Below, piece after piece: positions 1-64,000 of a DNA stretch of 64,000 bases. Numbering within the stretch: position 1 is the first letter of the stretch; every line of letters starts with the position of its first letter. A program made the translations under genes and the position numbers. This DNA comes from Halobaculum limi (GTDB lineage: Archaea > Halobacteriota > Halobacteria > Halobacteriales > Haloferacaceae). Where the stretch lies: assembly GCF_029490015.1 (NCBI RefSeq), contig NZ_CP120468.1, forward strand, positions 682,001 through 746,000. The letters run 5' to 3'. Under the pieces are notes generated by a model. It had not been told where the DNA came from. It saw nothing but the letters and a program-made list of their open reading frames with translations, and did no database searches.

Positions 1-1165
1 TCAACGCCCCGTTGCCGAACGACAGCAGTGCGCCGACGCCGAACAGCGCGACCGTCGGTCCCGTCAGGATCGGCCCGGTCAACAAGCCCTCACCGGTCCC
101 CGGCGGGAGCGGGAGGATCGCACCGATCTGGGGCGTGAACGGGAGCAGCGCCAGCGAGGTCGCGAGTCCTGCCCCACCGATCACCGCGAGTTTGATCGCG
201 CCGAGCGCTTGCTCCAGTCGACCGACGAGGACGCCCTGATTGATCGTGCCGAGGACGCCGATGTAGGTGAGGAAGACGGCGGCGGCGGTCGCGTCGTAGC
301 CGTAGAAGTCGGCAGCGAACGGGATGAACATCACCTGAATCCCGGCGAACGCGACGCTGGTGACGAAGTAGGAAGCCACCAGCGGCCGGAGGTCGTCGTC
401 CGCGAGCGCCGTTCGGAACTGGTCGATCAGCGAACTGCGACCGCCGGTCGAACGGGTTCGATCCGGTTCCTTCAACACGAGGAGTGCGGCGGCGGCCGCG
501 AGGAAGGAGAGGCCAGCGGCGAGGAAACTCGGGAGCGTGAACCGCGTCGTCGGGACGAACGCCGGGAGGACGCTCCGCGCGGTCGAGACCACCTGCTCGC
601 TGGCGGCGATCCCGCCCAGTGCGGGCCCGAACACGAACCCGAGTGAGAACGCCGCACCGACGAGGCCGAGCGCACCCGCTCGTTTCTCGCGTGGCGTCAC
701 GTCGGCGATGTACGCCTGCGCGGCGGAGATGTTGCCACCCGCGGCCCCGGCGAGCGTCCGCGAGAGGAGGAGGGTCGCGACCGCGGCGGCCGTGCCCGCG
801 AGTGCGCCGACCTCGGTGGCGAACGCGAACCCGATCCACGCGACGCCGGCCATCGCCACCGAGAAGGCGATGACTGGGCGGCGACCGCGCTCGTCGGAGA
901 TACGGCCGAGCGTCGGCGCGGCGAGGAACTGCGCCAGCGAGTAGGAAGCCGCCGTCAGACCGATGAACACGTCCGAGACGCCGAACGAGCGCACGTAGAA
1001 CGGGAGGATGGGGATGACGACGCCGAACCCGAGAAGGTCGAGAAAGACGACGCCGATGACGACCGCGACCGCGCGGCGCGACCCGGTCGGCGCGGCGGCA
1101 GCACCGTCACCGTCGGCACCGCCGTCGCCGATCGAAGGTCGAGAGTCATCCGGGGAACTGCTCAC
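1..1165 (-). CDS. MFS transporter (C-terminus beyond window)
   Basis: Major facilitator superfamily permease, probably a drug or metabolite exporter in the cell membrane. It reads from a GTG at 1165 and stays open to the left edge, so about 388 residues are visible and only the last part is missing. An acidic, Ala-rich cytoplasmic N-terminus precedes the first membrane helix (VVFLDLLGFGVVIPILPFYV). The MFS motif A between helices 2 and 3 is seen as GRISDERGRRPVI. The substrate cannot be inferred. A nearby ATG at 1149 opens a different, short frame and is not used. Confidence 0.85.
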   Translation of the reverse strand, partial: MSSSPDDSRPSIGDGGADGDGAAAAPTGSRRAVAVVIGVVFLDLLGFGVVIPILPFYVRSFGVSDVFIGLTAASYSLAQFLAAPTLGRISDERGRRPVIAFSVAMAGVAWIGFAFATEVGALAGTAAAVATLLLSRTLAGAAGGNISAAQAYIADVTPREKRAGALGLVGAAFSLGFVFGPALGGIAASEQVVSTARSVLPAFVPTTRFTLPSFLAAGLSFLAAAAALLVLKEPDRTRSTGGRSSLIDQFRTALADDDLRPLVASYFVTSVAFAGIQVMFIPFAADFYGYDATAAAVFLTYIGVLGTINQGVLVGRLEQALGAIKLAVIGGAGLATSLALLPFTPQIGAILPLPPGTGEGLLTGPILTGPTVALFGVGALLSFGNGAL

Positions 1166-1245
1166 GGCGGAGTGTCGGGAGACTCCGCCTTATCGGTCGC
1201 GGTCGCGGCCGATGGGAGAGAGGGCCAGCGTGGGTCACTCCCCGC

Positions 1246-1833
1246 TCAGCCGTGGCGCTCGATAACGCGCTTGGCGGCCTGCGCCTTCTCCTTCCAGCCG
1301 TAGCCGGCCTCGTACACGTGGCGCTTGCTGTCGACGAGTTGCTCGGGGCTGGACTCCTCGAAGCCGCCGCGCTCCCACGTCCCCGAGCGGTGGAGCCACT
1401 CGACGACGTTCTGGCGGGTCTCGGCCCACGAGAGGCCGACCATCTCGTACCACGCGACGAGCGCGAACACCGCGTTGTCGTGACAGCCGGGGTAACTCCC
1501 TTTCCGGTAGATGGTCGCCATCGGCTCACGGGTCGGTTCGGACACCTCCTCGCGGTAGCGTTCGGCGGTCAGCAGTTCGAGCGTGTCGCCGTTCTCCTCG
1601 ACGCGGCCCTCCCGTTGCAACAGGTCTAGCGCCGCGCGGTGGAGGCCCGACCACTCGTCGTGGACGGCGTGTTGGAGCGCAGACTCCGTGACGGGGCCGT
1701 CGACGAGGACGGTGAGCACGTCGGTGTACGCCTGTTCGATGTGGTGCCACTCGGTCCCCTCGAAGTCGCAGCCTGCGTCGTGCAGGCTGTTCGTGGTGCG
1801 ACAGCCGGGACAGGGGTACGCGAACCGTGGCAC
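1246..1833 (-). CDS. Conserved haloarchaeal zinc-ribbon protein
   Basis: Cytoplasmic protein of 195 residues with a GTG start at 1833. The N-terminus carries a CPGC pair followed by an H/C pair (HDAGC), which looks like a small zinc site. The middle (EQAYTDVLTVLVDGPVTESA) resembles a winged-helix segment, and the C-terminal part is rich in Trp and charged residues. I do not recognise a function. Codon use and acidic composition match the neighbours. It lies tail-to-head upstream of the MFS gene on the same strand with an 80-base gap, so co-transcription is possible. Confidence 0.7.
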   Translation of the reverse strand: MPRFAYPCPGCRTTNSLHDAGCDFEGTEWHHIEQAYTDVLTVLVDGPVTESALQHAVHDEWSGLHRAALDLLQREGRVEENGDTLELLTAERYREEVSEPTREPMATIYRKGSYPGCHDNAVFALVAWYEMVGLSWAETRQNVVEWLHRSGTWERGGFEESSPEQLVDSKRHVYEAGYGWKEKAQAAKRVIERHG

Positions 1834-1914
1834 GGGTATCGTGTGGTGTGTGGGTCGACGGCTTAGGTGTCGTGGTTCCGACCGCCCGTCGACACTGGCG
1901 AGCCCTGTCGCGAC

Positions 1915-4686
1915 TCAGGTAGCGTTCGTCTCTACGCCCGTCACCTCGAAGCGTGCGCCGCCGTCGTCGCTCTCGGCCACGTCGACGGTCCACCCGTGGC
2001 GGTCGGCGACACGCTCGACGATGCGGAGGCCGAATCCGGTGCCGCCGTCGCTCGTCGAGTACCCCGGTTCGAACACGGACTCTCGCCGGTCGGGGTCGAT
2101 GCCGACGCCGTCGTCTTCGACGTAGAAGCCGTCTGGGAGGTCGCCGACCGTGACGGTGACGGCGTCGCCGCCGTGAACGACGGCGTTGCGGAAGAGGTTC
2201 TCCACCAGTCGGTCGAGTTGGCGCGGGTCCGCATGGACCACTCCCCGGGTGTCGATGTCGAGCGTCGCACCGTTCGTCTCGACGCTCTGCCAGCAGTCTC
2301 GGGCGGTCGCAGCGAGGTCGACCGACTCAACCTCGGCCTCGTCGCGGTCCTCGCGGGCGAGTGCGAGTAAGTCCTCGATGAGCGCCTCCATCCGCTCGTG
2401 TGCGCGCTGTACCGCTTGGTAATGGTCGTTGTCGGGGTCGACGTCGAGCAAGCTGAGGTGCCCCTTCGCGACGCTGAGCGGGTTGCGGAGGTCGTGGGAG
2501 ACGACGTTGGCGAACTCCTCGAGGCGCTCGTTGCGGTCGCGGAGTTCGTCGCGTCGCTCGCGTTGGTCGAGTGCGGTCTCGGCGGCAGTCGAGAGGATGC
2601 GCGCGAGGAACTCGTCGCTGGCGTCGAACGCGTTCGGCGTGGTCTCTCCGACCGCGAGCGTTCCGTGGTGGCCCATCGGGAGGATCATCAGACTTCGCAG
2701 TCCGGTGCCGGCATCGACCGACCCGTCGACGCGCTCGATGTCGTCGTACACGCGGACCTCTCCGGCTTCGAAGGCATCCCAGTTGAGGCTCTCCGTCTCC
2801 GGAGCGAACGTCGTTCGGTCTGGGAGCACCTCTGTGACGGCGTCGGACTCCGCCACTGGGACGAGTCCCTCGTCCTCGTCGTAGAATCTGACGGTGGTGA
2901 CAGAGAAGCCCAGAATGTCGGCGGCGGCCGCGACGACGTGGTCGGCGATCTCGTCGGCCGACTCGGCGTGGATCAGATCGCGCGTCGCGTCGTGGAGCAG
3001 TTCGAGACTCCGCTCGCGCTCTCGACTGGACTCCTCGCGCGCGACGCGGTCGAGTGCGGCTTCGAGCGTGTCAGCGAGGATCTCTACGAGGAGGCGGTCG
3101 GTCGCGGAGAACGCGTCGCGCTCGTGTGAAGAGGCGATGAACAGTCCGTGATCACCCACCGAGTGCAACACTACGCTCTCGGCAGGCGAGTCCTCGGAGA
3201 GTCGGTCCGACGCCGAGACAGAACTGATGTACGTCGGCGCCGACGTCTGAAACACGTCCCACGCGAGGTGCGCACGCGTCCCGAGTGGTGCCGAGCGGTC
3301 GTACGCCAGTTGCTCGCCAAGCGCCTCCCAGGCTGTGTTGGTCATCACGATCGGACGCATCCGTTCTCCGGTGTCGTCGACGAGGTGGACGCCGCTCAGG
3401 TCGGCTCCGATGATCTCGTCGGCGGCCTCGGTGGCGAGTCGTGCGGTCTCTTCGGTCGTCTGTGTGTAGGTGAGTTCCCGTGCACGCTCGCGGAGGCGTT
3501 TGAGTTTCCGGTCGCGGCGTTTCCGCTCGGAGATGTCGCGACTACTCACGAGGAACCGTTCTTCGCCGTCGAGGTCGAGGCGTCTGATGTTGACCTCGAC
3601 CGGGAACGTCGAGCCGTCACGCCGCTCGTAGACGCCCTCCCGCTCGTGTCTGTCTCCCGGCTTCATCTCGTCCCAGAGCGCCCTCGCCTCCGGGGCGTCG
3701 ATTTCCTGATCGATGTCCCACACCTGCATCTCGGTGAGTTCCGCTTTGGTGTAGCCCGTCTCCGCACACAGTCGGGGGTTCGCGTCGACGAAGTACCCCT
3801 CGTCGTCGTGGACGTTGATCATATCGGGCGACTCCTCGAACAACGCTTCGAGCCGTGCGGTCGTCCGTTCGAGCCGGCGTTCCCGCTGCTTGCGCTCGGT
3901 GACGTCGGTGATGAACCCCTCTATCACCGCCACTGACCCGTCGTCGTCGTCGTCCACGCTTCGGCCCCGCTCCCACATCCACCGCGTCTCTCCGTCGGGC
4001 GTTTGGATCCGGTAGGTGAGTTCGAAGGTGTCGTCGTCGCTGTCGAGGGCCTCTTGGACGGCGTTCCAGGTGTGGTCCCGGTCGTCTGGGTGGATGACCT
4101 CCTCGCCCCACACCACTTCGTTTCGCTCCAGGATCTCGGCGTCGTAGCCGGTGGTCTCTCGGACTTCGCCGTCGACCGTCTCCATCGGCCACGGCGGTTC
4201 GTTCCGACAGCGGTAGATCATCCCGGGGAGGTTGTCGATCAACGTCTCCAGCCGTCGCGTCCGTTCGATCAGCATCCGCTGGGACCGGGTCGCGTCCACC
4301 GCGTTCACGATCCGGTTCGCGAGCAGTTCGTACTGGTCGCGACCGCCACCCTTCTGCAGGTAATCCGTCACGCCCGCGGAGATGGCCTCGCTCGCGACTT
4401 CTTCCGACCCTTTTCCGGTGAACAGGATGAACGGGAGATCTGGGTACTCCGTGCGAACCGACCGAAGGAACTCGATCCCATTTTCGTCGGACATGTCGTG
4501 GTCCGAGACGACGCAGTCGACGGCGGGACTGTCCTCGCCCAACGTCGATCTCGCCTCGGCGGCGTTGCACGCGCTGTCGACGGTGATCTGGTCACGCTCT
4601 CGCTCCAAGAACGTCGCGACTAACTCCGCGAAATCGGGGTCGTCGTCGACGTGGAGCACACGTATCGCGTCGTCGCTCGCGGGCAT
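1915..4686 (-). CDS. Hybrid sensor histidine kinase: REC-PAS-PAS-GAF-GAF-HisKA-HATPase
   Basis: Soluble 923-residue two-component protein. It has an N-terminal receiver domain (about 8-125, phospho-Asp D62), PAS domains (about 150-265 and 280-390), two GAF domains (about 405-545 and 565-705), a HisKA dimerisation domain with phospho-acceptor H731 in SHDLRNP, and a HATPase with N box (N830/N834), DDGVGI (858-863) and GTGFGL (882-887). No membrane helix is seen, so it probably senses a cytoplasmic cue such as redox or a small ligand. The start at 4686 (MPASDD) is chosen because the longer frame to 4998 would run antisense into the uspA gene. No separate response regulator lies beside it. Confidence 0.9.
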   Translation of the reverse strand: MPASDDAIRVLHVDDDPDFAELVATFLERERDQITVDSACNAAEARSTLGEDSPAVDCVVSDHDMSDENGIEFLRSVRTEYPDLPFILFTGKGSEEVASEAISAGVTDYLQKGGGRDQYELLANRIVNAVDATRSQRMLIERTRRLETLIDNLPGMIYRCRNEPPWPMETVDGEVRETTGYDAEILERNEVVWGEEVIHPDDRDHTWNAVQEALDSDDDTFELTYRIQTPDGETRWMWERGRSVDDDDDGSVAVIEGFITDVTERKQRERRLERTTARLEALFEESPDMINVHDDEGYFVDANPRLCAETGYTKAELTEMQVWDIDQEIDAPEARALWDEMKPGDRHEREGVYERRDGSTFPVEVNIRRLDLDGEERFLVSSRDISERKRRDRKLKRLRERARELTYTQTTEETARLATEAADEIIGADLSGVHLVDDTGERMRPIVMTNTAWEALGEQLAYDRSAPLGTRAHLAWDVFQTSAPTYISSVSASDRLSEDSPAESVVLHSVGDHGLFIASSHERDAFSATDRLLVEILADTLEAALDRVAREESSRERERSLELLHDATRDLIHAESADEIADHVVAAAADILGFSVTTVRFYDEDEGLVPVAESDAVTEVLPDRTTFAPETESLNWDAFEAGEVRVYDDIERVDGSVDAGTGLRSLMILPMGHHGTLAVGETTPNAFDASDEFLARILSTAAETALDQRERRDELRDRNERLEEFANVVSHDLRNPLSVAKGHLSLLDVDPDNDHYQAVQRAHERMEALIEDLLALAREDRDEAEVESVDLAATARDCWQSVETNGATLDIDTRGVVHADPRQLDRLVENLFRNAVVHGGDAVTVTVGDLPDGFYVEDDGVGIDPDRRESVFEPGYSTSDGGTGFGLRIVERVADRHGWTVDVAESDDGGARFEVTGVETNAT

Positions 4687-4808
4687 CTGTACTCTCTCGT
4701 ACCTCTCCTCGTGCGGCAAGACGTAAATGTAGGTGGCCGGGAGGTTTGGCGATTCGGGTGGGTCGCGAGCGCCGACAGTTAAGAGCCCTCCGCCGGAACA
4801 CCCGCGTA

Positions 4809-5273
4809 ATGCCCGAGATCGACACCATCGTCGTCGCCACCGACGGCTCCGACAGCGTCCGTCGCGCCGTCGACGCTGCCCTCGATCTGGCCGAACGGTT
4901 CGACGCGGCTGTCCACGCCCTGTACGTCGTCGACAGCGGCGAGGTCGACTCCTCGCCCGAGGCGGTTCGCGATCAGATGCGCAACGCCCTCCAGGCACGC
5001 GGCGGCGAGGCCATCGTCGACGTGCAGAAACGCGCCGGCCGCGACGTGACTGCCGTCGTCCGTGAGGGTCGCCCGGCCAACGAGATCGCCGACTACGCCC
5101 GCGAGATCGACGCCGACCTCGTCGCCACCGGCACCCGCGGCCGCCACGGCGAGAACCGATTCCTCATCGGGTCGGTCGCCGAACGGGTCGTCCGCACCTG
5201 TCCGGTTCCGGTGCTCACCGTCCGCCAGTTGGAGGGCGACGGCGACGGCGACGGTGTGAAGCCGCCCGTCTGA
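4809..5273 (+). CDS. Universal stress protein, UspA family
   Basis: Cytoplasmic 154-residue single-domain Usp protein. The N-terminus (IDTIVVATDGSDS) is the typical first strand and nucleotide-binding Asp. The C-terminal ATP-binding signature G-2x-G-9x-GS is present as GTRGRHGENRFLIGS, so it is probably an ATP-binding Usp. It starts at the ATG at 4809, about 28 bases after a weak TTAAG-type box. The tail is a Gly-Asp run (GDGDGDG), a common haloarchaeal feature. It is divergent from the histidine kinase gene. The exact role is unknown; family members help cells withstand stress. Confidence 0.88.
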   Translation: MPEIDTIVVATDGSDSVRRAVDAALDLAERFDAAVHALYVVDSGEVDSSPEAVRDQMRNALQARGGEAIVDVQKRAGRDVTAVVREGRPANEIADYAREIDADLVATGTRGRHGENRFLIGSVAERVVRTCPVPVLTVRQLEGDGDGDGVKPPV

Positions 5274-5280
5274 GGTCGCG

Positions 5281-5493
5281 TTACTCTCCCGTGGCGTCGA
5301 CAGCCCGATCTGGCTGGACCACGATCAGGTACACGACGACCGCGAGCAACACGACGGCGCCGCCAGCGAGTAGCCCGCGGAGGCCGGCGTCGACGCTCCC
5401 CCGGCCGAGGTCGACGGCCGCCTCGACGACGACTGCGAACACGATCAGGTACTTGAGGTCGACGAGGTGTCGTTCGACGTCGGCGTCGGTCAT
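5281..5493 (-). CDS. Small membrane protein, two helices
   Basis: Protein of 70 residues with two predicted membrane helices (LIVFAVVVEAAV and LAGGAVVLLAVVVYLIVV) separated by a short loop, an acidic N-terminus (MTDADVERHLVDLKYL) and an acidic tail. It is convergent with uspA, with only 7 bases between the two stops. The layout resembles PsiE-like or haloarchaeal DUF membrane proteins, but no function can be assigned. Confidence 0.65.
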   Translation of the reverse strand: MTDADVERHLVDLKYLIVFAVVVEAAVDLGRGSVDAGLRGLLAGGAVVLLAVVVYLIVVQPDRAVDATGE

Positions 5494-5573
5494 CGGTTTC
5501 TCGCGACAGGACCTGTCGACAAATCGGTGGTGGCCGCAGTGTCGTTGAGTTTCTTCCTTCGCCGTTCGCGTCT

Positions 5574-5643
5574 CCGTGGCCTCACTCGTTCACGGGTCGC
5601 TTCGCTCCCCGTTCACACCGAGGTCTCACTCCGTTCGACCTCG
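5574..5643. repeat. Three consecutive intergenic hairpins
   Basis: The spacer before the DHH gene holds three adjacent inverted repeats: CCGTG/CACGG (5574-5595), ACGGG/CCCGT (5592-5612, sharing bases with the first) and CGAGGTC/GACCTCG (5619-5643). The loops are alike and contain CACTCGTT, CGCTTCGCTC or CACTCCGTT. Similar hairpins recur in this genome (see 11341-11371). They may be a haloarchaeal intergenic repeat or mRNA-level signals; the role is unknown. Confidence 0.5.
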
Positions 5644-5699
5644 CTTTGCTCGGCCACGCACACCACCGTCGTTTTCACGCCGCGCCGCAAGCCGACGGT

Positions 5700-6908
5700 A
5701 TGGACGACGAACTCATCGACATGGATGCCCTCCCGTTGGACCGCAAGTCGCGGCTCCCCGGCACGGGCTTCTTCTACCCGGATTCGCTCGACGAGGACCG
5801 CGCCGAAGAACGCGCGATGGAGGCGATGGAGGGCGCGGAGGCGGTCGTCGTCACCGACTCCGACGCCGACGGCCTCGGCTGTGTCGCGCTCATCCGCGAG
5901 GCGTACGACGCCGCACTCGACGTGGCTCCCTTCGAGGCGCGCCGCCGCGCGAAACTCGACGGCACGTACGAAGAGGAGTTCGGCGAGGACGACGAGGAGA
6001 CCGACCGCGAGGAGTCGCCCGTCGCCCTGCTCCCCTCCGGCCCCCACTCGTTCGAGGAGGACCTCGAATACGTCGCCGAGTACCTCGAACCCGGGACGGA
6101 CGTGTTCGTCTGCGACATCTGCCCGGACGCCTTCGAGTACATCGAAGCCGACCTGACGACGGTCGTCGACCGCGCGGACAGCGTTCGCTGGTTCGACCAC
6201 CACCAGTGGGACGACGACCTCGCCGCCGCGGTCCGAGACCTCGGCATCGACCTCGTCGTCGGCGAGAGCGACGAGGAGTGTTCGACCGACGTGACCCTCC
6301 GCTCGCTCGACTACGACTTCGACGACCGCTTCCAGGAACTCGCGACGGTCACGCGCGACCACGACCTCTGGTTGAAAGAAGACGAGCGCTCCGACGACCT
6401 CGCGGACTTCGCCTACTGGACCGGCGCGGAGGAGTACGTCGCCGTCGTCGGCGCGTACGGCGTCGACCTCCCCGACGTCGCACTCGAGTACGTCGAGACG
6501 CGACGCGTCGAGAAGCGCCAACTCGTCGAGAAGGCGGTCGACCGCGCGGCCGAACACGAGATCGGCGAGTGGTCCGTCGGCGTCACCTACGGCCGCTGTT
6601 CACAGAACGAGGTCGCAGACGCCCTTCGCGAGCAAGGGATGGACGCCGCGGTGATGGTGAAGCCCGCTGGCTCCGCCTCGATCCGCGGCTCCGAAGACTT
6701 CCAGCGGTGTCACGAGGTCGCGGGCCTCGTCAACGGCGGCGGCCACCCGAAGGCTGCCGGCTGTAAGCCCGACATCTACGACGATATGCTCGACTACGCC
6801 CACCACTGGTCGACCGAGGGCGCGACGACGAAGCGCGTCATCATCCGAGCGTTCGAGCAGATCGCCGAGGAGGCGGCCGCAGAGGACGCCGCCGACGCCG
6901 CCGAGTAA
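5700..6908 (+). CDS. DHH/DHHA1 family phosphoesterase
   Basis: Cytoplasmic 402-residue protein of the RecJ-like DHH superfamily, which hydrolyses phosphodiester bonds in short nucleic acids or nucleotides using Mn2+. Visible motifs are VTDSDADGLG (residues 52-60), CDICPDA (about 138-144), the signature DHH (166-168) and the DHHA1 motif GGGHPKAAG near the C-terminus. The C-terminal tail is Ala/Glu/Asp-rich. The start is the ATG at 5700; a longer frame from 5646 would run through the hairpin spacer and a TTTT box 27 bases upstream. The sequence is a stand-alone haloarchaeal type without RecJ OB domains. Substrate uncertain (nanoRNase or cyclic dinucleotide phosphodiesterase). Confidence 0.85.
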   Translation: MDDELIDMDALPLDRKSRLPGTGFFYPDSLDEDRAEERAMEAMEGAEAVVVTDSDADGLGCVALIREAYDAALDVAPFEARRRAKLDGTYEEEFGEDDEETDREESPVALLPSGPHSFEEDLEYVAEYLEPGTDVFVCDICPDAFEYIEADLTTVVDRADSVRWFDHHQWDDDLAAAVRDLGIDLVVGESDEECSTDVTLRSLDYDFDDRFQELATVTRDHDLWLKEDERSDDLADFAYWTGAEEYVAVVGAYGVDLPDVALEYVETRRVEKRQLVEKAVDRAAEHEIGEWSVGVTYGRCSQNEVADALREQGMDAAVMVKPAGSASIRGSEDFQRCHEVAGLVNGGGHPKAAGCKPDIYDDMLDYAHHWSTEGATTKRVIIRAFEQIAEEAAAEDAADAAE

Positions 6909-7052
6909 CGCAGTTGCCGCGGGCGTCTACGTGACGCCCGTCAGGATCGCGACGGCCGCGTTTCTCCCACCTGCCAATCGGCCCGCAGGTGTTTGTGCCT
7001 CGCCCCCGACCGTCCGAGTGCCTATGAGATCCACAGCCTGCGGTGAGTCACG

Positions 7053-8057
7053 ATGAAGGCGGCACGAGTGCCGGAACCGGGTGCGGAGTTCGAGGTCGTC
7101 GACGTCGACACGCCCGAACCGGCGGCCGGCGAGGTGCGGATCGCGGTCGACGCCTGCGGCATCTGTCACAGCGACGCGTTCGTTAAGGAGGGTGCGTACC
7201 CCGGGATCGACTACCCGCGGATTCCCGGTCACGAGGTCGCGGGTCGGGTCGACGCCGTCGGCGACGACGTGACGGCGTGGAGCGAGGGCGACCGCGTCGG
7301 CGTCGGCTGGCACGGCGGCCACTGCTTCGAGTGTGACGCCTGCCGCCGCGGCGACTTCCAACAGTGCGAGAACGCCCAGATCACGGGGATCGCCTACGAT
7401 GGCGGGTACGCCGAGTATCTGACCGCGCCAGTCGAGGCGCTGGCGGCGATCCCAGACGACCTTGACGCAGTCGACGCCGCCCCGTTGCTGTGTGCTGGCG
7501 TCACGACGTTCAACGCCCTGCGCAACACCGACGCGCGACCAGGCGACCTCGTCGCCGTCCAAGGCGTCGGCGGCCTCGGTCACCTCGGAATCCAGTACGC
7601 CCGCGCGGCAGGCTTCGAGACGGTCGCGCTGTCGCGTTCTCCCGACAAAGAGGATCTGGCGTACGAACTGGGTGCCGACCACTTCGTGAACACCGCCGAA
7701 GCCGACGCTGCGGAGGCGCTCCAAGGCCTCGGCGGCGCGGACGTGGTGCTCGCGACGGCGCCCGCTGCACCCGCCATCGAGTCGGTGATCGACGGACTCG
7801 GAACCGACGGCCGCGTCGTCGTCGTCGGTGTCCCCGGCGAGGACGTGGGCGTGAACGCCCAGTCGCTCGTCGGCGTTCGCGGCGGCGTCGAGGGATGGGC
7901 CTCGGGCAACGCCCGCGACTCACAGGACACCCTGGAGTTCAGCGACCTCCGTGAGATCACTCCCGAAGTCGAGACGTTCGCACTCGACGAGGTGGACGCG
8001 GCGTACGATCGGATGATCGAGAACGAAGCGCGGTTCCGAGTGGTGTTAGAGCCGTAG
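7053..8057 (+). CDS. Zinc-dependent alcohol dehydrogenase (MDR family)
   Basis: Medium-chain dehydrogenase/reductase of 334 residues that should oxidise a primary alcohol or reduce an aldehyde with NAD(P). Catalytic zinc ligands are C38 (GICHSD), H60-E61 (GHE) and C147 (LLCAG). The structural zinc is held by C91, C94, C97 and C105 (CFECDAC...C). The Rossmann motif GVGGLG is at 171-176. The length and all eight ligands match AdhP-type enzymes, so it looks intact. It is flanked by spacers on both sides and appears to be transcribed alone. Substrate specificity cannot be read from sequence. Confidence 0.9.
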   Translation: MKAARVPEPGAEFEVVDVDTPEPAAGEVRIAVDACGICHSDAFVKEGAYPGIDYPRIPGHEVAGRVDAVGDDVTAWSEGDRVGVGWHGGHCFECDACRRGDFQQCENAQITGIAYDGGYAEYLTAPVEALAAIPDDLDAVDAAPLLCAGVTTFNALRNTDARPGDLVAVQGVGGLGHLGIQYARAAGFETVALSRSPDKEDLAYELGADHFVNTAEADAAEALQGLGGADVVLATAPAAPAIESVIDGLGTDGRVVVVGVPGEDVGVNAQSLVGVRGGVEGWASGNARDSQDTLEFSDLREITPEVETFALDEVDAAYDRMIENEARFRVVLEP

Positions 8058-8331
8058 GCTCGGTACCTGCTCGGTGAAGCAGTCGAGTGGGCACACCAAA
8101 CTGACCGCGGAACCGCCCGATTGCCCTCCGCTCACTCGTTTCGGACCCGACACGTCGACGGGTGTACCGGAGGGTCTTTACGTGGCTGGCTGGGACATCT
8201 GGTGACGGCACGGTCAGGCGACACCTTTCGCCGAGTCGGCCTCGCCGATTCGGTACGTCGACTGACCTACCCCGTTACTCTACACTCGTGAGCCACGGCC
8301 ATCGCGCCGGCGACCAGCGAGACGTCCCTCG

Positions 8332-8799
8332 TTACTCTTCGCCTGCCGAGTCCTCGCTGTACTCGCCCATCACCCACTTGTGCGAGTAGTCGGTGCCACA
8401 CGAGCAGTGGGCGTACGCGTGCATCACGTCGCCCTCGGCGTACAGGCCGCCGACGCCCTCGTTCTGTTCTTCACCGAACGCGAACACGAACTCTGCGTCG
8501 TGGTCCTCGGTCGGTTCTGCTGCGGCGTCGGGACACTCACCGCCGCCCAGGTCCGGGTAGATGACGCCGTCGCGGTCCATCGCCCCCTTGGCGAACTGCA
8601 TCGGGTCCATTCCGGTGCCCGCGGCGAACGCCTTGCGGCCGTCGTCACCGGGGACGACGAGGACGACGCCGTCCTCGACGGCCTCGCCCATATTTGCGAT
8701 CTTTCCTTGCTCGTCGAGGAACTCGTGCGTCAGGAAGATGGCGACGTCGTCGAGTCGGTCGCCAGCGAGGAACTCCTCGAGTTTGCCGTCGTCGGTCAT
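8332..8799 (-). CDS. Haloarchaeal conserved protein, DUF5807-like
   Basis: Cytoplasmic 155-residue acidic protein. The start MTDDGKLEEFLAGDR at 8799 is preferred to an upstream in-frame ATG (8868) because the extension is Arg-rich and unlike haloarchaeal proteins. The C-terminal half contains HAYAHCSCGTDYSHKW, a Cys/His cluster that could bind a metal. It resembles the haloarchaeal DUF5807 family from memory; the biochemical role is unknown. A 274-base spacer separates it from the convergent alcohol dehydrogenase gene, and I see nothing in that spacer. Confidence 0.72.
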   Translation of the reverse strand: MTDDGKLEEFLAGDRLDDVAIFLTHEFLDEQGKIANMGEAVEDGVVLVVPGDDGRKAFAAGTGMDPMQFAKGAMDRDGVIYPDLGGGECPDAAAEPTEDHDAEFVFAFGEEQNEGVGGLYAEGDVMHAYAHCSCGTDYSHKWVMGEYSEDSAGEE

Positions 8800-8900
8800 A
8801 CCACCGAGTCGGCAGGCGAGTCGTAAAAGGTCGTCCGTCGCCGCCGACCGCGTCGAACGGATCGCCATCGAATCTTGTTCCCGTGGTGAAGAGTTACTCG

Positions 8901-8906
8901 TATATG
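8901..8906 (+). promoter_or_regulatory. TATA box for the 8930 kinase gene
   Basis: The sequence TATATG centred 27 bases before the ATG at 8930 fits a haloarchaeal TATA box with the transcript starting at or next to the start codon (leaderless mRNA). Confidence 0.5.
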
Positions 8907-8929
8907 CTCGGACTCGCGTACGACGTGTA

Positions 8930-10354
8930 ATGCGCGGCGACGACGACGCAATACGGGTGCTCTACGTCGACGACGACGCCGATCTGCGGGACCTGTTCGC
9001 AGTCGGGTTGGAACGACAGAGCGACCGCTTCGAGGTGTCGACGGCGTCGTCGGTCGCCGAGGGACTCGACTCCGTCCGGTCGCACGACGTCGACTGCATC
9101 GTCAGCGACTACTCGATGCCCGGCGAGACTGGGGTGGCGTTCCTCCGACAGATTCGCGAGACGGACCCGAACCTGCCGTTCATCATCTTCGCGGAGACGG
9201 GCGACGAACGGGTGGCGAGTGAGGCCATCTCCGCGGGCGTCACCGACTACGTCGTCCGCGACGCCATCGAGAATCAACACGAACTGATCGCTCGGAAGAT
9301 CGAGACGTACGTCGCTCGTAGGCGTGCCGAACGCCACGCCGAGGAGACGAACGCGCGACTTCGCGAACTCGCGTCCGTCGCCGACGACGTGTTGTGGACG
9401 TTCTCGCCGGACTGGTCGGAGGTGCTGTTCATCAACGACGAGGCGCACGAACGACTGTTCGGGCAGTCGGCGGAGCACCTCCGCGAGGACCCGACCGCGT
9501 TCCTCGACCGCGTCCACCCGGACGACCGTGACCGGGTCCGACTGGCGATGGAGCGTGCCAGCGAGGGCACGCCGCAGAGCGTCGAGTATCGCATCCGGCA
9601 GTCCGACGCGGTCGAGGTATGGGCGGAGTCTCACTGTGAACCGGTCGTCGAAGACGGCGAGGTGGTGCGAGTGACTGGTTTCACCCACGAAATCACCAAC
9701 CGGAAACTCCGCGAGCGAGAACTGGCGAACGCGAACGAACGCCTCGAGCGGTTCGCTACGACGGTCGCGCACGACCTTCGCAATCCGGTCAACGTCGCCA
9801 GCGGCCATCTGGAGTTGGCTCGCGAGACCGGCGATACGGATTATCTCGACGCCGTCGAGCGCGGAATCGACCGAATCGAGGAACTGCTCTCGGACCTCCT
9901 GACGCTCGCACGTTCGGGCGAGGACATCGGCGACACCACGTTCGTCGACCTCGAGGAGGTCGTACAGTCGGCGAAGGGGACCGTCGGGATGGCCGACGCG
10001 TCGCTCCGGATCGAATCCAACGGCAGCGTCGAGTGCGACCCCGGGCGACTCCGAGAGGTCATCGAGAACCTCCTCCGCAACGCCATCGAACACAACGACG
10101 ACGCGGTGACGATCGCGATCGGACTCCTCGACGACCGAACGGGCTTTTACGTCGAGGACGACGGCGTCGGCATCCCCGAGTCGGAACGAGAGGCTATCTT
10201 CGACGACGGCTACACGACCGTCGCGAAGGGGACTGGCTACGGCCTCTCTATCGTCGACCGCATCGCCGCCGCTCACGGGTGGGACATCACGGTCACCGAG
10301 GGAAGCGACGGCGGTGCACGCTTCGAGTTCACGGGCGTCGCCGTCGACGACTGA
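8930..10354 (+). CDS. Hybrid sensor histidine kinase: REC-PAS-HisKA-HATPase
   Basis: Soluble 474-residue two-component protein. The receiver domain (about 8-125) has phospho-Asp D60 (CIVSDYSMPG), but the conserved Lys after strand 5 is replaced by Arg (TDYVVR, R110). A PAS domain (about 145-258) precedes HisKA with H281 (VAHDLRNP) and a HATPase with N384, DDGVGI (410-415) and GTGYGL (434-439). The architecture parallels the larger kinase at 1915-4686, and REC and HATPase segments are clearly alike, so they are probably paralogues. The start at 8930 fits a TATA box 27 bases upstream; longer in-frame extensions run antisense into the neighbouring gene. Confidence 0.9.
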   Translation: MRGDDDAIRVLYVDDDADLRDLFAVGLERQSDRFEVSTASSVAEGLDSVRSHDVDCIVSDYSMPGETGVAFLRQIRETDPNLPFIIFAETGDERVASEAISAGVTDYVVRDAIENQHELIARKIETYVARRRAERHAEETNARLRELASVADDVLWTFSPDWSEVLFINDEAHERLFGQSAEHLREDPTAFLDRVHPDDRDRVRLAMERASEGTPQSVEYRIRQSDAVEVWAESHCEPVVEDGEVVRVTGFTHEITNRKLRERELANANERLERFATTVAHDLRNPVNVASGHLELARETGDTDYLDAVERGIDRIEELLSDLLTLARSGEDIGDTTFVDLEEVVQSAKGTVGMADASLRIESNGSVECDPGRLREVIENLLRNAIEHNDDAVTIAIGLLDDRTGFYVEDDGVGIPESEREAIFDDGYTTVAKGTGYGLSIVDRIAAAHGWDITVTEGSDGGARFEFTGVAVDD

Positions 10355-10413
10355 CGGACTCACTCACGGGGATCGGCTACCGTCAGCATTGGTCGGCCGC
10401 CGCCCGCGCCGAC

Positions 10414-10851
10414 TCACTCGTCGTACAGCGAGTCGGCGATGTCCTGCAGGCCCTTGTCCACGCGCTTCGTGACGGTGTACACCGCCCGTTCGCCGGGGAC
10501 GCGCACGCCGTAGAGGTAGCCGGGGTCGACTTCGTCCACCTCGACGGCGTCGCCGGGGTCGCGGTCGTGGGTCCGTGCCCACTCGACGAGGCGATTCTCG
10601 CCCTCGCCGCTGGCGGATTCGCGCAGCAGTCGGCGGTCGTCGTACGCCCCTCGAACGAGCAGTCCCTTGGCGTCCGCGGCCACCTCGGCGTGTCGCTGGT
10701 CGCCGTCGAGGACGAGTCGAATCTCGTCGCCAGCGGACACCGCCGCCTCGTCGGGGAGGCGCAGACAGGGGAGTCTGGTGCCGCCCGAGCGAGCGAGGTG
10801 TGCACGGAGGGAGGTCACGCTTGGGGCGTCGCTGGCGAGTCTGTCGCTCAT
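10414..10851 (-). CDS. Conserved haloarchaeal protein of unknown function
   Basis: Cytoplasmic 145-residue protein (ATG at 10851). It has a beta-rich central section (GDEIRLVLDGDQRHAEVAAD) and a C-terminal strand-helix segment (GYLYGVRVPGERAVYTV). No catalytic motif is evident. It sits 26 bases downstream of the S6e gene on the same strand and may be co-transcribed with it, which hints at a link to translation, but this is only context. Confidence 0.7.
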   Translation of the reverse strand: MSDRLASDAPSVTSLRAHLARSGGTRLPCLRLPDEAAVSAGDEIRLVLDGDQRHAEVAADAKGLLVRGAYDDRRLLRESASGEGENRLVEWARTHDRDPGDAVEVDEVDPGYLYGVRVPGERAVYTVTKRVDKGLQDIADSLYDE

Positions 10852-10877
10852 AGATGTGAAAACGGGGTGAGGCGAGG

Positions 10878-11297
10878 TTACTCTTCGTCGTCTTCGTCGT
10901 CTGCGTCGGCCTCGGCCTCCTCTTCCTCCTCGTCCTCGCCGAGTGCGGCCGCGATGGAGCCCTCGACGCGGGCGTTGATCTGGACGGTCTCCTCGGAGAC
11001 CTGGCGACCGCGGACGGTGACGCGCTTGCGCTCGCCGTCGCGGGACGGCTTGTAGCCGACGCCACCTTCCAGGAGGAGTTCCTTCAGGTCACCGCCGGGG
11101 ACGTCCTCGCGCATCGGACGACCGGCCTTGTCGGAGCCACCGGTGATGGTGAGGTCGACGCCGTCGAGACCGACGGCGGTGCCGTCGACCTCCTCACCGA
11201 TCTCTCGGTTGAGGAATCGGTTGGCGTCCTGCCCTTCGACGTCGAACTGCCGCGTGTCGCCGGCGTCGTCGCCCACGACGATCTTGAATTCAGCCAT
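10878..11297 (-). CDS. rps6e: 30S ribosomal protein S6e
   Basis: Archaeal/eukaryotic small-subunit ribosomal protein, 139 residues. The family core is visible: an N-terminal strand ([19 protein letters not shown]), then [12 protein letters not shown], a hallmark of S6e, followed by the [15 protein letters not shown] segment. The C-terminal tail is an extreme Glu/Asp run ([19 protein letters not shown]), as usual for haloarchaea. The start MAEFKIVV at 11297 is chosen over upstream in-frame codons because it begins the conserved domain. Confidence 0.95.
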
Positions 11298-11340
11298 TAC
11301 GGTGCAATGCTCGGTGGTGAGAGAAAAGACCGTCGAAAGC

Positions 11341-11371
11341 GTGGCCAAGCGAGCGTAGCGAGCGAGGCCAC
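11341..11371. repeat. Intergenic hairpin GTGGCC/GGCCAC
   Basis: A 6-bp perfect stem (11341-11346 with 11366-11371) encloses a loop with a repeated GCGAGCG/GCGAGCG pattern. It lies upstream of rps6e between that gene and the DHFR-like gene. The loop motif is the complement of the CGCTTCGCTC loops seen at 5574-5643, so it may be the same class of intergenic repeat. Confidence 0.45.
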
Positions 11372-11444
11372 GGAGTATGGGCACCGGCGGCGAGGTGTAC
11401 GCGACCGAACGAAGCGACCGTCTTCGCGACGAACGCCGCGACAG

Positions 11445-12005
11445 TCAGCCAGTGAACCGATAGTGGAGTTCGACGACACCACCGCCGAGCGACCGATTCG
11501 CGACGAGGTCGACCCGTTCGGCTTCGACCGCCGGATCGGACTCGAACAGCGGGATGCCGCTCCCGAGGACGACCGGCACGACGGTCACCCGGAGCGTATC
11601 GATCAGCCCGTGACGCAGGAACGACTGCGCGACTGCGGCCCCGCCGACCAGCCAGACGTGGTCGTGGAGTCGCGTGAGTCGGTCGACGACGGCCACTTCG
11701 TCGCCGGAGACGAACTCGACCGTGTCGCTGGCACGTTCGCGCTCTCGATGCGCGAGGACGTACGTCGGCGTGTCCGCGTACGGCCAGTCACCGAACGAGC
11801 GCACCTGCTCGTAGGTGGTCGCGCCCATCACGAGGGCGTCGACACTCGCGAAGAACTCCTCGTAGGCCGCCGTCGCACCACCACCATCCGTGTCGGTGTC
11901 CCCGCTGTCGTCGAACTGTTCGAGCCACTCGACGCCGCCATCGGCGTCGGCGACGAAGCCGTCGACGCTCGTCGCGATGTAGAGTGTCACCCCCGCAGCA
12001 GACAT
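11445..12005 (-). CDS. Dihydrofolate reductase family protein (RibD C-domain type)
   Basis: Reductase-fold protein of 186 residues. It shows VTLYIATSVDGFVADADGGVEWL at the N-terminus, ALVMGATTYEQV in the middle, VWLVGGAAVAQSFL for the cofactor-binding GG, and VVPVVLGSGIPLF near the C-terminus, all typical of the YyaP/RibD-C family of NADPH-dependent reductases. The start MSAAGVTLYIATS at 12005 begins the domain; the longer frame to 12107 would overlap the neighbouring cupin gene. It is unlikely to be the main folate enzyme; the substrate is unknown. Confidence 0.85.
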   Translation of the reverse strand: MSAAGVTLYIATSVDGFVADADGGVEWLEQFDDSGDTDTDGGGATAAYEEFFASVDALVMGATTYEQVRSFGDWPYADTPTYVLAHRERERASDTVEFVSGDEVAVVDRLTRLHDHVWLVGGAAVAQSFLRHGLIDTLRVTVVPVVLGSGIPLFESDPAVEAERVDLVANRSLGGGVVELHYRFTG

Positions 12006-12064
12006 ACCGAGGTGACGCGCCGAGCGAACAAAAGCGTGCGTCGAGGTCGGGGTTATCCCGCCGG

Positions 12065-12541
12065 CTAGATGTCCATCTCGTCGGTCACCGTCCCGCACTC
12101 GGTACATCGGATCGTCACGGTGCGGTCGGCCTCCGACACCTCCGGAGCCTGTACGGTTCGCTCCCCACAGACGTCGCAGTCGATCAGGTACTCGACCTCT
12201 TCGGTGTCGCGCGGAGCGCCGAGTGCGAACACCCGCGCCCGCCCGTCGCCGGTGTTGTGCCCGAGTTGGAACTCGCCGGGGGCAAATCGGATAATCTCGC
12301 CCGCCTCGACCGAGATGTCGTCGCCGTCCGTCTCGAAGGTCACGCGGCCGTCGACGACGTAGAACACCTCCTCTTGGTCGAGGTGGCGGTGGAGTCCGTA
12401 GCCGATGGTGTCGCCGGGGGTCAGATCGAAGACGTTGACCGCCATCGACTCGGTTTCGAGCGGTTCCGTGAGGACGCGGACGGTGTCGGCCGGACTCGTC
12501 GAGACGACGGGATCGACCGCGTCGATGACGATGTGGTTCAC
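12065..12541 (-). CDS. Cupin protein with C-terminal zinc ribbon
   Basis: Protein of 158 residues with a GTG start at 12541. Residues about 30-110 form a cupin barrel with the metal-type motif GLHRHLDQEEVFYVVDG and FAPGEFQLGHN. The last about 40 residues contain CDVCGE and CTECG, a four-Cys zinc ribbon. This fusion is not part of a plain sugar isomerase and suggests a binding or regulatory role rather than catalysis. It is on the same strand as the DHFR-like gene, with a 59-base spacer. Confidence 0.8.
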   Translation of the reverse strand: MNHIVIDAVDPVVSTSPADTVRVLTEPLETESMAVNVFDLTPGDTIGYGLHRHLDQEEVFYVVDGRVTFETDGDDISVEAGEIIRFAPGEFQLGHNTGDGRARVFALGAPRDTEEVEYLIDCDVCGERTVQAPEVSEADRTVTIRCTECGTVTDEMDI

Positions 12542-12595
12542 GGGGGACGTGTTCGCGGCGAGGCGAGAAAAACTGCGACGCTCGCCGTTCGCGGG

Positions 12596-13528
12596 CTATC
12601 CCAACCGAACGGGGTCGTCGCTGGCGACGAGGTCCACCTCGACCGTGTCGCCGACGGCGAACTGCGGGTCGCCCGCTTCGGGGCGAGTGACGAGTTTCAC
12701 GCCACCGCGCTCTCGGGAGGCGAACAGCGACAGGCCCGTGATTCGCTCGCCGTTCGCGAGGACGTCCACGTCCGCCCAGTCGACGTGGCGGCCGACACGG
12801 GTGCCGACGGTGGTTCCGAGGAACTGGACATCGTCGCCCGTGGTCGAGTTGTTCACCTTGCTCGCCTCAATCGCGCCCGGCACGCCGCCACCCGTGTAGT
12901 GACACAGGCCCCCGTCGAGCGGGATACCGTCGTCGTCAGCGACGGCGGTGAAGTCCGAGTCACCGAGCGACGCGGGTCGTCCGGGGGCGTCGAGTATCGC
13001 GTACGAACTCCCAGTCTCGACGACGGTGCCGGTGCCGTCCCACGACAGCGGCGTCACGTCGACGGCGGCCGCGAGTGGCTCCGACCCCGATGCGCGATAG
13101 GGGTTCTTCTCGCGGTCGCGCAGTTCGAGGTGAACGTGGTTGTCGACCCAGCGCCCGAAGAAGCCCGAGCGGACCATCTCACCCAGCGAGTCGCCGACCG
13201 CGACCACGTCGCCCGCTTCGACCGCGGGGTTGACGTGGAGGATTCGCGCGAGGGAGTCGCCGGTGTCGACGACGATGAGGTGGTCGTGGTCGACGGCGTA
13301 CGAGCGGTCGGGACACCGCACCGTCCGGGTGTCGACCACCGCTCCGGCGACGGGCGAGACGCCGGTGTTCGACTCGGGGTACAGGTCGACCGCACACGAG
13401 CGGTCGTGAGCCGGATACGGCGAGTTGTACAGCGAGAACATCCGATAGCGTGCGAGTAGGGAGGCGGGGAGCAGAATCGTCGCCTCCTCGTCGGCCGCGC
13501 CCGCGTCCGTACTCGCTGGCTCCTCCAT
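12596..13528 (-). CDS. M23-like (lysostaphin-fold) domain protein
   Basis: Protein of 310 residues. Possible zinc ligands in M23 order are H41 and D48 (AHDRSCAVDLYP), then H131 and H133 (DNHVHLEL), with GDVVAVGDSLGEM between them as in M23 endopeptidases. There is no signal peptide or membrane helix, so it would act in the cytoplasm, and haloarchaea lack murein. The C-terminal half is beta-rich and not recognised. It is probably a divergent M23-fold protein with a role other than wall cleavage. It is divergent from the lipoate-ligase-like gene with 52 bases between starts. Confidence 0.65.
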   Translation of the reverse strand: MEEPASTDAGAADEEATILLPASLLARYRMFSLYNSPYPAHDRSCAVDLYPESNTGVSPVAGAVVDTRTVRCPDRSYAVDHDHLIVVDTGDSLARILHVNPAVEAGDVVAVGDSLGEMVRSGFFGRWVDNHVHLELRDREKNPYRASGSEPLAAAVDVTPLSWDGTGTVVETGSSYAILDAPGRPASLGDSDFTAVADDDGIPLDGGLCHYTGGGVPGAIEASKVNNSTTGDDVQFLGTTVGTRVGRHVDWADVDVLANGERITGLSLFASRERGGVKLVTRPEAGDPQFAVGDTVEVDLVASDDPVRLG

Positions 13529-13580
13529 ACACGCCGCAGGCGACGCAACCGCTTAGGCGACCCGGCTCTCATCGGCGGGC

Positions 13581-14321
13581 GTGACGACCGACCGACTCGC
13601 AGCCGACGCCGACCGCGTGCGCGTCTACTGCGGCCGCCACGACGACCGGGAGCGCGACCGCGCGGCCACCGCCGCGATGCTCACCGAGACCGCAGAGACG
13701 GGCGTCCCCGCGCTTCGCGTGTGGGCACCCGGGCGGTCGCTAGCGTTCGGTCGCCGTGACGCCCGCGCCGACGGCTACGAGCGGGCGTGTGCGGTCGCCC
13801 GCGAACACGGCTTCCCACCTGTCGAGCGCTCGGTCGGCGGCCGTGCGGTCGCGTACGCCGAGTCGACGCTCGCGTTCGCCCACACCCTTCCGCTCGCGGA
13901 CGCCCGAACCGGCCTCACCGAACGGTACGAAGCCGCCGTCGAGGTGCTCGTGGCGGCGCTCCGCGACGCCGAGGCGGACGTCGAACCCGGAGAGCCGTCG
14001 GCCTCCTACTGCCCTGGCGACCACTCCGTTCGCGTCGCTGGCGGTGGCAAAGTCGCGGGCGTCGCACAGCGCGTGCGACAGGACGCGGCGCTCGTCTCGG
14101 GGTGCGTGACGGTCGCCGAACGCGGACCGATCCGCGCGGTCCTCGCGCCGGTCTACAACGCACTCGACGTCCCGTTCGACCCCGACTCGGTGGGATCAGT
14201 TGCGCAGGCGGGCGGCCCCGCAGAGGCTGACGCCGTGCGGACAGCGTTGGAGGCGGGATTCGTTGCGAATCGGACGGCGGAGAAACGCGACGTGCGCGAC
14301 CTGCCGACCGACGACGAGTAA
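13581..14321 (+). CDS. Lipoate-protein ligase A family protein
   Basis: BPL/LplA-fold enzyme of 246 residues (GTG start at 13581). The adenylate-forming signature is seen as ERSVGGRAVAYAESTLAF (equivalent to the RR-GGG loop) and the catalytic-Lys segment GGGKVAGVAQRVRQDAALVSG. It probably transfers lipoate or octanoate to lipoyl-domain proteins, which would connect it with the dihydrolipoyl dehydrogenase at 38268. The length is normal for the N-terminal ligase domain without a separate accessory domain. Biotin ligase is less likely because no BirA-type motif is seen. Confidence 0.8.
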   Translation: MTTDRLAADADRVRVYCGRHDDRERDRAATAAMLTETAETGVPALRVWAPGRSLAFGRRDARADGYERACAVAREHGFPPVERSVGGRAVAYAESTLAFAHTLPLADARTGLTERYEAAVEVLVAALRDAEADVEPGEPSASYCPGDHSVRVAGGGKVAGVAQRVRQDAALVSGCVTVAERGPIRAVLAPVYNALDVPFDPDSVGSVAQAGGPAEADAVRTALEAGFVANRTAEKRDVRDLPTDDE

Positions 14322-14349
14322 GCCGACTCCTTCCGGCGGCTGGCGATCC

Positions 14350-14784
14350 TCACTCCTCGGGCGTCGGCGACGCCGTCGGCTCCGGGATGTCGAGCGACAC
14401 CGATCCGGGCCCTTCGACGACGACGCGAAACGGGTCGTCCTCTCCCGGTATCTCGCGGAGGACGTACTGCTCGTCGGCGACGACGCTCCCGTCGAGAACC
14501 ACCTGCACTGTGAAGGTGTGGGCGTAGTCGAGCACCGGAACCATATCCTCTAGCGTCTCCGTCTCGTCCGGCGTCAGCGTCGTCGCCTCGGCGATCGGAC
14601 CGAAATCGCCCGACGTGATGGCGGTAACGACGTGACGCTCGTCGCTCTCGCTGACGGCATCGACGTCGATACCGTCGCTGTTGCCGAAGGAGACGCAGCC
14701 GGCGAGCGACCCGATTCCGGCGACGCCGGCGAGGCGGAGGACGGAACGGCGAGCGGGGTCGGTCACGGTCAGGTGTCCACCCAT
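14350..14784 (-). CDS. Tat-exported lipoprotein of unknown function
   Basis: Protein of 144 residues. The N-terminus has a twin-Arg motif (RRSVLRLAGV) and a lipobox (SLAGC), so it should be folded in the cytoplasm, exported by Tat and anchored by lipid outside the membrane. The mature part is acidic with beta-strand character, ending in a Pro/Thr/Glu-rich tail. No domain is recognised. It is convergent with the ligase gene (28-base spacer). Confidence 0.75.
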   Translation of the reverse strand: MGGHLTVTDPARRSVLRLAGVAGIGSLAGCVSFGNSDGIDVDAVSESDERHVVTAITSGDFGPIAEATTLTPDETETLEDMVPVLDYAHTFTVQVVLDGSVVADEQYVLREIPGEDDPFRVVVEGPGSVSLDIPEPTASPTPEE

Positions 14785-14861
14785 CTCGTTGGTAAGTCTT
14801 CTGTCCCCCTGGTCGCCGCGAACCCGCCGAACTTACGCCCGCCGGCGACACACCTCCGGCA

Positions 14862-16154
14862 ATGTCCACGCTGTTCAGCGCCGCCACGCTCGCGGACGGC
14901 CGGGTGCGCGACGTTCTCGTCGAGGGCGAACGGATCGCGCAGGTCGCAGACGCCGGAAGCCTCGACGCTTCCGACGCCGACGAGGTCGTCGACTGCGAGG
15001 AGTATCACCTGCTTCCGGGCGCCATCGACGCACACGTCCACTTCCGCCAGCCGGGATTCGGACACAAGGAAGACTGGCACACCGGGTCGCGGTCGGCCGC
15101 CGCCGGCGGCGTCACGACCGTCGTCGACCAACCGAACACCGACCCACCAACGGTGACGGGCGAGGCGTTCGACGGGAAGGCCGAGTACGCCGCCGAGTCG
15201 CTCGTCGACTTCGGCATCAACGGCGGCGTCACCGCTGACTGGGACCCCGACTCGCTGTTCGACCGGCCGCTGTTCGCACTCGGCGAGGTGTTCCTCGCCG
15301 ACTCCACCGGCGATATGGGCATCGAGGCGGACCTGTTCGCCGATGCCGTCGCCCGCGCGGCCAGCGAGGACACCGTCGTGACGGTCCACGCGGAGGACGC
15401 CGACCTGTTCGATGAGGCGGCGAAGGACCGGGACGACGCTGACGCGTGGAGCGCGTACCGCACCGCCGAGGCCGAGGCGGCGGCCGTCGAGCGAGCCTTG
15501 GAGGTCGGCGCGGACTCGGACGCCGCCATCCACATCGCACACACCTCGACGCCGGAGGGCGTCGACGCCGCCAGCGACGCGGGTGCGACCTGCGAGGTGA
15601 CGCCCCACCACCTGTTTCTCTCGCGTGACGACCTCGCGGAGTTGGGCACGTTCGGGCGGATGAACCCGCCACTGCGGAGTGAAGAGCGCAGGCAAGCCGT
15701 GTTCGACCGCGTCGCCGACGGCACGGTCGACATCGTCGCTACCGACCACGCGCCCCACACCCGCGCGGAGAAGGACGCGAGCATCTGGGAGGCACCCTCG
15801 GGCGTGCCGGGCGTCGAGACGATGCTCCCGCTCTTGCTCAACGAGGTGCGCGAGGGGACGCTCTCGTTGGAGCGTGTGCGCGACCTCGTCGCCGCGAACC
15901 CCGCCGAAATCTTCGATGTCGACGGGAAAGGCCAGGTCGCCGAGGGCAACGACGCCGACCTCGTGCTGGTCGACCTCGACGCGGTCACCGAAATCCGCGG
16001 CGACGCCCTCCACTCCAAGTGCGGGTGGACGCCGTTCGAGGGGCGCAAGGCGGTGTTCCCCGAGGTGACGCTCGTGCGCGGCCACGTTGCCTACGACGCC
16101 CGCGGCGACGCGGAGCAGTTCGGCGACGCCGTCGGCGAGAACGTCCGGGCGTAA
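14862..16154 (+). CDS. pyrC: Dihydroorotase
   Basis: Amidohydrolase of 430 residues that cyclises carbamoyl-aspartate to dihydroorotate in pyrimidine synthesis. The metal motif is DAHVHFRQPG (H58, H60), followed by KEDWHTGS and GGVTTVVDQPNT. Later metal-site segments include VTVHAEDAD, IHIAHTST and DIVATDHAPHT with the catalytic Asp. Its full length matches type I dihydroorotases. It appears monocistronic. Allantoinase is possible in principle, but the motif pattern and the absence of purine-degradation neighbours favour dihydroorotase. Confidence 0.92.
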   Translation: MSTLFSAATLADGRVRDVLVEGERIAQVADAGSLDASDADEVVDCEEYHLLPGAIDAHVHFRQPGFGHKEDWHTGSRSAAAGGVTTVVDQPNTDPPTVTGEAFDGKAEYAAESLVDFGINGGVTADWDPDSLFDRPLFALGEVFLADSTGDMGIEADLFADAVARAASEDTVVTVHAEDADLFDEAAKDRDDADAWSAYRTAEAEAAAVERALEVGADSDAAIHIAHTSTPEGVDAASDAGATCEVTPHHLFLSRDDLAELGTFGRMNPPLRSEERRQAVFDRVADGTVDIVATDHAPHTRAEKDASIWEAPSGVPGVETMLPLLLNEVREGTLSLERVRDLVAANPAEIFDVDGKGQVAEGNDADLVLVDLDAVTEIRGDALHSKCGWTPFEGRKAVFPEVTLVRGHVAYDARGDAEQFGDAVGENVRA

Positions 16155-16224
16155 CTGCGGCCGCGACGACCGCTGACGAATCCACACGACAACCGTTTTC
16201 ACGCTCCCCCGCCCCCCGTGAGGT

Positions 16225-16797
16225 ATGGCTGGGAGCCACCCGCTGGCTGGGTACACCGAGTTCTGGGACGACGTGATGGCCGATATGGAGGCCACCGCCG
16301 AGGAGTATCGAGAGGCGGGGTGGGACGTCCTCGAACTCCATCCGGGGGACGTGACGCCGTTGCCCAACTCCAGCGTCGTCGGGACGGACATCGAGGTGGA
16401 CAGACTCGGCTTCGACGTGCTTCTGCCGGGCGACGAGTTCAGCGCGGTCCAAGAACTCGTCGAGGAGTCGGCCGCGGAGTTCGACGAGTACGACGCTTTC
16501 CGCGCCCAACAGAGCGACGTGGTGTTCCTCGTCGTCGTGATGAAGGCGGAAGCCGCCGAGAAGGCGGTCGCGTTCCCGCTGTACTACGGCGAACAGCAGG
16601 CAGATCCGATGCTCCAACGCGCCGAGACGGCGGGCGAACTCCGCACCTACCTCCGGCCACTCGACGACTCCGAGCGCGTCGTCTTCGCGCACCACGGCCC
16701 GGCGAACCTGTTCCCCGCCGGGTGGGGCGAGGACGACGCTGAGGGTGCAGATGCGGTCGACGGGGCCGACGCGGGCGACGCGACTGACGAAGAGTAA
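16225..16797 (+). CDS. Conserved haloarchaeal protein
   Basis: Acidic cytoplasmic protein of 190 residues with a start ATG at 16225, about 27 bases after a TTTT box. The core (AGWDVLELHPGDVTPL, FDVLLPGDEFSAVQELV) suggests an alpha/beta fold, and a conserved-looking segment FPLYYGEQQADPML lies in the middle. The tail is an Asp/Ala/Gly-rich acidic extension. It resembles haloarchaeal DUF proteins without known function. Confidence 0.7.
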   Translation: MAGSHPLAGYTEFWDDVMADMEATAEEYREAGWDVLELHPGDVTPLPNSSVVGTDIEVDRLGFDVLLPGDEFSAVQELVEESAAEFDEYDAFRAQQSDVVFLVVVMKAEAAEKAVAFPLYYGEQQADPMLQRAETAGELRTYLRPLDDSERVVFAHHGPANLFPAGWGEDDAEGADAVDGADAGDATDEE

Positions 16798-16818
16798 CCG
16801 TTCTCGCGCCGCGTTCGA

Positions 16819-17406
16819 TCACTCGAACGCCACGTCCGCGAGCGTCGCCGTCTCGCCGAACAGCCAGTCTGCGTGGTCGACGGCGTACTCGCGATGGTCT
16901 TCGGTGATGTAGCCGAGGGCGTCTTCGACGACGACCGGCCGGTAGTCCCGAAGTCCCGCAGAGCCGGCGGTGTGGAGGACGCAGACGTTCGCGAGCGTCC
17001 CGCAGATGAGCAGGTCGTCGATACCGTGGGCGTCGAGCCATCCCTCTAATTCCGTCTGGTGGAAGGCGTCGTAGGTGTGTTTCTCGACGACGTGGTCGGC
17101 GTCGTCGGTCGGGAGGTCGTCGACCAGTTGTGCGTCCCAACTCCCCTTGACGACGTGTTCGCCCCAGCGGTCGAACTCGTCGTAGTAGTGGGCATCGTCG
17201 AACTGCTCCGGCGGGTGAACGTCGCGCGTGTAGACGACGCTCGCGCCCGCCTCGCCCGCGCGGTCGACGAGCGTCTGGACGGGGTCGATTGCGGCCGCAC
17301 TCGGGTCGGCGTACAGGCTACCGTCGGGGTGACAGAAGCCGTTCTGCATATCCACGACGACTACGGCGGTTCGGTCGGGATCGAACGTCATCGGCGATGA
17401 CGACAT
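16819..17406 (-). CDS. Cysteine hydrolase, isochorismatase/nicotinamidase family
   Basis: Alpha/beta hydrolase of about 195 residues. The catalytic Asp is in VVVDMQNGF, the Lys in VEKHTYDAFHQT and the Cys in ICGTLANVCVLHTA. A possible metal site (RDVHPPEQF) with a WGEHVV segment resembles PncA nicotinamidases, which turn nicotinamide into nicotinate. The starts at 17406 (MSSSPM) and 17391 (MTFDPD) are both possible. Nicotinate phosphoribosyltransferase lies 3.4 kb away, supporting but not proving a role in NAD salvage. Isochorismatase or another amidase activity is the alternative. Confidence 0.82.
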   Translation of the reverse strand: MSSSPMTFDPDRTAVVVVDMQNGFCHPDGSLYADPSAAAIDPVQTLVDRAGEAGASVVYTRDVHPPEQFDDAHYYDEFDRWGEHVVKGSWDAQLVDDLPTDDADHVVEKHTYDAFHQTELEGWLDAHGIDDLLICGTLANVCVLHTAGSAGLRDYRPVVVEDALGYITEDHREYAVDHADWLFGETATLADVAFE

Positions 17407-17539
17407 ACGCACGCTTCGGGGTCAGGCTCCGAAAATCCACGGCCGGACCACGTCGGCGTCTCCAGTCGCGAGTGACTGTCATCGTCGGGGTGTGGCAATT
17501 TCGGACAAGGTACTTTTACCCCCAGCACTACCTCTCCGT

Positions 17540-19231
17540 ATGCGACGACCGGCCCCGCCAACGCTCGCGCGACTCGCCTCGTTCGTGATGGCGGTCGTAC
17601 TCGTCTGTTCTGCCGTCGCCCCGGCGCTCGCGGCCGCCCCGGTCGCGGCCGGGTCGACGACCGCCGACACCGGGTCGGCGGCGACCTCCGCACAACAGAC
17701 CGCGCCCTCCGACCCCGACAGCGACGTCATCGGCTGGGAAGATGGGTACTGGCACAACGAGAGCATCGACGTCGACCAGTCCGACGGCTTGACCGACGCG
17801 GAACTCGACGCCTTCGTCGCCCGTGCGATGGCTCGCGTCGAGTACGTCCGACAGGCCGAGTTCGACAAGACCGTCCCCGTCTCCGTCATCTCCCGCGAGG
17901 AGTACCGCAACCGCTCCAACGGCGGCGGCGACGCCAACCGGACGGAGTTCAACCGCTGGAACGACCAAGTCTGGGAGGGCCTGTTCATCGTCGGTGAGTC
18001 GACCGGGTCCGGCGAAGCGCTGAGCCAGACCACTGGCTCCTCTGTGCTCGGCTTCTACTCGCCCACTCGCGACGAGATCACCATCGTCACCGATTCGCCC
18101 GACTCGCCGACCATCAGCAACGCGACGCTGGTCCACGAACTCGTCCACGCTCTCCAGGACCAGCAGTACGACCTGACGAACGCGACCTACCGCGGGACGA
18201 CGCAGGACGGTGACCTCGCTATCTCGGGCGTCGTTGAGGGCGAGGCGAACTACATCGAGGCACGCTACGCCGAACGGTGTGGCGCAGAGTGGGACTGCGT
18301 CGAGACGCCCAGTTCCGGCAGTAGCGGGAGCAGCGGTCCCGGCCCGAACCTCGGCGTCCTGCTGACGCTGTTGAATCCCTACTCCGACGGTCCCGTTTAC
18401 GTGGCCGACATCGTCGAAGAGGGCGGCTGGGAGGCGTTCGACGAGGCGTTCCGCAACCCGCCGACCTCCTCCGAGCAGGTGATTCACCTCACCGACGACG
18501 AGCCGACACCCATCGAGTTCACAGACACCGGAACGAACGGCTGGAGCACGTTCCCCCGCGACAACCCGCAACTCGGACAAAACGGCTCCGACACGGTCGG
18601 TGAGGCGTCCATCTACGCGATGTTCTGGTACCAGGCTCGCGAGTACGGCGCGGACACCATCAACCCCAACAGCCTGTTCCAGACCGACGCCGAGTACGAC
18701 ACGTACAACTACGACGCCGAACCGTCCGAGGGCTGGGGTAACGACCGCCTGTTCCCGTACCGCAACGGTGAGGGTGACGACGCCGAGTACGGCTACGTCT
18801 GGATCACCGAGTGGGACACCCGCGAAGACGCACGCGAGTTCCACGACACGTACCTCCGAATGTTGGAGGCGCACGACGTCGAGCGTACCGACGACGGCTA
18901 CCTCGTCGTCCCCGACGGTCCCTTCGAGGACGCGTTCCTCGTCCAACTGAACGACACGCGCGTCACCATCGTCAACGGGCCGACCGTCGACGACGTACAG
19001 GACATCCGCCCGGGGCTGGCCCCACAGTCGGCGACGACGACGCCGGCCTCGACCGTGACCGCCGCCAGCGCCGACACGACTGAATCGTCGAGCGACACCA
19101 ACGCCGACGCGACCACCGCCGCGGACGACGACACCGACACGCCAACCGAGACGACCACACCCGGATTCGGGGTCGCTATCGCCGTCGCGGCTGTCGCGGC
19201 ACTCGGCGTACTCGCACGCCGTCGCCGGTAA
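17540..19231 (+). CDS. Hvo_1808-family surface protein with HExxH and PGF-CTERM
   Basis: Secreted 563-residue protein. It has a Sec signal peptide (about 1-33, VLVCSAVAPALA), a large ectodomain, a Thr/Ser/Asp-rich stalk (about 490-535) and a C-terminal PGF motif, hydrophobic helix and RRRR, which is the archaeosortase A sorting signal. The zinc motif HELVH (H199, E200, H203) is followed by HALQDQQ and by VEGEA (E233), the pattern of a gluzincin-type neutral metallopeptidase. Many N-x-S/T sites suggest N-glycosylation. The paralogue immediately downstream shares the full ectodomain. Family function is not established; protease activity is inferred from the motif. Confidence 0.88.
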   Translation: MRRPAPPTLARLASFVMAVVLVCSAVAPALAAAPVAAGSTTADTGSAATSAQQTAPSDPDSDVIGWEDGYWHNESIDVDQSDGLTDAELDAFVARAMARVEYVRQAEFDKTVPVSVISREEYRNRSNGGGDANRTEFNRWNDQVWEGLFIVGESTGSGEALSQTTGSSVLGFYSPTRDEITIVTDSPDSPTISNATLVHELVHALQDQQYDLTNATYRGTTQDGDLAISGVVEGEANYIEARYAERCGAEWDCVETPSSGSSGSSGPGPNLGVLLTLLNPYSDGPVYVADIVEEGGWEAFDEAFRNPPTSSEQVIHLTDDEPTPIEFTDTGTNGWSTFPRDNPQLGQNGSDTVGEASIYAMFWYQAREYGADTINPNSLFQTDAEYDTYNYDAEPSEGWGNDRLFPYRNGEGDDAEYGYVWITEWDTREDAREFHDTYLRMLEAHDVERTDDGYLVVPDGPFEDAFLVQLNDTRVTIVNGPTVDDVQDIRPGLAPQSATTTPASTVTAASADTTESSSDTNADATTAADDDTDTPTETTTPGFGVAIAVAAVAALGVLARRRR

Positions 19232-19280
19232 CCGAGCGGTCGACACCTGACCGAACCCTTTTCGCTCGTTCGTCACCTGT

Positions 19281-20705
19281 GTGTCACCAACAGTGCGAAC
19301 AGCCGTCGCCGCCGTCCTCTTCGCCGCGATGCTCGTCCTCGCCGGATGTAGCGCCCCGGCCGCCGGGCCGACGACCGCCGAGTGGGCGTACCCCGACGAC
19401 CCGCCGACCGACCGCCTCGGCTGGGAGGCCGGCTACTGGTACAACGAGAGCATCGCGGTCAACCAGAGCGACGGCCTCGACGCGGCCGAACGCGAGGCGC
19501 TCGTCGCGCGGACGATGGCTCGCGTCGAACGCATCAGGGGACTGGAGTTCCGCGAGTCCGTCTCCGTCGAAGTGATCAGTCGGGCCGAGTACCGCAACCG
19601 CTCGGTGTTCGGGCACGAGCGTTCTGCCGAGTACGAGGCGTGGCACGAACAGGTGTGGGAGGCACCGTTGCTCGTCGGCGAGGACCGCGCCGTGAGCGAG
19701 GAGTTCGACGCACTGTACGGCGGGGCGGTCGCGGGCTACTACTCGCCGTCCAGCGATCAAATCGTGATCGTCTCCGACGCCGACGAACCGCAGATACACC
19801 GCGCGACGCTCGCACACGAACTCGTCCACGCACTCCAAGACCAGCACTTCGGCTTCGCCGGGAGTCGCTACCGTGACCTCGGCTTGGCCCACCGTGGACT
19901 CACCGAGGGTGACGCCCGCTACGTCGAGATACTCTACGAGCGACGGTGTGCGGCCGGAGCCAACGAGACCACCGAGGACGGCGATCCCGGCTGGAACTGC
20001 GTTCCCCGCCCCGACCGCTCGGGCGGTAGCAGCGGCGGTGAACCGGTGAACAGTGGACTGTTCGCATACATCTATCAGCCGTACGCCGACGGCCCGGCGT
20101 TCGTCCACAACCTCCGCCAGCGCGGCGGGTGGGAGGCCGTGAACGCCGCATACGACCACCGCCCCCACTCGACCGAGCAGACCATACACCCCGACCGCTA
20201 CCCCGACGAACAGGTGGCGTTCGTCGAGGTTCCCGACCGGACGAGCGACGGGTGGGAACGCTTCGAGGTGAACACGCCCACCGAGCGCCTCGGCGAGACG
20301 GGGCTGTTCGTGATGTTCTGGTACAACGACTACGCCGGCGACGGCTACCGGACGAGCGACGACCCCTTTTCGGCGTACAACTACACCGCTGCGCCCGCCG
20401 ACGGCTGGGCGGGCGACCGCCTCGTTCCGTACCACAAGGGGACGGGCGAGGACGCCGAGTACGGCTACGTGTGGGCGATCAGATTCGACAGCGCCAGCGA
20501 GGCCGACGAGTTCGCCCGCGCGTACCGCACGATGCTCCAACTCAGACTCGGCGCACGCACCGTCGACGCACGGGCGGGCATCTACCGCATCCCCGACGGG
20601 CCGTTCGCAGACGCCTTCCGCGTCGACAGAGACGGCGACCGCGTCGTCATCACGAACGCGCCGACGGTCGACCAGTTGACCGACGTGCACGCACCGCCCG
20701 AGTGA
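19281..20705 (+). CDS. Hvo_1808-family lipoprotein with HExxH
   Basis: Paralogue of the upstream gene, 474 residues with a GTG start. It lacks the PGF-CTERM tail and instead has a lipobox (LVLAGC, C23), so it is anchored by lipid. The ectodomain keeps HELVH (H179, E180, H183), HALQDQHF and TEGDA (E209), and shares GYWYNESI, YSPSSDQIVIVSD, YADGPAFVHNLR and AEYGYVW with its neighbour. The spacer to the upstream gene is 49 bases and contains TTTT, so separate transcription is possible. The tandem arrangement indicates duplication followed by a switch of anchor. Confidence 0.86.
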   Translation: MSPTVRTAVAAVLFAAMLVLAGCSAPAAGPTTAEWAYPDDPPTDRLGWEAGYWYNESIAVNQSDGLDAAEREALVARTMARVERIRGLEFRESVSVEVISRAEYRNRSVFGHERSAEYEAWHEQVWEAPLLVGEDRAVSEEFDALYGGAVAGYYSPSSDQIVIVSDADEPQIHRATLAHELVHALQDQHFGFAGSRYRDLGLAHRGLTEGDARYVEILYERRCAAGANETTEDGDPGWNCVPRPDRSGGSSGGEPVNSGLFAYIYQPYADGPAFVHNLRQRGGWEAVNAAYDHRPHSTEQTIHPDRYPDEQVAFVEVPDRTSDGWERFEVNTPTERLGETGLFVMFWYNDYAGDGYRTSDDPFSAYNYTAAPADGWAGDRLVPYHKGTGEDAEYGYVWAIRFDSASEADEFARAYRTMLQLRLGARTVDARAGIYRIPDGPFADAFRVDRDGDRVVITNAPTVDQLTDVHAPPE

Positions 20706-20780
20706 GGCCGACGCGCTCTCCGTGCGACGACGGTTCTCCGAGTGCGTGACTTTTTGCGTCGCCCGGCCGAACGCCGTCTA

Positions 20781-21941
20781 ATGACTTCCTCGCCTCGCAG
20801 CTTCGACATCGTCGGGGCCGACGCCATCCGTGACGGGTCGGCGACCGACGCCTACTTCGAGCGAACCGTCGAGACCCTCCGCCACGCCGACCGCAATCCC
20901 GAGGTCGTCGCAGAGGTGACTGCAGACCAGTTTCCAGACGGCTCGTTCGAACTCCTCGCGGGCGTGAAAGACGCCGCCGCACTCCTGTCGAGTCGCGACG
21001 TGACCGTCGACGCCCTGCCGGAGGGGACGTTGTTCGACGGCGGCCCGGTGATGCGAATCGAGGGGCGCTACCTCGACTTCGCGGAACTGGAGACGTCGCT
21101 GCTCGGCTTCCTCTCGCACGCGTCCGGCGTCGCGACGGCGGCGCTGGAGTGTCGTCGCGCCGCCCCCGACGCGAACCTCCTGTCGTTTGGGGCACGCCAC
21201 GTCCACCCCTCCATCGCCGCGATGGTCGAACGCGGGGCGCTCGTCGCCGGTCTCGACGGCTTCTCGCACGTCGCCGCCGGCGAGGTGCTCGGCCGCGAGC
21301 CTTCGGGGACGATGCCGCACGCCCTCCTCCTCTGTTTCGGGCGCGGCAACCAAGAGGAAGCGTGGCGAGCGTTCGACGAGGCGGTGCCCGAGTCCGTCCC
21401 CCGAATCGCACTGTGTGACACCTTCTCCGACGAGAAAGACGAGGTGCTACGCGCCGTCGAGACGTTGGGCGACCGCCTCGACGGCGTGCGACTCGACACG
21501 ACCGGGTCACGGCGCGGTGATTTCCGACATATCATCAAAGAGGTACAGTGGGAACTCGACGCCCGCGGCCACGGTGACGTGGACGTGTTCCTCTCGGGCG
21601 GCCTCGGTCCGACCGAACTGCGCCACCTCCGCGACGTCGCCGACGGCTTCGGCGTCGGCGGCTACATCTCCAACGCCGACCCCGTCGACTTCGCCCTCGA
21701 CATCGTCGAGGTGGACGGCGAGGCGGTCGCCAAGCGCGGGAAACTCTCCGGCGTAAAAGAGGTGTACCGCACGCCCGACGGCGGCCACCACGTCGGCCTG
21801 CGCGGGCGCGACGGTCCCGAGGGCGGTCGGTCGCTGCTGCAGCCGTTGGTCCGCGACGGCGAGGTGGTTCGGGAGTTCGACCTCGACGACGCAACCGGAC
21901 GTGCGCTGGCGGACGCGGCGGCGACGGAGTTCGGGGAGTAA
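20781..21941 (+). CDS. pncB: Nicotinate phosphoribosyltransferase
   Basis: Enzyme of 386 residues that joins nicotinate to PRPP, forming nicotinate mononucleotide for NAD synthesis. Family segments are visible: FSHVAAGEVLGREPSGTMPHALLLCF, LCDTFSDEK, VRLDTTGSRRGD, DVFLSGGLGP and the C-terminal KRGKLSGVKEVYR. The length and order fit the archaeal short PncB type. The start at 20781 is chosen because the upstream extension overlaps the TTTTTG box about 30 bases before it. Confidence 0.92.
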   Translation: MTSSPRSFDIVGADAIRDGSATDAYFERTVETLRHADRNPEVVAEVTADQFPDGSFELLAGVKDAAALLSSRDVTVDALPEGTLFDGGPVMRIEGRYLDFAELETSLLGFLSHASGVATAALECRRAAPDANLLSFGARHVHPSIAAMVERGALVAGLDGFSHVAAGEVLGREPSGTMPHALLLCFGRGNQEEAWRAFDEAVPESVPRIALCDTFSDEKDEVLRAVETLGDRLDGVRLDTTGSRRGDFRHIIKEVQWELDARGHGDVDVFLSGGLGPTELRHLRDVADGFGVGGYISNADPVDFALDIVEVDGEAVAKRGKLSGVKEVYRTPDGGHHVGLRGRDGPEGGRSLLQPLVRDGEVVREFDLDDATGRALADAAATEFGE

Positions 21942-22064
21942 CTCGACCACGGGTCCGACGACCGGAACGAACCGGAACAACGCGCATCGAAGTCGGTCGC
22001 TGTCCACGAGCGAAGTGCGTCGCTGGCGGCGGAAGTTCGGAAGAAGCCGAGTCGGTCGGTGTCG

Positions 22065-22667
22065 TTACAGTTGTTCGATGGAGCCGCCGTCTTCGCGCTC
22101 TCGGAACACCTGCCCTTCGATGAGCGTCACCATCGTCTCCTCTTCTTGCCACGCCAGCGGCGAGAGGCCGGCCTTCCGGCAAACCCGCGAAAGGAACCGC
22201 TCTTTGCTCCAGTTGTTCTCGACGGGGATGGTCGGGTACAGCCAGCCGTGTTTGCCGTCGCGGTCGATGGCGACGCCGTGGCGGCCCAGTTCCAAGTCTT
22301 CGACTGGGTCGTTGGTGAGCGTGACGTTCGAGACGACGCAGGTTGAGATGAGAACGGAGTCGAGTTCTTTCGGTTCGAGTTCGGAGCCGCCGGAGTCTTT
22401 CGAGGCGGCCTTGATGGCCGCGTCGACGATGGCGTGGCCGAGTTGGTCTTTCCCCTTATACGACCCCGCACAGCCACGCATTCGCCCGCGCCCACGTGTC
22501 GACTGCAGACGGACGAACGCGCCCGTTCGTGCATAAAACGCATCGCGCATACTACCCGGCTGTTCTCGCTGGCCCTGGAGTACGAACGCCTCCACCGACT
22601 CCCGGGCGAGTTCGACCGCGCGTGCACCATCCTCGTATGAGATCCGCACGGTCTCCGCTTGGGACAT
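22065..22667 (-). CDS. AMMECR1 family protein
   Basis: Conserved protein (TIGR00296 type) of 200 residues found in archaea and eukaryotes. The hallmark RGCAG (in RMRGCAGS) and the downstream ELDSVLISTCVVSNV, IDRDGKHGWLYPTIP and FLSRVCRKAGLSPLAW segments are present. The function is not established, though a role in RNA or redox chemistry has been proposed. The start MSQAETVRISYEDG at 22667 is chosen because the TATA box at 22716-22721 leaves about a 20-base leader. It is divergent from rnpB. Confidence 0.88.
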   Translation of the reverse strand: MSQAETVRISYEDGARAVELARESVEAFVLQGQREQPGSMRDAFYARTGAFVRLQSTRGRGRMRGCAGSYKGKDQLGHAIVDAAIKAASKDSGGSELEPKELDSVLISTCVVSNVTLTNDPVEDLELGRHGVAIDRDGKHGWLYPTIPVENNWSKERFLSRVCRKAGLSPLAWQEEETMVTLIEGQVFREREDGGSIEQL

Positions 22668-22715
22668 ACTCGTACTGAGGACTGTCCCGACTTGAAGCCT
22701 TCCCTCTTCGTGCGG

Positions 22716-22721
22716 TATATT
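22716..22721 (-). promoter_or_regulatory. TATA box for the AMMECR1 gene
   Basis: On the minus strand the sequence GAATATACC lies about 50 bases before the start codon at 22667, leaving an mRNA leader of roughly 20 bases. Confidence 0.4.
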
Positions 22722-22798
22722 CACACACTAACGCGGCACGAGCCTCGTGCCCCCCGTTCAGCGACCGCTCGCTCACGGGGGCACTCGTCCCCGAACTG

Positions 22799-22804
22799 TT
22801 TATC
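22799..22804 (+). promoter_or_regulatory. TATA box for RNase P RNA
   Basis: TTTATC at this position lies about 27 bases before the predicted RNA 5' end, the normal spacing for an archaeal TATA element. Confidence 0.45.
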
Positions 22805-22827
22805 AGCGAGAGCCGTCTACCTCGAAC

Positions 22828-23290
22828 CGGCAGAGGGAGCCCGACCCCCGTGTGCCCGAGGCGACGACGGCGCATGAGGAAAGTCCCCCCACTCCTGGAC
22901 GGGCGACCGGGCGCAAGCCCGGAGTCGGAGACGACTGGCTCTGGAACAGCAACGAGACCCCCCGCCCCGACCGATGAGGTGCGGCAGACGACCGCTTCGG
23001 CGGTCGTCGCCGGCGTCCGTGGTGACACGGACGCGCGAACCGACCCGAGAGGGAAGGCAGCTAACCCACCGAGGGCCCCGCGGCACACGCCGCCGACGGG
23101 CGGGAACGGATGGAACGGCGAATCCTCGCCGGTGCAAGCCCGCGTCGACGGGCGGCCGCCGTGGCCGCCCCGATGGTAGTCCGGGTCCCCGCACGGTTCG
23201 CCGTGCGACGACGGGAGACTCCCGAAACGACGCGGACGCTCAGCCGAATGTCGGGCCGAACAGAAGGGGGCTTACTCCCCTCAGCCGCTA
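22828..23290 (+). ncRNA. rnpB: RNase P RNA component
   Basis: Catalytic RNA that trims the 5' leader of pre-tRNAs. The universally conserved 5' element GAGGAAAGTCCCCCC (22876-22890) and the 3' element ACAGAAGGGGGCTTAC (23260-23275) pair to form P4. GCAAGCCC loops occur at 22913 and 23135. A terminal helix P1 can form between GGGAG (22835-22839) and CTCCC (23275-23279), extended by CGGC/GCCG. About 460 bases is a typical size for haloarchaea. The exact ends are estimates; a hairpin at 23285-23303 may define the 3' end. Confidence 0.9.
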
Positions 23291-23303
23291 CCCTCGCTAG
23301 CGG
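23285..23303 (+). terminator. Possible 3' hairpin of RNase P RNA
   Basis: CCGCTA (23285-23290) can pair with TAGCGG (23298-23303) around a 7-base loop, directly after the conserved P4 3' strand. It overlaps the end of the proposed P1 helix, so it may be a termination or processing signal. It is not followed by a T run. Confidence 0.3.
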
Positions 23304-23462
23304 CCGCACTGGGTCGTGTCGCCCGAACACATCGCTGTGGATTCGAGCCGCGTAGATTCACGTTTCTCCAGAGTAGGACGGTGCAACTGTGTCTGACGCC
23401 GGTCGTGCGAACGTCTGACACACAGCCGGCTAACTAAAAGGGATGGAGGTCCTACTGGGGGT

Positions 23463-23756
23463 GTGGACAGCAGAGAACTCACGGCGGCCCTCGAGCGCGA
23501 GTTCGGGGGTACCGAGGCGGCACGCCGCACCGTCGCTCGGCAGGCACGGGACCTCGCTGATTCCGGGAAGATCGACGCCGACCGCGGCCACGAACTCACG
23601 ATCGCGGACGTCATCGAGAACCTGGACGACGCGCCCGACGACCGCACCCTCGTCGAGCGATGGAACTGGTGGCTCGGCTCACTCGAGACCGCCTACGGCG
23701 GCTACGAACGGTTCACGGTCCGGTTCGTCGACGACGGCCCGGACGTAAACGCGTAG
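23463..23756 (+). CDS. Small conserved acidic protein
   Basis: Cytoplasmic protein of 97 residues (GTG start at 23463). It is predicted mainly helical, with RRTVARQARDLADSG and a WNWWLGSLETAYGGYERF aromatic segment. No domain is recognised. The upstream spacer holds a CTAACTAAAAG box about 30 bases before the start, supporting real transcription. Codon use and acidity match the neighbours. Confidence 0.6.
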   Translation: MDSRELTAALEREFGGTEAARRTVARQARDLADSGKIDADRGHELTIADVIENLDDAPDDRTLVERWNWWLGSLETAYGGYERFTVRFVDDGPDVNA

Positions 23757-23932
23757 CCGCGCGTCTCGGCCGCGTCCCCGCTTCACGCCCCCCTCCGCGC
23801 ACCGGTTCCCAGCGCTCCGATCGCCCACCACGGCACCACACGGTCGATAGCCGACGGCTCGGTCGCCGAGCATCGAGACCAGAGAGGGCCGACTCCCGAA
23901 TCCTTTTCGTCCGCGCTGACGCGGGACTGTGT

Positions 23933-24859
23933 ATGGACATCGAACCCGGCGAGTACGCGCCAGTTCCCGGCTGTACGGATCTTTACTGCGTCGACACCGG
24001 GATGTACGGCACCGTGAACTACGGGGCGGTGTACCTCCTCGACGCCGAGCGTCCGGCGGTCATCGACACCGGCATCGGTAACAATCGCGAGTACGTCTTC
24101 GACGCTCTCGACGACCTTGGGATGCGTCCAGCGTTCATCCTCCCCACGCACGTCCACCTCGACCACGCTGGCGGCGCGGGCTTTCTCGCCGAACGGTACC
24201 CCGACGCGACGGTGATGATCCACGAGTCGGGCCGGGAACACCTCGTCGACCCGACGCGCCTCGTCGAGGGGACGAGAGCCGCCGTCGGCAACCAGTGGCG
24301 CTTCTACGTCGACCCGAAGCCGATCCCTGAAGAACGAATCGAGGCGTTGTCGGGCGGCGAGACGATCGATCTGGGCGACCGCGACCTCGACGTGCATCAC
24401 GCGCCGGGCCACGCCCCCCATCAGGTCATCTTCCACGACCGCGGCGACGACGTGGTGTTCACCGCAGACGCGGCGGGCATCTACATCCCCCAACTCGACG
24501 AAATTGCACAAACGTCGCCGCCGTCGCGGTTCGACCTCCACGGCTGTCAGGCCGACGCCGACACCATCCGCGACCTGGACCCGCGATACCTCTGTTTCGG
24601 TCATTTCGGCCCCCGCGAGTTCGACGACGAGATGCTCGCGGAGTACAAGCGAACGCTCTCGGAGTGGGTTGAGGCTGTCCGGCAAAAACGCGAGGAACTC
24701 GGCGACGACGAGGCCGTCCTCGACCACTTCGCCGAACACGCGCCCGAAGACCACGTCGAGGTGTGGGGCGAGGAGAAGGCCCGTGAGGAAGAACGCCTGA
24801 ACGCGCGCGGCGTCCTCGGCTACCTCGACTATATGGAGAAACAGGGGAAGACGATCTGA
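23933..24859 (+). CDS. MBL-fold metallohydrolase
   Basis: Metallo-beta-lactamase superfamily protein of 308 residues. The zinc motif THVHLDHAGG (HxHxDH) is followed by ligand segments HHAPGHAPHQVIF, FTADAAG and FGHFGPREF, so both metal sites are complete. Family enzymes include glyoxalase II-like thioester hydrolases, and it sits just before a long-chain acyl-CoA ligase, which could hint at an acyl-CoA related thioesterase role; that is inference. The start at 23933 lies 28 bases after a CCTTTTCG box; a longer frame has an Arg-rich nonsense N-terminus. Confidence 0.87.
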   Translation: MDIEPGEYAPVPGCTDLYCVDTGMYGTVNYGAVYLLDAERPAVIDTGIGNNREYVFDALDDLGMRPAFILPTHVHLDHAGGAGFLAERYPDATVMIHESGREHLVDPTRLVEGTRAAVGNQWRFYVDPKPIPEERIEALSGGETIDLGDRDLDVHHAPGHAPHQVIFHDRGDDVVFTADAAGIYIPQLDEIAQTSPPSRFDLHGCQADADTIRDLDPRYLCFGHFGPREFDDEMLAEYKRTLSEWVEAVRQKREELGDDEAVLDHFAEHAPEDHVEVWGEEKAREEERLNARGVLGYLDYMEKQGKTI

Positions 24860-24916
24860 ACAACCAGGGCGACGCCCCGAGAAACCCGAGACAACGGGGG
24901 TCGAGTGGGGACCGAC

Positions 24917-24922
24917 TTATTA
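24917..24922 (+). promoter_or_regulatory. TATA box for the acyl-CoA ligase gene
   Basis: TTATTA centred 27 bases before the ATG at 24946, consistent with a leaderless transcript. Confidence 0.45.
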
Positions 24923-24945
24923 GGGGTGGCCCGACAGGAAGGGCT

Positions 24946-26871
24946 ATGGACTGGCGGCAGGCCGAACGCGAGTACGACCCGGGTGTGACCCGGGACTCGC
25001 TGGCGGCGACCTTCGACGCGAGTGCCCGTGAGCACGCCGACCGAGTCGCACAGCGATACAAAGGCGGGGTGTACGACCGCTCGCTGGTGTCGGCGGGCGT
25101 CATCGACGCCGCACCGACCGGCGACTACGCGGACCTGACGTACGCCGAGATGCGCGACATCGTCCGTCGCCTCTCGGCTGGCTTCCGCGAACTGGGCGTC
25201 GCGCCCGGCGACCGCGTCGGCATCTTCGCGGACACGCGGATGGAGTGGGCTCACAGCGACTTCGCCATCCTCGGCGCGGGAGCGGTCGTCACGACCGTCT
25301 ACACCTCCTCGTCGACCGGGCAGGTGCGGCACCTCCTCGACGACCCCGGTGCGTCCGGCGTCGTCGTCGAGAACCGTGACCTCCTCGACCGCGTCCTCGC
25401 CGTCGAAGACGACCTCGAGTTGGAGTTCATCGTCCTCATGGACGGCGGTGAACACGACCGCGACGACGTGTACACGCTCGGGGAACTCCACGACATCGGG
25501 GCCGAGGTCGACCCCGGCGATGGCTGGGTCATCGACCGCGACCTCGACGACCTCGCGAGTCTCATCTACACCTCCGGCACGACCGGCCAACCGAAGGGTG
25601 CAGAACTCACCCACCGCAACTTCCTCGCGAACGTCGACCAGTGCGTGCGACGGTTCGGTGACCGGCCCGACAAACCCGACGACGTACCGGTCGTCGACGA
25701 GACGACGACGACGCTGTCGTTCCTCCCACTGGCGCACGTGTTCGAGCGACTCGGCGGCCACTTCATGATGTTTGCCGTCGGTGCGGCCGTCTCGTACGCC
25801 GAATCGCCCGACACGCTCCGCGACGACTTCGGTCTCGTCCGTCCGTCGACGGCGACGAGCGTCCCCCGCGTCTACGAGAAACTGTACGCCGCGATCCGCG
25901 AGCAAGCGTCGGAGTCGCCCGTCAAACAGCGTATCTTCAACTGGGCCACCGACGTCGGCCGCGAACACCACCGCGCCGACGACCCCGGGTTCTCGTTGCG
26001 GACCCGCTACGCGCTGGCGGACAAACTCGTCTTCTCGACGGTGAAAGAGGCGCTCGGCGGCAACATCGACTTCTTCATCTCCGGCGGCGGGTCGCTGTCG
26101 GCGGATCTGTGTGAACTGTACCACGGGATGGGACTGCCCATCCTCGAGGGGTACGGCCTCACGGAGACGTCGCCGGTCGTCACCGTGAATCCGCCCGAGA
26201 ACCCGCAGGTTGGCACTATCGGCCTCCCGGTGTACGACGTGAACGTGCGCGTCGACGACGCCGTCGGCGGTATCGAGGGCGGTGAGGTGGGCGAACTCCT
26301 CGTGCGTGGGCCGCAGGTGTTCCGTGGCTACCGCAACCTCCCGGAGGAGACCGAAGCCGCGTTCACCGAGATAGACGGCGAGAAGTGGTTCCGAACCGGC
26401 GACGTGGTCGAGATTCGCGACGACGACTACATCCAGTTCCGCGAACGCGCCAAGCAACTGATGAAACTCTCGACGGGCAAGTACGTCCCGCCGGGTGCCA
26501 TCGAGGACGCGTTCGTCTCCTCGGAGTACGTCGAACAGGCGATGGTCGTCGGCGACGCCAAGAAGTTCGTCTCTGCGCTCATCGTCCCGCACTTCCCGAC
26601 CGTTCGCGAGTGGGCCGCTTCGGAGGGGTACGACCTGCCCGACGACCCCGCGGCCGTCTGCCGCGACGACCGCGTTCGGGAACTGATCGACGAGGAGGTC
26701 GACCGCGTGAACGACCGCTTCGAGTCCCACGAGACGATCAAGCGGTTCAGACTGGTTCCCGAGGAGTTCTCGGAGGACAACGACCTGCTCACGCCGACGA
26801 TGAAGAAGAAGCGGCGCAACATCCTCGACCGCTACGCCGACGAAATCGGCGACATGTACGCCGAGGCGTGA
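24946..26871 (+). CDS. Long-chain fatty acid-CoA ligase (AMP-forming)
   Basis: Adenylate-forming enzyme of 641 residues that activates a fatty acid with ATP and CoA. Motifs in order: IYTSGTTGQPKGAEL (phosphate-binding A3), YGLTETSPVV (A5), KWFRTGDVVE (A7), KLSTGKYVPPGAIED (A8-like), and a C-terminal LTPTMKKKRRN with the Lys-rich A10 region. The length and the AMP-binding insertions match the FadD15/ACSL-type group. Haloarchaea have little fatty acid synthesis, so the role is probably in beta-oxidation of imported lipids. Confidence 0.92.
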   Translation: MDWRQAEREYDPGVTRDSLAATFDASAREHADRVAQRYKGGVYDRSLVSAGVIDAAPTGDYADLTYAEMRDIVRRLSAGFRELGVAPGDRVGIFADTRMEWAHSDFAILGAGAVVTTVYTSSSTGQVRHLLDDPGASGVVVENRDLLDRVLAVEDDLELEFIVLMDGGEHDRDDVYTLGELHDIGAEVDPGDGWVIDRDLDDLASLIYTSGTTGQPKGAELTHRNFLANVDQCVRRFGDRPDKPDDVPVVDETTTTLSFLPLAHVFERLGGHFMMFAVGAAVSYAESPDTLRDDFGLVRPSTATSVPRVYEKLYAAIREQASESPVKQRIFNWATDVGREHHRADDPGFSLRTRYALADKLVFSTVKEALGGNIDFFISGGGSLSADLCELYHGMGLPILEGYGLTETSPVVTVNPPENPQVGTIGLPVYDVNVRVDDAVGGIEGGEVGELLVRGPQVFRGYRNLPEETEAAFTEIDGEKWFRTGDVVEIRDDDYIQFRERAKQLMKLSTGKYVPPGAIEDAFVSSEYVEQAMVVGDAKKFVSALIVPHFPTVREWAASEGYDLPDDPAAVCRDDRVRELIDEEVDRVNDRFESHETIKRFRLVPEEFSEDNDLLTPTMKKKRRNILDRYADEIGDMYAEA

Positions 26872-26941
26872 ACGGCGGCCGCCGCTTGTCGCGCCGGGGT
26901 AAGCGTTGACCACCGCGGCGTCTCCGTCTGCAGTAGTCGCC

Positions 26942-26946
26942 TTTTT
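26942..26946 (+). promoter_or_regulatory. T-rich promoter box for the antiporter
   Basis: CTTTTTC lies about 27 bases before the ATG at 26971 of a four-codon reading frame that runs into the antiporter start (see findings). Confidence 0.35.
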
Positions 26947-26973
26947 CCGGGTCCACCCACAGCGAGTGGTATG

Positions 26974-26980
26974 GAGGTGA
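26974..26980 (+). promoter_or_regulatory. Shine-Dalgarno site inside a 4-codon mini-ORF
   Basis: GAGGTGA is a good match to the anti-SD of archaeal 16S rRNA and lies 4 bases before ATG 26985. It is embedded in a tiny frame ATG-GAG-GTG-AGG-TGA (26971-26985) whose stop shares one base with the antiporter ATG. Confidence 0.5.
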
Positions 26981-26984
26981 GGTG

Positions 26985-28850
26985 ATGGCGGCTGGTGCCG
27001 CCCAACTGATCGCGCTCGTCGCCGTCATCATCGCAGTCGGTGTCACGGCACAGGTGCTCTCGGATCGGTTCCAACTCCCGAGTATCATCTTCCTCATCAG
27101 CGCCGGCATCCTGCTGGGACCGGAGGGACTGGGCTTCATCACGCAGGAGACGTTCGGACTGACCGGTCTGTCGGCCATCGTCGGCCTGTCGGTCGCGATC
27201 ATCGTCTTCGAGGGAGCGTTCCATCTCCGGGTGGACAAACTCCGCGAGGCGCCGGCGGCCACGCTGCGACTCGTCACGCTCGGGGCAGCCATCGCGTTCG
27301 TCGCGACGACCGCGGTCGTTCGGTTCGCGCTCGGCGTCGAGTGGCTCGTCGCCGGACTCATCGGCGCGTTGCTCGTCGCGACGGGGCCGACCGTCATCGC
27401 ACCCATCCTCGAGGTGGTGCCGGTGCGCGACCGCGTCGCGACCGCCCTCGACACCGAAGGGATCGTCAACGACGTGACGGCGGCCATCCTCGCGGTCGTC
27501 CTCTTCGAGGCCATCGTCACGGAGACGACCGCCCCCGGGGAACTGGTCGCGCTGTTCGCCACACGCCTCGGCGTCGGCGTCGTCGTCGGCGCACTCGTCG
27601 CTGGCATCGTCTACTACGCCCTCCGGTACATCGACCTCTCGCCGGGGAACGCGCCGCAGAACGCACGCCTGTTGGTGCTGGCGGGGGCGCTGATCGCGTA
27701 CGGCGGGGCGAACTACGTCCGCACCGAAGCCGGCGTCGCCGCCGTCGCGGTGGCTGGCATCCTCCTGGGGAACGCGGACGTCCCCTACGAGGAAGAGATA
27801 ACGGACTTCAAAGGCGACGTCACGCTGGTCGTCCTGTCGTTCGTGTTCATCGCGCTGGCGGCGCTGTTGCGGTTCGACAACTTGGTCCAACTGGGACTGG
27901 GCGGCCTCGTCGTCGTCGCGGCGGTGATGTTCGTCATCCGCCCCGCGCTGGTGTTGCTGTCGACCGTCGGCGACCGCTTCGAGTGGAACGAACGCGTGTT
28001 TATGTCGTTCGTCGGCCCGCGCGGGATCATCCCGGCGTCGGTCGCGACGCTGTTCGCCGTCGAACTCGCGAACGAGGGGATGACCGCGGCGGCGAACACA
28101 CTCGTCGGCACCGTCTTCCTCGTCATCTTGGCGACCGTGGTGCTGGAGGGTGGCTTCGCCAGGCAGATCGCCGAGAAACTGGACGTGATACCTATGAGAG
28201 TACTCATCATTGGAGGCGGGAAGGTGGGCCGAGCGCTCGCCGAACGCCTCGAGGACCGCGGCGAGAACGTGGTCCTCATCGAGAACGACGACGAGGTGGT
28301 AGAGATCGCACGCAACGCTGGCCACACGGTCCACATCGGCGACGGAACCGACACGGACGTGCTTCGGTCGGCCGGTGCCGAGAACGCCCGAATCGTCGTG
28401 GCCGCCACCGGCGACGACGACGCGAACCTGCTGGTGGCACAGTTGGCCGAATCGAAGTTCTCCCCCGAGACCATCCTCGCACGGGCGAACAACCCGGACA
28501 ACGTCGACGCCTTCGAGGAACTCGGCGTCCGAACCGTCTCCTCGGTGCTGGCGACGGCACAGGCCATCGACAACTACATCGAACGGCCGGCGCTGGCCAA
28601 CTGGATGGGTGAGATCGGTCGCTCCGGCGACGTGCAAGAGATCGAGGTCACGTCCGAGGAGATGGCCGGCGTCACCGTCCGTGAGATCGGCCCGGAACTG
28701 CCCGGTGGCAGCCTCATCGCCGTCGTCGCCCGCGATGGCGAGACGCAGGTGCCCGACGCCGACTTCACCCTGCAGGTGGGCGACCGCGTCACGATCATCG
28801 GTAACCGCGACGACGTGCGGACGGCGATGCGACAGTTCAACCCGAACTGA
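26985..28850 (+). CDS. Cation:proton antiporter with TrkA-N/TrkA-C regulatory half
   Basis: Membrane protein of 621 residues. The first about 400 residues form a 12-helix CPA-type exchanger (NDVTAAILAVVLFEAIV has the expected ND pair, and FVGPRGIIPASVAT is a family signature). The last about 220 residues are cytoplasmic: a TrkA-N Rossmann domain starting MRVLIIGGGKVGRALAE, where NAD(H) or a nucleotide should bind, then a TrkA-C domain (VTSEEMAGVTVREIGPELPGG). It probably exports Na+ in exchange for H+, gated by ligand binding. ATG 26985 is preferred because of the SD before it; GTG 26982 is also possible. Confidence 0.9.
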   Translation: MAAGAAQLIALVAVIIAVGVTAQVLSDRFQLPSIIFLISAGILLGPEGLGFITQETFGLTGLSAIVGLSVAIIVFEGAFHLRVDKLREAPAATLRLVTLGAAIAFVATTAVVRFALGVEWLVAGLIGALLVATGPTVIAPILEVVPVRDRVATALDTEGIVNDVTAAILAVVLFEAIVTETTAPGELVALFATRLGVGVVVGALVAGIVYYALRYIDLSPGNAPQNARLLVLAGALIAYGGANYVRTEAGVAAVAVAGILLGNADVPYEEEITDFKGDVTLVVLSFVFIALAALLRFDNLVQLGLGGLVVVAAVMFVIRPALVLLSTVGDRFEWNERVFMSFVGPRGIIPASVATLFAVELANEGMTAAANTLVGTVFLVILATVVLEGGFARQIAEKLDVIPMRVLIIGGGKVGRALAERLEDRGENVVLIENDDEVVEIARNAGHTVHIGDGTDTDVLRSAGAENARIVVAATGDDDANLLVAQLAESKFSPETILARANNPDNVDAFEELGVRTVSSVLATAQAIDNYIERPALANWMGEIGRSGDVQEIEVTSEEMAGVTVREIGPELPGGSLIAVVARDGETQVPDADFTLQVGDRVTIIGNRDDVRTAMRQFNPN

Positions 28851-28945
28851 CGCGACCGCCGCTGTCACCGTCGTCGTTCGCTCGCGTCCGTCGCCGCGTT
28901 CTCGATTTCCCTGCCGTTCGGTCCCGGATTCCGTCGAGTCGCCGC

Positions 28946-29737
28946 TTAGAGGTTCGACTGGCCGAGGCCGCCCTCCACGGGGATGGCCGTGCCGTTGATG
29001 TACCCCGACGCCGGCGACGAGAGGAACGCGACGGTGTTGCCCAACTCCATCGGGTCGCCGATCCGGCCCAGCGGATTCGACGCCCCGCGGGCGGCCAGTC
29101 CCGCCTCGTAAGAGTCGTACTCGCCGCGTTCGACCCCGGCCTCGATGAGGTTCTCGATGCGACTCGTCTCGTGGGGGCCGGGGAGGACGGCGTTCGTCCG
29201 CACCTCCGGCGCGAGTTCTCGCGAGAGCGTCTTCGTCAGGCCGATGACGGCCATCCGCACGGAGTTCGATAGCACCAGCGAGTCGATTGCCTCCTTCACG
29301 CTCCGGGAGGTGACGGCGACGTACGTGCCGCCGCCGTCGGCCCGAAGGGGGTCGGCGGCCGCTCGGACCGTCCGCACGACGCTCATCACCAGCAAGTCGT
29401 AGGCGTCGTACCACTCTTGGTCGGTCGTCTCCAAGAACGGACCACTCGGCGGCCCGCCGGCACTGGTGACGAGGTGGTCGAGTCCGCCGAACTCGTCGAC
29501 GGTTCGCTCGACCAGCGCCGTCACGTCGTCGGGGTCGGTGAGGTCGCCCGCCTGTCCGACCACTTCCCCGTCGCCGGCGGCGTCGACCCGTTCGACGGCT
29601 TCGGCGAGGCGGTCCTCGTCGCGTCCGTTGATCACGACGTTCACGCCTTCTTTCACGAGCGCCGTCGCCGACGCCTCGCCGAGGCCGCTACTCGACGCCG
29701 TTACGAGCGCCGTGTTTCCCGCGATCTGGTAGTCCAT
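28946..29737 (-). CDS. SDR family oxidoreductase lacking the YxxxK pair
   Basis: Short-chain dehydrogenase fold, 263 residues. The cofactor loop is TASSSGLGEA and the NAG motif is replaced by SAGGPPSG. The catalytic region reads VAVTSRSVKEAIDSL then VLSNSVRMAVIGLTKTL, where the usual YxxxK is absent, so the chemistry is not that of a classical SDR. It resembles a FabG-like subgroup of atypical SDRs. The start MDYQIAGN at 29737 is preferred over 29812. It is divergent from the catabolic cluster at 29923 and may share its regulation. It ends with EGGLGQSNL, as in other SDRs. Confidence 0.85.
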   Translation of the reverse strand: MDYQIAGNTALVTASSSGLGEASATALVKEGVNVVINGRDEDRLAEAVERVDAAGDGEVVGQAGDLTDPDDVTALVERTVDEFGGLDHLVTSAGGPPSGPFLETTDQEWYDAYDLLVMSVVRTVRAAADPLRADGGGTYVAVTSRSVKEAIDSLVLSNSVRMAVIGLTKTLSRELAPEVRTNAVLPGPHETSRIENLIEAGVERGEYDSYEAGLAARGASNPLGRIGDPMELGNTVAFLSSPASGYINGTAIPVEGGLGQSNL

Positions 29738-29821
29738 GCGGGCCGGGACGCGATGGCCGCGCAAAAGTCTGTGTACGGTTTTCACGTCGCTGTGGCTGGA
29801 CGTGACTGACAACTACTCGTG

Positions 29822-29855
29822 GGTAGTCTGGACGACGTTCGGTAGTCGATAGACT
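29822..29855. promoter_or_regulatory. Candidate operator between SDR and transporter operon
   Basis: The divergent spacer carries GGTAGTC twice (29822-29828 and 29841-29847, 19 bases apart). The second copy overlaps a small palindrome AGTC-GATA-GACT (29844-29855). It lies about 35 to 65 bases upstream of the TATA box at 29889, where a regulator could bind. No regulator gene lies adjacent, so this is inference. Confidence 0.3.
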
Positions 29856-29888
29856 CCTTACCGACTCAAAGTGGACCTGGTAATGTCC

Positions 29889-29897
29889 ATTATACTA
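29889..29897 (+). promoter_or_regulatory. TATA box of the transporter/catabolic cluster
   Basis: ATTATACTA centred 30 bases before the ATG at 29923 is the clearest TATA element in the window and fits a leaderless transcript. Confidence 0.55.
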
Positions 29898-29922
29898 CCC
29901 GACGCCGCCGGCCTCTTGGTGT

Positions 29923-31515
29923 ATGGCACCGAAGCGCACGGTAGATCGGAGAACCCTCCTGAAACTCGCTGGTGTCGGAGCAGCGACGACACTCGCTGGC
30001 TGTGCCGGCGGCGGAAACGGCAACGGTGGCGGCACGACAGGTGGTGGTGGTGGCGGCGGCGGTGGCGGCGGAAACGGCGGCGAGATGTCGTTCGTCGAGG
30101 CGTCGGAGGCGCTTGGTCTCGCCGACAACTGGGAGGCACGCCGCATCGGCGCGGCCGACAACTGGCCGATCGAGCAACGACGACAGGTTCCGGACCGGCA
30201 AAGCGACACGACCTGGACGAACAGCGGGGCGTTCCAGAGCGCCGTCGAGAACGACGTGTGGGCCCCGCCGGACGGCTGGGACGACACCGCCGCCGGCGAC
30301 GTCGACACGCTCCAGATCCTCAACCACGGCGCGGCGAACATGGAGTTCGACCCCGCGACGCTGGCGGCCCACGAGATGTTCACGGAAAAAACGGGCATCG
30401 AACTGGACGTCATCGAAATCGGGGTCGACCAGGCGAACACGCGCGAACAGCAGTTCCTCTCCTCGGAGGAACCGATGCCTCACGCGTTCAACGTGGACGG
30501 CATCCTCGTACCGGTGTTCGTCGAACAGGGCTACCTCGAAGTGACGGATGCGCTGTATCCCGAGGGTGGCTACGAACCGTACATCCCGGCACTCCAGAGT
30601 CTCGTCGAGTGGGACATCGGCCCCGTGATGCAGGGCACGCACACGTACGGCTACCCGAACATCGGCGAGGCGAGTATGGGGCACCTCCGCCCGGACCTCG
30701 TCGAAGAACAGGGGATCGACCCAGAGCGATTCCAAGGCGAGTGGACGTGGGACCTGCTGGAGGAACTGGGCGAGGCGTTCGCGGGCACCGACGTGAACGC
30801 GTTCGCGTACTACGCGGGCACCTCGACGTACCTCGCGTACTCGTTCCGCGAACTGCTGTTCCAGCAGGGCGGGCGGATGGTGCAAGACGACGGAACGGTC
30901 GTAATGAACTCGCCGGAAGCAGTGCGTGTCATCCAGAAGATGAAAGAGTGGCGCGACAAGGGGTACGTCCCCAGCGACGTCATCGCCTACGGTGAGGGTG
31001 ACATCGTCGACCTGTACGCCTCCGGCCAACTCGCGTACACGACGGCGTTCTCCGACTTCATCCCGCGACTGCTGCAAGAGTTCGAGGCCGGCACGCAGTA
31101 CCAGGTCGTCGTCCCGCCGGCGGCGAACGAGGGTCCCGCGCCGACGCAGGCGGGTCTCGTCGCGCCGAACACGACGAGTATCAACCGGTTCTCCGACACC
31201 GGCCACAAACTCGCCGCGATGCTGTACGGCGACCTCAAACTCAGCTACTACACGCAGTGGCTGGAGTTCACCTACGAGGGGAACATCTCGTACATGGACC
31301 AGGTGTACACCGACTCCGCGGAGAACGACTTCGTCACCTTCGGCGACGTGATCGGCGAGGCCATCAACAACGGCGTCCTCGAATTGTTCCCGCAGATGGC
31401 ATCGGTGTTCCAGCAGATGCTCTCCCCGGTCCAGCGGGCGATTCAGGGCTCGATCACCCCGCAGGCGGCGATGGACCAAGTGCAAGACTTCGTCGACTCC
31501 GAGATCAACAACTGA
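29923..31515 (+). CDS. ABC transporter substrate-binding lipoprotein
   Basis: Extracellular solute-binding protein (family 1 like), 530 residues. It has a Tat motif (DRRTLLKLAG), a lipobox (LAGC, C27) and then a Gly/Asn linker with an 11-Gly run (about 40-50) before the folded part. The mature sequence contains TLAAHEMFTEKTGIELDVIEIG and RVIQKMKEWRDKGYVPSDV, typical of sugar or oligosaccharide binding proteins. It is anchored outside the membrane and delivers its ligand to the permeases encoded next. The ligand is unknown; the enzyme genes downstream suggest an acid or sugar acid. The cluster has its own TATA box. Confidence 0.9.
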   Translation: MAPKRTVDRRTLLKLAGVGAATTLAGCAGGGNGNGGGTTGGGGGGGGGGGNGGEMSFVEASEALGLADNWEARRIGAADNWPIEQRRQVPDRQSDTTWTNSGAFQSAVENDVWAPPDGWDDTAAGDVDTLQILNHGAANMEFDPATLAAHEMFTEKTGIELDVIEIGVDQANTREQQFLSSEEPMPHAFNVDGILVPVFVEQGYLEVTDALYPEGGYEPYIPALQSLVEWDIGPVMQGTHTYGYPNIGEASMGHLRPDLVEEQGIDPERFQGEWTWDLLEELGEAFAGTDVNAFAYYAGTSTYLAYSFRELLFQQGGRMVQDDGTVVMNSPEAVRVIQKMKEWRDKGYVPSDVIAYGEGDIVDLYASGQLAYTTAFSDFIPRLLQEFEAGTQYQVVVPPAANEGPAPTQAGLVAPNTTSINRFSDTGHKLAAMLYGDLKLSYYTQWLEFTYEGNISYMDQVYTDSAENDFVTFGDVIGEAINNGVLELFPQMASVFQQMLSPVQRAIQGSITPQAAMDQVQDFVDSEINN

Positions 31516-31542
31516 TGATCTCTCGCTCGACACGGGTCCACC

Positions 31543-32490
31543 ATGGCGTTTGAGGGGTACGACGGCGAGGCCGGTCCCCACGGCGGCGGCGTCACCGGCT
31601 TCATCTCCGACTGGGTGAACGACCACATCCGAACGGTGCTGCTGGGTCCGTCACTGGTGGCGCTGTTCGTCGTGTTCATCTACCCGGCGGTGATGCTGCT
31701 GTGGCTGTCGCTGCTGAACACCCGCGGGTTCGGCGAGACGTTCGAACCGGCGTACAACTACGAGCGCATCTTCACCGACCCGACGTTCTGGAACGCCGTC
31801 GAGAACACGCTCGTGTACTCGTTCGGGTCGCTGTTCGTCTCGGTGGGCGCGGGACTCGTCATCGCGCTAGCGCTCAACAAACTCGTTGCCAACCGCCTCA
31901 GGAACACCTACACCACACTCATCCTGCTGTCGTGGGCGGTCCCGCTGTCCATCGTCGGCGTCACCTGGCGGTGGATGTTCAACGGTCAACTCGGCGTGGT
32001 GAACCGCGTCCTCATCGACCTGGGGCTCCTGTCGAGTGGCTTCTCGTGGCTCACCTCCGCCTCGACGGCGATGGGAGTAATCATCCTCGCGGACTCGTGG
32101 TCGCGCATCCCGTTCGCGGCTATCGTCCTGCTGGCGGGGTTGCAGTCGATCCCACAGGAGATGTACGACGCCGCAAAGGTCGACGGCGCGACGTCGCTGC
32201 AGACGTTCCGCAACGTCACGCTGCCGTACCTCAGGCCGTCGTTCTTCGTCGCAGGGCTGATCACGTGGATGTTCGCGTTCCGCGCGTTCGCCATCCCGTT
32301 TTCGACGACGGGCGGCGGCCCCGGCGGGGCGACCGAGACGCTCGCCATCTACATCCACCGGTTCGGGATCCAGTTGCTCGACTACGGCTTCGCGTCCGCG
32401 GTGTCCGTCTTCCTCGTCTCCGTGACGCTGGTAGTGGCCGCCGGATACGTGTACTTCATCCTCGAACGCATCGAGGAGATCGAGGTCTGA
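31543..32490 (+). CDS. ABC transporter permease (MalF-like)
   Basis: Integral membrane subunit of 315 residues with about six helices. The EAA loop that contacts the ATPase is EMYDAAKVDGATSLQTFRN, as in carbohydrate uptake permeases. It starts 27 bases after the binding protein stop and is followed after a single base by the second permease, so the genes form an operon. Confidence 0.92.
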   Translation: MAFEGYDGEAGPHGGGVTGFISDWVNDHIRTVLLGPSLVALFVVFIYPAVMLLWLSLLNTRGFGETFEPAYNYERIFTDPTFWNAVENTLVYSFGSLFVSVGAGLVIALALNKLVANRLRNTYTTLILLSWAVPLSIVGVTWRWMFNGQLGVVNRVLIDLGLLSSGFSWLTSASTAMGVIILADSWSRIPFAAIVLLAGLQSIPQEMYDAAKVDGATSLQTFRNVTLPYLRPSFFVAGLITWMFAFRAFAIPFSTTGGGPGGATETLAIYIHRFGIQLLDYGFASAVSVFLVSVTLVVAAGYVYFILERIEEIEV

Positions 32491-32491
32491 C

Positions 32492-33361
32492 ATGGCGGGC
32501 GCAGACTTCACTGACGAGCGATATCGGCGACGCCAACGCGTCTGGGACGTGTTCGAGAGCCCCGCCGTCGTCCACCTCGTGTTGTTCGTCGCGGTGTTGT
32601 TCATCATCCTGCCGCTGGTGTGGATGCTCCTCACCTCGCTGAAGACGCGACAGGGCGTCCTCACCCCAGCGTACCTCCCACTTGAACCGACGCTGGACGC
32701 GTACTCGCGGGCGCTGATCGACCGCGGCTTCTGGCGGGCGGTCGTCAACAGCGTCCTCGTCGCGTCGGCGTCGACGATCATCGTGATGGTGCTGGGAACG
32801 CCCGCCGGCTACGTCTTCAGCCGGTTCCGCTTCCCGTTCGACAACGCCGTCTTCGTGTTCGTGCTGTTCACTCGCCTGTTCCCACCGATCGGGTTGGTGA
32901 CGCCGTACTACCGGATCGTCTCGACGTTCGGCCTACTCAACACGAAGACGGGCATCGTCATCGCGAACGTCTACCTCTGGTTACCGCTGGTCATCTACAT
33001 TATGCGCAACTTCTTCATCACCATCCCGACGGCGCTCGACGAGGCGGCCCGCGTCGACGGCTGTACGAAGGTACAGGCGTTCCGCCACGTCGTCTTCCCG
33101 GTCGTGTTGCCTGGGTTCGCAGCAGGGACGATCCTCACGTTCCTCTACTCGTGGCGTGAGTTCCTGTTCGCGTTCACCGTCAGCACCGACCTCCAGTCGA
33201 TGACCATCCCCGTCGCGACGTTCCTGTTCGTCGGCGACGCAGGCATCGACTGGGGGGCGATGGCCGCCGCGGCCGTCGTCTCCGTCATCCCGTCGGCGCT
33301 GGTGGTGATCTTCTTCAATCGCTACATCGTCGTCGGCCTGACCGGGGGGATGAAGGGATGA
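32492..33361 (+). CDS. ABC transporter permease (MalG-like)
   Basis: Second membrane subunit, 289 residues with about six helices. Its EAA motif is ALDEAARVDGCTKVQAFRH. The start overlaps functionally with the upstream stop (TGA-C-ATG), indicating translational coupling. It forms the translocation pore with the 31543 product. Confidence 0.92.
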   Translation: MAGADFTDERYRRRQRVWDVFESPAVVHLVLFVAVLFIILPLVWMLLTSLKTRQGVLTPAYLPLEPTLDAYSRALIDRGFWRAVVNSVLVASASTIIVMVLGTPAGYVFSRFRFPFDNAVFVFVLFTRLFPPIGLVTPYYRIVSTFGLLNTKTGIVIANVYLWLPLVIYIMRNFFITIPTALDEAARVDGCTKVQAFRHVVFPVVLPGFAAGTILTFLYSWREFLFAFTVSTDLQSMTIPVATFLFVGDAGIDWGAMAAAAVVSVIPSALVVIFFNRYIVVGLTGGMKG

Positions 33362-33431
33362 CTAGCGTCGTCCCCCCGACCGCGGCCGCGCCGACCGCCG
33401 ACGCAGACCACACTACCCACGAGACTCCACC

Positions 33432-34637
33432 ATGAGTGACACGAGCAGCGACCAGACGACCGAACAGCGCCCCGCCGACGCGGCCGACCCGAGCGCCGAC
33501 GAGCGCCGGGTGAGTCTCCGCCTCGACGGTGTAACGAAAGAGTTCACCGAGGACGACGGCGGCACGGTCGTCGCCGTCGACGACGTGAGTCTCGACGTGT
33601 ACGACGGCGAGTTCATCGTTCTCGTCGGTCCCTCCGGGTGCGGCAAGACGACCACCCTGCGGACGGTCGCGGGACTCGAACAGCCGACCCGCGGCCGGAT
33701 AATCATCGGCGGTGAGGACGTCTCCGGACAGGAACCGCGCGAACGCGACGTGGCGATGGTGTTCCAGAACTACGCGCTGTACCCACACAAGACCGTCCGC
33801 GACAACATCGCGTTCCCACTGCAGATTCGGAAGTTCCCGAAAGACGAGATCAAGTCACGGGTGCAAGACACCGCGACGATGCTCGGCATCGGCGACCTCC
33901 TCGACCGACACCCCTCCGATCTGTCTGGTGGGCAACAACAACGCGTCGCACTGGGCCGCGCTATCGTCCGCGACCCGGAACTGTTCTTGTTCGACGAACC
34001 GCTGTCGAACCTCGACGCGAAACTCCGGATCCAGATGCGGACGGAACTGAATCGCCTGCACGCCCGCGTCGGCAAGACGTCGCTGTACGTCACCCACGAC
34101 CAGGCGGAGGCGATGACGCTGTCGGACCGCGTCGTCGTGATGAACGACGGCGAGATACAGCAGGTCGCCCCGCCCGAGGAGGTGTACGCGAGGCCGGCGA
34201 ACCGCTTCGTCGCGGGATTCATCGGCGAACCGCCGATGAACTTCTTCGACGTCGCCCTCGAACGGCGCGACGGCGAAACCGTCGCCGTCAGCGACGGCTT
34301 CGAACTCTCGCTCCCCGACTCTGTCTCGGTGCCGCCGGACGCCGGCACCGAGTTCGAACTCGGGGTCCGCCCGGAAGACTTCGAGGACGCCTCGCTGGTC
34401 ACCGACCCCGACCCCGAGCGGGTGATGGAGGTCCACGTCGGCGTCGTCGAACCGATGGGACCGCACAAGGATCTGGCGGTCCGGCCTGTCGGCCGCGAGG
34501 ACGACCCCGAGTCGGAGTTCACCGCCCGCGTCTCCAACGCCACGACCGCGACCGAGGGCGAGCGTATCCGCCTCGTCGTCGACACCAGCAACGCCCACCT
34601 CTTCGACCGCGCCACCGGCGAGAACCGCTCGCTGTGA
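33432..34637 (+). CDS. ABC transporter ATP-binding protein (MalK/UgpC-like)
   Basis: Cytoplasmic ATPase of 401 residues. Walker A GPSGCGKTT, Q-loop VFQNYALYPHKT, signature LSGGQQQR and Walker B FLFDEPLSNLD are intact. The C-terminal TOBE-type domain (about 285-395) is typical of sugar-uptake ATPases. A 70-base spacer separates it from the permease. Such ATPases can serve more than one importer. Confidence 0.93.
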   Translation: MSDTSSDQTTEQRPADAADPSADERRVSLRLDGVTKEFTEDDGGTVVAVDDVSLDVYDGEFIVLVGPSGCGKTTTLRTVAGLEQPTRGRIIIGGEDVSGQEPRERDVAMVFQNYALYPHKTVRDNIAFPLQIRKFPKDEIKSRVQDTATMLGIGDLLDRHPSDLSGGQQQRVALGRAIVRDPELFLFDEPLSNLDAKLRIQMRTELNRLHARVGKTSLYVTHDQAEAMTLSDRVVVMNDGEIQQVAPPEEVYARPANRFVAGFIGEPPMNFFDVALERRDGETVAVSDGFELSLPDSVSVPPDAGTEFELGVRPEDFEDASLVTDPDPERVMEVHVGVVEPMGPHKDLAVRPVGREDDPESEFTARVSNATTATEGERIRLVVDTSNAHLFDRATGENRSL

Positions 34638-34764
34638 CCCGACCTATGACTCCACGACTTTCGACCCGACGGCGACGAACCGAGCGACGAACGACTGCGT
34701 GGCCACCGGCCGCGCGACGACCACCTGACTGTCGACCGCCCGCGCCACTCGGAGGTGATGTCCC

Positions 34765-35874
34765 GTGGAGATAACGGAGGTCGAGAGCGTCCCTATCTCC
34801 ATCCCGCTGTCAGAGCCTGTGTCGTTCGCCACCCGGACGGTCGAACACCGCGACCACGCGGTCACGTTCGTTCGCACGGAAGACGGCTACGAGGGGGTCG
34901 GCTACACGCTCGGCTACGACGGCGCGGGCCTCATCGCCGACGCCGTCGAGGAGTTGCTCGCACCGATGTTGGTCGGGCAGAACCCCCACCACACGACCGA
35001 TCTGTGGCAGCGGATGTTCGAGGGAACCTATCAGATCGGTCGCAAGGGCCTGCTCTTGCGGGCCATCGCGACCATCGATATCGCGCTGTGGGACATCCGC
35101 GCGAAGGCCGCCGGCCTGCCGCTCCACGAGTTCATCGGCGCGGCCCGCGAGTCGGTGCCGGCGTACGCCAGCGGCGGCTACTACCGCGGTGAGGGCGTCG
35201 ACGGTCTCCGCGAGGAGATGGAGACGTACCTCGACCGCGGCCACGTCGCGGTGAAGATGAAGGTCGGCCGCCGGTCGCTGGAGACGGAGGAGAAACGGGT
35301 CGCCGCCGCTCGCGAGGTGCTCGGCCCTGAACGGACGCTGATGCTCGACGCCAACGGCGCGTGGACCGACACTGGCGAGGCGTTGCGTGCCTGTCGCCGC
35401 TTCGCGCCGTACGACCCGTACTTCATCGAGGAACCGGTGAAAGCCGACAGCGTCGAACTGATGGCTCGCGTGCGTGAGGGGCTGGACTACCCGCTCGCGG
35501 CGGGCGAGTTGGAGTTCTCGCGGTACGGCTTCGCGGAGTTGCTCCGGGCGGGCGCGGTCGACGTGGTCCAACCCGACGCGACCGTTTGCGGCGGCATCAC
35601 CGAGTGGCTACGCGTCGCCCACACCGCCGCCTCGCACGACATCCCCGTCGTCCCGCACTACAACCCCCACCTCCACGCGCACCTCGTCGCCAGCGTCGAG
35701 AACGGCGGGATGGTGGAGTACTTCTACCGCGACCGGGACATCAAGGTGTTCGACGACCTGATAGTGAATCCGCCGACGCCCGAAGACGGCAAACTCACTC
35801 CACGCGGACCGGGCCACGGCGTCCGTATCGATCGCTCGGCGCTCGCTGAGTTCCGCACGGACGGGGGTGACTGA
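34765..35874 (+). CDS. Mandelate racemase-subgroup enolase superfamily enzyme
   Basis: Cytoplasmic enzyme of 369 residues (GTG start with GGAGGTGA 8 bases before it). The active site matches mandelate racemase of Pseudomonas putida almost residue for residue: K164-M-K166, metal ligands D195, E222 and E248, the His-Asp dyad D271/H298, and E318. It should abstract an alpha proton from an alpha-hydroxy or sugar acid, giving either racemisation or dehydration. The ORF is followed by the next gene with a TGATG overlap. The substrate is unknown. Confidence 0.88.
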   Translation: MEITEVESVPISIPLSEPVSFATRTVEHRDHAVTFVRTEDGYEGVGYTLGYDGAGLIADAVEELLAPMLVGQNPHHTTDLWQRMFEGTYQIGRKGLLLRAIATIDIALWDIRAKAAGLPLHEFIGAARESVPAYASGGYYRGEGVDGLREEMETYLDRGHVAVKMKVGRRSLETEEKRVAAAREVLGPERTLMLDANGAWTDTGEALRACRRFAPYDPYFIEEPVKADSVELMARVREGLDYPLAAGELEFSRYGFAELLRAGAVDVVQPDATVCGGITEWLRVAHTAASHDIPVVPHYNPHLHAHLVASVENGGMVEYFYRDRDIKVFDDLIVNPPTPEDGKLTPRGPGHGVRIDRSALAEFRTDGGD

Positions 35875-37109
35875 TGCGCGACTACTCGCTGCCAGACACC
35901 CACCGTGCGCCCGAACGCGACGTGACCATCACCGGCGTCGACACCGCAGTGATCCGGGGCAACTTCGACTGGAACCTCGTACGCGTCCACACCGACGCGG
36001 GCGTCTCGGGACTCGGTGAGGCGTACCGCGGCGGCGCCATCGCGGACATCGTCGCGTACGTCGAGGAGACGCTCGTCGGCGAGAACCCCCTCGACGTGGA
36101 GCGGTTGTTCCGCCTCATCGTGCAGGAGACGTCGGGCCACGGCGGAACGACGGGGAAGGTCGTCACCGCCGCCTCCGGCATCGAAATCGCGCTGTGGGAC
36201 CTCGCGGGCAAACTGCTCGGCTTGCCCACCTACCAACTGCTCGGCGGGAAGTACCGCGACGAGGTGCGCCTGTACGTCGACCTGCACGCCGGAGAGTCGT
36301 ACGCCGTCGCCCACGGCGCGACCGACTACGCCGACGACGCGGCGTATCAGGCGGACGCCTACGCCGAGCGAGCAACCGAGGCGCTGGAGTTGGGTTACGA
36401 CGCGATGAAGTTCGACCTCGACGCGCCCGCCGACAACGACCCGGAACCGACGAACGGCCGCCTCTCCCCCACGCACATCGAGGCGAAACGCGAGGTCGTC
36501 GCCGGCGTGATGGACGCCGTCGACGGCCGCGCGGAGGTGGCGTTCGACTGCCACTGGGACTACGAGTTGGGGTCGGGCAAGCGTCTCGCGCGAGCGCTGG
36601 AGCCGTATCCGATCATGTGGCTCGAAGACGTGTTGCCGCCCGAGAGTATGGACGCCCAACGCGAACTCGCGCGGTCGACGTCGACGCCGCTGGCGACCGG
36701 TGAGAATCGCTTCCGCGTCCACGAGTTCACCCAACTGCTCGCGGACTGCTCCGTCGACGTGGTGACGCCCGACCCGGCGACGGTCGGCGGCCTCGCGGAG
36801 GCGAAAGCCATCGCTAACCGCGCGGAGGAACGCTACCTCACGTTCGCCCCGCACAACGTCTGCTCGCCCGTCGGGACGGCCGCGATGGTCCACCTGTGTG
36901 CGGCGGTGCCCAACGCGAGTTACCTGGAGTACCACGCACTCGACGTCGACTGGTGGGAGGACCTCCTCGACCGCGACGACCCCTTCATCGAGGACGGTCG
37001 CATCGCCGTCTCCGAGGCGCCGGGGCACGGCGTCGAACTGGACGAATCGGTCGCCCGCGACCACGCCGTCTCACACACGGACGGCTTCTTCACGGAGGGC
37101 GACTCGTGA
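35874..37109 (+). CDS. Enolase superfamily sugar-acid dehydratase
   Basis: Protein of 411 residues. Active-site residues follow the gluconate/galactonate/xylonate dehydratase pattern: K179-F-D181, D225 with H227 (FDCHWD), E251 (WLED), E277 (TGENRF), D300 (TPDPATVGG) and H327 in APHNVCSPVGT. It should dehydrate an aldonic acid to a 2-keto-3-deoxy acid. The start overlaps the stop of the previous gene (TGATG) and the end overlaps the next start (GTGA), so the three genes are translationally coupled. Exact substrate unknown; a KDG-type aldolase is not nearby. Confidence 0.85.
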   Translation: MRDYSLPDTHRAPERDVTITGVDTAVIRGNFDWNLVRVHTDAGVSGLGEAYRGGAIADIVAYVEETLVGENPLDVERLFRLIVQETSGHGGTTGKVVTAASGIEIALWDLAGKLLGLPTYQLLGGKYRDEVRLYVDLHAGESYAVAHGATDYADDAAYQADAYAERATEALELGYDAMKFDLDAPADNDPEPTNGRLSPTHIEAKREVVAGVMDAVDGRAEVAFDCHWDYELGSGKRLARALEPYPIMWLEDVLPPESMDAQRELARSTSTPLATGENRFRVHEFTQLLADCSVDVVTPDPATVGGLAEAKAIANRAEERYLTFAPHNVCSPVGTAAMVHLCAAVPNASYLEYHALDVDWWEDLLDRDDPFIEDGRIAVSEAPGHGVELDESVARDHAVSHTDGFFTEGDS

Positions 37110-37909
37110 GCCACGCACCCGACTCGGCGACCGCCCGAATCGCGGTCGTCGGGACTGGTCGCATCGGTCGCTACCTCATCGACCGCGCGGCCGCGGCCGA
37201 GGATATCGACCTCGTCGGCGTCCTCGTCCGCGAGAAGAAGTCGTTCGTCGACGACGACGTCCAACTGACCGACCCCGCGGACCTCGTCGCTCTCGACCCG
37301 GACTTGGTCGTCGAGGCGGGGACGCCGGGCGTCCTCGTCGACTACGCCGAGGCGATGCTCGCAGCGGGCGACGTGATGGCGCTGTCGGGGTCGGCGTTCG
37401 CTGACCGCGAGGACGAAGCCCACATCGTCGCCGCCTCAGAAGCCAGCGGGAACGCCGTCTACCTGCCGCACGCGGCGCTGTTCGGCGTCGACGGCCTCGT
37501 CGATGCACGCGGCGAACTGGAGTCGGTCCACATCGAGGCCAGAAAAGACCCCGCGCACCTCGACTTCGAGTACGCCGACGATGCCCCGGAGTTCGACCCG
37601 GACGCCGGCGAGGAAGTGCTGTACGAGGGGCCGACGCGGGGGCTGTGTCGGCGCTTCCCGCGCAACTTCAACTCCCACGCGACGGTCGCGCTGTCGGGAC
37701 TGGGTCTCGACGACACTACCTCGACGCTCATCGCGGACCCGAGCGCCGAGACGGCATACCACGAGATAACGGCGACCGGCGACGGATTCGAGTTGGTCGC
37801 CGTCCGCGACAGCGCCATCGAGGGCGTCACCGGCGACTACACGCTCGTGTCGACGTGGGGATCGATCCGACGGGTGTTGGCGACCGGCGGTGGACTGCGG
37901 TTCATCTAA
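37106..37909 (+). CDS. L-aspartate dehydrogenase family protein (DUF108)
   Basis: NAD(P)-binding enzyme of 267 residues (GTG start overlapping the previous stop). It has VVGTGRIGRYL as the Rossmann loop, EAGTPGVLVDYAEAML, SGSAFADRED, LPHAALFGVDGL and PRNFNSHATVALSGLGLDD, matching DUF108. A likely active-site His lies in TAYHEI. Known members oxidise L-aspartate to iminosuccinate or make quinolinate precursors (NadX). Here it closes a catabolic operon, so it may instead reduce or oxidise a keto/amino acid produced by the dehydratases. Function in this setting is inference. Confidence 0.82.
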   Translation: MSHAPDSATARIAVVGTGRIGRYLIDRAAAAEDIDLVGVLVREKKSFVDDDVQLTDPADLVALDPDLVVEAGTPGVLVDYAEAMLAAGDVMALSGSAFADREDEAHIVAASEASGNAVYLPHAALFGVDGLVDARGELESVHIEARKDPAHLDFEYADDAPEFDPDAGEEVLYEGPTRGLCRRFPRNFNSHATVALSGLGLDDTTSTLIADPSAETAYHEITATGDGFELVAVRDSAIEGVTGDYTLVSTWGSIRRVLATGGGLRFI

Positions 37910-37933
37910 CGGCGTTCGAGTCGCCCGCTTCCC

Positions 37934-38116
37934 TTACTCCCCTTCTGCCCACCACACCCACGCGACCCAGTAGCCGACCGCAAGCGGCGGCAACAGCCAC
38001 CAGACGGGCGCGTTGAGGGAGAACGCGGGAACCAGTCCGCGGTCGACCGCGAGCATCACCGCCGGCATCGCGACCGAGAACAGGGCGACGGCGACGAGGC
38101 GACGGTCGAGTGGCAC
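37934..38116 (-). CDS. Small membrane protein
   Basis: Predicted 60-residue protein with two membrane helices (LVAVALFSVAMPAVML and WWLLPPLAVGYWVAWVWW) and a short tail ending AEGE. The start is uncertain: GTG at 38116 (VPLDRR) is chosen because longer frames run across the lpdA start on the other strand. It resembles small haloarchaeal membrane proteins of unknown role. Confidence 0.5.
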   Translation of the reverse strand: MPLDRRLVAVALFSVAMPAVMLAVDRGLVPAFSLNAPVWWLLPPLAVGYWVAWVWWAEGE

Positions 38117-38267
38117 ACCGATGTCGACGCCGGGCAGTGGTATGGGCGTTGCGGCAGGTGTCGCGGCCGTCAGAGCCGTCGGAGCGACCGGCCACACCGT
38201 CGACCGGGGTCCGTCTCCAGTCGCAATTCCTGCCAGTTTATCATCCGGGGTTCGCAACACTCGCCCA

Positions 38268-39695
38268 ATGGTTGTCGGAGACATCTCGACGGGAACGGAC
38301 GTGGCGGTCATCGGCGCGGGCCCCGGTGGCTACGTCGCCGCCATCCGCGCGGCACAACAGGGACTCGACACGACGCTCATCGAGAAAGACGCCTACGGGG
38401 GCGCCTGCCTGAATCACGGCTGTATCCCCTCGAAGGCGTTCATCCACGGCGCGGACGTCGCCCACGAGGCGGCCAACGCGGAGGAACTGGGCATCTACGC
38501 CGACCCCGCCGTCGATATGGAGCGGATGCAGCGGTGGAAAAGCGGCGTCGTCGACCGCCTCACGGGCGGCGTCGAGAAACTCTGTAAGGCCAACGGCGTC
38601 AACCTCGTCGAGGGGACGGCGACGTTCGACGACGAGAACAAGATCCGCGTCGCCCACGGCGGCGACGGACAGGGTAGCGAGTCCATCGAGTTCGACCACG
38701 CCATCGTCGCAACCGGGTCGCGACCGATCCAGATCCCCGGCTTCGAGTTCGACGGCGACCACGTCCTCTCCTCGCGGGACCTCCTCGGAATGGAGTCTAT
38801 CCCCGAGAGCCTCGTCGTCGTCGGCGCGGGCTACATCGGGATGGAACTGTCCACGATGTTGGCGAAACTCGGGACCGACGTGACCGTGGTCGAGATGCTC
38901 GACGACGTCCTCCCCGGCTACGAAGAGGACATCCAGCGTATCGTCCGCAAACGCGCCGAGGAACTGGGCGTCGAGTTCCACTTCGGCGAGGGTGCGAGTG
39001 AGTGGGAGGAGACCGCCGACGGCCGCGTCGCGGTCGCCACCGAGACGGAGGACGGCGACGGCTCCGAGTACGTCGCCGACAAGGTGATGGTCGCCGTCGG
39101 CCGCACGCCCGTCACCGACACGCTCGAACTGGAGAACGCGGGCGTCGAGACCACCGAGAACGGCTTCGTCGAGACGGACCACCAGGCGCGCACGAACGTC
39201 GACTCTATCTTCGCCGTCGGCGACGTCGCCGGCGAACCGATGCTCGCACACAAGGCGAGCAAAGAGGGCATCGTGGCCGCCGAGGTCGCCGCGGGCGAAC
39301 CCGCCGCCCTCGACTATCAGGCCGTCCCGGCCGCCGTGTTCACCGAACCGGAGATCGGCACAGTCGGCCTCACCGAGACCGAGGCGGAGGAACAGGGCTT
39401 CACCCCGCTCGTCGGACAGATGCCGTTCAACGCCTCCGGGCGGGCGCTCACCACCGGCCACACTGAGGGCTTCGTCCGCATCGTCGCCGACGAGGAGACC
39501 GGCTTCGTGCTTGGCGGGCAGATCGTCGGCCCCGAGGCCTCGGAACTGATCGCGGAACTCGCGCTGGCCGTCGAGATGGGCGCGACGCTGGAAGACGTCG
39601 CTGCGACCATCCACACCCACCCGACGCTCGCGGAGGCGACGATGGAGGCCGCCGAGAACGCGATGGGGCAGGCGATCCACACGCTGAATCGGTAA
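38268..39695 (+). CDS. lpdA: Dihydrolipoyl dehydrogenase
   Basis: Flavoprotein (E3) of 475 residues that reoxidises dihydrolipoamide with NAD+. FAD-binding GAGPGGYVAA, the redox disulfide GGACLNHGCIPSK (C47, C52), NAD-binding GAGYIGME, SIFAVGDVAGEPML and the C-terminal acid-base motif H449-T-H451-PT are all present. It lacks the usual neighbours (E1/E2 of the 2-oxoacid dehydrogenase complex), so it is an orphan copy here. It may serve a separate complex or the glycine cleavage system. Confidence 0.94.
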   Translation: MVVGDISTGTDVAVIGAGPGGYVAAIRAAQQGLDTTLIEKDAYGGACLNHGCIPSKAFIHGADVAHEAANAEELGIYADPAVDMERMQRWKSGVVDRLTGGVEKLCKANGVNLVEGTATFDDENKIRVAHGGDGQGSESIEFDHAIVATGSRPIQIPGFEFDGDHVLSSRDLLGMESIPESLVVVGAGYIGMELSTMLAKLGTDVTVVEMLDDVLPGYEEDIQRIVRKRAEELGVEFHFGEGASEWEETADGRVAVATETEDGDGSEYVADKVMVAVGRTPVTDTLELENAGVETTENGFVETDHQARTNVDSIFAVGDVAGEPMLAHKASKEGIVAAEVAAGEPAALDYQAVPAAVFTEPEIGTVGLTETEAEEQGFTPLVGQMPFNASGRALTTGHTEGFVRIVADEETGFVLGGQIVGPEASELIAELALAVEMGATLEDVAATIHTHPTLAEATMEAAENAMGQAIHTLNR

Positions 39696-39782
39696 GCCGG
39701 GCGGTCGGCATCGCCGCCGCGATTCCGACGTCTCCGACGAACTCACGTCACGTTTTTCACACGACCGCGCGACGGCCGAGGT

Positions 39783-40076
39783 ATGGGACTGTTCGACCGC
39801 GACACCGATATGAGCGACGGCGACGACGACGGCCCGCAGTTCGAACCGGTACCGGGCACGGAGGGGGACGGTACCGGCGACGGCGCTGACGACGTCGACC
39901 GCGACGACGTCCTCTCGAAACTGGTCGGCGCGAACCTTCGCGACGACGACTTCAGCGGGACGCTCAAGCGCGCCGTCGACGTGGAGGCGGGCGTCGTGTT
40001 GTACGCGTACGCCAACGGCAACGCCGGTGGTCTCGCGGCGGTTCCGATCGACGATACGCGACTCCTCGACGAGTAA
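39783..40076 (+). CDS. Small acidic conserved protein
   Basis: Protein of 97 residues with a very acidic first half (DTDMSDGDDDGPQF) and a C-terminal segment LYAYANGNAGGLAAVPIDD. A TTTTTC box lies about 30 bases before the ATG, supporting expression. No domain is recognised. Confidence 0.6.
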   Translation: MGLFDRDTDMSDGDDDGPQFEPVPGTEGDGTGDGADDVDRDDVLSKLVGANLRDDDFSGTLKRAVDVEAGVVLYAYANGNAGGLAAVPIDDTRLLDE

Positions 40077-40155
40077 CCCCCTCGCACCGTCGACGCTCCT
40101 CGCGCCCGTTCCGGAGTCCGTGCGCATTTGTGTCGCGGGCGTGTTTCGATTCGTA

Positions 40156-42114
40156 ATGAGCGACGACGCCGACGACCACGGCGACTTTTCGACGATCCGT
40201 GAGTCCGTCGACGGCAACCCGATGAGCGGGTTGCTCCGGTACTGCCTGCCGTACTGGCCACGGCTGTCGGTCGGACTCGCGGCCGCCATCACGACTCGCC
40301 TCGCACGCCTGCTTCCTTCGCTGCTCGTCGCGGCGGCCATCGACCGCGTCATCCTCGGGAGCGGCGAGGCGGGCCTGCTCTCGCAGGCGGGCCTGCTCCC
40401 CGCCGCGACCATCGCCGGCGAGGCGGCGCGACTCGCGTTCCTCCAGCGGCTCGTCGTCATCGCGGCGTTGGCGTACCTCATTCGGTCGGTGACGCGATTC
40501 GCCTCGCGGTACCTGTTCCAATCGACGGCCCAGAAGGTGCAACGCGACCTCCGCAACGACACCTACGACCATATGCAACACCTCTCGCTGGGCTTCTTCG
40601 CCGACCACCAGACCGGCGCGATGATGTCCGTGCTGAACCAGGACGTCAACCGCTTGGAGCAGTTCCTCAACACCGAAATTCGGCAGGGAATTCGCGTCAT
40701 CGCGACCGTCGGCGGCATCGCGGCGATTATGGCGTACTACTCGCCGAAACTCGCGCTCGTCGCCCTCGCGCCCGTCCCGATCATCGGCCTCGCGTCGGGT
40801 CGCTTCCTCACCTGGATCGAACCGAAGTACCGCGGTATCCGCGAGACGGTCTCTCGACTCAACTCTCGGCTGGAGAACAACATCGGCGGCGCACGGGTCA
40901 TCAAGGCGTTCAACCGCCACGACTTCGAGTTCGACCGCGTCGCCGCCCAGTCCGAACGCTACCACGACGAGAAGGTGGAGGCGATCAAGGCCCGACGGGC
41001 GTTCTTCTCGGGCCTGCGTCTGCTCACTGGCGTCGTCTTCGTCGCTATCCTCTGGATCGCCGGCAGCGACATCATCCGCTACGGCCTCGGAAACACCGAC
41101 CCCGCGACGCTCACCGCCGGGTCGGTCGCGCTCTTCTTCCTCCTGCTTCGCCGCCTCTACTCGCCGATGCGCCGCGTCGGCAAGACCGCAAACAAGTACC
41201 AACTCGCCAAATCCAGCGCCGAACGCGTGTTCGGCCTCCTCGGCTACGATCCCGCGGTTACCTCGCCCGCGAACCCGTACGTCCCCGAGTCGGTCGACGG
41301 TCGGGTGACGTTCGACGAGGTCCGCTTCGGCTACACCGACGAGGAGACGGTCATCGACGGCGTCGACCTCGACGTCGACCCGGGCGAGACGGTCGGCCTC
41401 GCGGGGACGACTGGTGCGGGCAAGTCCACCCTGCTGAAACTCATCCCGCGCTTCTACGATGTGGACGAGGGTGCCGTCGAAGTGGACGGCGTCGACGTGC
41501 GCGAGTACGACCTCCGCGCCCTCCGCGAGCACATCGGCATCGTCGAGCAGAACCCGTACATGTTCTCGGGGACGGCCGCCGAGAACATCGGCTACGGCGA
41601 CCTCTCGGCGCTCGATGACGGCGATGCCGAAGACGACGCGGGCGGTGACGCTACCACCGACGACGGCCCCAGCGACCGCATCGTCCGGGCGGCGAAGGCG
41701 GCGGAGGCCCACCAGTTCATCACCGACCTGCCGAACGGCTACGACACCCAGATCGGCGAACGCGGCGTGAAACTGTCGGGCGGCCAGCGCCAGCGTATCG
41801 CTATCGCCCGCGCCCTCCTCAACGATCCGGAGATAATCGTCCTTGACGAGGCGACCTCCGACGTGGACACCGAGACGGAAGAACTCATCCAGCAGAGCCT
41901 CCGCCGTCTCACTGCCGACCGCACGGCGTTCGTCATCGCCCACCGCCTGTCGACCATCCAAGACGCCGACCGGGTGGTGGTGATGGGCGAGGGACAGATC
42001 CGCGAGCAGGGGAGCCACGCAGACCTCGTCGCTCAGGACGGCGACTACGCCGACCTGTGGGCGAAGCAGGCGGGAGGCGAGGAGGAGGAGTCGCTGGCGG
42101 CCGCCGACGACTGA
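40156..42114 (+). CDS. ABC transporter, fused permease and ATPase (MsbA/ABCB type)
   Basis: Exporter half-transporter of 652 residues: six membrane helices (about 30-330), then an ATPase with Walker A GTTGAGKST, signature LSGGQRQR, Walker B IIVLDEATSDVD and the H-loop AHRLST. The long acidic insertion DDGDAEDDAGGDATTDDG lies between the Q-loop and the signature. It should work as a homodimer. The substrate is unknown (lipid, drug or peptide). Confidence 0.9.
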   Translation: MSDDADDHGDFSTIRESVDGNPMSGLLRYCLPYWPRLSVGLAAAITTRLARLLPSLLVAAAIDRVILGSGEAGLLSQAGLLPAATIAGEAARLAFLQRLVVIAALAYLIRSVTRFASRYLFQSTAQKVQRDLRNDTYDHMQHLSLGFFADHQTGAMMSVLNQDVNRLEQFLNTEIRQGIRVIATVGGIAAIMAYYSPKLALVALAPVPIIGLASGRFLTWIEPKYRGIRETVSRLNSRLENNIGGARVIKAFNRHDFEFDRVAAQSERYHDEKVEAIKARRAFFSGLRLLTGVVFVAILWIAGSDIIRYGLGNTDPATLTAGSVALFFLLLRRLYSPMRRVGKTANKYQLAKSSAERVFGLLGYDPAVTSPANPYVPESVDGRVTFDEVRFGYTDEETVIDGVDLDVDPGETVGLAGTTGAGKSTLLKLIPRFYDVDEGAVEVDGVDVREYDLRALREHIGIVEQNPYMFSGTAAENIGYGDLSALDDGDAEDDAGGDATTDDGPSDRIVRAAKAAEAHQFITDLPNGYDTQIGERGVKLSGGQRQRIAIARALLNDPEIIVLDEATSDVDTETEELIQQSLRRLTADRTAFVIAHRLSTIQDADRVVVMGEGQIREQGSHADLVAQDGDYADLWAKQAGGEEEESLAAADD

Positions 42115-42203
42115 CACCGTCGAGCGTCGCGTCGCACTGGCGTCGCACTCGCGCCCGCGCACGCGCCCGAGGGTATTTCCGCCTCGCGGCCCTGTGATTC
42201 CCT

Positions 42204-43556
42204 ATGAGTACGCGACCACCGGGTCCACGCGGCGAACCGCTGTTCGGCAACGGCCGGCGGTACTCCCGTGACCCCTTCTCGTTCATGACCGACGTGGCCG
42301 ACGCCTACGGCGACGTGATTCGGTTGGACCTGGGCCCCCGCGAGACGTACATGCTGACGAACCCCCGCGACATCGAACGGGTGCTCGTCTCGGAGTGGTC
42401 GGCGTTCGGCAAGCCCAACCTTGACGATGCCATCGACGACCTGCTCGGCGACGGCCTCCTGATGAGCGAGGGCGACCGCTGGCAACAGCAGCGCGACCTG
42501 GCGAACCCTGCGTTCCACGCCCGGCGGATCACGGGCCTCGACGACGCCATCGTCGGCCACACGACCGAGGCGATGGCAGAGTGGAGCGACGGCGATCAGA
42601 TCGACGTGCAACTGGAACTCGCACGTCTCACCGTCCGCATCATCGTCACCGCGATGTTCGGCACGGATATCGACCAGGAGACGGTGAAGACGGTGCAAGA
42701 GCACCTCGAACCGCTCGGCCAGCGGTTCGAACCCAATCCGATGCGGGCGATCATTCCCAACTGGGCCCCGACGCGAGAGAACCGCGAGTTCCACGACGCC
42801 GTCGCGACGCTGGAGGACGTCATCGACGACCTCGTCGCACGCCGAAAGGGGACCGAGGAGACCGCACCCGACCCCGCAGGCGACGCCGTCGACTCGCCGA
42901 TGCCGATGGACCTGCTCTCCATCCTCCTGCGGGCGAAGAATGCGGGCCAACAGACCGACCAGGACCTCCGCGACGAACTGATGACGATGCTGCTGGCGGG
43001 CCACGACACGACGGCGCTCGCGCTCACGTACACGTTCTACCTGCTCTCCCAGCACCCCGAGGCGAAAGCGCGGTTCCAGCAGGAAGTGGACGCCCTCGAC
43101 GGCGATCCGACCGCCGCCGACGTGCGCGAGTTGACCTACACCGACCACGTGCTCTCGGAGGCGATGCGACTGTACCCACCTGTCTACACGCTGTTCCGCG
43201 AGTCGAAAGTCGACACTCGAATCGCGGGCTACCGCGTTCCCGAAGGGTCGCTGCTTATGCTCCCGCAGTGGGTCGTCCACCGCTCGGACCGCTGGTACGA
43301 CGCCCCCGAGACGTTCGACCCGGACCGCTGGAACCCCGAACGTGCCCGCGAGCGCCCCCGGTTCGCATACTTCCCGTTCGGCGCGGGGCCGCGACACTGC
43401 ATCGGCAAGCAGTTCTCGCTGTTGGAGGCGAAACTCATCCTCGCGACCGTCGGCCGCGCGTTCGACTTCGAGTACGAGGGGCCCGACCTGGATCTGCGCG
43501 GGTCACTGACGATGCACCCGAACCACCCGGTGCCGCTCCGCCTCTCCGAGCGATAA
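42204..43556 (+). CDS. Cytochrome P450
   Basis: Haem monooxygenase of 450 residues. The I-helix oxygen-activation motif AGHDTT (265-270), the K-helix EAMR (E319-R322) and the haem loop FPFGAGPRHCIG with ligand C399 are intact. No N-terminal membrane anchor is seen, so it is a soluble bacterial-type P450. The substrate is unknown; haloarchaeal homologues are often of the CYP174-like type. No dedicated ferredoxin is adjacent. Confidence 0.93.
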   Translation: MSTRPPGPRGEPLFGNGRRYSRDPFSFMTDVADAYGDVIRLDLGPRETYMLTNPRDIERVLVSEWSAFGKPNLDDAIDDLLGDGLLMSEGDRWQQQRDLANPAFHARRITGLDDAIVGHTTEAMAEWSDGDQIDVQLELARLTVRIIVTAMFGTDIDQETVKTVQEHLEPLGQRFEPNPMRAIIPNWAPTRENREFHDAVATLEDVIDDLVARRKGTEETAPDPAGDAVDSPMPMDLLSILLRAKNAGQQTDQDLRDELMTMLLAGHDTTALALTYTFYLLSQHPEAKARFQQEVDALDGDPTAADVRELTYTDHVLSEAMRLYPPVYTLFRESKVDTRIAGYRVPEGSLLMLPQWVVHRSDRWYDAPETFDPDRWNPERARERPRFAYFPFGAGPRHCIGKQFSLLEAKLILATVGRAFDFEYEGPDLDLRGSLTMHPNHPVPLRLSER

Positions 43557-43599
43557 CGCGGTCGAGTCAGATCTGTCGTGGACCGCTCGCCGCTCGCTC

Positions 43600-44178
43600 T
43601 CAGCCGCGAAGCGGAACGCGTGCGGCGATCTCTTTGTACTCGCGGGTCCACACGCCGAGTTCGTCGACCGTCCAGCGCACCTCCTCGACGCCGCGGTCGC
43701 GCAGTCGTTCGACGGCGGCTAGTGCGTCGCCGTGGCCCTCGTAGCCGCGAGCGAGTGTGACGTGTGGCACGTACTCGGCCCCCTCCAAGCCGTCGACGCG
43801 CCCGAACTCGCGGACGAGCGAGTCGTGGACCGCCCGAAGCGGGTCGCGCCCGCGGACGCCGCCCGCGTCGGCCGTCTCCCCCGCGTTGCCGTCGGCGTCG
43901 ACCGCCTCGACCGCGAGATAGACGACCGGCCCCTCACCGAGCGGCGGATTCTCGAAGGCGTCGACGCCGGTCACCCGGAGGTCGAACGGCGCGACCCCGC
44001 GGAGGGCGGGGCGGAGTCGCTCGCGGATGCGGTGGAGGTCGTTCAGGTCGCGGCCGTCGAGGCGCTTCACGACGAGCGTGTGGCGGTCGCGGACCGACGC
44101 GAAGTCGGCGAGGTCCGGTTCCAGCGACGCCGCCAGTCGTTCGACGGCCCACGGGACGGGCACGTTGACGCTGTACAC
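43600..44178 (-). CDS. 2'-5' RNA ligase family (2H phosphoesterase)
   Basis: Protein of 192 residues (GTG start) with two HxTx motifs: RHTLVVKR (about residue 33) and PHVTLARGY (about 139), the catalytic pair of the 2H superfamily. ThpR-like proteins hydrolyse cyclic 2',3'-phosphates or join RNA ends. It overlaps no gene and is convergent with the P450 gene (43-base spacer). Function in vivo is not established. Confidence 0.83.
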   Translation of the reverse strand: MYSVNVPVPWAVERLAASLEPDLADFASVRDRHTLVVKRLDGRDLNDLHRIRERLRPALRGVAPFDLRVTGVDAFENPPLGEGPVVYLAVEAVDADGNAGETADAGGVRGRDPLRAVHDSLVREFGRVDGLEGAEYVPHVTLARGYEGHGDALAAVERLRDRGVEEVRWTVDELGVWTREYKEIAARVPLRG

Positions 44179-44182
44179 GAGT

Positions 44183-44356
44183 TCAGATACGGTCGGTCAG
44201 CCACAAGACGATCAGGATCACGACGAGTACGCCGATGAGTCCGTCGAGTGCACCGAGGATGCCCAGCGCGAACCCGACGACCTCGAACACGATCTCGAGG
44301 ACGATCCAGATCACGACCAACACGAGCACCAGTTTGAGCAGGTCTTCGACCTCCAT
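44183..44356 (-). CDS. Small membrane protein, two helices
   Basis: Short gene for a 57-residue protein, almost entirely hydrophobic: LLKLVLVLVVIWIVLEIVF, a helix break, then ALDGLIGVLVVILIVLWLT and a charged end DRI. It lies on the same strand just before the 2H phosphoesterase gene (4-base gap). It resembles a haloarchaeal family of tiny membrane proteins; function unknown. Confidence 0.65.
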   Translation of the reverse strand: MEVEDLLKLVLVLVVIWIVLEIVFEVVGFALGILGALDGLIGVLVVILIVLWLTDRI

Positions 44357-44422
44357 TCGTACCAACGGCCTCGGCCGCCGCCGACGAAAACCGTTTTGGG
44401 CGACCCGCGGGTGGAGGTGGGT

Positions 44423-45787
44423 ATGCGACACCCCGCCGCCGCGGCCACGCTCGCGCTGGTGCTGGCGCTCGCTGGCGCCGCTCCAGCGCTCGCTGGCGCG
44501 GTCGCCGCCCCGTCGCCGGCGGACGCGCCGGTGACGGCGGCGACGACGTCGAACGCGGTGACGGACGCTCCTCGCGACATCGGTGACGCCTTCGCACAGA
44601 CCGGCGACATCGAGGCTGACCGGGTGGTCCTCCGAGCGACGCTCCAACCCGACGGCGACGCGCAGTGGCGCATCGCCTATCGGATCGAGTTGACCGACCA
44701 GAACACGACCGACGCGTTCGAGAGCCTGCAGTCGGACATCCGCGCAAACTCCTCGGCGTACGTCTCGCGGTTCGAGTCGCGGATGACCACCACCGTCGGC
44801 GCCGCCGAGAACGCGACCGGCCGCGAGATGCAAGCGAGCAACTTCTCGGTGACCGCCCAGCGCAACCCCTTCCCGACGAGCAACGACTACGGCGTCGTCG
44901 CCTACACGTTCACGTGGGAGGGATTCGCCGCCACACAGGGGAACCGCCTCGTCGCTGGCGACGCCCTCGCGGGCCTGTTCCTCGACTCCGGCACCGTCCT
45001 CACGGTCGCGTGGCCCGACGACTACGAGGTACGCTCGGTCACGCCCGAGGCAGACGAGCCCTCCGAGACCGCCGTGACGTGGCGCGGCGAACGCAACTTC
45101 GGCCCCGACCAGCCTCGCGTGACGGTCGCACCCGCGTCCGCGCTCCCGTTCCGCCCCGCATACATCGCCGCCGCGGCCGTCCTCTTGCTCGGCATCGGTG
45201 CGGCGACCGTCCTCCGGCGGCGCGGCGACCTCCCGATCGGTGACGACGACGCGACGACGCTCGCTGAGGAACCACCCGGAGGCGCCGCTGGCACCGCGGC
45301 CGACGGAGCGACCGCCGACAACGCGGACGGCGACAGCGCCGCCGACGTGGATGGTGGTGCGGCCGCCGGCGACGCGAGCGAGGACGGGACCGCTGACGCT
45401 GACGACGGCGCGGTCGCCGCCGGTACCGGGAGTGACGGGGAAGATACCGACGAGGCCGACGCCGCTGGCGGCGCCGAGGAAGACGACACGACCCCGCCGG
45501 AGGAACTGCTCAGCCCGCACGAACGTGTCGTCCGTCTCGTCGAGGACAACGGTGGGCGGATGAAGCAGGCGGACGTGACGGAAGCGCTCGACTGGAGCGC
45601 CGCCCGCACCAGCCAGGTCGTCGGCGACCTCCGTGACGACGGCACCATCGAGAGTTTCCGACTGGGTCGCGAGAACGTCTTGCGCCTCCCCGAAGCCGAC
45701 GACGACCCCCATCCGGGCGACCCGCACGCCGAGGACACTGAGAGTGGTGACGCCGCTGACGACGACGCCGACGCAGGCGGGCGCTAA
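44423..45787 (+). CDS. Membrane-anchored winged-helix protein
   Basis: Protein of 454 residues with a signal peptide (about 1-26), an extracellular domain (about 50-250), one membrane helix (AAAVLLLGIGAATVL), an acidic Ala/Asp/Gly-rich linker (about 275-370) and a cytoplasmic winged helix-turn-helix (ERVVRLVEDNGGRMKQADV and AARTSQVVGDLRDDG). It resembles haloarchaeal DUF7345/DUF7343 proteins that may carry an outside signal to DNA. It may regulate the downstream secreted-protein gene. Signalling mechanism is inference. Confidence 0.78.
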   Translation: MRHPAAAATLALVLALAGAAPALAGAVAAPSPADAPVTAATTSNAVTDAPRDIGDAFAQTGDIEADRVVLRATLQPDGDAQWRIAYRIELTDQNTTDAFESLQSDIRANSSAYVSRFESRMTTTVGAAENATGREMQASNFSVTAQRNPFPTSNDYGVVAYTFTWEGFAATQGNRLVAGDALAGLFLDSGTVLTVAWPDDYEVRSVTPEADEPSETAVTWRGERNFGPDQPRVTVAPASALPFRPAYIAAAAVLLLGIGAATVLRRRGDLPIGDDDATTLAEEPPGGAAGTAADGATADNADGDSAADVDGGAAAGDASEDGTADADDGAVAAGTGSDGEDTDEADAAGGAEEDDTTPPEELLSPHERVVRLVEDNGGRMKQADVTEALDWSAARTSQVVGDLRDDGTIESFRLGRENVLRLPEADDDPHPGDPHAEDTESGDAADDDADAGGR

Positions 45788-45833
45788 CTCACCTCCGAGC
45801 GCATCGTCGAACGAATCGACAGCAGGCGCGGAG

Positions 45834-45849
45834 TTAACCTCGCTTAACC
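45834..45849 (+). promoter_or_regulatory. Direct repeat TTAACC-N4-TTAACC
   Basis: Two TTAACC hexamers 10 bases apart (one helical turn) lie about 35 bases upstream of the TATA-like CTATTA box. They are a plausible activator or repressor site for the 45910 gene. Confidence 0.4.
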
Positions 45850-45878
45850 GGACTGAATCCGACGAGAGCGAGTGGACG

Positions 45879-45884
45879 CTATTA
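45879..45884 (+). promoter_or_regulatory. TATA-like box for the 45910 gene
   Basis: CTATTA lies about 28 bases before the ATG at 45910, the leaderless spacing seen throughout this window. Confidence 0.4.
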
Positions 45885-45909
45885 GTGGGTAGCGGGCGAT
45901 GGCCGTGAT

Positions 45910-46968
45910 ATGAGTCGGACGACCGTGTTGTTGGCCGCGGTGATGCTGGTCGTCGCGGGGGTTCCCGCGACCGCCGCGTTCGCCCAGGAGTCACCGGGAG
46001 ACCAGCCGGGGGCGACGCTCGCCGGCGTGGTGGGGGTACAGGGGGCCGAGGTCGAGGGAGAAGTCGCGAGTCGGGCGCTCGACCGCCAACTCGCGACGGC
46101 CGAGTCGAACGAGTCGAGGGCGGCGGTCGTCGCGAACGAGACGGCGGCGCTGCGCGAGCAGTTGGCCGACCTCCGCGAGCGCCGCGAGACGCTCCGCGAG
46201 CGATTCCAAGCGGGCAACGTCAGTCGAGGTGAGTACCGAGCAAAACTCGCACGGATCGCAGCGCAGACGCGGACGCTCGAACGCCGCCTCAACACCACCG
46301 CCACAGCGGCCGAGGGCATCCCCGAGGAGACGCTTCGCGACCGGGGGGTGAACGTCTCGGCCATCCGCGACCTACGGGCGAACGCCTCGAATATGACCGA
46401 CGGTGAGGCCGCCGAGGCCGCCCGTCAGATCGCCGGCAACGATGCCGGGAAGGGATTAGCCGGCGAGCGCGGGCCGCCGGAGGACCGCGGGCCACCCGAG
46501 GAGCGCGGACCGCCCGACGACCGCGACAACGGAACCGAAACAGCGACCGAAGACGACGACCGCGGACCGCCAGAAGACCGGCGCAACGAGACCGGCGCTG
46601 AGGCCGGGTCCGGGAACGGTGATGGTGGGCCACCCGAGGACCGGGGAAACGCGAGCGACGCCGGTGACGACCGCGGAAACGGCACTGACGGCGCGAACGG
46701 GTCGGGTCCGCCCGAGGACGCGGGCGGTGAGGACACCGCAACCGAGAGCGACGGCGACGACGCGGGCAGTGAGAACGGTTCTGACGACCGCGGCGCCGCC
46801 AACGAGACTGCCTCGGACGGCAACAACGGTTCGAACGGCGACACCGGGAACGGGTCTGGAGGTAGTGGTACCGGTGCCGACGAGAGGTCTGACGACGACG
46901 ACTCCGACGACGAGTCAGACACCGACGCGCTCGAAACGCGCCGGGTCGCGGCGTCGCTCGACCGCTGA
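45910..46968 (+). CDS. Secreted coiled-coil protein with PPEDRG repeats
   Basis: Exported protein of 352 residues. A Sec signal peptide (VPATAAFAQ) is followed by a helical segment rich in Arg/Glu/Leu (REQLADLRERRETLRERF) likely to form a coiled coil, and then a low-complexity tail with repeated GPPEDRG-type motifs and Asn/Gly/Asp runs ending near TRRVAASLDR. Codons vary between repeat copies, so the motif is kept at protein level. Many N-x-S/T sites suggest glycosylation. It may be a cell-surface spacer or matrix protein; function unknown. Confidence 0.72.
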   Translation: MSRTTVLLAAVMLVVAGVPATAAFAQESPGDQPGATLAGVVGVQGAEVEGEVASRALDRQLATAESNESRAAVVANETAALREQLADLRERRETLRERFQAGNVSRGEYRAKLARIAAQTRTLERRLNTTATAAEGIPEETLRDRGVNVSAIRDLRANASNMTDGEAAEAARQIAGNDAGKGLAGERGPPEDRGPPEERGPPDDRDNGTETATEDDDRGPPEDRRNETGAEAGSGNGDGGPPEDRGNASDAGDDRGNGTDGANGSGPPEDAGGEDTATESDGDDAGSENGSDDRGAANETASDGNNGSNGDTGNGSGGSGTGADERSDDDDSDDESDTDALETRRVAASLDR

Positions 46969-47178
46969 CACGACAGGATGGGTCGACGGCTCGTCGCCGC
47001 CGACGGGTGCGGGGCTTTTCGGCGAAACGGCTCCGTTGGTACTCTTGGATGGAGACAGTAGTACCGTGCTAAATAGCGCGGATGAGTCCAGCACGGCGCT
47101 TCCAATTGGTTCACGTTACGTTGAACGAACCACCTGATCGGTGACTCGTCGAAGTGAGTGATTTAGGGGGGACAGGAG

Positions 47179-47496
47179 TCAGGACTCGCGCCACTTGTGG
47201 CCGCACTCGACGCAGGTGAACAGCCGAACCTCGTAGGAACCGCCCGGTTTCGGCATCATCTGGTAGTAGGCCCGGTCGCTGTCGCAGTCGTCCGCGGGAC
47301 AGGGCTCCTCCATCGTCTCGGTGGGGTCCTGCGTCGCGTCGGCCACGGCGGGTGCCCCGTCGTCCTGCTGTCCATCCCGGAGTGCCATCGCCGCTTCTGC
47401 TTGCGAGTCTCGTCGCTCCTCGTTCTCGCAGGTGCGACACACCCATGTGTCGCCCTCTGTGTGCATCATCGACCCACACTCGTCACAGAACTGCAT
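47179..47496 (-). CDS. TFS/RPA12-like transcription factor, DE motif missing
   Basis: Zinc-ribbon protein of 105 residues. The N-terminal ribbon uses C4, C7, C20 and C23 (CDECG, CRTC) and the C-terminal ribbon C66, C71, C95 and C98 (ending ECGHKWRES), as in TFS and TFIIS. The loop that should contain the catalytic Asp-Glu pair (RSADEP in TFS) reads QMMPKPGGSYEV instead, so it is unlikely to trigger RNA cleavage by polymerase. It may be a subunit-like or inhibitory paralogue. The start at 47496 lies about 28 bases after a TATA box (47524-47528). A true TFS should exist elsewhere in the genome. Confidence 0.85.
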   Translation of the reverse strand: MQFCDECGSMMHTEGDTWVCRTCENEERRDSQAEAAMALRDGQQDDGAPAVADATQDPTETMEEPCPADDCDSDRAYYQMMPKPGGSYEVRLFTCVECGHKWRES

Positions 47497-47523
47497 ACTG
47501 CGTACGGATACACGACCGTCGAG

Positions 47524-47528
47524 TATAT
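47524..47528 (-). promoter_or_regulatory. TATA box for the TFS-like gene
   Basis: GATATACTC on the minus strand lies 28 to 32 bases before the start codon at 47496, fitting a leaderless transcript. Confidence 0.45.
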
Positions 47529-47699
47529 CTGTTAACTTCCGCTCCGTCGTGGGTTTCAGGCACCTGCTCATACTGACTGCGTCGGCCGACGCCCTTCGCA
47601 TACTGCGTGAGAAGATGTGTATGCAAGACTCCCGTCCTGTATTCAGCGGGCTCCCACTACCCCCTCTCCGAGAGCAGAACTCGACAGCACCCCGCGAAA

Positions 47700-47705
47700 C
47701 CTATA
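47700..47705 (+). promoter_or_regulatory. TATA-like box for the SPFH gene
   Basis: CCTATA lies about 28 bases before the ATG at 47731. Confidence 0.4.
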
Positions 47706-47730
47706 GGTGGCGTGTTGCCCAACCGATACT

Positions 47731-48903
47731 ATGGACAGCACCGGCAGGGAGTTCTTTCGACGCCTCGGTCGCCTGAGCGCGGGCGAGGGCGGTCGTACGG
47801 GGGTGCTTCCCGACAACGGAGTCGCGGAAGCCGCCCTCGCGTTCGCACTCGCGGTGTTCGTGTTCGTCGTCCTGCCGCCGTCGCTAGCGCTCGCGGGCTT
47901 TTTGATCGTGTTGGCGCTGGCGACGCTCGTCTCCAGCGTCGAAATCGTGCAGGCGTACGAGAAGCGTGCGCTCACCGTGTTCGGCGCGAATTGGGGCCTC
48001 CTCGACCCGGGGCTGCACTTCGTCCCGCCGTTCGTCTCGCGCACGTACCAGTTCGACACGCGCGTCGAGACCATCGACGTGCCCACGCAGGAAGCCATCA
48101 CGCGCGACAATTCGCCCGTGCGGGCCGACGCCGTGGTGTACATCCGCGTCGTCGACGCCGAACGCGCATTCCTCCAAGTCGAGGACTACCGCCGCGCGAC
48201 GGCGTTGCTCGCGCAGACGACGCTGCGGGCGGTGCTGGGCGATATGGAACTCGACGAGACGTTGAGCCGACGTGAGGAGATCAACCGCCGGATTCGCGAG
48301 GGACTGCAGGGACCAACCGACCAGTGGGGCGTCGACGTGGAGATGGTCGAGGTCCGAGAGGTGCTCCCGACGCCGGTCGTCCTCAACGCGATGGAACAGC
48401 AGTCGTCCGCCGAGCGTCGCCGCCGGGCGATGATCCTCGAAGCGCAGGGTCGCCGTCGCTCTGCGGTCGAGGCCGCCGAGGGTGACCGCGCGGCGAACGT
48501 CCTCGCGGCGGAGGGAGAGAAGGTCGCGTCCGTGTTGGAGGCGCAGGGCGACGCCATCTCGACGGTGCTGCGCGCACGGGCGGCGGAGTCGATGGGCGAA
48601 CGCGCCATCATCGACAAGGGGATGGAGACGCTCGCGGCTATCGGCCAAGGCGAGTCCACGACGTACATCATCCCACAGGAACTCACCAGTCTGCTCGGCC
48701 GCTACGGCGAGACGCTCACCGGGTCCGACGTGGGCACGGGCGAGGGACTCGCACCGTTGGCGTTCGACGCTTCCGACCGCGAACTGCTCGGACTCGACTC
48801 CGTCGACGAGATTCTCGACGGCGAAGCGACGACGGAGGGCGACGGCGCGGCGACCGACAGCGCGTTGGTCGACCCGGACACCGAGGCCGAGTTCTCCGAC
48901 TGA
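47731..48903 (+). CDS. SPFH domain (prohibitin/HflK-type) membrane protein
   Basis: Protein of 390 residues: hydrophobic N-terminal hairpin (ALAFALAVFVFVVLPPSLALAGFLIVLALATLV, about 40-75), then the SPFH/band-7 domain (about 75-230) and a long coiled coil (about 230-315) with ILEAQGRRRSAVEAAEGDR. Family members form ring oligomers and scaffold membrane proteases. No partner NfeD or FtsH-like gene lies next to it. The start at 47731 follows the TATA spacing. Confidence 0.86.
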   Translation: MDSTGREFFRRLGRLSAGEGGRTGVLPDNGVAEAALAFALAVFVFVVLPPSLALAGFLIVLALATLVSSVEIVQAYEKRALTVFGANWGLLDPGLHFVPPFVSRTYQFDTRVETIDVPTQEAITRDNSPVRADAVVYIRVVDAERAFLQVEDYRRATALLAQTTLRAVLGDMELDETLSRREEINRRIREGLQGPTDQWGVDVEMVEVREVLPTPVVLNAMEQQSSAERRRRAMILEAQGRRRSAVEAAEGDRAANVLAAEGEKVASVLEAQGDAISTVLRARAAESMGERAIIDKGMETLAAIGQGESTTYIIPQELTSLLGRYGETLTGSDVGTGEGLAPLAFDASDRELLGLDSVDEILDGEATTEGDGAATDSALVDPDTEAEFSD

Positions 48904-48927
48904 GCGACGGCCGCGGCGACGACCGGC

Positions 48928-49575
48928 CTACAACTGTGGTTCGAGTGCGCCGATGTCGTAGTAGTACAGCCAGAGATTCGCGCGGAGGTCTCCCGTCAGG
49001 TACTCGGTAATCGTCGCTCGGAGCAACGCGGCACGCGAGGAATCGCCAGACTGGACGGCGTCGAGGTAGGCAGGGCCGAGTTCGTCTCCGAACCGCGCGT
49101 TGTCGAGCGGTTCGCCGCGCCACGTCGTCTGCTTCGGGTGGTCGCCGTAGGCGGCCAGCGACTCCTCGAGACTGGGCCACTTCTCGCCGCGTTCGTCTGC
49201 GAGGTCCTTCCGGTCGTCGTGGAATAAGTCGAGGTGCGTCTCGGCGGTGTCGATGGCGGGCGAGCGTCGCTGCGCGCCGAGGGCGTCGAGGCGACCAGCC
49301 AAGAAGTCGAAGTCGAAGCCGCGGCCGTTGAACGTGACGAGGTAGTCTGCCTCGTACTCTTCCAGTCGCGCGAGTGCGTCGCCGATGAGCGTGGCCTCGT
49401 CGTCTGCCCCCCGCCGGTGAAACAGGTCGAGCGTCGCCGCCGAGAGCGGATTCGCTCGCTCGTGGACGCCGACACCGATAGACACCGTCTCGCCCTGCGT
49501 GGGCTTGTAGTGGGTCGTCTCGATGTCGAGCGTCGCGATCCGCCGGTGTCCGGCGTCGTCCCTGTCGTAGCGCAT
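48928..49575 (-). CDS. RNase H-fold exonuclease (YprB/DEDD type)
   Basis: Protein of 215 residues. The catalytic acid pair is TLDIETTHYKP (DxE), then YLVTFNGRGFDFDFL and a helical end with YYYD. This matches the predicted 3'-5' exonuclease family of B. subtilis YprB. The start MRYDRDDAG at 49575 is chosen because the upstream in-frame extension (49632) is Arg/Pro-rich. It probably processes DNA or RNA ends; the substrate is unknown. Confidence 0.8.
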   Translation of the reverse strand: MRYDRDDAGHRRIATLDIETTHYKPTQGETVSIGVGVHERANPLSAATLDLFHRRGADDEATLIGDALARLEEYEADYLVTFNGRGFDFDFLAGRLDALGAQRRSPAIDTAETHLDLFHDDRKDLADERGEKWPSLEESLAAYGDHPKQTTWRGEPLDNARFGDELGPAYLDAVQSGDSSRAALLRATITEYLTGDLRANLWLYYYDIGALEPQL

Positions 49576-49695
49576 ACCGGGGCCGATGGGGAGTGGGCGG
49601 ATGAGCGTGGCGGTGAGGCGGTGGGAGCACACCGCTGAACCGCGTCGAGAGCCAGTCGCGGCGCTTAACCCGCTCTGTCGACTACTCGGAGGCGA

Positions 49696-50832
49696 ATGAG
49701 TGAGACACGCGACCGGCGGGAGTTCTGCCCGCGCTGTGGCGACCCGGTTCCAGAGCGGGAGGAACCGCTCCCTGGCGAGCCACGTGAACGCGACCGCGTG
49801 CTCTGTGACGCCTGTTACTTCGAGGACTTCGAGTTGGTCGACGCGCCCGACCGCGTCGAGGTGACCGTCTGTTCACATTGTGGCGCGGTCCACCGCGGCA
49901 ACCGCTGGGTCGACGTCGGCGCGCGCGACTACACCGACGTCGCCGTCGACGAGGTGTCGGAGGAACTCGCGGTCCACCTCAAGGCCGAACAGGTCCAGTG
50001 GGGCGTCGACCCCGAACAGGTCGACCAGAACACGATCCGAATGCACTGCACGTTCGCGGGCGTCGTCCGCGGCATCCACGTCGAAGAGGAGGTTGTCGTG
50101 CCCGTCAAGATCAGTCGCGGGACCTGCGACCGCTGTGGCCGCATCTCCGGCGGGAGTTACGCTGCAGAGGTCCAGATCCGCGGCGTCGACCGCGTTCCCG
50201 ACTCCACAGAGCAGTCGAAGGCCGTCGAAATCGCCGAGTCGCTCGTGGCCGAACGCGAGGCCGACGGCGACCGCGAGTCGTTCGTCACCGAGGTCATCGA
50301 CCAACCCGAGGGCAAGGACGTGAAACTCTCGACGAACAAACTCGGGAAGGCAGTCGCCACACAGATCACCGAAGAACTCGGCGGTTCCTACTCCGAGGCA
50401 CCGACGCTCGTCACCGAGGACGGCGACGGCAACGAGGTGTACCGCGTCACGTTCGCGGTGCGTCTGCCGAAGTTCCGGCCAGGCGACATCATCGACCCTG
50501 CGGACGACGAGGGGCCGGTGCTGGTGCGGTCGGTTCGCGGGAACCTGAAAGGTGTCCGGATGGCGACGGGTGAACCGTACGAAGCCCGCTTCGAGGAGGG
50601 TGAGACACCCGACGCCGAGAAGGTGGGCGAGGCCGACGACGCCGTCGAGACGACCGTCGTCACCGTCGAGGACGACAACGCCGTGCAGGTGCTCGACCCT
50701 GAGACGTACGAGGCGGTGACCATCCCGCGGCCGCCAGGCGTCGCCGAGGACGCCGCCACCGTCGACGTGGTGAAGACGGACGTGGGTCTGTACGTGGTGC
50801 CGTCGGAGATGGACGACGAAACAGAAGAGTAA
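49696..50832 (+). CDS. nmd3: NMD3-related ribosome biogenesis protein
   Basis: Archaeal homologue of the eukaryotic 60S export adaptor NMD3, 378 residues. The N-terminal zinc region is complete: CPRCG, CDAC, CSHCG and CDRCG (eight Cys between about residues 11 and 140), followed by SH3-like and OB-like domains. It should bind the large ribosomal subunit during assembly or quality control. It starts at 49696 after a GGAGG site 5 bases upstream (49688). Its stop lies against the mobile element boundary. Confidence 0.9.
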   Translation: MSETRDRREFCPRCGDPVPEREEPLPGEPRERDRVLCDACYFEDFELVDAPDRVEVTVCSHCGAVHRGNRWVDVGARDYTDVAVDEVSEELAVHLKAEQVQWGVDPEQVDQNTIRMHCTFAGVVRGIHVEEEVVVPVKISRGTCDRCGRISGGSYAAEVQIRGVDRVPDSTEQSKAVEIAESLVAEREADGDRESFVTEVIDQPEGKDVKLSTNKLGKAVATQITEELGGSYSEAPTLVTEDGDGNEVYRVTFAVRLPKFRPGDIIDPADDEGPVLVRSVRGNLKGVRMATGEPYEARFEEGETPDAEKVGEADDAVETTVVTVEDDNAVQVLDPETYEAVTIPRPPGVAEDAATVDVVKTDVGLYVVPSEMDDETEE

Positions 50833-50850
50833 GGCTCTGTTGAAAGCCTC
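50833..50850 (+). repeat. Left terminal inverted repeat
   Basis: GGCTCTGTTGAAAGCCTC; matches the reverse complement of 51856-51873 except for one base (G versus T at position 14). Confidence 0.65.
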
Positions 50851-51017
50851 GATCAGTGATAGATTCCAGCGAGCCTGCTGAATACACAGTGCGAGTCGCC
50901 TACTGTTGAGCCACCATTGTCGGTAGCGGCCAGTGGTAGATACAGAGGCTGTATGCAGCAGTTCGGTTAGGAGAACAAGACCGACAAGACCCAGTAGATC
51001 CGAAGAAACCTCTCCGG

Positions 51018-51317
51018 TTACTGGCTGACGAATTCGGGCACGAAGAAGACGGCCACGATCAGACACAGCAGTACGAAGATTCCTGTGAGACGCAGGACAC
51101 CAGCGGCCTGCCGTCTGTTTTTCGGAAGGGATTCAGCGATTCCAGACAAGGCGCTTCCTGCTATCATAAACAGGAGCCAGCTGCCAAGTGTGGCATTCTC
51201 GACGAACATAGCGTATCCGTATATCCCCGAGAAGATCAAGGCCGCACAGAGTTGGATTGCTCCAATCGGCTGACCAGATGGCTCACTGAACACTGTCTTG
51301 TCAATGATGGAGGGCAT
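51018..51317 (-). CDS. Small membrane protein in the mobile element
   Basis: Predicted 99-residue protein starting MPSIIDKTVFSEPSG at 51317 (an ATG at 51398 would give 126 residues). It has three hydrophobic segments (GAIQLCAALIFSGIYGYAM, SWLLFMIAGSALSGI and LTGIFVLLCLIVAVFFV). Its composition is less acidic and its codons less GC-rich than nearby genes, which suggests foreign origin. No family is recognised. Confidence 0.6.
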   Translation of the reverse strand: MPSIIDKTVFSEPSGQPIGAIQLCAALIFSGIYGYAMFVENATLGSWLLFMIAGSALSGIAESLPKNRRQAAGVLRLTGIFVLLCLIVAVFFVPEFVSQ

Positions 51318-51525
51318 CGAACGCCTTGCCTCGCCCGGGAGAGAAAAAGATGCTGAACGCACTATCACCGAGCGGGCAGTACATTGCACAATAAGCAAAC
51401 AGCAGTGATGCGTCTACGATATTCGTAGCACGTATTTTCCGGCGCTTTCCAGACTTGTACCTCTGTAAAACTGCGACCAGCGGAGAACCCGTGTTAGATA
51501 CAGTGAGACGACACACCTTCGATGG

Positions 51526-51534
51526 ATATATTTT
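51526..51534 (+). promoter_or_regulatory. TATA box inside the mobile element
   Basis: ATATATTTT centred about 26 bases before the ATG at 51556, a strong match to the archaeal promoter consensus, supports expression of the small ORF. Confidence 0.5.
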
Positions 51535-51555
51535 TCTCGGAGAAATTGGATTTTT

Positions 51556-51750
51556 ATGGAGCGGAGCAGAGCGCTCACGGTTTATGTCATTGTTCCGTGT
51601 TTTCTATACACTGCCGCCTTCGCAATCGCGTTAATTCGGTTTTCCGATGTTGTTGATACCAGCACTCTGAGACTGTCACACACGATATTCGCAGCGGTTA
51701 TGGCGGTAGTTCTCCTCGTCAAAAGGGACGAACTGTCCGCCGATAATTAA
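51556..51750 (+). CDS. Tiny membrane protein in the mobile element
   Basis: Protein of 64 residues with two membrane helices (LTVYVIVPCFLYTAAFAIALI and LSHTIFAAVMAVVLLV). A canonical TATA box lies 26 bases upstream, so it is probably expressed. The base composition is AT-rich. No family is recognised; it could be a cargo protein of the element. Confidence 0.6.
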   Translation: MERSRALTVYVIVPCFLYTAAFAIALIRFSDVVDTSTLRLSHTIFAAVMAVVLLVKRDELSADN

Positions 51751-51855
51751 GCAGCACATGTCGATCGACTAATTAAGTCATTCATCGATGAAATCAAAAA
51801 CAGTGATTCGCTTGCTACACCCGCTGTATCTGATACGGTGTTCTTATCAGACTTT

Positions 51856-51873
51856 GAGGATTTCAACAGAGCC
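51856..51873 (-). repeat. Right terminal inverted repeat
   Basis: GAGGATTTCAACAGAGCC; inverted copy of 50833-50850 with one mismatch. Confidence 0.65.
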
Positions 51874-51887
51874 AAGAACAAGCATTC

Positions 51888-51958
51888 AGCCGTCGCTTTT
51901 CCGACCTACCAGTACGCCAGTGGGTGCTCTCTGCCCGACTGAGTAGGTAGCGACGGCT
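51888..51958. repeat. Hairpin element AGCCGTCGCT/AGCGACGGCT
   Basis: Just outside the right end of the element, a perfect 10-bp inverted repeat (51888-51897 and 51949-51958) encloses CCTAC/GTAGG as a second stem. It resembles a short MITE or a structured RNA; no gene occupies it. Confidence 0.4.
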
Positions 51959-51993
51959 CAGTTGGGTCGAGTTCGGGAGAACGACGGACGTAC

Positions 51994-52179
51994 TTAGTCC
52001 GCGTTGACGTGGGAGGGACCGCTCGGGTCAAGCGGCGAGTGCGTCGTGGTGATGCCGCGCTTCTCACAGAGTTCGTCGAACCGGTCGAGGTCGACGCCGG
52101 CCTTCTTGGCCGCCTGTGTTCGGGTGAGCGTTCCGGCAGCGAACAGCGTCAGGGCCGTGTCGACGCCGTGGGTTGTCAT
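51994..52179 (-). CDS. Small helix-turn-helix-like protein
   Basis: Protein of 61 residues starting MTTHGVDTALTLFAAG at 52179. The segment TLTRTQAAKKAGVDLDRFDELCEKRG has the shape of a helix-turn-helix, as in haloarchaeal UPF0175-like small proteins. The upstream region has an AAGGAG site 3 bases before the ATG and a TATA box about 45 bases before it, so it has a short leader. Role unknown; possibly DNA binding. Confidence 0.65.
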   Translation of the reverse strand: MTTHGVDTALTLFAAGTLTRTQAAKKAGVDLDRFDELCEKRGITTTHSPLDPSGPSHVNAD

Positions 52180-52219
52180 ACTCTCCTTATCTGCAAGGGG
52201 ATACATAATCCTTCGTGAG

Positions 52220-52227
52220 ATTATATG
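52220..52227 (-). promoter_or_regulatory. TATA box for the small helix-turn-helix protein
   Basis: On the minus strand ACATATAAT lies about 45 bases before the ATG at 52179. A second AT-rich block (52201-52208) is closer. The former, with an AAGGAG site (52183-52188), predicts a leadered transcript. Confidence 0.4.
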
Positions 52228-52307
52228 TCACTAAGGTCGGCGCGATTCGAGGCCGTCGGCTCACGGCATATAAGGACGTATGCTGAATCTGCTTGCCGTA
52301 CGTGTGT

Positions 52308-54215
52308 CTACTCGCCCCACACGTCCGACAGCGGATGGTCGGCCATCGGGTCATCATCGTCGTCGTCGCGTCCGGCGGCGGACGCGCCGCCGCCCGTCGA
52401 GCGGTTCGACCCGCTCGACCCACCAGATCGGCTGGATCCGCTCCCGCCGCTGGCTCTGCCGCTCGCTCCGCCTGCCCCACTGGACCCACCCGCTCCGCTC
52501 GACCGCCCGCGTCCGATGCCGTGACCGGCACCCGACGACGGGCCCGGGTCGGCGTCCATCCCCGCCATCGCGGCGGTGGGGTCGAACTCGGGGAGGTCGG
52601 GGGTTGTCATCCGGTCGATCTGTTCGCGGAACCACGACGGCGTGTCGGCCTCGGCGCGGTCGAACAAGTCGAGGAGACTGGAGTCCGCGAGGTACGTCGC
52701 GCCGTGGTCGTCGGGCGCGCGGACGACGCGACCGCACGCTTGGATGACGGTCCGGAGGGCCGCGCGATGGTACCACGCCCACTGGCCGTCCTCCAGGCGC
52801 GCGGCGACGCGGGAGTCGCCGGTGTTGAGGTACGGCGCCTTACACAGCACCTGCCAGCGACACAGATCTCCTTTCAGGTCCAGCGCCTCCTCCATCTTCA
52901 CCGAGACGAACAGTTCGGGGTCGTCGCTGGCCTTCCACGCCTCCAGTTGGGCGTCACGGTCGTCGCTGTCGTGGCTCCGCACCCGCGCGCCGACGCCGAA
53001 CTCCCCGAACTTCTCGGTCAACTGCCGGGCGATAGCGTAACTGTGGGCGTGGACCAGACCCTTCTCGTCGGGATGCTGGGCCATCAAGCGGAGGCAGAGG
53101 CGAGCGACCTTCGGGATTGTCTCGTCGCGGTGTTCGTACGTCATCTTCCCCTGCGTCACGTCGTACAGCGGGCGGTTCTCGACCGGGAACGTGTGCTCGA
53201 CGTCGACAAGAGCGACCTCCGAGGGGTCGAGACCGACGCCGCGGCAGAACGACTCCTTCGAGAGGATGGTCGCCGACAGCAGTGCGAAGCGGTTTCCACG
53301 GTCCCAGACGGTGTGTTTCAGGTACTTCTCGGGGTCGAGCGGTTTGATCGTGAGCGTGCCGCCCTCGCCGTCGGGTTGGTCGACGACCCACGTCGTCGCG
53401 GAGTCGGTGTCGCGGTAGTCCTCCAAGAACCACTTCAACTCGGAGATGAGTTCCTGGAGGCGGTCGCGACGGGCCGCCTCCTCGGGCGTGAGGTCGCCGA
53501 CCGCAAGCAGGTCGTCTTTCGCGGTCGAACAGACGCCGAGGAGGGCGTCCGCGAACCGGGCGGTGCGTTCGACGGGCCCAACTTCGTGGTTGTGCACGTC
53601 CGGGACGCCGATATCCTCCCACACGGGTACCGTCTGCGGCGACAGTTCGATGGTCGCGTACATCTCCGCCCACTCCGCGAGGCCGTGCGCCTCGTCGACG
53701 ACGACGACGTCCCGTTTCCGGAACACGTCGGAGCCAGCCGTCTGCATGAAGTACGCCAGCGTCATCGCCGCGATAGGGCGGTTCGACGCGATAGCCCGGT
53801 CGGAGTAGTACGGACAGCGGTGTTTCACCGAGCAGTCGTAGCCGCGCTGGCGGGCGCAGGGCGCGCGGTTGACGGGCGTGTCCTCCTCGCCGGGGAGGAT
53901 GCAGGTGTAGTTGGACTTCCCCCGGATGACGTTCAGGTCGTCGAGTAAGTCGTCCTCGGCGACGTCGTCGAGTTGCGACACCTGCGGGGTGGTGTAGTAC
54001 GCGCCGGTCGCCTGCGAGGGACTCGCCTCCTCGACGGTTCGGGCCGCGCCCGCGATGGACCGCGCGAGCAGCGACTTGCCACTCCCGGTCGGTGCGCGCA
54101 CGAGGACGACACGATTGCCGGCGGCGAACGCGTCGGTGATGTCCTGCAGCGCCTGCTCTTGCGTGCCGCGATAGGAGGGCGCGGGAAACTCGGAGACGAT
54201 CCGGGAAGGGTCCAC
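52308..54215 (-). CDS. XPD/DinG-like Fe-S DNA helicase
   Basis: Superfamily 2 helicase of 635 residues (GTG start at 54215, VDPSRIVSEFPAP). Motif I is APTGSGKS (41-48). The iron-sulfur cysteines are C105, C120, C128 and C134. Motif II is DEAH (174-177) and motif VI is QACGRVVRAPDDHG. It should unwind DNA 5' to 3', acting in repair or removal of R-loops. The tail (about 560-635) is a Gly/Ser/Arg-rich low-complexity region ending in DDDDDD and DPMADHPLSD, which is unusual and probably disordered. The longer in-frame start at 54290 is not preferred. Confidence 0.9.
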   Translation of the reverse strand: MDPSRIVSEFPAPSYRGTQEQALQDITDAFAAGNRVVLVRAPTGSGKSLLARSIAGAARTVEEASPSQATGAYYTTPQVSQLDDVAEDDLLDDLNVIRGKSNYTCILPGEEDTPVNRAPCARQRGYDCSVKHRCPYYSDRAIASNRPIAAMTLAYFMQTAGSDVFRKRDVVVVDEAHGLAEWAEMYATIELSPQTVPVWEDIGVPDVHNHEVGPVERTARFADALLGVCSTAKDDLLAVGDLTPEEAARRDRLQELISELKWFLEDYRDTDSATTWVVDQPDGEGGTLTIKPLDPEKYLKHTVWDRGNRFALLSATILSKESFCRGVGLDPSEVALVDVEHTFPVENRPLYDVTQGKMTYEHRDETIPKVARLCLRLMAQHPDEKGLVHAHSYAIARQLTEKFGEFGVGARVRSHDSDDRDAQLEAWKASDDPELFVSVKMEEALDLKGDLCRWQVLCKAPYLNTGDSRVAARLEDGQWAWYHRAALRTVIQACGRVVRAPDDHGATYLADSSLLDLFDRAEADTPSWFREQIDRMTTPDLPEFDPTAAMAGMDADPGPSSGAGHGIGRGRSSGAGGSSGAGGASGRASGGSGSSRSGGSSGSNRSTGGGASAAGRDDDDDDPMADHPLSDVWGE

Positions 54216-54307
54216 AGTAGTTGTCGAATGGAACTGGCGACTCGGCGTAAGCGTGTCGGATGGGTACACGATGGCGACCGAGTGGGTCACCGCCGGCGCT
54301 CACGCCG

Positions 54308-54526
54308 CTACTCGTCGTGGTCGGGAAGCGACTCGACGTGTTCGCGGCGCACCTCCTCGTCGTCCGGGAGGGCGTCGATGCAGTCGTAACAGAGGAAGAA
54401 CTCCGAGCCGTCGGCCAACTCCAGCGTCAGGCCGTCGGTACTCCCCGTCTCGAACGACCAGAGGTCGCTGATACCGCCGCCGAGACGAACGCGACGAGTG
54501 CAGCCGTCACACCGCTGTTTGCCCAT
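54308..54526 (-). CDS. Small zinc-finger protein
   Basis: Protein of 72 residues with CDGC near the N-terminus and CYDC near the middle, forming a four-Cys zinc site, and an acidic end (EVRREHVESLPDHDE). It lies upstream of the helicase gene on the same strand and could be co-transcribed. It resembles haloarchaeal small zinc-ribbon proteins of unknown function. Confidence 0.65.
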   Translation of the reverse strand: MGKQRCDGCTRRVRLGGGISDLWSFETGSTDGLTLELADGSEFFLCYDCIDALPDDEEVRREHVESLPDHDE

Positions 54527-54656
54527 ATCCGGGGTCGGACCGCGGTGGGGATAAGTCCGAGCCTCCGTCTACGCATTCGCGTGTGCGTCTATCGTGCGTC
54601 GGATCGCTCTACTCGGGGACACCTTCTTGCGCCCACACCGTGTCTCTCCGTGACAC

Positions 54657-55529
54657 ATGGAGGTGAACTGCGAGGGCTGTGCTGGCTGCTGTCTCGACTG
54701 GCGACCGCTCGGCGCGCCCGACGACCGCGAGCGTGAGGGCCGCTACCGCGCGCTCGACGACACGTACCACCTCGTCCCCCTCTCACGCGACGAGATTCGC
54801 GCGTTCGTCGACGACGGCCTCGGCGACGCCCTCGTGCCGCGCCTGTTCGCGGCCGACGGCGAGCGCACCACGCGAATCGACGGCCACGACGTGGCCGCCA
54901 TCGGCGACCGCCCCGCGTTCCTCGTTGGCCTCCGCAAGTCGACCAAACCCGTCGCGCCGTTCGGCGGCGACCGCGTCTGGTTGGACGCCTGCGGGTTCCT
55001 CGACCCCGACACGCTCCGGTGTCGCATTCACGACACCGACCGCTACCCCGAGCGCTGTCGGACGTATCCGGGGCACAACCTCGAACTCGACGCCGACACC
55101 GAGTGCGAACGCGTCGAACGCGTCCACGGCGAATCCGGCGAACGACTCCGCGACGACACGGTGCCCGCAGACCTCCCACCGCCACCGCTCGGACAGGGGG
55201 CGCTCGGGTCGACGGTGTTCCTCCATCCCGACCCAGACGGCCTCGGTGGCGCGGTCGCTCGCCTCGTCGCTGGCGAGTCGACGCCCGAAGACCGCGCGGC
55301 GTTCGTCGCCGCCGCCGCCGCCAGCGCGCCGGGGACGGGTGCGGTGAACGACGACCGCTACGAGCGCGAACGCGAACGCGTCCTCGCGGCGGACTCGTGG
55401 GTGAGCGCCGCCGACACCGAGTGGCGGGCGGCCGCGGGCGGCCCCGGCGAGTCGGTGACGGACGCGCCCGACGCCACGAGCGTCGAGGAGACGCGTGGCG
55501 CACCGCCGACAGACGAGTGGGACGACTGA
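54657..55529 (+). CDS. YkgJ-family cysteine cluster protein
   Basis: Protein of 290 residues. The N-terminal CEGCAGCCLDW cluster and a later CGFLDPDTLRCRIH and RCRTYPG segment make up the YkgJ/zinc- or iron-chelating pattern. The C-terminal about 100 residues are Ala/Asp-rich and less ordered. Family members are proposed metal-cluster proteins; the function is unknown. Confidence 0.8.
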   Translation: MEVNCEGCAGCCLDWRPLGAPDDREREGRYRALDDTYHLVPLSRDEIRAFVDDGLGDALVPRLFAADGERTTRIDGHDVAAIGDRPAFLVGLRKSTKPVAPFGGDRVWLDACGFLDPDTLRCRIHDTDRYPERCRTYPGHNLELDADTECERVERVHGESGERLRDDTVPADLPPPPLGQGALGSTVFLHPDPDGLGGAVARLVAGESTPEDRAAFVAAAAASAPGTGAVNDDRYERERERVLAADSWVSAADTEWRAAAGGPGESVTDAPDATSVEETRGAPPTDEWDD

Positions 55530-55619
55530 CTCGTGTCCGGGCGTGACAGCCGGGCAGTGACTGACGGCGCTGGCCGTTCCGGGACCAACGTTATCGGCTC
55601 ACGGGTGGAAGCGGTCTGT

Positions 55620-56642
55620 ATGCGTGTCCTCGTGACCGGCGCGACCGGCTTCGTCGGTCGTCGCCTCGTGCCCGCCCTGCGTGCGGCGGGTCACGAAGTG
55701 GTCGCACTCGTCCGCGACGCCGACCGCTACGACGCCCCCGACGACGTGCGCGTCCTCGAAGGCGACCTGCTCGACCCCGAGCGCGTTCGCCTCACGACCG
55801 GTCCCGGCGAGACGACGGCACAGCCGTTGGGCCGGTGGCTCGCCGCTCTGGACGTCGACGCTGCGTACTACCTCATCCACTCGATGGGCGAGGGCGACGA
55901 CTTCGCGGAGATGGATCGCCGCGTGGCGACGGCGTTCCGCGACGCGGCCGACGAGGGCGGCCTCGACCGCGTGGTGTATCTCGGTGGCCTCGGCGACGAG
56001 GACGAGGTCGAACTCTCAGAACACCTCCGATCGCGCCGCGAGGTGGGACAGATCCTCGGGGAGGGCGCGTACGAACTCACGACGTTGCGTGCGGCGATCA
56101 TCGTCGGCGACGGCTCCGTGAGTTTCGAGATTGTTCGCCAACTCGCCGCTCGCCTCCCCGTGATGGTCACGCCGCGGTGGGTCCGCACGGAGTCACAGCC
56201 AATCTACGTCGACGACGTCATCGCGTACCTCGTCGGCGTCCTCGACGCTCCGGAGACTGCAGGGGAAACCTACGATATCGGCGGCCCGGACGTCCTCACC
56301 TACGAGGAGATGTTGCGACGAACCCGCGAGGCGATGGGCGGTCGCCTGTACGTGATTCCCGTGCCCGTGCTCACGCCGCGACTCTCCTCGCGGTGGGTTC
56401 GACTCGTCACCGACGTGCCCGCGGGCGTCGTCGACCCCCTCGTCGACGGCCTGCGGACGCCGGTCGTCGTTCGCGACGACGCCATCCGCGACCACGTCCC
56501 TGTCGAGTTGACGCCGTTCGACGAGGCGTTGGCGGCGGCGCTCGACGCGTGGCGAAGTCGGACCGGCCCACCGGAACACCCTGAGGGCGACAATCACAAA
56601 CCCACGGACGACGGCGAGGCCGAGTCCGGGGTGTCCACGTGA
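55620..56642 (+). CDS. NAD(P)-binding protein, SDR/NmrA-like
   Basis: Extended SDR of 340 residues with GATGFVGRRLVPAL at the N-terminus and the IHSMGEGDDF and VYLGGLGDEDE segments of the NDUFA9-like or NmrA-like group. The catalytic YxxxK pair is not seen, so it may be a regulatory or lipid-binding protein rather than an oxidoreductase. The stop overlaps the next start (GTGA), suggesting translational coupling with a membrane protein gene. Confidence 0.82.
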   Translation: MRVLVTGATGFVGRRLVPALRAAGHEVVALVRDADRYDAPDDVRVLEGDLLDPERVRLTTGPGETTAQPLGRWLAALDVDAAYYLIHSMGEGDDFAEMDRRVATAFRDAADEGGLDRVVYLGGLGDEDEVELSEHLRSRREVGQILGEGAYELTTLRAAIIVGDGSVSFEIVRQLAARLPVMVTPRWVRTESQPIYVDDVIAYLVGVLDAPETAGETYDIGGPDVLTYEEMLRRTREAMGGRLYVIPVPVLTPRLSSRWVRLVTDVPAGVVDPLVDGLRTPVVVRDDAIRDHVPVELTPFDEALAAALDAWRSRTGPPEHPEGDNHKPTDDGEAESGVST

Positions 56643-57487
56643 CCGGCCCGGAGGGCAACGGGGCTGGCTCACCCTCCGCGACTGCTGAGGCCGCCGAGTC
56701 GTCCGAACCAACGGACGCAGACGCCCCTCCGGCGACGCGCCCGGCGGTGTTCGGTGAGGCGTGGGTGTACGAGAGCATCGTCGGCGCGTTGCCAGGGGTG
56801 CGTCTCTCGGAGACGGCCGCTATCGCGCTCCAGTTACTCATCTTCGAGACGGGTCTCCTGCTGTTGGCGTGGGCGTACGACCTCTGGAACGCGGTCCCCG
56901 CGGGCACTGCCGCCGTCGGCGTCGCCGCCGTCGGAAGTTACCTAATGTTGAAACTGGGCGAGTCGAACCGCACGCTCGACGTCTCGGAGACGTACTATCG
57001 GCTCCTGTTCGGGTCGAGCATCGAGGTGGTGCTCGCCGTCCTCGCGTTCATCGCCGTCGTCACCCACCTGTTCGTCACCGACCCCGCGACGGTCGGCGGG
57101 CCCGCGCCGGCGGCGCAACTGCTCCCGTTCCCGGTCGCGGTCGCCGAGGAACCACTCGTGACAGACCTCTTTGGTGCGTCGCCGCCGACGCCGGTGGTGT
57201 TCTTCGCGCTGTTGGTGCTTTGGGACCTCTGTTACCGAATCGGCACCTCGTGGTGGACCGCGGTCGTCTCGCTGTACCGCGAACTCCGCCTGACGGTGGG
57301 GCCGGGGACGGCGCTCCGGTTCCGCCGACTCGACGCACTCAACGTCGTGTTCGCGTTCGCACAACTCGCGCTGGTGCCGTTCATCACGGACCGGCCGGTG
57401 TTGCTGGTGGCGATGCTGGGACACGTCGTCGCCGTCACCGTCGTCTCGGGGGCAGCGATTGCACTGTCGCTCGCGGCGGAGCGGTGA
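56639..57487 (+). CDS. Integral membrane protein, about six helices
   Basis: Protein of 282 residues with an acidic N-terminal extension followed by helices such as ALQLLIFETGLLLLAWAYDL, GSSIEVVLAVLAFIAVV, VVFFALLVLWDLCYRIG, LNVVFAFAQLALVPF and VAMLGHVVAVTVVSGAAIALSLA. The GTG start at 56639 overlaps the previous stop codon. No transporter motif is evident. Function unknown; coupling suggests it works with the preceding NAD-binding protein. Confidence 0.72.
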   Translation: MTGPEGNGAGSPSATAEAAESSEPTDADAPPATRPAVFGEAWVYESIVGALPGVRLSETAAIALQLLIFETGLLLLAWAYDLWNAVPAGTAAVGVAAVGSYLMLKLGESNRTLDVSETYYRLLFGSSIEVVLAVLAFIAVVTHLFVTDPATVGGPAPAAQLLPFPVAVAEEPLVTDLFGASPPTPVVFFALLVLWDLCYRIGTSWWTAVVSLYRELRLTVGPGTALRFRRLDALNVVFAFAQLALVPFITDRPVLLVAMLGHVVAVTVVSGAAIALSLAAER

Positions 57488-57590
57488 GTCGTCGACACGC
57501 CAGCGACGTGGTGACGGATCGCCGCGAGGACGGCGCAGACGCGCCGCTCGCGACGGTGTGGCTGTGACGGCTGAAGAGGCGGGCGGGTGG

Positions 57591-57761
57591 CTACTCGCCT
57601 TTGATTGACTTGAACTGATCGAGGAGTGCTTCTGTGGAGTCACCGGAGTCGTACGTTACGCGGCCGCGATACTCGTTCCGTTCCTCTGCGAAGTCGCTCT
57701 CGATCCGAGTTTTCTTCTCACGCCGTTCGTGTTCGTCGTCATCGTAGCTACCCAATCCCAT
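57591..57761 (-). CDS. Small haloarchaeal protein, DUF5786-like
   Basis: Short gene for a 56-residue protein that begins MGLGSYDDDEHE and ends ALLDQFKSIKGE. It is very hydrophilic, with many Asp, Glu, Arg and Lys. It matches the haloarchaea-specific DUF5786 pattern (from memory). A TATA box lies at 57791-57796, 30 to 35 bases before the start. Function unknown. Confidence 0.75.
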   Translation of the reverse strand: MGLGSYDDDEHERREKKTRIESDFAEERNEYRGRVTYDSGDSTEALLDQFKSIKGE

Positions 57762-57790
57762 GGTACGTCATAACGTAACAAATTATGTGT

Positions 57791-57796
57791 AATATA
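57791..57796 (-). promoter_or_regulatory. TATA box for the DUF5786-like gene
   Basis: GTATATTAC on the minus strand lies 30 to 36 bases before the start codon at 57761. Confidence 0.45.
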
Positions 57797-57882
57797 CGTA
57801 TCGGTCAGTCACAGTTACGTTCGCGTGAAAGAAACTCGGCCCCGAGCGGTGGGTTGAAACCGGACGCCGGCAGATATCGGGT

Positions 57883-58923
57883 GTGGCACGTCCCCTTCGC
57901 TTCCGGTACGCCCCCGGATCGTGGTCGCCCTCACGCGTCCACGACGACCTCTACCGACCGCTCGACTCCAACCTCGGGGCGACCGAACGCGACTCGTGGT
58001 TCGCGCCGCCCGACGGCTACGAAGCCCGGCGGTTCGACATGGACGACGGGAGTCTCGCGCTGTTCTGCTGGACCGAGAACGGACAGGGCCCCACTGGCGT
58101 CGGCGGCGGCCCCGGCGCGTACTGGATCGGTAACACCGAGACGCCCTCCGCGCTGTGGCGGACGGAGAAGTATGCCCTCGCGGACGTGCCGTTTCCGGTC
58201 ACGCGTTGGGCGGAGCAAGAACTGACCGCGGTGTTGTACGAGGACGAACCGTGGCTGGAGGACTTTCCGCACCTCGCGTGGTTCTTCCTGCCCGTCCTCT
58301 GCTCGAAAGACGGCGCGGAGACGACGCGAGAGTTCTTCCGCGAGCACAGCGCGGGCTTCCCTGACGCCGAGCGCTTCGACGCGCTAGGGTTCTACGAGCA
58401 GTTCCTCGCGACGGGTATCCTCGACGACGACCGCGAGGAGATGGCGAGCAAACTCGGCACCTCCGAGTACCTCGACCTGACGCGGATGACCGCGACGATG
58501 GGCGAATTCGACGTGGCCCGCCTCCTCGTGAACGCCGGCTACGACATCGAACCCGAAATCGAGGTGTCGACCGACCACGTCATCGACTTCCGCGCGACGC
58601 GCGCCGACGGCACCTCGACGCTCGTGGAGGTGACGCGCCCGGTCACGCCGAACAAACGCTCGGCAGGGACGCCGTCGGCGGCCGTGCGCGACACCGTCCA
58701 GACGAAGACGAGCGGACAACTAGAGGCGCACGGCGGCGGCGTCACGCTGTTCGTCGACTGCTCGTCGTTCCCCGACGACGACTGGTTCGCCGTCCGCGGT
58801 GAACGCCCCGAGGTGGGCCACCGCCCGGCCGTGGTGTTCCGGTCGCGCCCCGACGGCCGCACCGAGGCGTACAGCAAAGGCCGCGTTCCGCTGGATTTGG
58901 ACGCGGCGCTGGAGTGGGTGTAA
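57883..58923 (+). CDS. DUF5784-like protein with possible nuclease core
   Basis: Protein of 346 residues (GTG start) conserved in haloarchaea. The middle contains STDHVIDFRATR and TLVEVTRPV, then QTKTSGQLEAHGGGVTLFVDCSSF; spacing and hydrophobicity resemble the D...ExK strands and following helix of the PD-(D/E)xK nuclease fold, although the Lys is a Thr. It may be an inactive relative or a different fold. Function unknown. Confidence 0.65.
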   Translation: MARPLRFRYAPGSWSPSRVHDDLYRPLDSNLGATERDSWFAPPDGYEARRFDMDDGSLALFCWTENGQGPTGVGGGPGAYWIGNTETPSALWRTEKYALADVPFPVTRWAEQELTAVLYEDEPWLEDFPHLAWFFLPVLCSKDGAETTREFFREHSAGFPDAERFDALGFYEQFLATGILDDDREEMASKLGTSEYLDLTRMTATMGEFDVARLLVNAGYDIEPEIEVSTDHVIDFRATRADGTSTLVEVTRPVTPNKRSAGTPSAAVRDTVQTKTSGQLEAHGGGVTLFVDCSSFPDDDWFAVRGERPEVGHRPAVVFRSRPDGRTEAYSKGRVPLDLDAALEWV

Positions 58924-59006
58924 AAGCGGATTTTGACTCTCCAGAGACGGTGACTGAGCCGGGATTCCGGAGAGAGTGACTGGCGATGGCGAGTCGCCGG
59001 TCGTCG

Positions 59007-59291
59007 TCAGAACGAGACGGGGTCTGGGCCGTCTTCCCCGACGCTCGGCGCGTCACGGTCGCTGTAGAAGCGGCGGCCGACTGCTTCGTGGCCGACCCCG
59101 CCCCACAGCGTCATCCACACGTCGTCGACGGAGTGGAACGTCTCGGAACCGAGGCGACCGAGTACGGATCCGAGCGTCTCGCTGCCGTCCTGCAGTTCGA
59201 TACGGGTGTCGCCGTACGCGTCGATGAGTTCGCCGCTCGTCGCGGGGTACTCGTGGGCCGCTAGCTTGTCTTCCGTGCCGTTCAGGCGCAT
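59007..59291 (-). CDS. Small haloarchaeal protein, DUF5789-like
   Basis: Protein of 94 residues beginning MRLNGTEDKLAAHEYPATSGEL and containing GDTRIELQDGSETLGSVLGRLGSE and HEAVGRRFYSDRDAPS, the pattern of DUF5789 (from memory). It has no obvious catalytic motif. The upstream spacer (59292-59370) is clearly AT-rich and should hold its promoter. A long in-frame extension exists but is antisense to the PHP gene. Confidence 0.72.
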   Translation of the reverse strand: MRLNGTEDKLAAHEYPATSGELIDAYGDTRIELQDGSETLGSVLGRLGSETFHSVDDVWMTLWGGVGHEAVGRRFYSDRDAPSVGEDGPDPVSF

Positions 59292-59489
59292 CAACAGAGA
59301 GGATGACTTCGATGTATGTAATGATTTTCTATGTACTACCTTCGTGAGAACCGTAGTCTTTAACGTATTATTATGCCCTTTCATCGCTCGATTTCGACCC
59401 GTCGCTCTCGCCCACGTTCGGCCTCGGTCGCCCACGGTCGTCACGCACCGACCGGAATCCCCTTTGAGACGGGCCGCCCGGTCACGAGT

Positions 59490-60296
59490 ATGATCACCGC
59501 GGACCTCCACGCGCACACGACGGTCTCGGACGGCACCCTGACGCTCGAGGGCCTCGTCGCCGCCGCGCGCCGGGCCGACCTCGACGCCGTCGCCGTCACC
59601 GACCACGACCGGATCCACCCCGACCTTGACGCGCCGGTCGTCGACCGCGACGGCCTGACGGTCGTTCGCGGCATCGAACTCCGTGTCGACACCGGTTCCG
59701 ACGGCGAACGGGTCGACCTCCTCGGCTACGGCGTCGGCGACGACGACGCACTCCGCGCGGAGTGCGACCGACTCCAGCAGAACCGCATCGACCGCGGGCG
59801 GCGAATCATCGAGAACGTCGAGGCGGAGGTGGGCGTCGACCTCGCCCTCGAACCCCGCGAGGGACTGGGCCGCCCGCACATCGCCCGCGCCATCCACGAG
59901 AGCGACGCCGACTACGACTACCAAGACGCGTTCGACCACCTCATCGGCAACGACGGCCCCTGCTACGTGCGTCGCGACGTGACGCCGGTCGACCGCGGGG
60001 TCGACCTCCTGCACGACGCCTGCGCCGTCGTCGGCCTCGCCCACCCGTACCGGTACGACGACCCCGAGGCGGCCCTCTCGCTGTGCGTCGAGTACGATCT
60101 GGACGCCGTCGAACGGTTCTACCCGTACGCCGACGCGATCACACCCGACGACGAGCGTATCGAGTCGCTGGCGGCCGACCACGACCTCCTCCTCACGGGC
60201 GGCACCGACGCCCACGGCGAGCAACTGGGCGTCGACGGCCTCGACGCCGACCGTTGGGCGACGGTCAGCGACCGCTTGCCGGAGGCGCGGAGTTAA
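59490..60296 (+). CDS. PHP domain phosphoesterase
   Basis: Metal-dependent hydrolase of 268 residues. The PHP motifs are DLHAHTTVSDG (H7 and H9), VAVTDHDRI, LVV-RGIEL, and C-terminal AHPYRYDD and GGTDAHGEQL. This full metal-ligand set fits the 3',5'-nucleoside bisphosphate phosphatase or histidinol phosphatase-like group. The start at 59490 is chosen; a longer frame is Arg-rich. Confidence 0.86.
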   Translation: MITADLHAHTTVSDGTLTLEGLVAAARRADLDAVAVTDHDRIHPDLDAPVVDRDGLTVVRGIELRVDTGSDGERVDLLGYGVGDDDALRAECDRLQQNRIDRGRRIIENVEAEVGVDLALEPREGLGRPHIARAIHESDADYDYQDAFDHLIGNDGPCYVRRDVTPVDRGVDLLHDACAVVGLAHPYRYDDPEAALSLCVEYDLDAVERFYPYADAITPDDERIESLAADHDLLLTGGTDAHGEQLGVDGLDADRWATVSDRLPEARS

Positions 60297-60322
60297 CTAC
60301 GATCGGGCCCCTGTGCGGGTGT

Positions 60323-60496
60323 ATGCAGTGTCACTACTGCGACCGCGAGGCGGCCTACGCCGCCGAACGCCGCGGCGTCTCTGTGGGTCTGTGTGAGTCG
60401 CACTTCCGCGAACGGATCGAGGAACTCGCCGAAAGCGAGAGTCTCGAAGCCATTCGAGAGAAGGTGGACGTGACGCAGACCGACCCCGACGCCTGA
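60323..60496 (+). CDS. Small zinc-binding haloarchaeal protein
   Basis: Short gene for a 57-residue protein, start ATG at 60323, 26 bases after the PHP stop. The pattern CHYCDREAAYA then VGLCESHFRERI gives a treble-clef-like C/C/C/H site, and the tail is acidic. It resembles DUF6757 (uncertain). Function unknown. Confidence 0.7.
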   Translation: MQCHYCDREAAYAAERRGVSVGLCESHFRERIEELAESESLEAIREKVDVTQTDPDA

Positions 60497-60537
60497 GTCC
60501 TCCGACTACCTCTCGCCCTCCACCGTTCCCGACCGCG

Positions 60538-61035
60538 CTACCACAACAGGTCGACGCCGAACACGTACAGCGCCGCCAGCGCCGACTCGAACACGAGCGT
60601 CCCCAGTGCAGACAGCACGACGAACCGCTTGGTATCCATCTCCGCGAGGCCCGCGGGCACCGTCAACATCCCCCGCGTGAACAGCAGCGAGTTGGAGACG
60701 GGGACGACGACTGGCCCCCAGCGGTCGAACCAGCCGTCGAAGCGGTCGAGGCTGTCCTCGCTCACGCGGAACCACCGCTTCTGGAGTAACCACTCGCGGC
60801 CGCCACGCTGAGCGACGGTGAACAGCGCCACCTGCCCGACGGTCGCACCGAGGACGGCGACGCCGATGACCGCGACGACGGTGTCTGGCGAGTGGCCGAC
60901 GAGGATGAGCGACCCCGGGACGATGAGTTCGCTCGGCATGAAGTACATCAGCATTGCCCCTTCGAGCACGAACACGGCGAACAGCACGAGGAGGGCGTAC
61001 TCCGAGTCGAGGAGCGACTTCAACCACTCGGGCAT
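60538..61035 (-). CDS. DedA/VTT-family membrane protein
   Basis: Integral membrane protein with the VTT (SNARE-associated) signature: [22 protein letters not shown] at the N-terminus, re-entrant helices, and a conserved [31 protein letters not shown] segment with Arg. Such proteins are half transporters or flippases for undecaprenyl or other phospholipids. The start at 61035 (MPEWLKSLL) is chosen; a start at 61110 would add 25 residues that cross the TATA-like GATATATGG (61092-61100). Confidence 0.8.
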
Positions 61036-61194
61036 CGCCGCGGTGACCTGCAGGGGCGAGAGCGTCACTGGCGAGGCGTAGCCAGTCGCCCGATATATGG
61101 CTTGTGTCATCCGGTGTCGAGTGACGCGGAGCGTCGTGCGCCGCGGACGGCCGGAGCGTCGGGTTTACCTCTCACGCGGGCTGACCGTCTCGGT

Positions 61195-62175
61195 ATGTAC
61201 CCCACCGACCGCCCGCGTCGCCTCCGCACCGACGGGGTTCGGCCGCTCGTCTCCGAGACGACGCTGTCGGCGTCGGACCTCATCGCGCCGGTATTCGTCG
61301 ACGCGACGGCCGACGACCGCGTCCCCATCGAGTCGATGCCCGGTCACGACCGCGTCCCCGTCGACGAGGCCGTCGACCGCGTCGAGGAAGTTCTCGCCAC
61401 GGGCGTCGAGGCGGTGATGGTGTTCGGCATCCCCGAAGAGAAAGACGCCGTCGGTTCTCGCGCCTACGCCGAAGACGGCGTCGTCCAGCGGGCGGTGCGC
61501 GACATCACCGCGGAGACGGACGCGTACGTCATCACCGACGTCTGCTTGTGTGAGTACACCGACCACGGCCACTGCGGCATCGTCGAGGACGCTGCCGCCG
61601 AGGATCCGACGCTGACCGTGAAGAACGACGAGACGCTCGACCTCCTCTCGCAGACGGCCGTCTCCCACGCCGAGGCGGGCGCGGATATGGTCGCGCCCTC
61701 CTCGATGACCGATGGGATGGTCGGGGCCATCCGCGAAGGACTGGACGACGCCGGCTTCGACGAGGTGCCGATTATGAGCTACGCGGTCAAGTACGAGTCG
61801 TCGTTCTATGGCCCGTTCCGCGACGCCGCCGACGGTGCGCCCGCGTTCGGCGACCGCCGCCACTACCAGATGGACCCCGCCAACCGCCGGGAGGCGATGC
61901 GGGAAGCCCGCCTTGACGCCGACGAGGGCGCGGACGTGTTGATGGTGAAGCCCGGCTTGCCGTACCTCGACATCGTCCGCGACGTGCGCGAGGGGTTCGA
62001 CCTGCCGGTGGCCGCCTACAACGTCAGCGGCGAGTACGCGATGTTGCACGCTGCCGCCGACCGCGGATGGCTAGACTTGGAGGCGACCGCGAAAGAGTCG
62101 CTGCTGTCGATGAAGCGTGCGGGCGCGGATCTGATCCTCACGTACTTCGCCGAGGACGTCGCGGAATCGCTGTAG
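61195..62175 (+). CDS. hemB: Porphobilinogen synthase (delta-aminolevulinate dehydratase)
   Basis: Enzyme of 326 residues that joins two 5-aminolevulinate molecules into porphobilinogen in haem and cobamide synthesis. The zinc site C117, C119 and C127 ([11 protein letters not shown]) marks the Zn-dependent type. Schiff-base lysines occur in [17 protein letters not shown] and [11 protein letters not shown]. The start at 61195 follows a GTTTAC box about 30 bases upstream. No other haem genes adjoin. Confidence 0.95.
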
Positions 62176-62236
62176 CCGGCGGGCATCGACCTGGAGAACA
62201 CGAACCGTTTTACCCGCGTCCGAACACCCTGGCTGT

Positions 62237-63241
62237 ATGCATCGGCCGGCGGTCCCGGACGCGTACGTCGAGGAGGTCGCACAGCGCACCGACTTCTCGG
62301 TCGACGACGTTCGCATCGGCCTGCGCGTCCTTCACGACGCCATCCAAGGTCGGATCGCCGACCAGTACCGCCGCGCCCGCAACGACGACACCCCGAACCA
62401 CCTGCTCACCGACGACGCGTCCTCGGCGTGGTTCGCGTTCGCCTTCGCCGACCTCCGGGCGGAACTGGAGGCCGCCGGCTACGAGATGGACGCGGACCTC
62501 CTCGCGGCGGTCGCCGCGGTCAACATGACGGTGTTTCAGGAGGTCCACGACCGCACCGTCTCGTTCCCGCGGTCGCTCGCGGACGCCAGCGACACGCCGT
62601 TCTTCTACCCCGTCCACGTCGAGAAGCCGTCGTGGTGGCGGGAGGCAGAGACGCGGACGCTGCGCTCGCTGGTCGGCCTCTTGGAGTCGGGGGCGTCGCC
62701 CGCGGCGGCGATGGACGCGTGGGCCGTCAACCTCGCCGGTCTCGACCCCGCTGACTGGGCGTCGATCCGCGGCGTCGAACCCGACCGCGTCCGCGCGAAC
62801 GCCGCCGACGCGCCCGACCCTGCCCCGGAAGCGGCCGACGGCCTCCGCGCGGAGGCACGCGAGGGCGTCCCCGACGGACCGTACGATCCCGAGACTGATC
62901 GGCTGTTCGTCCCGACGACCGACCAACTCGCGGCCGCACGCGACGCGGCCGACGAGGAGGACGCGACTGCTGTAGCATCGGACGAGAGCGCCGACGCCGA
63001 CGACGGCGCAGACTCCGATGAAGACGCCACCGCTGTGGAAGACGCCGACCCGGACGGCCTCGCGGGCATCGACCCCGACGATGTCCTCGCTGGCGACGTC
63101 GACGCCGCCGACCTCCCGGAGTACGCGGTGCAGGGTGACGATGGGCCCGCAGATGCCGGGAGCGACGATGGCGACAGTGACGACGACCACGACGGCCGCT
63201 TCATCGACGGGGCGGCCGCGTTCGACTCCGACGACAGGTAA
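62237..63241 (+). CDS. Acidic haloarchaeal protein of unknown function
   Basis: Protein of 334 residues. The first about 180 residues appear folded and helical (VDDVRIGLRVLHDAIQGRIADQYRRA, HVEKPSWWREAETRTLRSLV), followed by an Asp/Glu/Ala-rich disordered tail. A TTTTAC box lies about 30 bases before the ATG at 62237. No family is recognised. It is close to hemB (61-base spacer) but the link is unknown. Confidence 0.7.
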   Translation: MHRPAVPDAYVEEVAQRTDFSVDDVRIGLRVLHDAIQGRIADQYRRARNDDTPNHLLTDDASSAWFAFAFADLRAELEAAGYEMDADLLAAVAAVNMTVFQEVHDRTVSFPRSLADASDTPFFYPVHVEKPSWWREAETRTLRSLVGLLESGASPAAAMDAWAVNLAGLDPADWASIRGVEPDRVRANAADAPDPAPEAADGLRAEAREGVPDGPYDPETDRLFVPTTDQLAAARDAADEEDATAVASDESADADDGADSDEDATAVEDADPDGLAGIDPDDVLAGDVDAADLPEYAVQGDDGPADAGSDDGDSDDDHDGRFIDGAAAFDSDDR

Positions 63242-63268
63242 ATACCGGCGGCTGTCGTTCTCTCGGGT

Positions 63269-63634
63269 ATGACAAACTGGCGTGCGGTCGCGTGGGGAGC
63301 GGTCGTCTTCCTCGTCATCGCGACGTTCGGAACCGCCATCCCCATCATTGGACAGATCGGTGCGGGGATCATCGGCGGCGCAGTCGCGGGCTACATCGCC
63401 GGCGGGGGCCTCGGCAACGGCGCGTACCACGGCCTGCTCGCGGGGTCGGTGACGGGCGTCGCGTTCAGCGTGTTGCTGGCGCTGTTCGGCAGCGTCATCG
63501 GCCTCGCGGGTGGCGGCCCGTTGGGCGGCTTGCTCGGCGGCGCGGGCGTCCTCGTCCTCGGCGTCGTGCTGACCGTACTGTTCGCGCTCGAATCCGCCGT
63601 CGCTGGCGCGGTGGGTGCGATCCTCGCGGAGTAG
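63269..63634 (+). CDS. DUF5518-like membrane protein
   Basis: Protein of 121 residues with four Gly/Ala-rich membrane helices (VAWGAVVFLVIATFGTAIPIIG, IGAGIIGGAVAGYIAGG, GLLAGSVTGVAFSVLLALFGSVIGLA, VLVLGVVLTVLFALESAVAGAVG). It matches the haloarchaeal DUF5518 pattern (from memory). Function unknown. Confidence 0.72.
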   Translation: MTNWRAVAWGAVVFLVIATFGTAIPIIGQIGAGIIGGAVAGYIAGGGLGNGAYHGLLAGSVTGVAFSVLLALFGSVIGLAGGGPLGGLLGGAGVLVLGVVLTVLFALESAVAGAVGAILAE

Positions 63635-63663
63635 GCGTTAACTGCGAGACTGCGACCCCTCGC

Positions 63664-64000
63664 TCAGCGGTCGAGGTACTCTTGCTGGATGGCGACAACC
63701 TCCGAGGAGTCGGCACACTCGCTGTAGCGACGCAACGGCTCCTCGTTGAGTTCGAGGAACGTCTCGCCCCACGTGAACTTCGCGAGGATGCGCTCTGCGT
63801 GATCCGGTTCGCCGAGGATGTGGAGGGCGGCGGCGAACGCCTCGACGGTCGTCAACTGCATCGGGCGACCGAAGTTCACAGGGTTGGCGGCGACGAGATA
63901 CGGGAGCGCGCGGTGTTCGCCCGGCAGTGAGAAGCGCGCCTCCCCCGCCGACTCCCACGAGCAGTCGAGGGCGACGAGCGTGTTCGTGTCGACGTCGGCG
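63664..64000 (-). CDS. 16S rRNA aminocarboxypropyltransferase Tsr3 (N-terminus beyond window)
   Basis: Partial gene: 112 C-terminal residues, open to the right edge. Tsr3 (DUF367) family segments are [36 protein letters not shown] and [19 protein letters not shown], followed by a helical end. The enzyme transfers the aminocarboxypropyl group of SAM to a hypermodified 16S/18S rRNA uridine. It is convergent with the DUF5518-like gene (29-base spacer). Confidence 0.85.

Follow-up and report, generated by a model that had tools for sequence, protein, structure and literature searches.

A gene-bearing, transposase-less element of Halobaculum, probably a mobile insertion cassette mobilized by an IS5-family transposase

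The segment at positions 50833-51873 of the DNA analysed here (a stretch of 64 kb from a Halobaculum chromosome, referred to below as the window) is a 1041 bp element that carries two small genes and no transposase. We regard it with considerable confidence as a mobile insertion cassette (MIC), the ends of which are recognized in trans by an IS5-family (ISH1/ISH28-like) DDE transposase. This assignment is based on tips held in common with other elements, on 8 bp duplications at many copies and on empty orthologous sites, together with the presence of homologous cassettes at different sites, the recurrence of each cargo gene singly and an end that is shared with autonomous IS. The preliminary description of this DNA had proposed a cargo element bounded by inverted repeats and devoid of a transposase; that proposal is upheld, and the ends are those of IS5-family IS in the genus.

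Boundaries and genomic context

The left terminal inverted repeat, GGCTCTGTTGAAAGCCTC (50833..50850, + strand), bears a tip that is common to about 70 elements. The inverted arms (50833-50861 and 51845-51873) extend over 29 nucleotides with 79% complementarity, and pairing is complete over the outermost 13 (13/13) and holds for 17/18 of the outer 18, in agreement with the 18-base ends with one mismatch described previously. When the window was searched for the tip with up to two mismatches, the only two matches were the ends of the element, both of which are exact. Conserved ends of about 72 bp were recognized by profiles whose training set included them: an A-type end at 50833..50904 (+ strand; 59 bits, E = 4e-16) and a B-type end with the tip GGCTCTGTTGAAATCCTC at 51802..51873 (− strand; 55 bits, E = 1e-14). 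These are the sole matches to the A and B profiles in the window. The inverted repeat is genuine, and the DNA that it bounds is, as had been noted, richer in AT than its surroundings (GC content of 50% versus 67.5% for the window). No transposase gene or remnant was found inside the element from the list of open reading frames, a Pfam/NCBIfam search or an IS5 transposase search.

The element is flanked by a presumed 8 bp target duplication, with a left copy AAGAGTAA (50825..50832) and a right copy AAGAACAA (51874..51881), neither of which has a strand assigned. The two octamers are identical at 6/8 positions, which is weak taken alone. The upstream gene terminates in a TAA codon that sits within the left octamer, and the left copy may therefore be the conserved one and the right copy the diverged one.

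The upstream gene (49696..50832, + strand) encodes an NMD3-family protein (PF04981) and is convergent with a UPF0175-like gene downstream (51994..52206, − strand). An orthologue of the NMD3-family gene is found in 10/10 other Halobaculum genomes, where it marks the empty site, and the downstream gene is found in most of them. An empty site in close relatives had been suggested as a check on mobility, and the segment between the two genes is indeed absent from this locus in all ten congeners. In two of them (G005 and G003) the flanks are parted only by a short clean spacer, which can be aligned to the joined flanks of the element.

These relatives also bear on the idea that host DNA was trapped between two independent MITEs or solo ends and never transposed as a unit. 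MITEs of 125 bp with the same tips do occur in several Halobaculum genomes, separate from 50833-51873, and some other cassettes (L078 and L121) contain inner ends. The present element, in contrast, has just two ends, which form a matched A+B pair, and in the relatives that lack the segment the flanks are contiguous and the cargo is absent from the locus. A composite of this kind is therefore very improbable.

The two cargo genes

Cargo gene 1 (51018..51317, − strand, with its ATG at 51317) encodes a 99-residue protein with about three hydrophobic segments (MPSIIDK...ALSGIAESLPKNRRQAAGVLR...), the start codon of which was fixed from its homologues. Cargo gene 2 (51556..51750, + strand) encodes a 64-residue protein with about two hydrophobic segments. 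Relatives of the first are present in 90/170 genomes of the family, mostly outside detectable cassettes, and relatives of the second in 14/170, with identities of up to 79%. The dN/dS ratio is 0.32 for cargo gene 1 against a cassette copy from Halorubrum and 0.18-0.29 for cargo gene 2. Both small genes are real and under purifying selection (dN/dS of 0.18-0.32), in line with the two membrane-protein genes that had been called from the sequence. A TATA-box-like motif, GGATATATTTTT (51525..51536, + strand), recognized by sequence alone, lies about 25 nucleotides 5' of the ATG of cargo gene 2, a spacing as would be expected for a leaderless haloarchaeal transcript. Neither protein was assigned a family or function by Pfam, NCBIfam or PADLOC.

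At six loci (L243, L250, L253, L255, L263 and L275) cargo gene 1 lies alone between A- and B-type ends that are about 607-621 bp apart. The duplication is 8/8 at L263 only; several of the others have one weak end and lack a clear duplication. It also lies inside the C/D cassettes L203, L212 and L103. L212 (706 bp) and the larger L103 (2026 bp) share a match of 571 bp that takes in one end, and the extra gene in L103 makes these a single-gene and a two-gene version. Cargo gene 2 is found alone in the C/D cassettes L232 and L233, which are 90% identical over 326 bp and occupy unrelated sites with 8/8 duplications at each; in Haloferax it adjoins an A-type end. The recurrence of both genes singly, in cassettes of both end classes, shows that cargo and ends are modular, and the Halobaculum element is thus a two-gene combination of cargo that elsewhere rides singly on both end systems. 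Cargo gene 1 is inverted relative to the cassettes of about 620 bp, which suggests that rearrangement was involved in the assembly of the element.

The junction between the cargo genes contains a possible vestigial B-like end (51455..51506, + strand). The match is weak (4.5 bits, a score equalled by 2/200 shuffles), and sequence resembling this stretch is also present in L048 and L049. Plain local alignment gave no significant internal ends between the cargo genes (best score of 29, equal to the null maximum of 29).

Two other ideas about the cargo were discarded. Cargo gene 1 is not always cassette-borne, as most of about 57 relatives examined lack detectable ends, and a separate element family defined by the internal motif CCTCTGTRAAACTGCG came to only a few scattered copies with no paired ends. 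Two further paralogues of cargo gene 1 face each other elsewhere in the same genome (L041:1015-2733; C1:42014-43735), and no cassette ends were detectable around them.

Elements with the same tip

The ends had been proposed for a search of haloarchaeal genomes, in case they should be found nowhere else; they proved to be widely present. In the genome of the element itself the tip occurs 17 times with at most one mismatch, compared with 0 for a reversed-pattern control, and exact copies lie outside the element. Within Halobaculum at least 16 tip pairs have target repeats of at least 6/8 and span 125 to 3276 bp, 50833-51873 included. A further 51 elements were found in 119 stretches drawn from a scan of public genomes, in Halorubrum, Haloferax, Natrinema, Natronomonas, Halopenitus and others. 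Elements with the tip GGCTCTGTTGAAAYCCTC in Halobaculum and in haloarchaea at large number about 70. The catalogue, from which duplicates were removed (n = 70), comprises 11 elements with a full transposase, one with a transposase remnant, 46 of at least 300 bp without a transposase and 12 smaller ones. Target duplications are perfect (8/8) in 51/70.

Among the tip pairs of the 119 stretches, 39 are flanked by 8/8 repeats, compared with 0 in a threefold larger control with shifted flanks. This comparison, the empty orthologous sites and the identity of the tip with IS and cassette ends in this and other genomes leave next to no probability for a chance inverted repeat within an ordinary AT-richer chromosomal island, even though the target duplication is imperfect and AT-rich islands are common in haloarchaea.

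Methanogens contain small tip-bearing elements as well. Five of these, in relatives of Methanoregula and Methanoculleus (L112, L134, L140, L171 and L206), are 96-258 bp in length with 7/8 to 8/8 repeats, so that the tip occurs outside haloarchaea too.

End types and autonomous partners

Past the tip, the ends sort into types that are conserved across about 70 bp. Cassettes pair them as A+B (about 18) or C+D (about 20), a typing that is partly circular, since these elements also served to train the profiles; it is supported by loci that were not used in training (L276-L308 and the cargo-gene-1 loci). The end pairs of L094, L108, L120, L121, L126 and L192 are mixed or unclear. Autonomous elements mostly combine a transposase-side end, E, with C, and none of the sampled autonomous IS that could be typed clearly has a B or D end. 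The A-type consensus is present in 127/167 Haloferacaceae genomes (21/28 genera) and on 84 haloarchaeal plasmids; no cassette ends were found on phages.

A complete IS5 element bounded by a tip pair is present in the same genome (C1:1866500-1868016). It has an 8/8 target repeat (AGCGTGCT), a passenger gene for a 141-residue membrane protein and a 273-residue IS5-family transposase (NF033579, E = 3.5e-63; PF01609), the closest named relatives of which are ISH28 (about 45% identity) and ISH1. This is the only intact transposase of the group in the genome and belongs to the C lineage, on an IS with E+C ends; it thus represents a sister system and not the one with A ends. The combination E'+A was found on two autonomous IS, L307 (Halobaculum G001, target repeat 7/8, with other open reading frames inside) and L308, whose transposases are 70-71% identical to the resident 273-residue enzyme. 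No transposase of this A-end lineage was found in the genome of the element. With E'+A on these two and E+C on the others, each cassette class has one end in common with an IS and another that is particular to that class.

The tips of 50833-51873, paired at 17/18, are common to the autonomous IS5 elements L035, L088, L122 and L307. Autonomous copies with passengers are known (L035, L088, L090 and L307), and a 31-residue transposase remnant is kept beside a Pycsar-like gene pair in L195, both of which would fit a decayed transporter IS, that is, an autonomous IS5 element with passengers that lost its transposase in place and never moved without one. Against this, no transposase remnant is present in 50833-51873, its second end is of type B and not the transposase-side E or E', and the A+B pair recurs in about 18 cassettes. 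Transposase-less cassettes with perfect duplications at different sites further indicate that they move as such. We consider decay in place improbable.

Proposed mechanism

In the cassette reading, the transposase most likely mobilizes the entire segment after binding the 18 bp tip and subterminal sequence, and inserts it at an 8 bp stagger, which would leave the 8 bp target duplication. Each cargo gene would be carried along whole, under a promoter of its own. We infer that the 273-residue transposase of an A-ended IS, or its ancestor, moved the present copy, and that material from two single-gene cassettes was joined within one A+B end pair to give the two-gene cassette. Two observations count against the reading: the 6/8 duplication at 50833-51873 and the fact that the A-end transposase was not found in the genome. 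As the resident transposase is of the C lineage only, the copy was probably mobilized at an earlier time, or in another host, or through cross-recognition. The divergence of the target copies and the lack of an A-type IS transposase in the genome suggest that the cassette is now fixed or immobile.

More tentatively, and with somewhat less than even confidence, the data suggest that two IS5-family systems exist side by side, IS(E,C) with cassette(D,C) and IS(E',A) with cassette(B,A), which together would form a general gene-shuffling platform of haloarchaea. In each system the cassettes would retain one end of their IS and have a dedicated second end. Cargo would be swapped between cassettes and systems, and several genes would come together in one cassette; regulators, transporters, toxin-antitoxin pairs and genes for phage defence would in this way spread through the class.

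Comparison with known systems

MICs were first described in Bacillus in 1999 and later for qnr genes (PMC3913671; PMC3129680); examples are MIC231 (Bacillus cereus, IS231/IS4 family), mic-qnrS2 and mic-qnrD, for which target duplications and transposition in trans are described (PMC3913671, PMC3129680). Like 50833-51873, these have two IS inverted repeats and a passenger gene in place of a transposase. The view in the preliminary description that a cargo-bearing non-autonomous type might be undescribed does not hold in the light of these cases, nor for haloarchaea, in which HqIRS32, a short, non-autonomous ISH2-type element, already carries an open reading frame that does not encode a transposase (PMC3119063). 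The set described here differs from the Bacillus and qnr cassettes in its IS5-family ends, 8 bp duplications, archaeal hosts and many unrelated cargoes, and in its asymmetric paired ends of about 70 bp with the cassette-specific second ends B and D. The ISH2 type, likened here by description, is a single family of about 520 bp with one reading frame and was described as a MITE, whereas the present set has dozens of cargoes and reaches 2.7 kb without a transposase.

IS with passenger genes are known as transporter IS or modular IS231 elements (PMC3129680, PMC2266710), and the modular passenger-bearing elements reported in a 2008 survey were confined to the IS231 subgroup of IS4 (PMC2266710). 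L035, L088, L090 and L307 fit the transporter IS; 50833-51873, which lacks a transposase, does not. The transposase of the autonomous partners, although about 45% identical to that of ISH28 (with ISH1, of the IS5 family), forms a distinct lineage. A role in virus exclusion has been proposed for Hlac_3088, a transposon passenger gene of Halorubrum lacusprofundi (PMC10544981). That transposon, likened here by description, encodes its own transposase, unlike 50833-51873.

The element has IS-related inverted repeats, no transposase and passenger genes unrelated to transposition, as MICs do, and the duplication that is 6/8 here is 8/8 in many relatives. With 1041 bp and two conserved genes it is not a MITE, without a transposase it is neither a transporter IS nor an IS5-family IS, and with its cargo flanked by ends of about 70 bp and not by complete IS copies it is not a composite transposon. 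No description of archaeal MICs was found in the literature searched, which was mostly open-access and did not include ISfinder. As far as that literature shows, archaeal MICs at such a scale, with asymmetric, non-random end pairs (A+B and C+D) of about 70 bp, are new.

Gene-bearing cassettes without a transposase have so far been known as isolated bacterial cases. In the present sample cassettes outnumber autonomous IS by about 4:1, and this excess, together with an end type found in so many Haloferacaceae genomes, suggests that they may serve haloarchaea as a major means of gene movement, one that is for the most part unannotated. Because the asymmetric end pairs are conserved, they provide a handle for the automatic discovery of many more cassettes and allow one to ask which genes are carried, by what means cargo is acquired and whether a single transposase acts on many cassettes. 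Cargo examples already in hand include a Pycsar-like gene pair and a PIN toxin with its partner.

Cargo and organization of other cassettes

Cargo in the catalogue was identified with Pfam or PADLOC. It includes histidine kinases (L036 and L089), a VapC-like PIN-domain toxin with a partner gene (L082:2069-2936, H. marinum, target repeats 7/8), a formate/nitrite transporter with a TrkA-C protein (L084), an FMN-dependent dehydrogenase-family protein (L103), an acetyltransferase (L157), an AstE-like protein (L212), an AsnC-type regulator with HalOD1 (L118) and a Pycsar-like cyclase with a PycTM effector (L195); lipoproteins are also found. In L090 a periplasmic binding protein and an FAD oxidoreductase lie beside a transposase.

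The Pycsar-like pair (L195:2243-4173, Halorubrum californiense contig_21), which is flanked by 8/8 repeats, is, as judged from its predicted products, a case of phage defence as cassette cargo. It adjoins the IS5 transposase remnant mentioned above, and illustrates a possible origin of cassettes, with cargo replacing the transposase. The formate/nitrite-transporter cassette occurs with its flanks, 99.9% identical over 2.9 kb, on a plasmid of Halobaculum roseum (L084:340-2781) and on a contig of Halarchaeum rubridurum (L105:3654-6095), which points either to a plasmid common to both hosts or to recent transfer between families. On an H. litoreum plasmid (L080:376-5380) two cassettes lie in tandem with the octamer GAGTCGTT common to both, and the second seems to have inserted into the target repeat of the first. 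In Halorubrum laminariae a single unit with 8/8 repeats (L126:5361-7612) contains two IS5-family transposases that are 41% identical and has two different ends.
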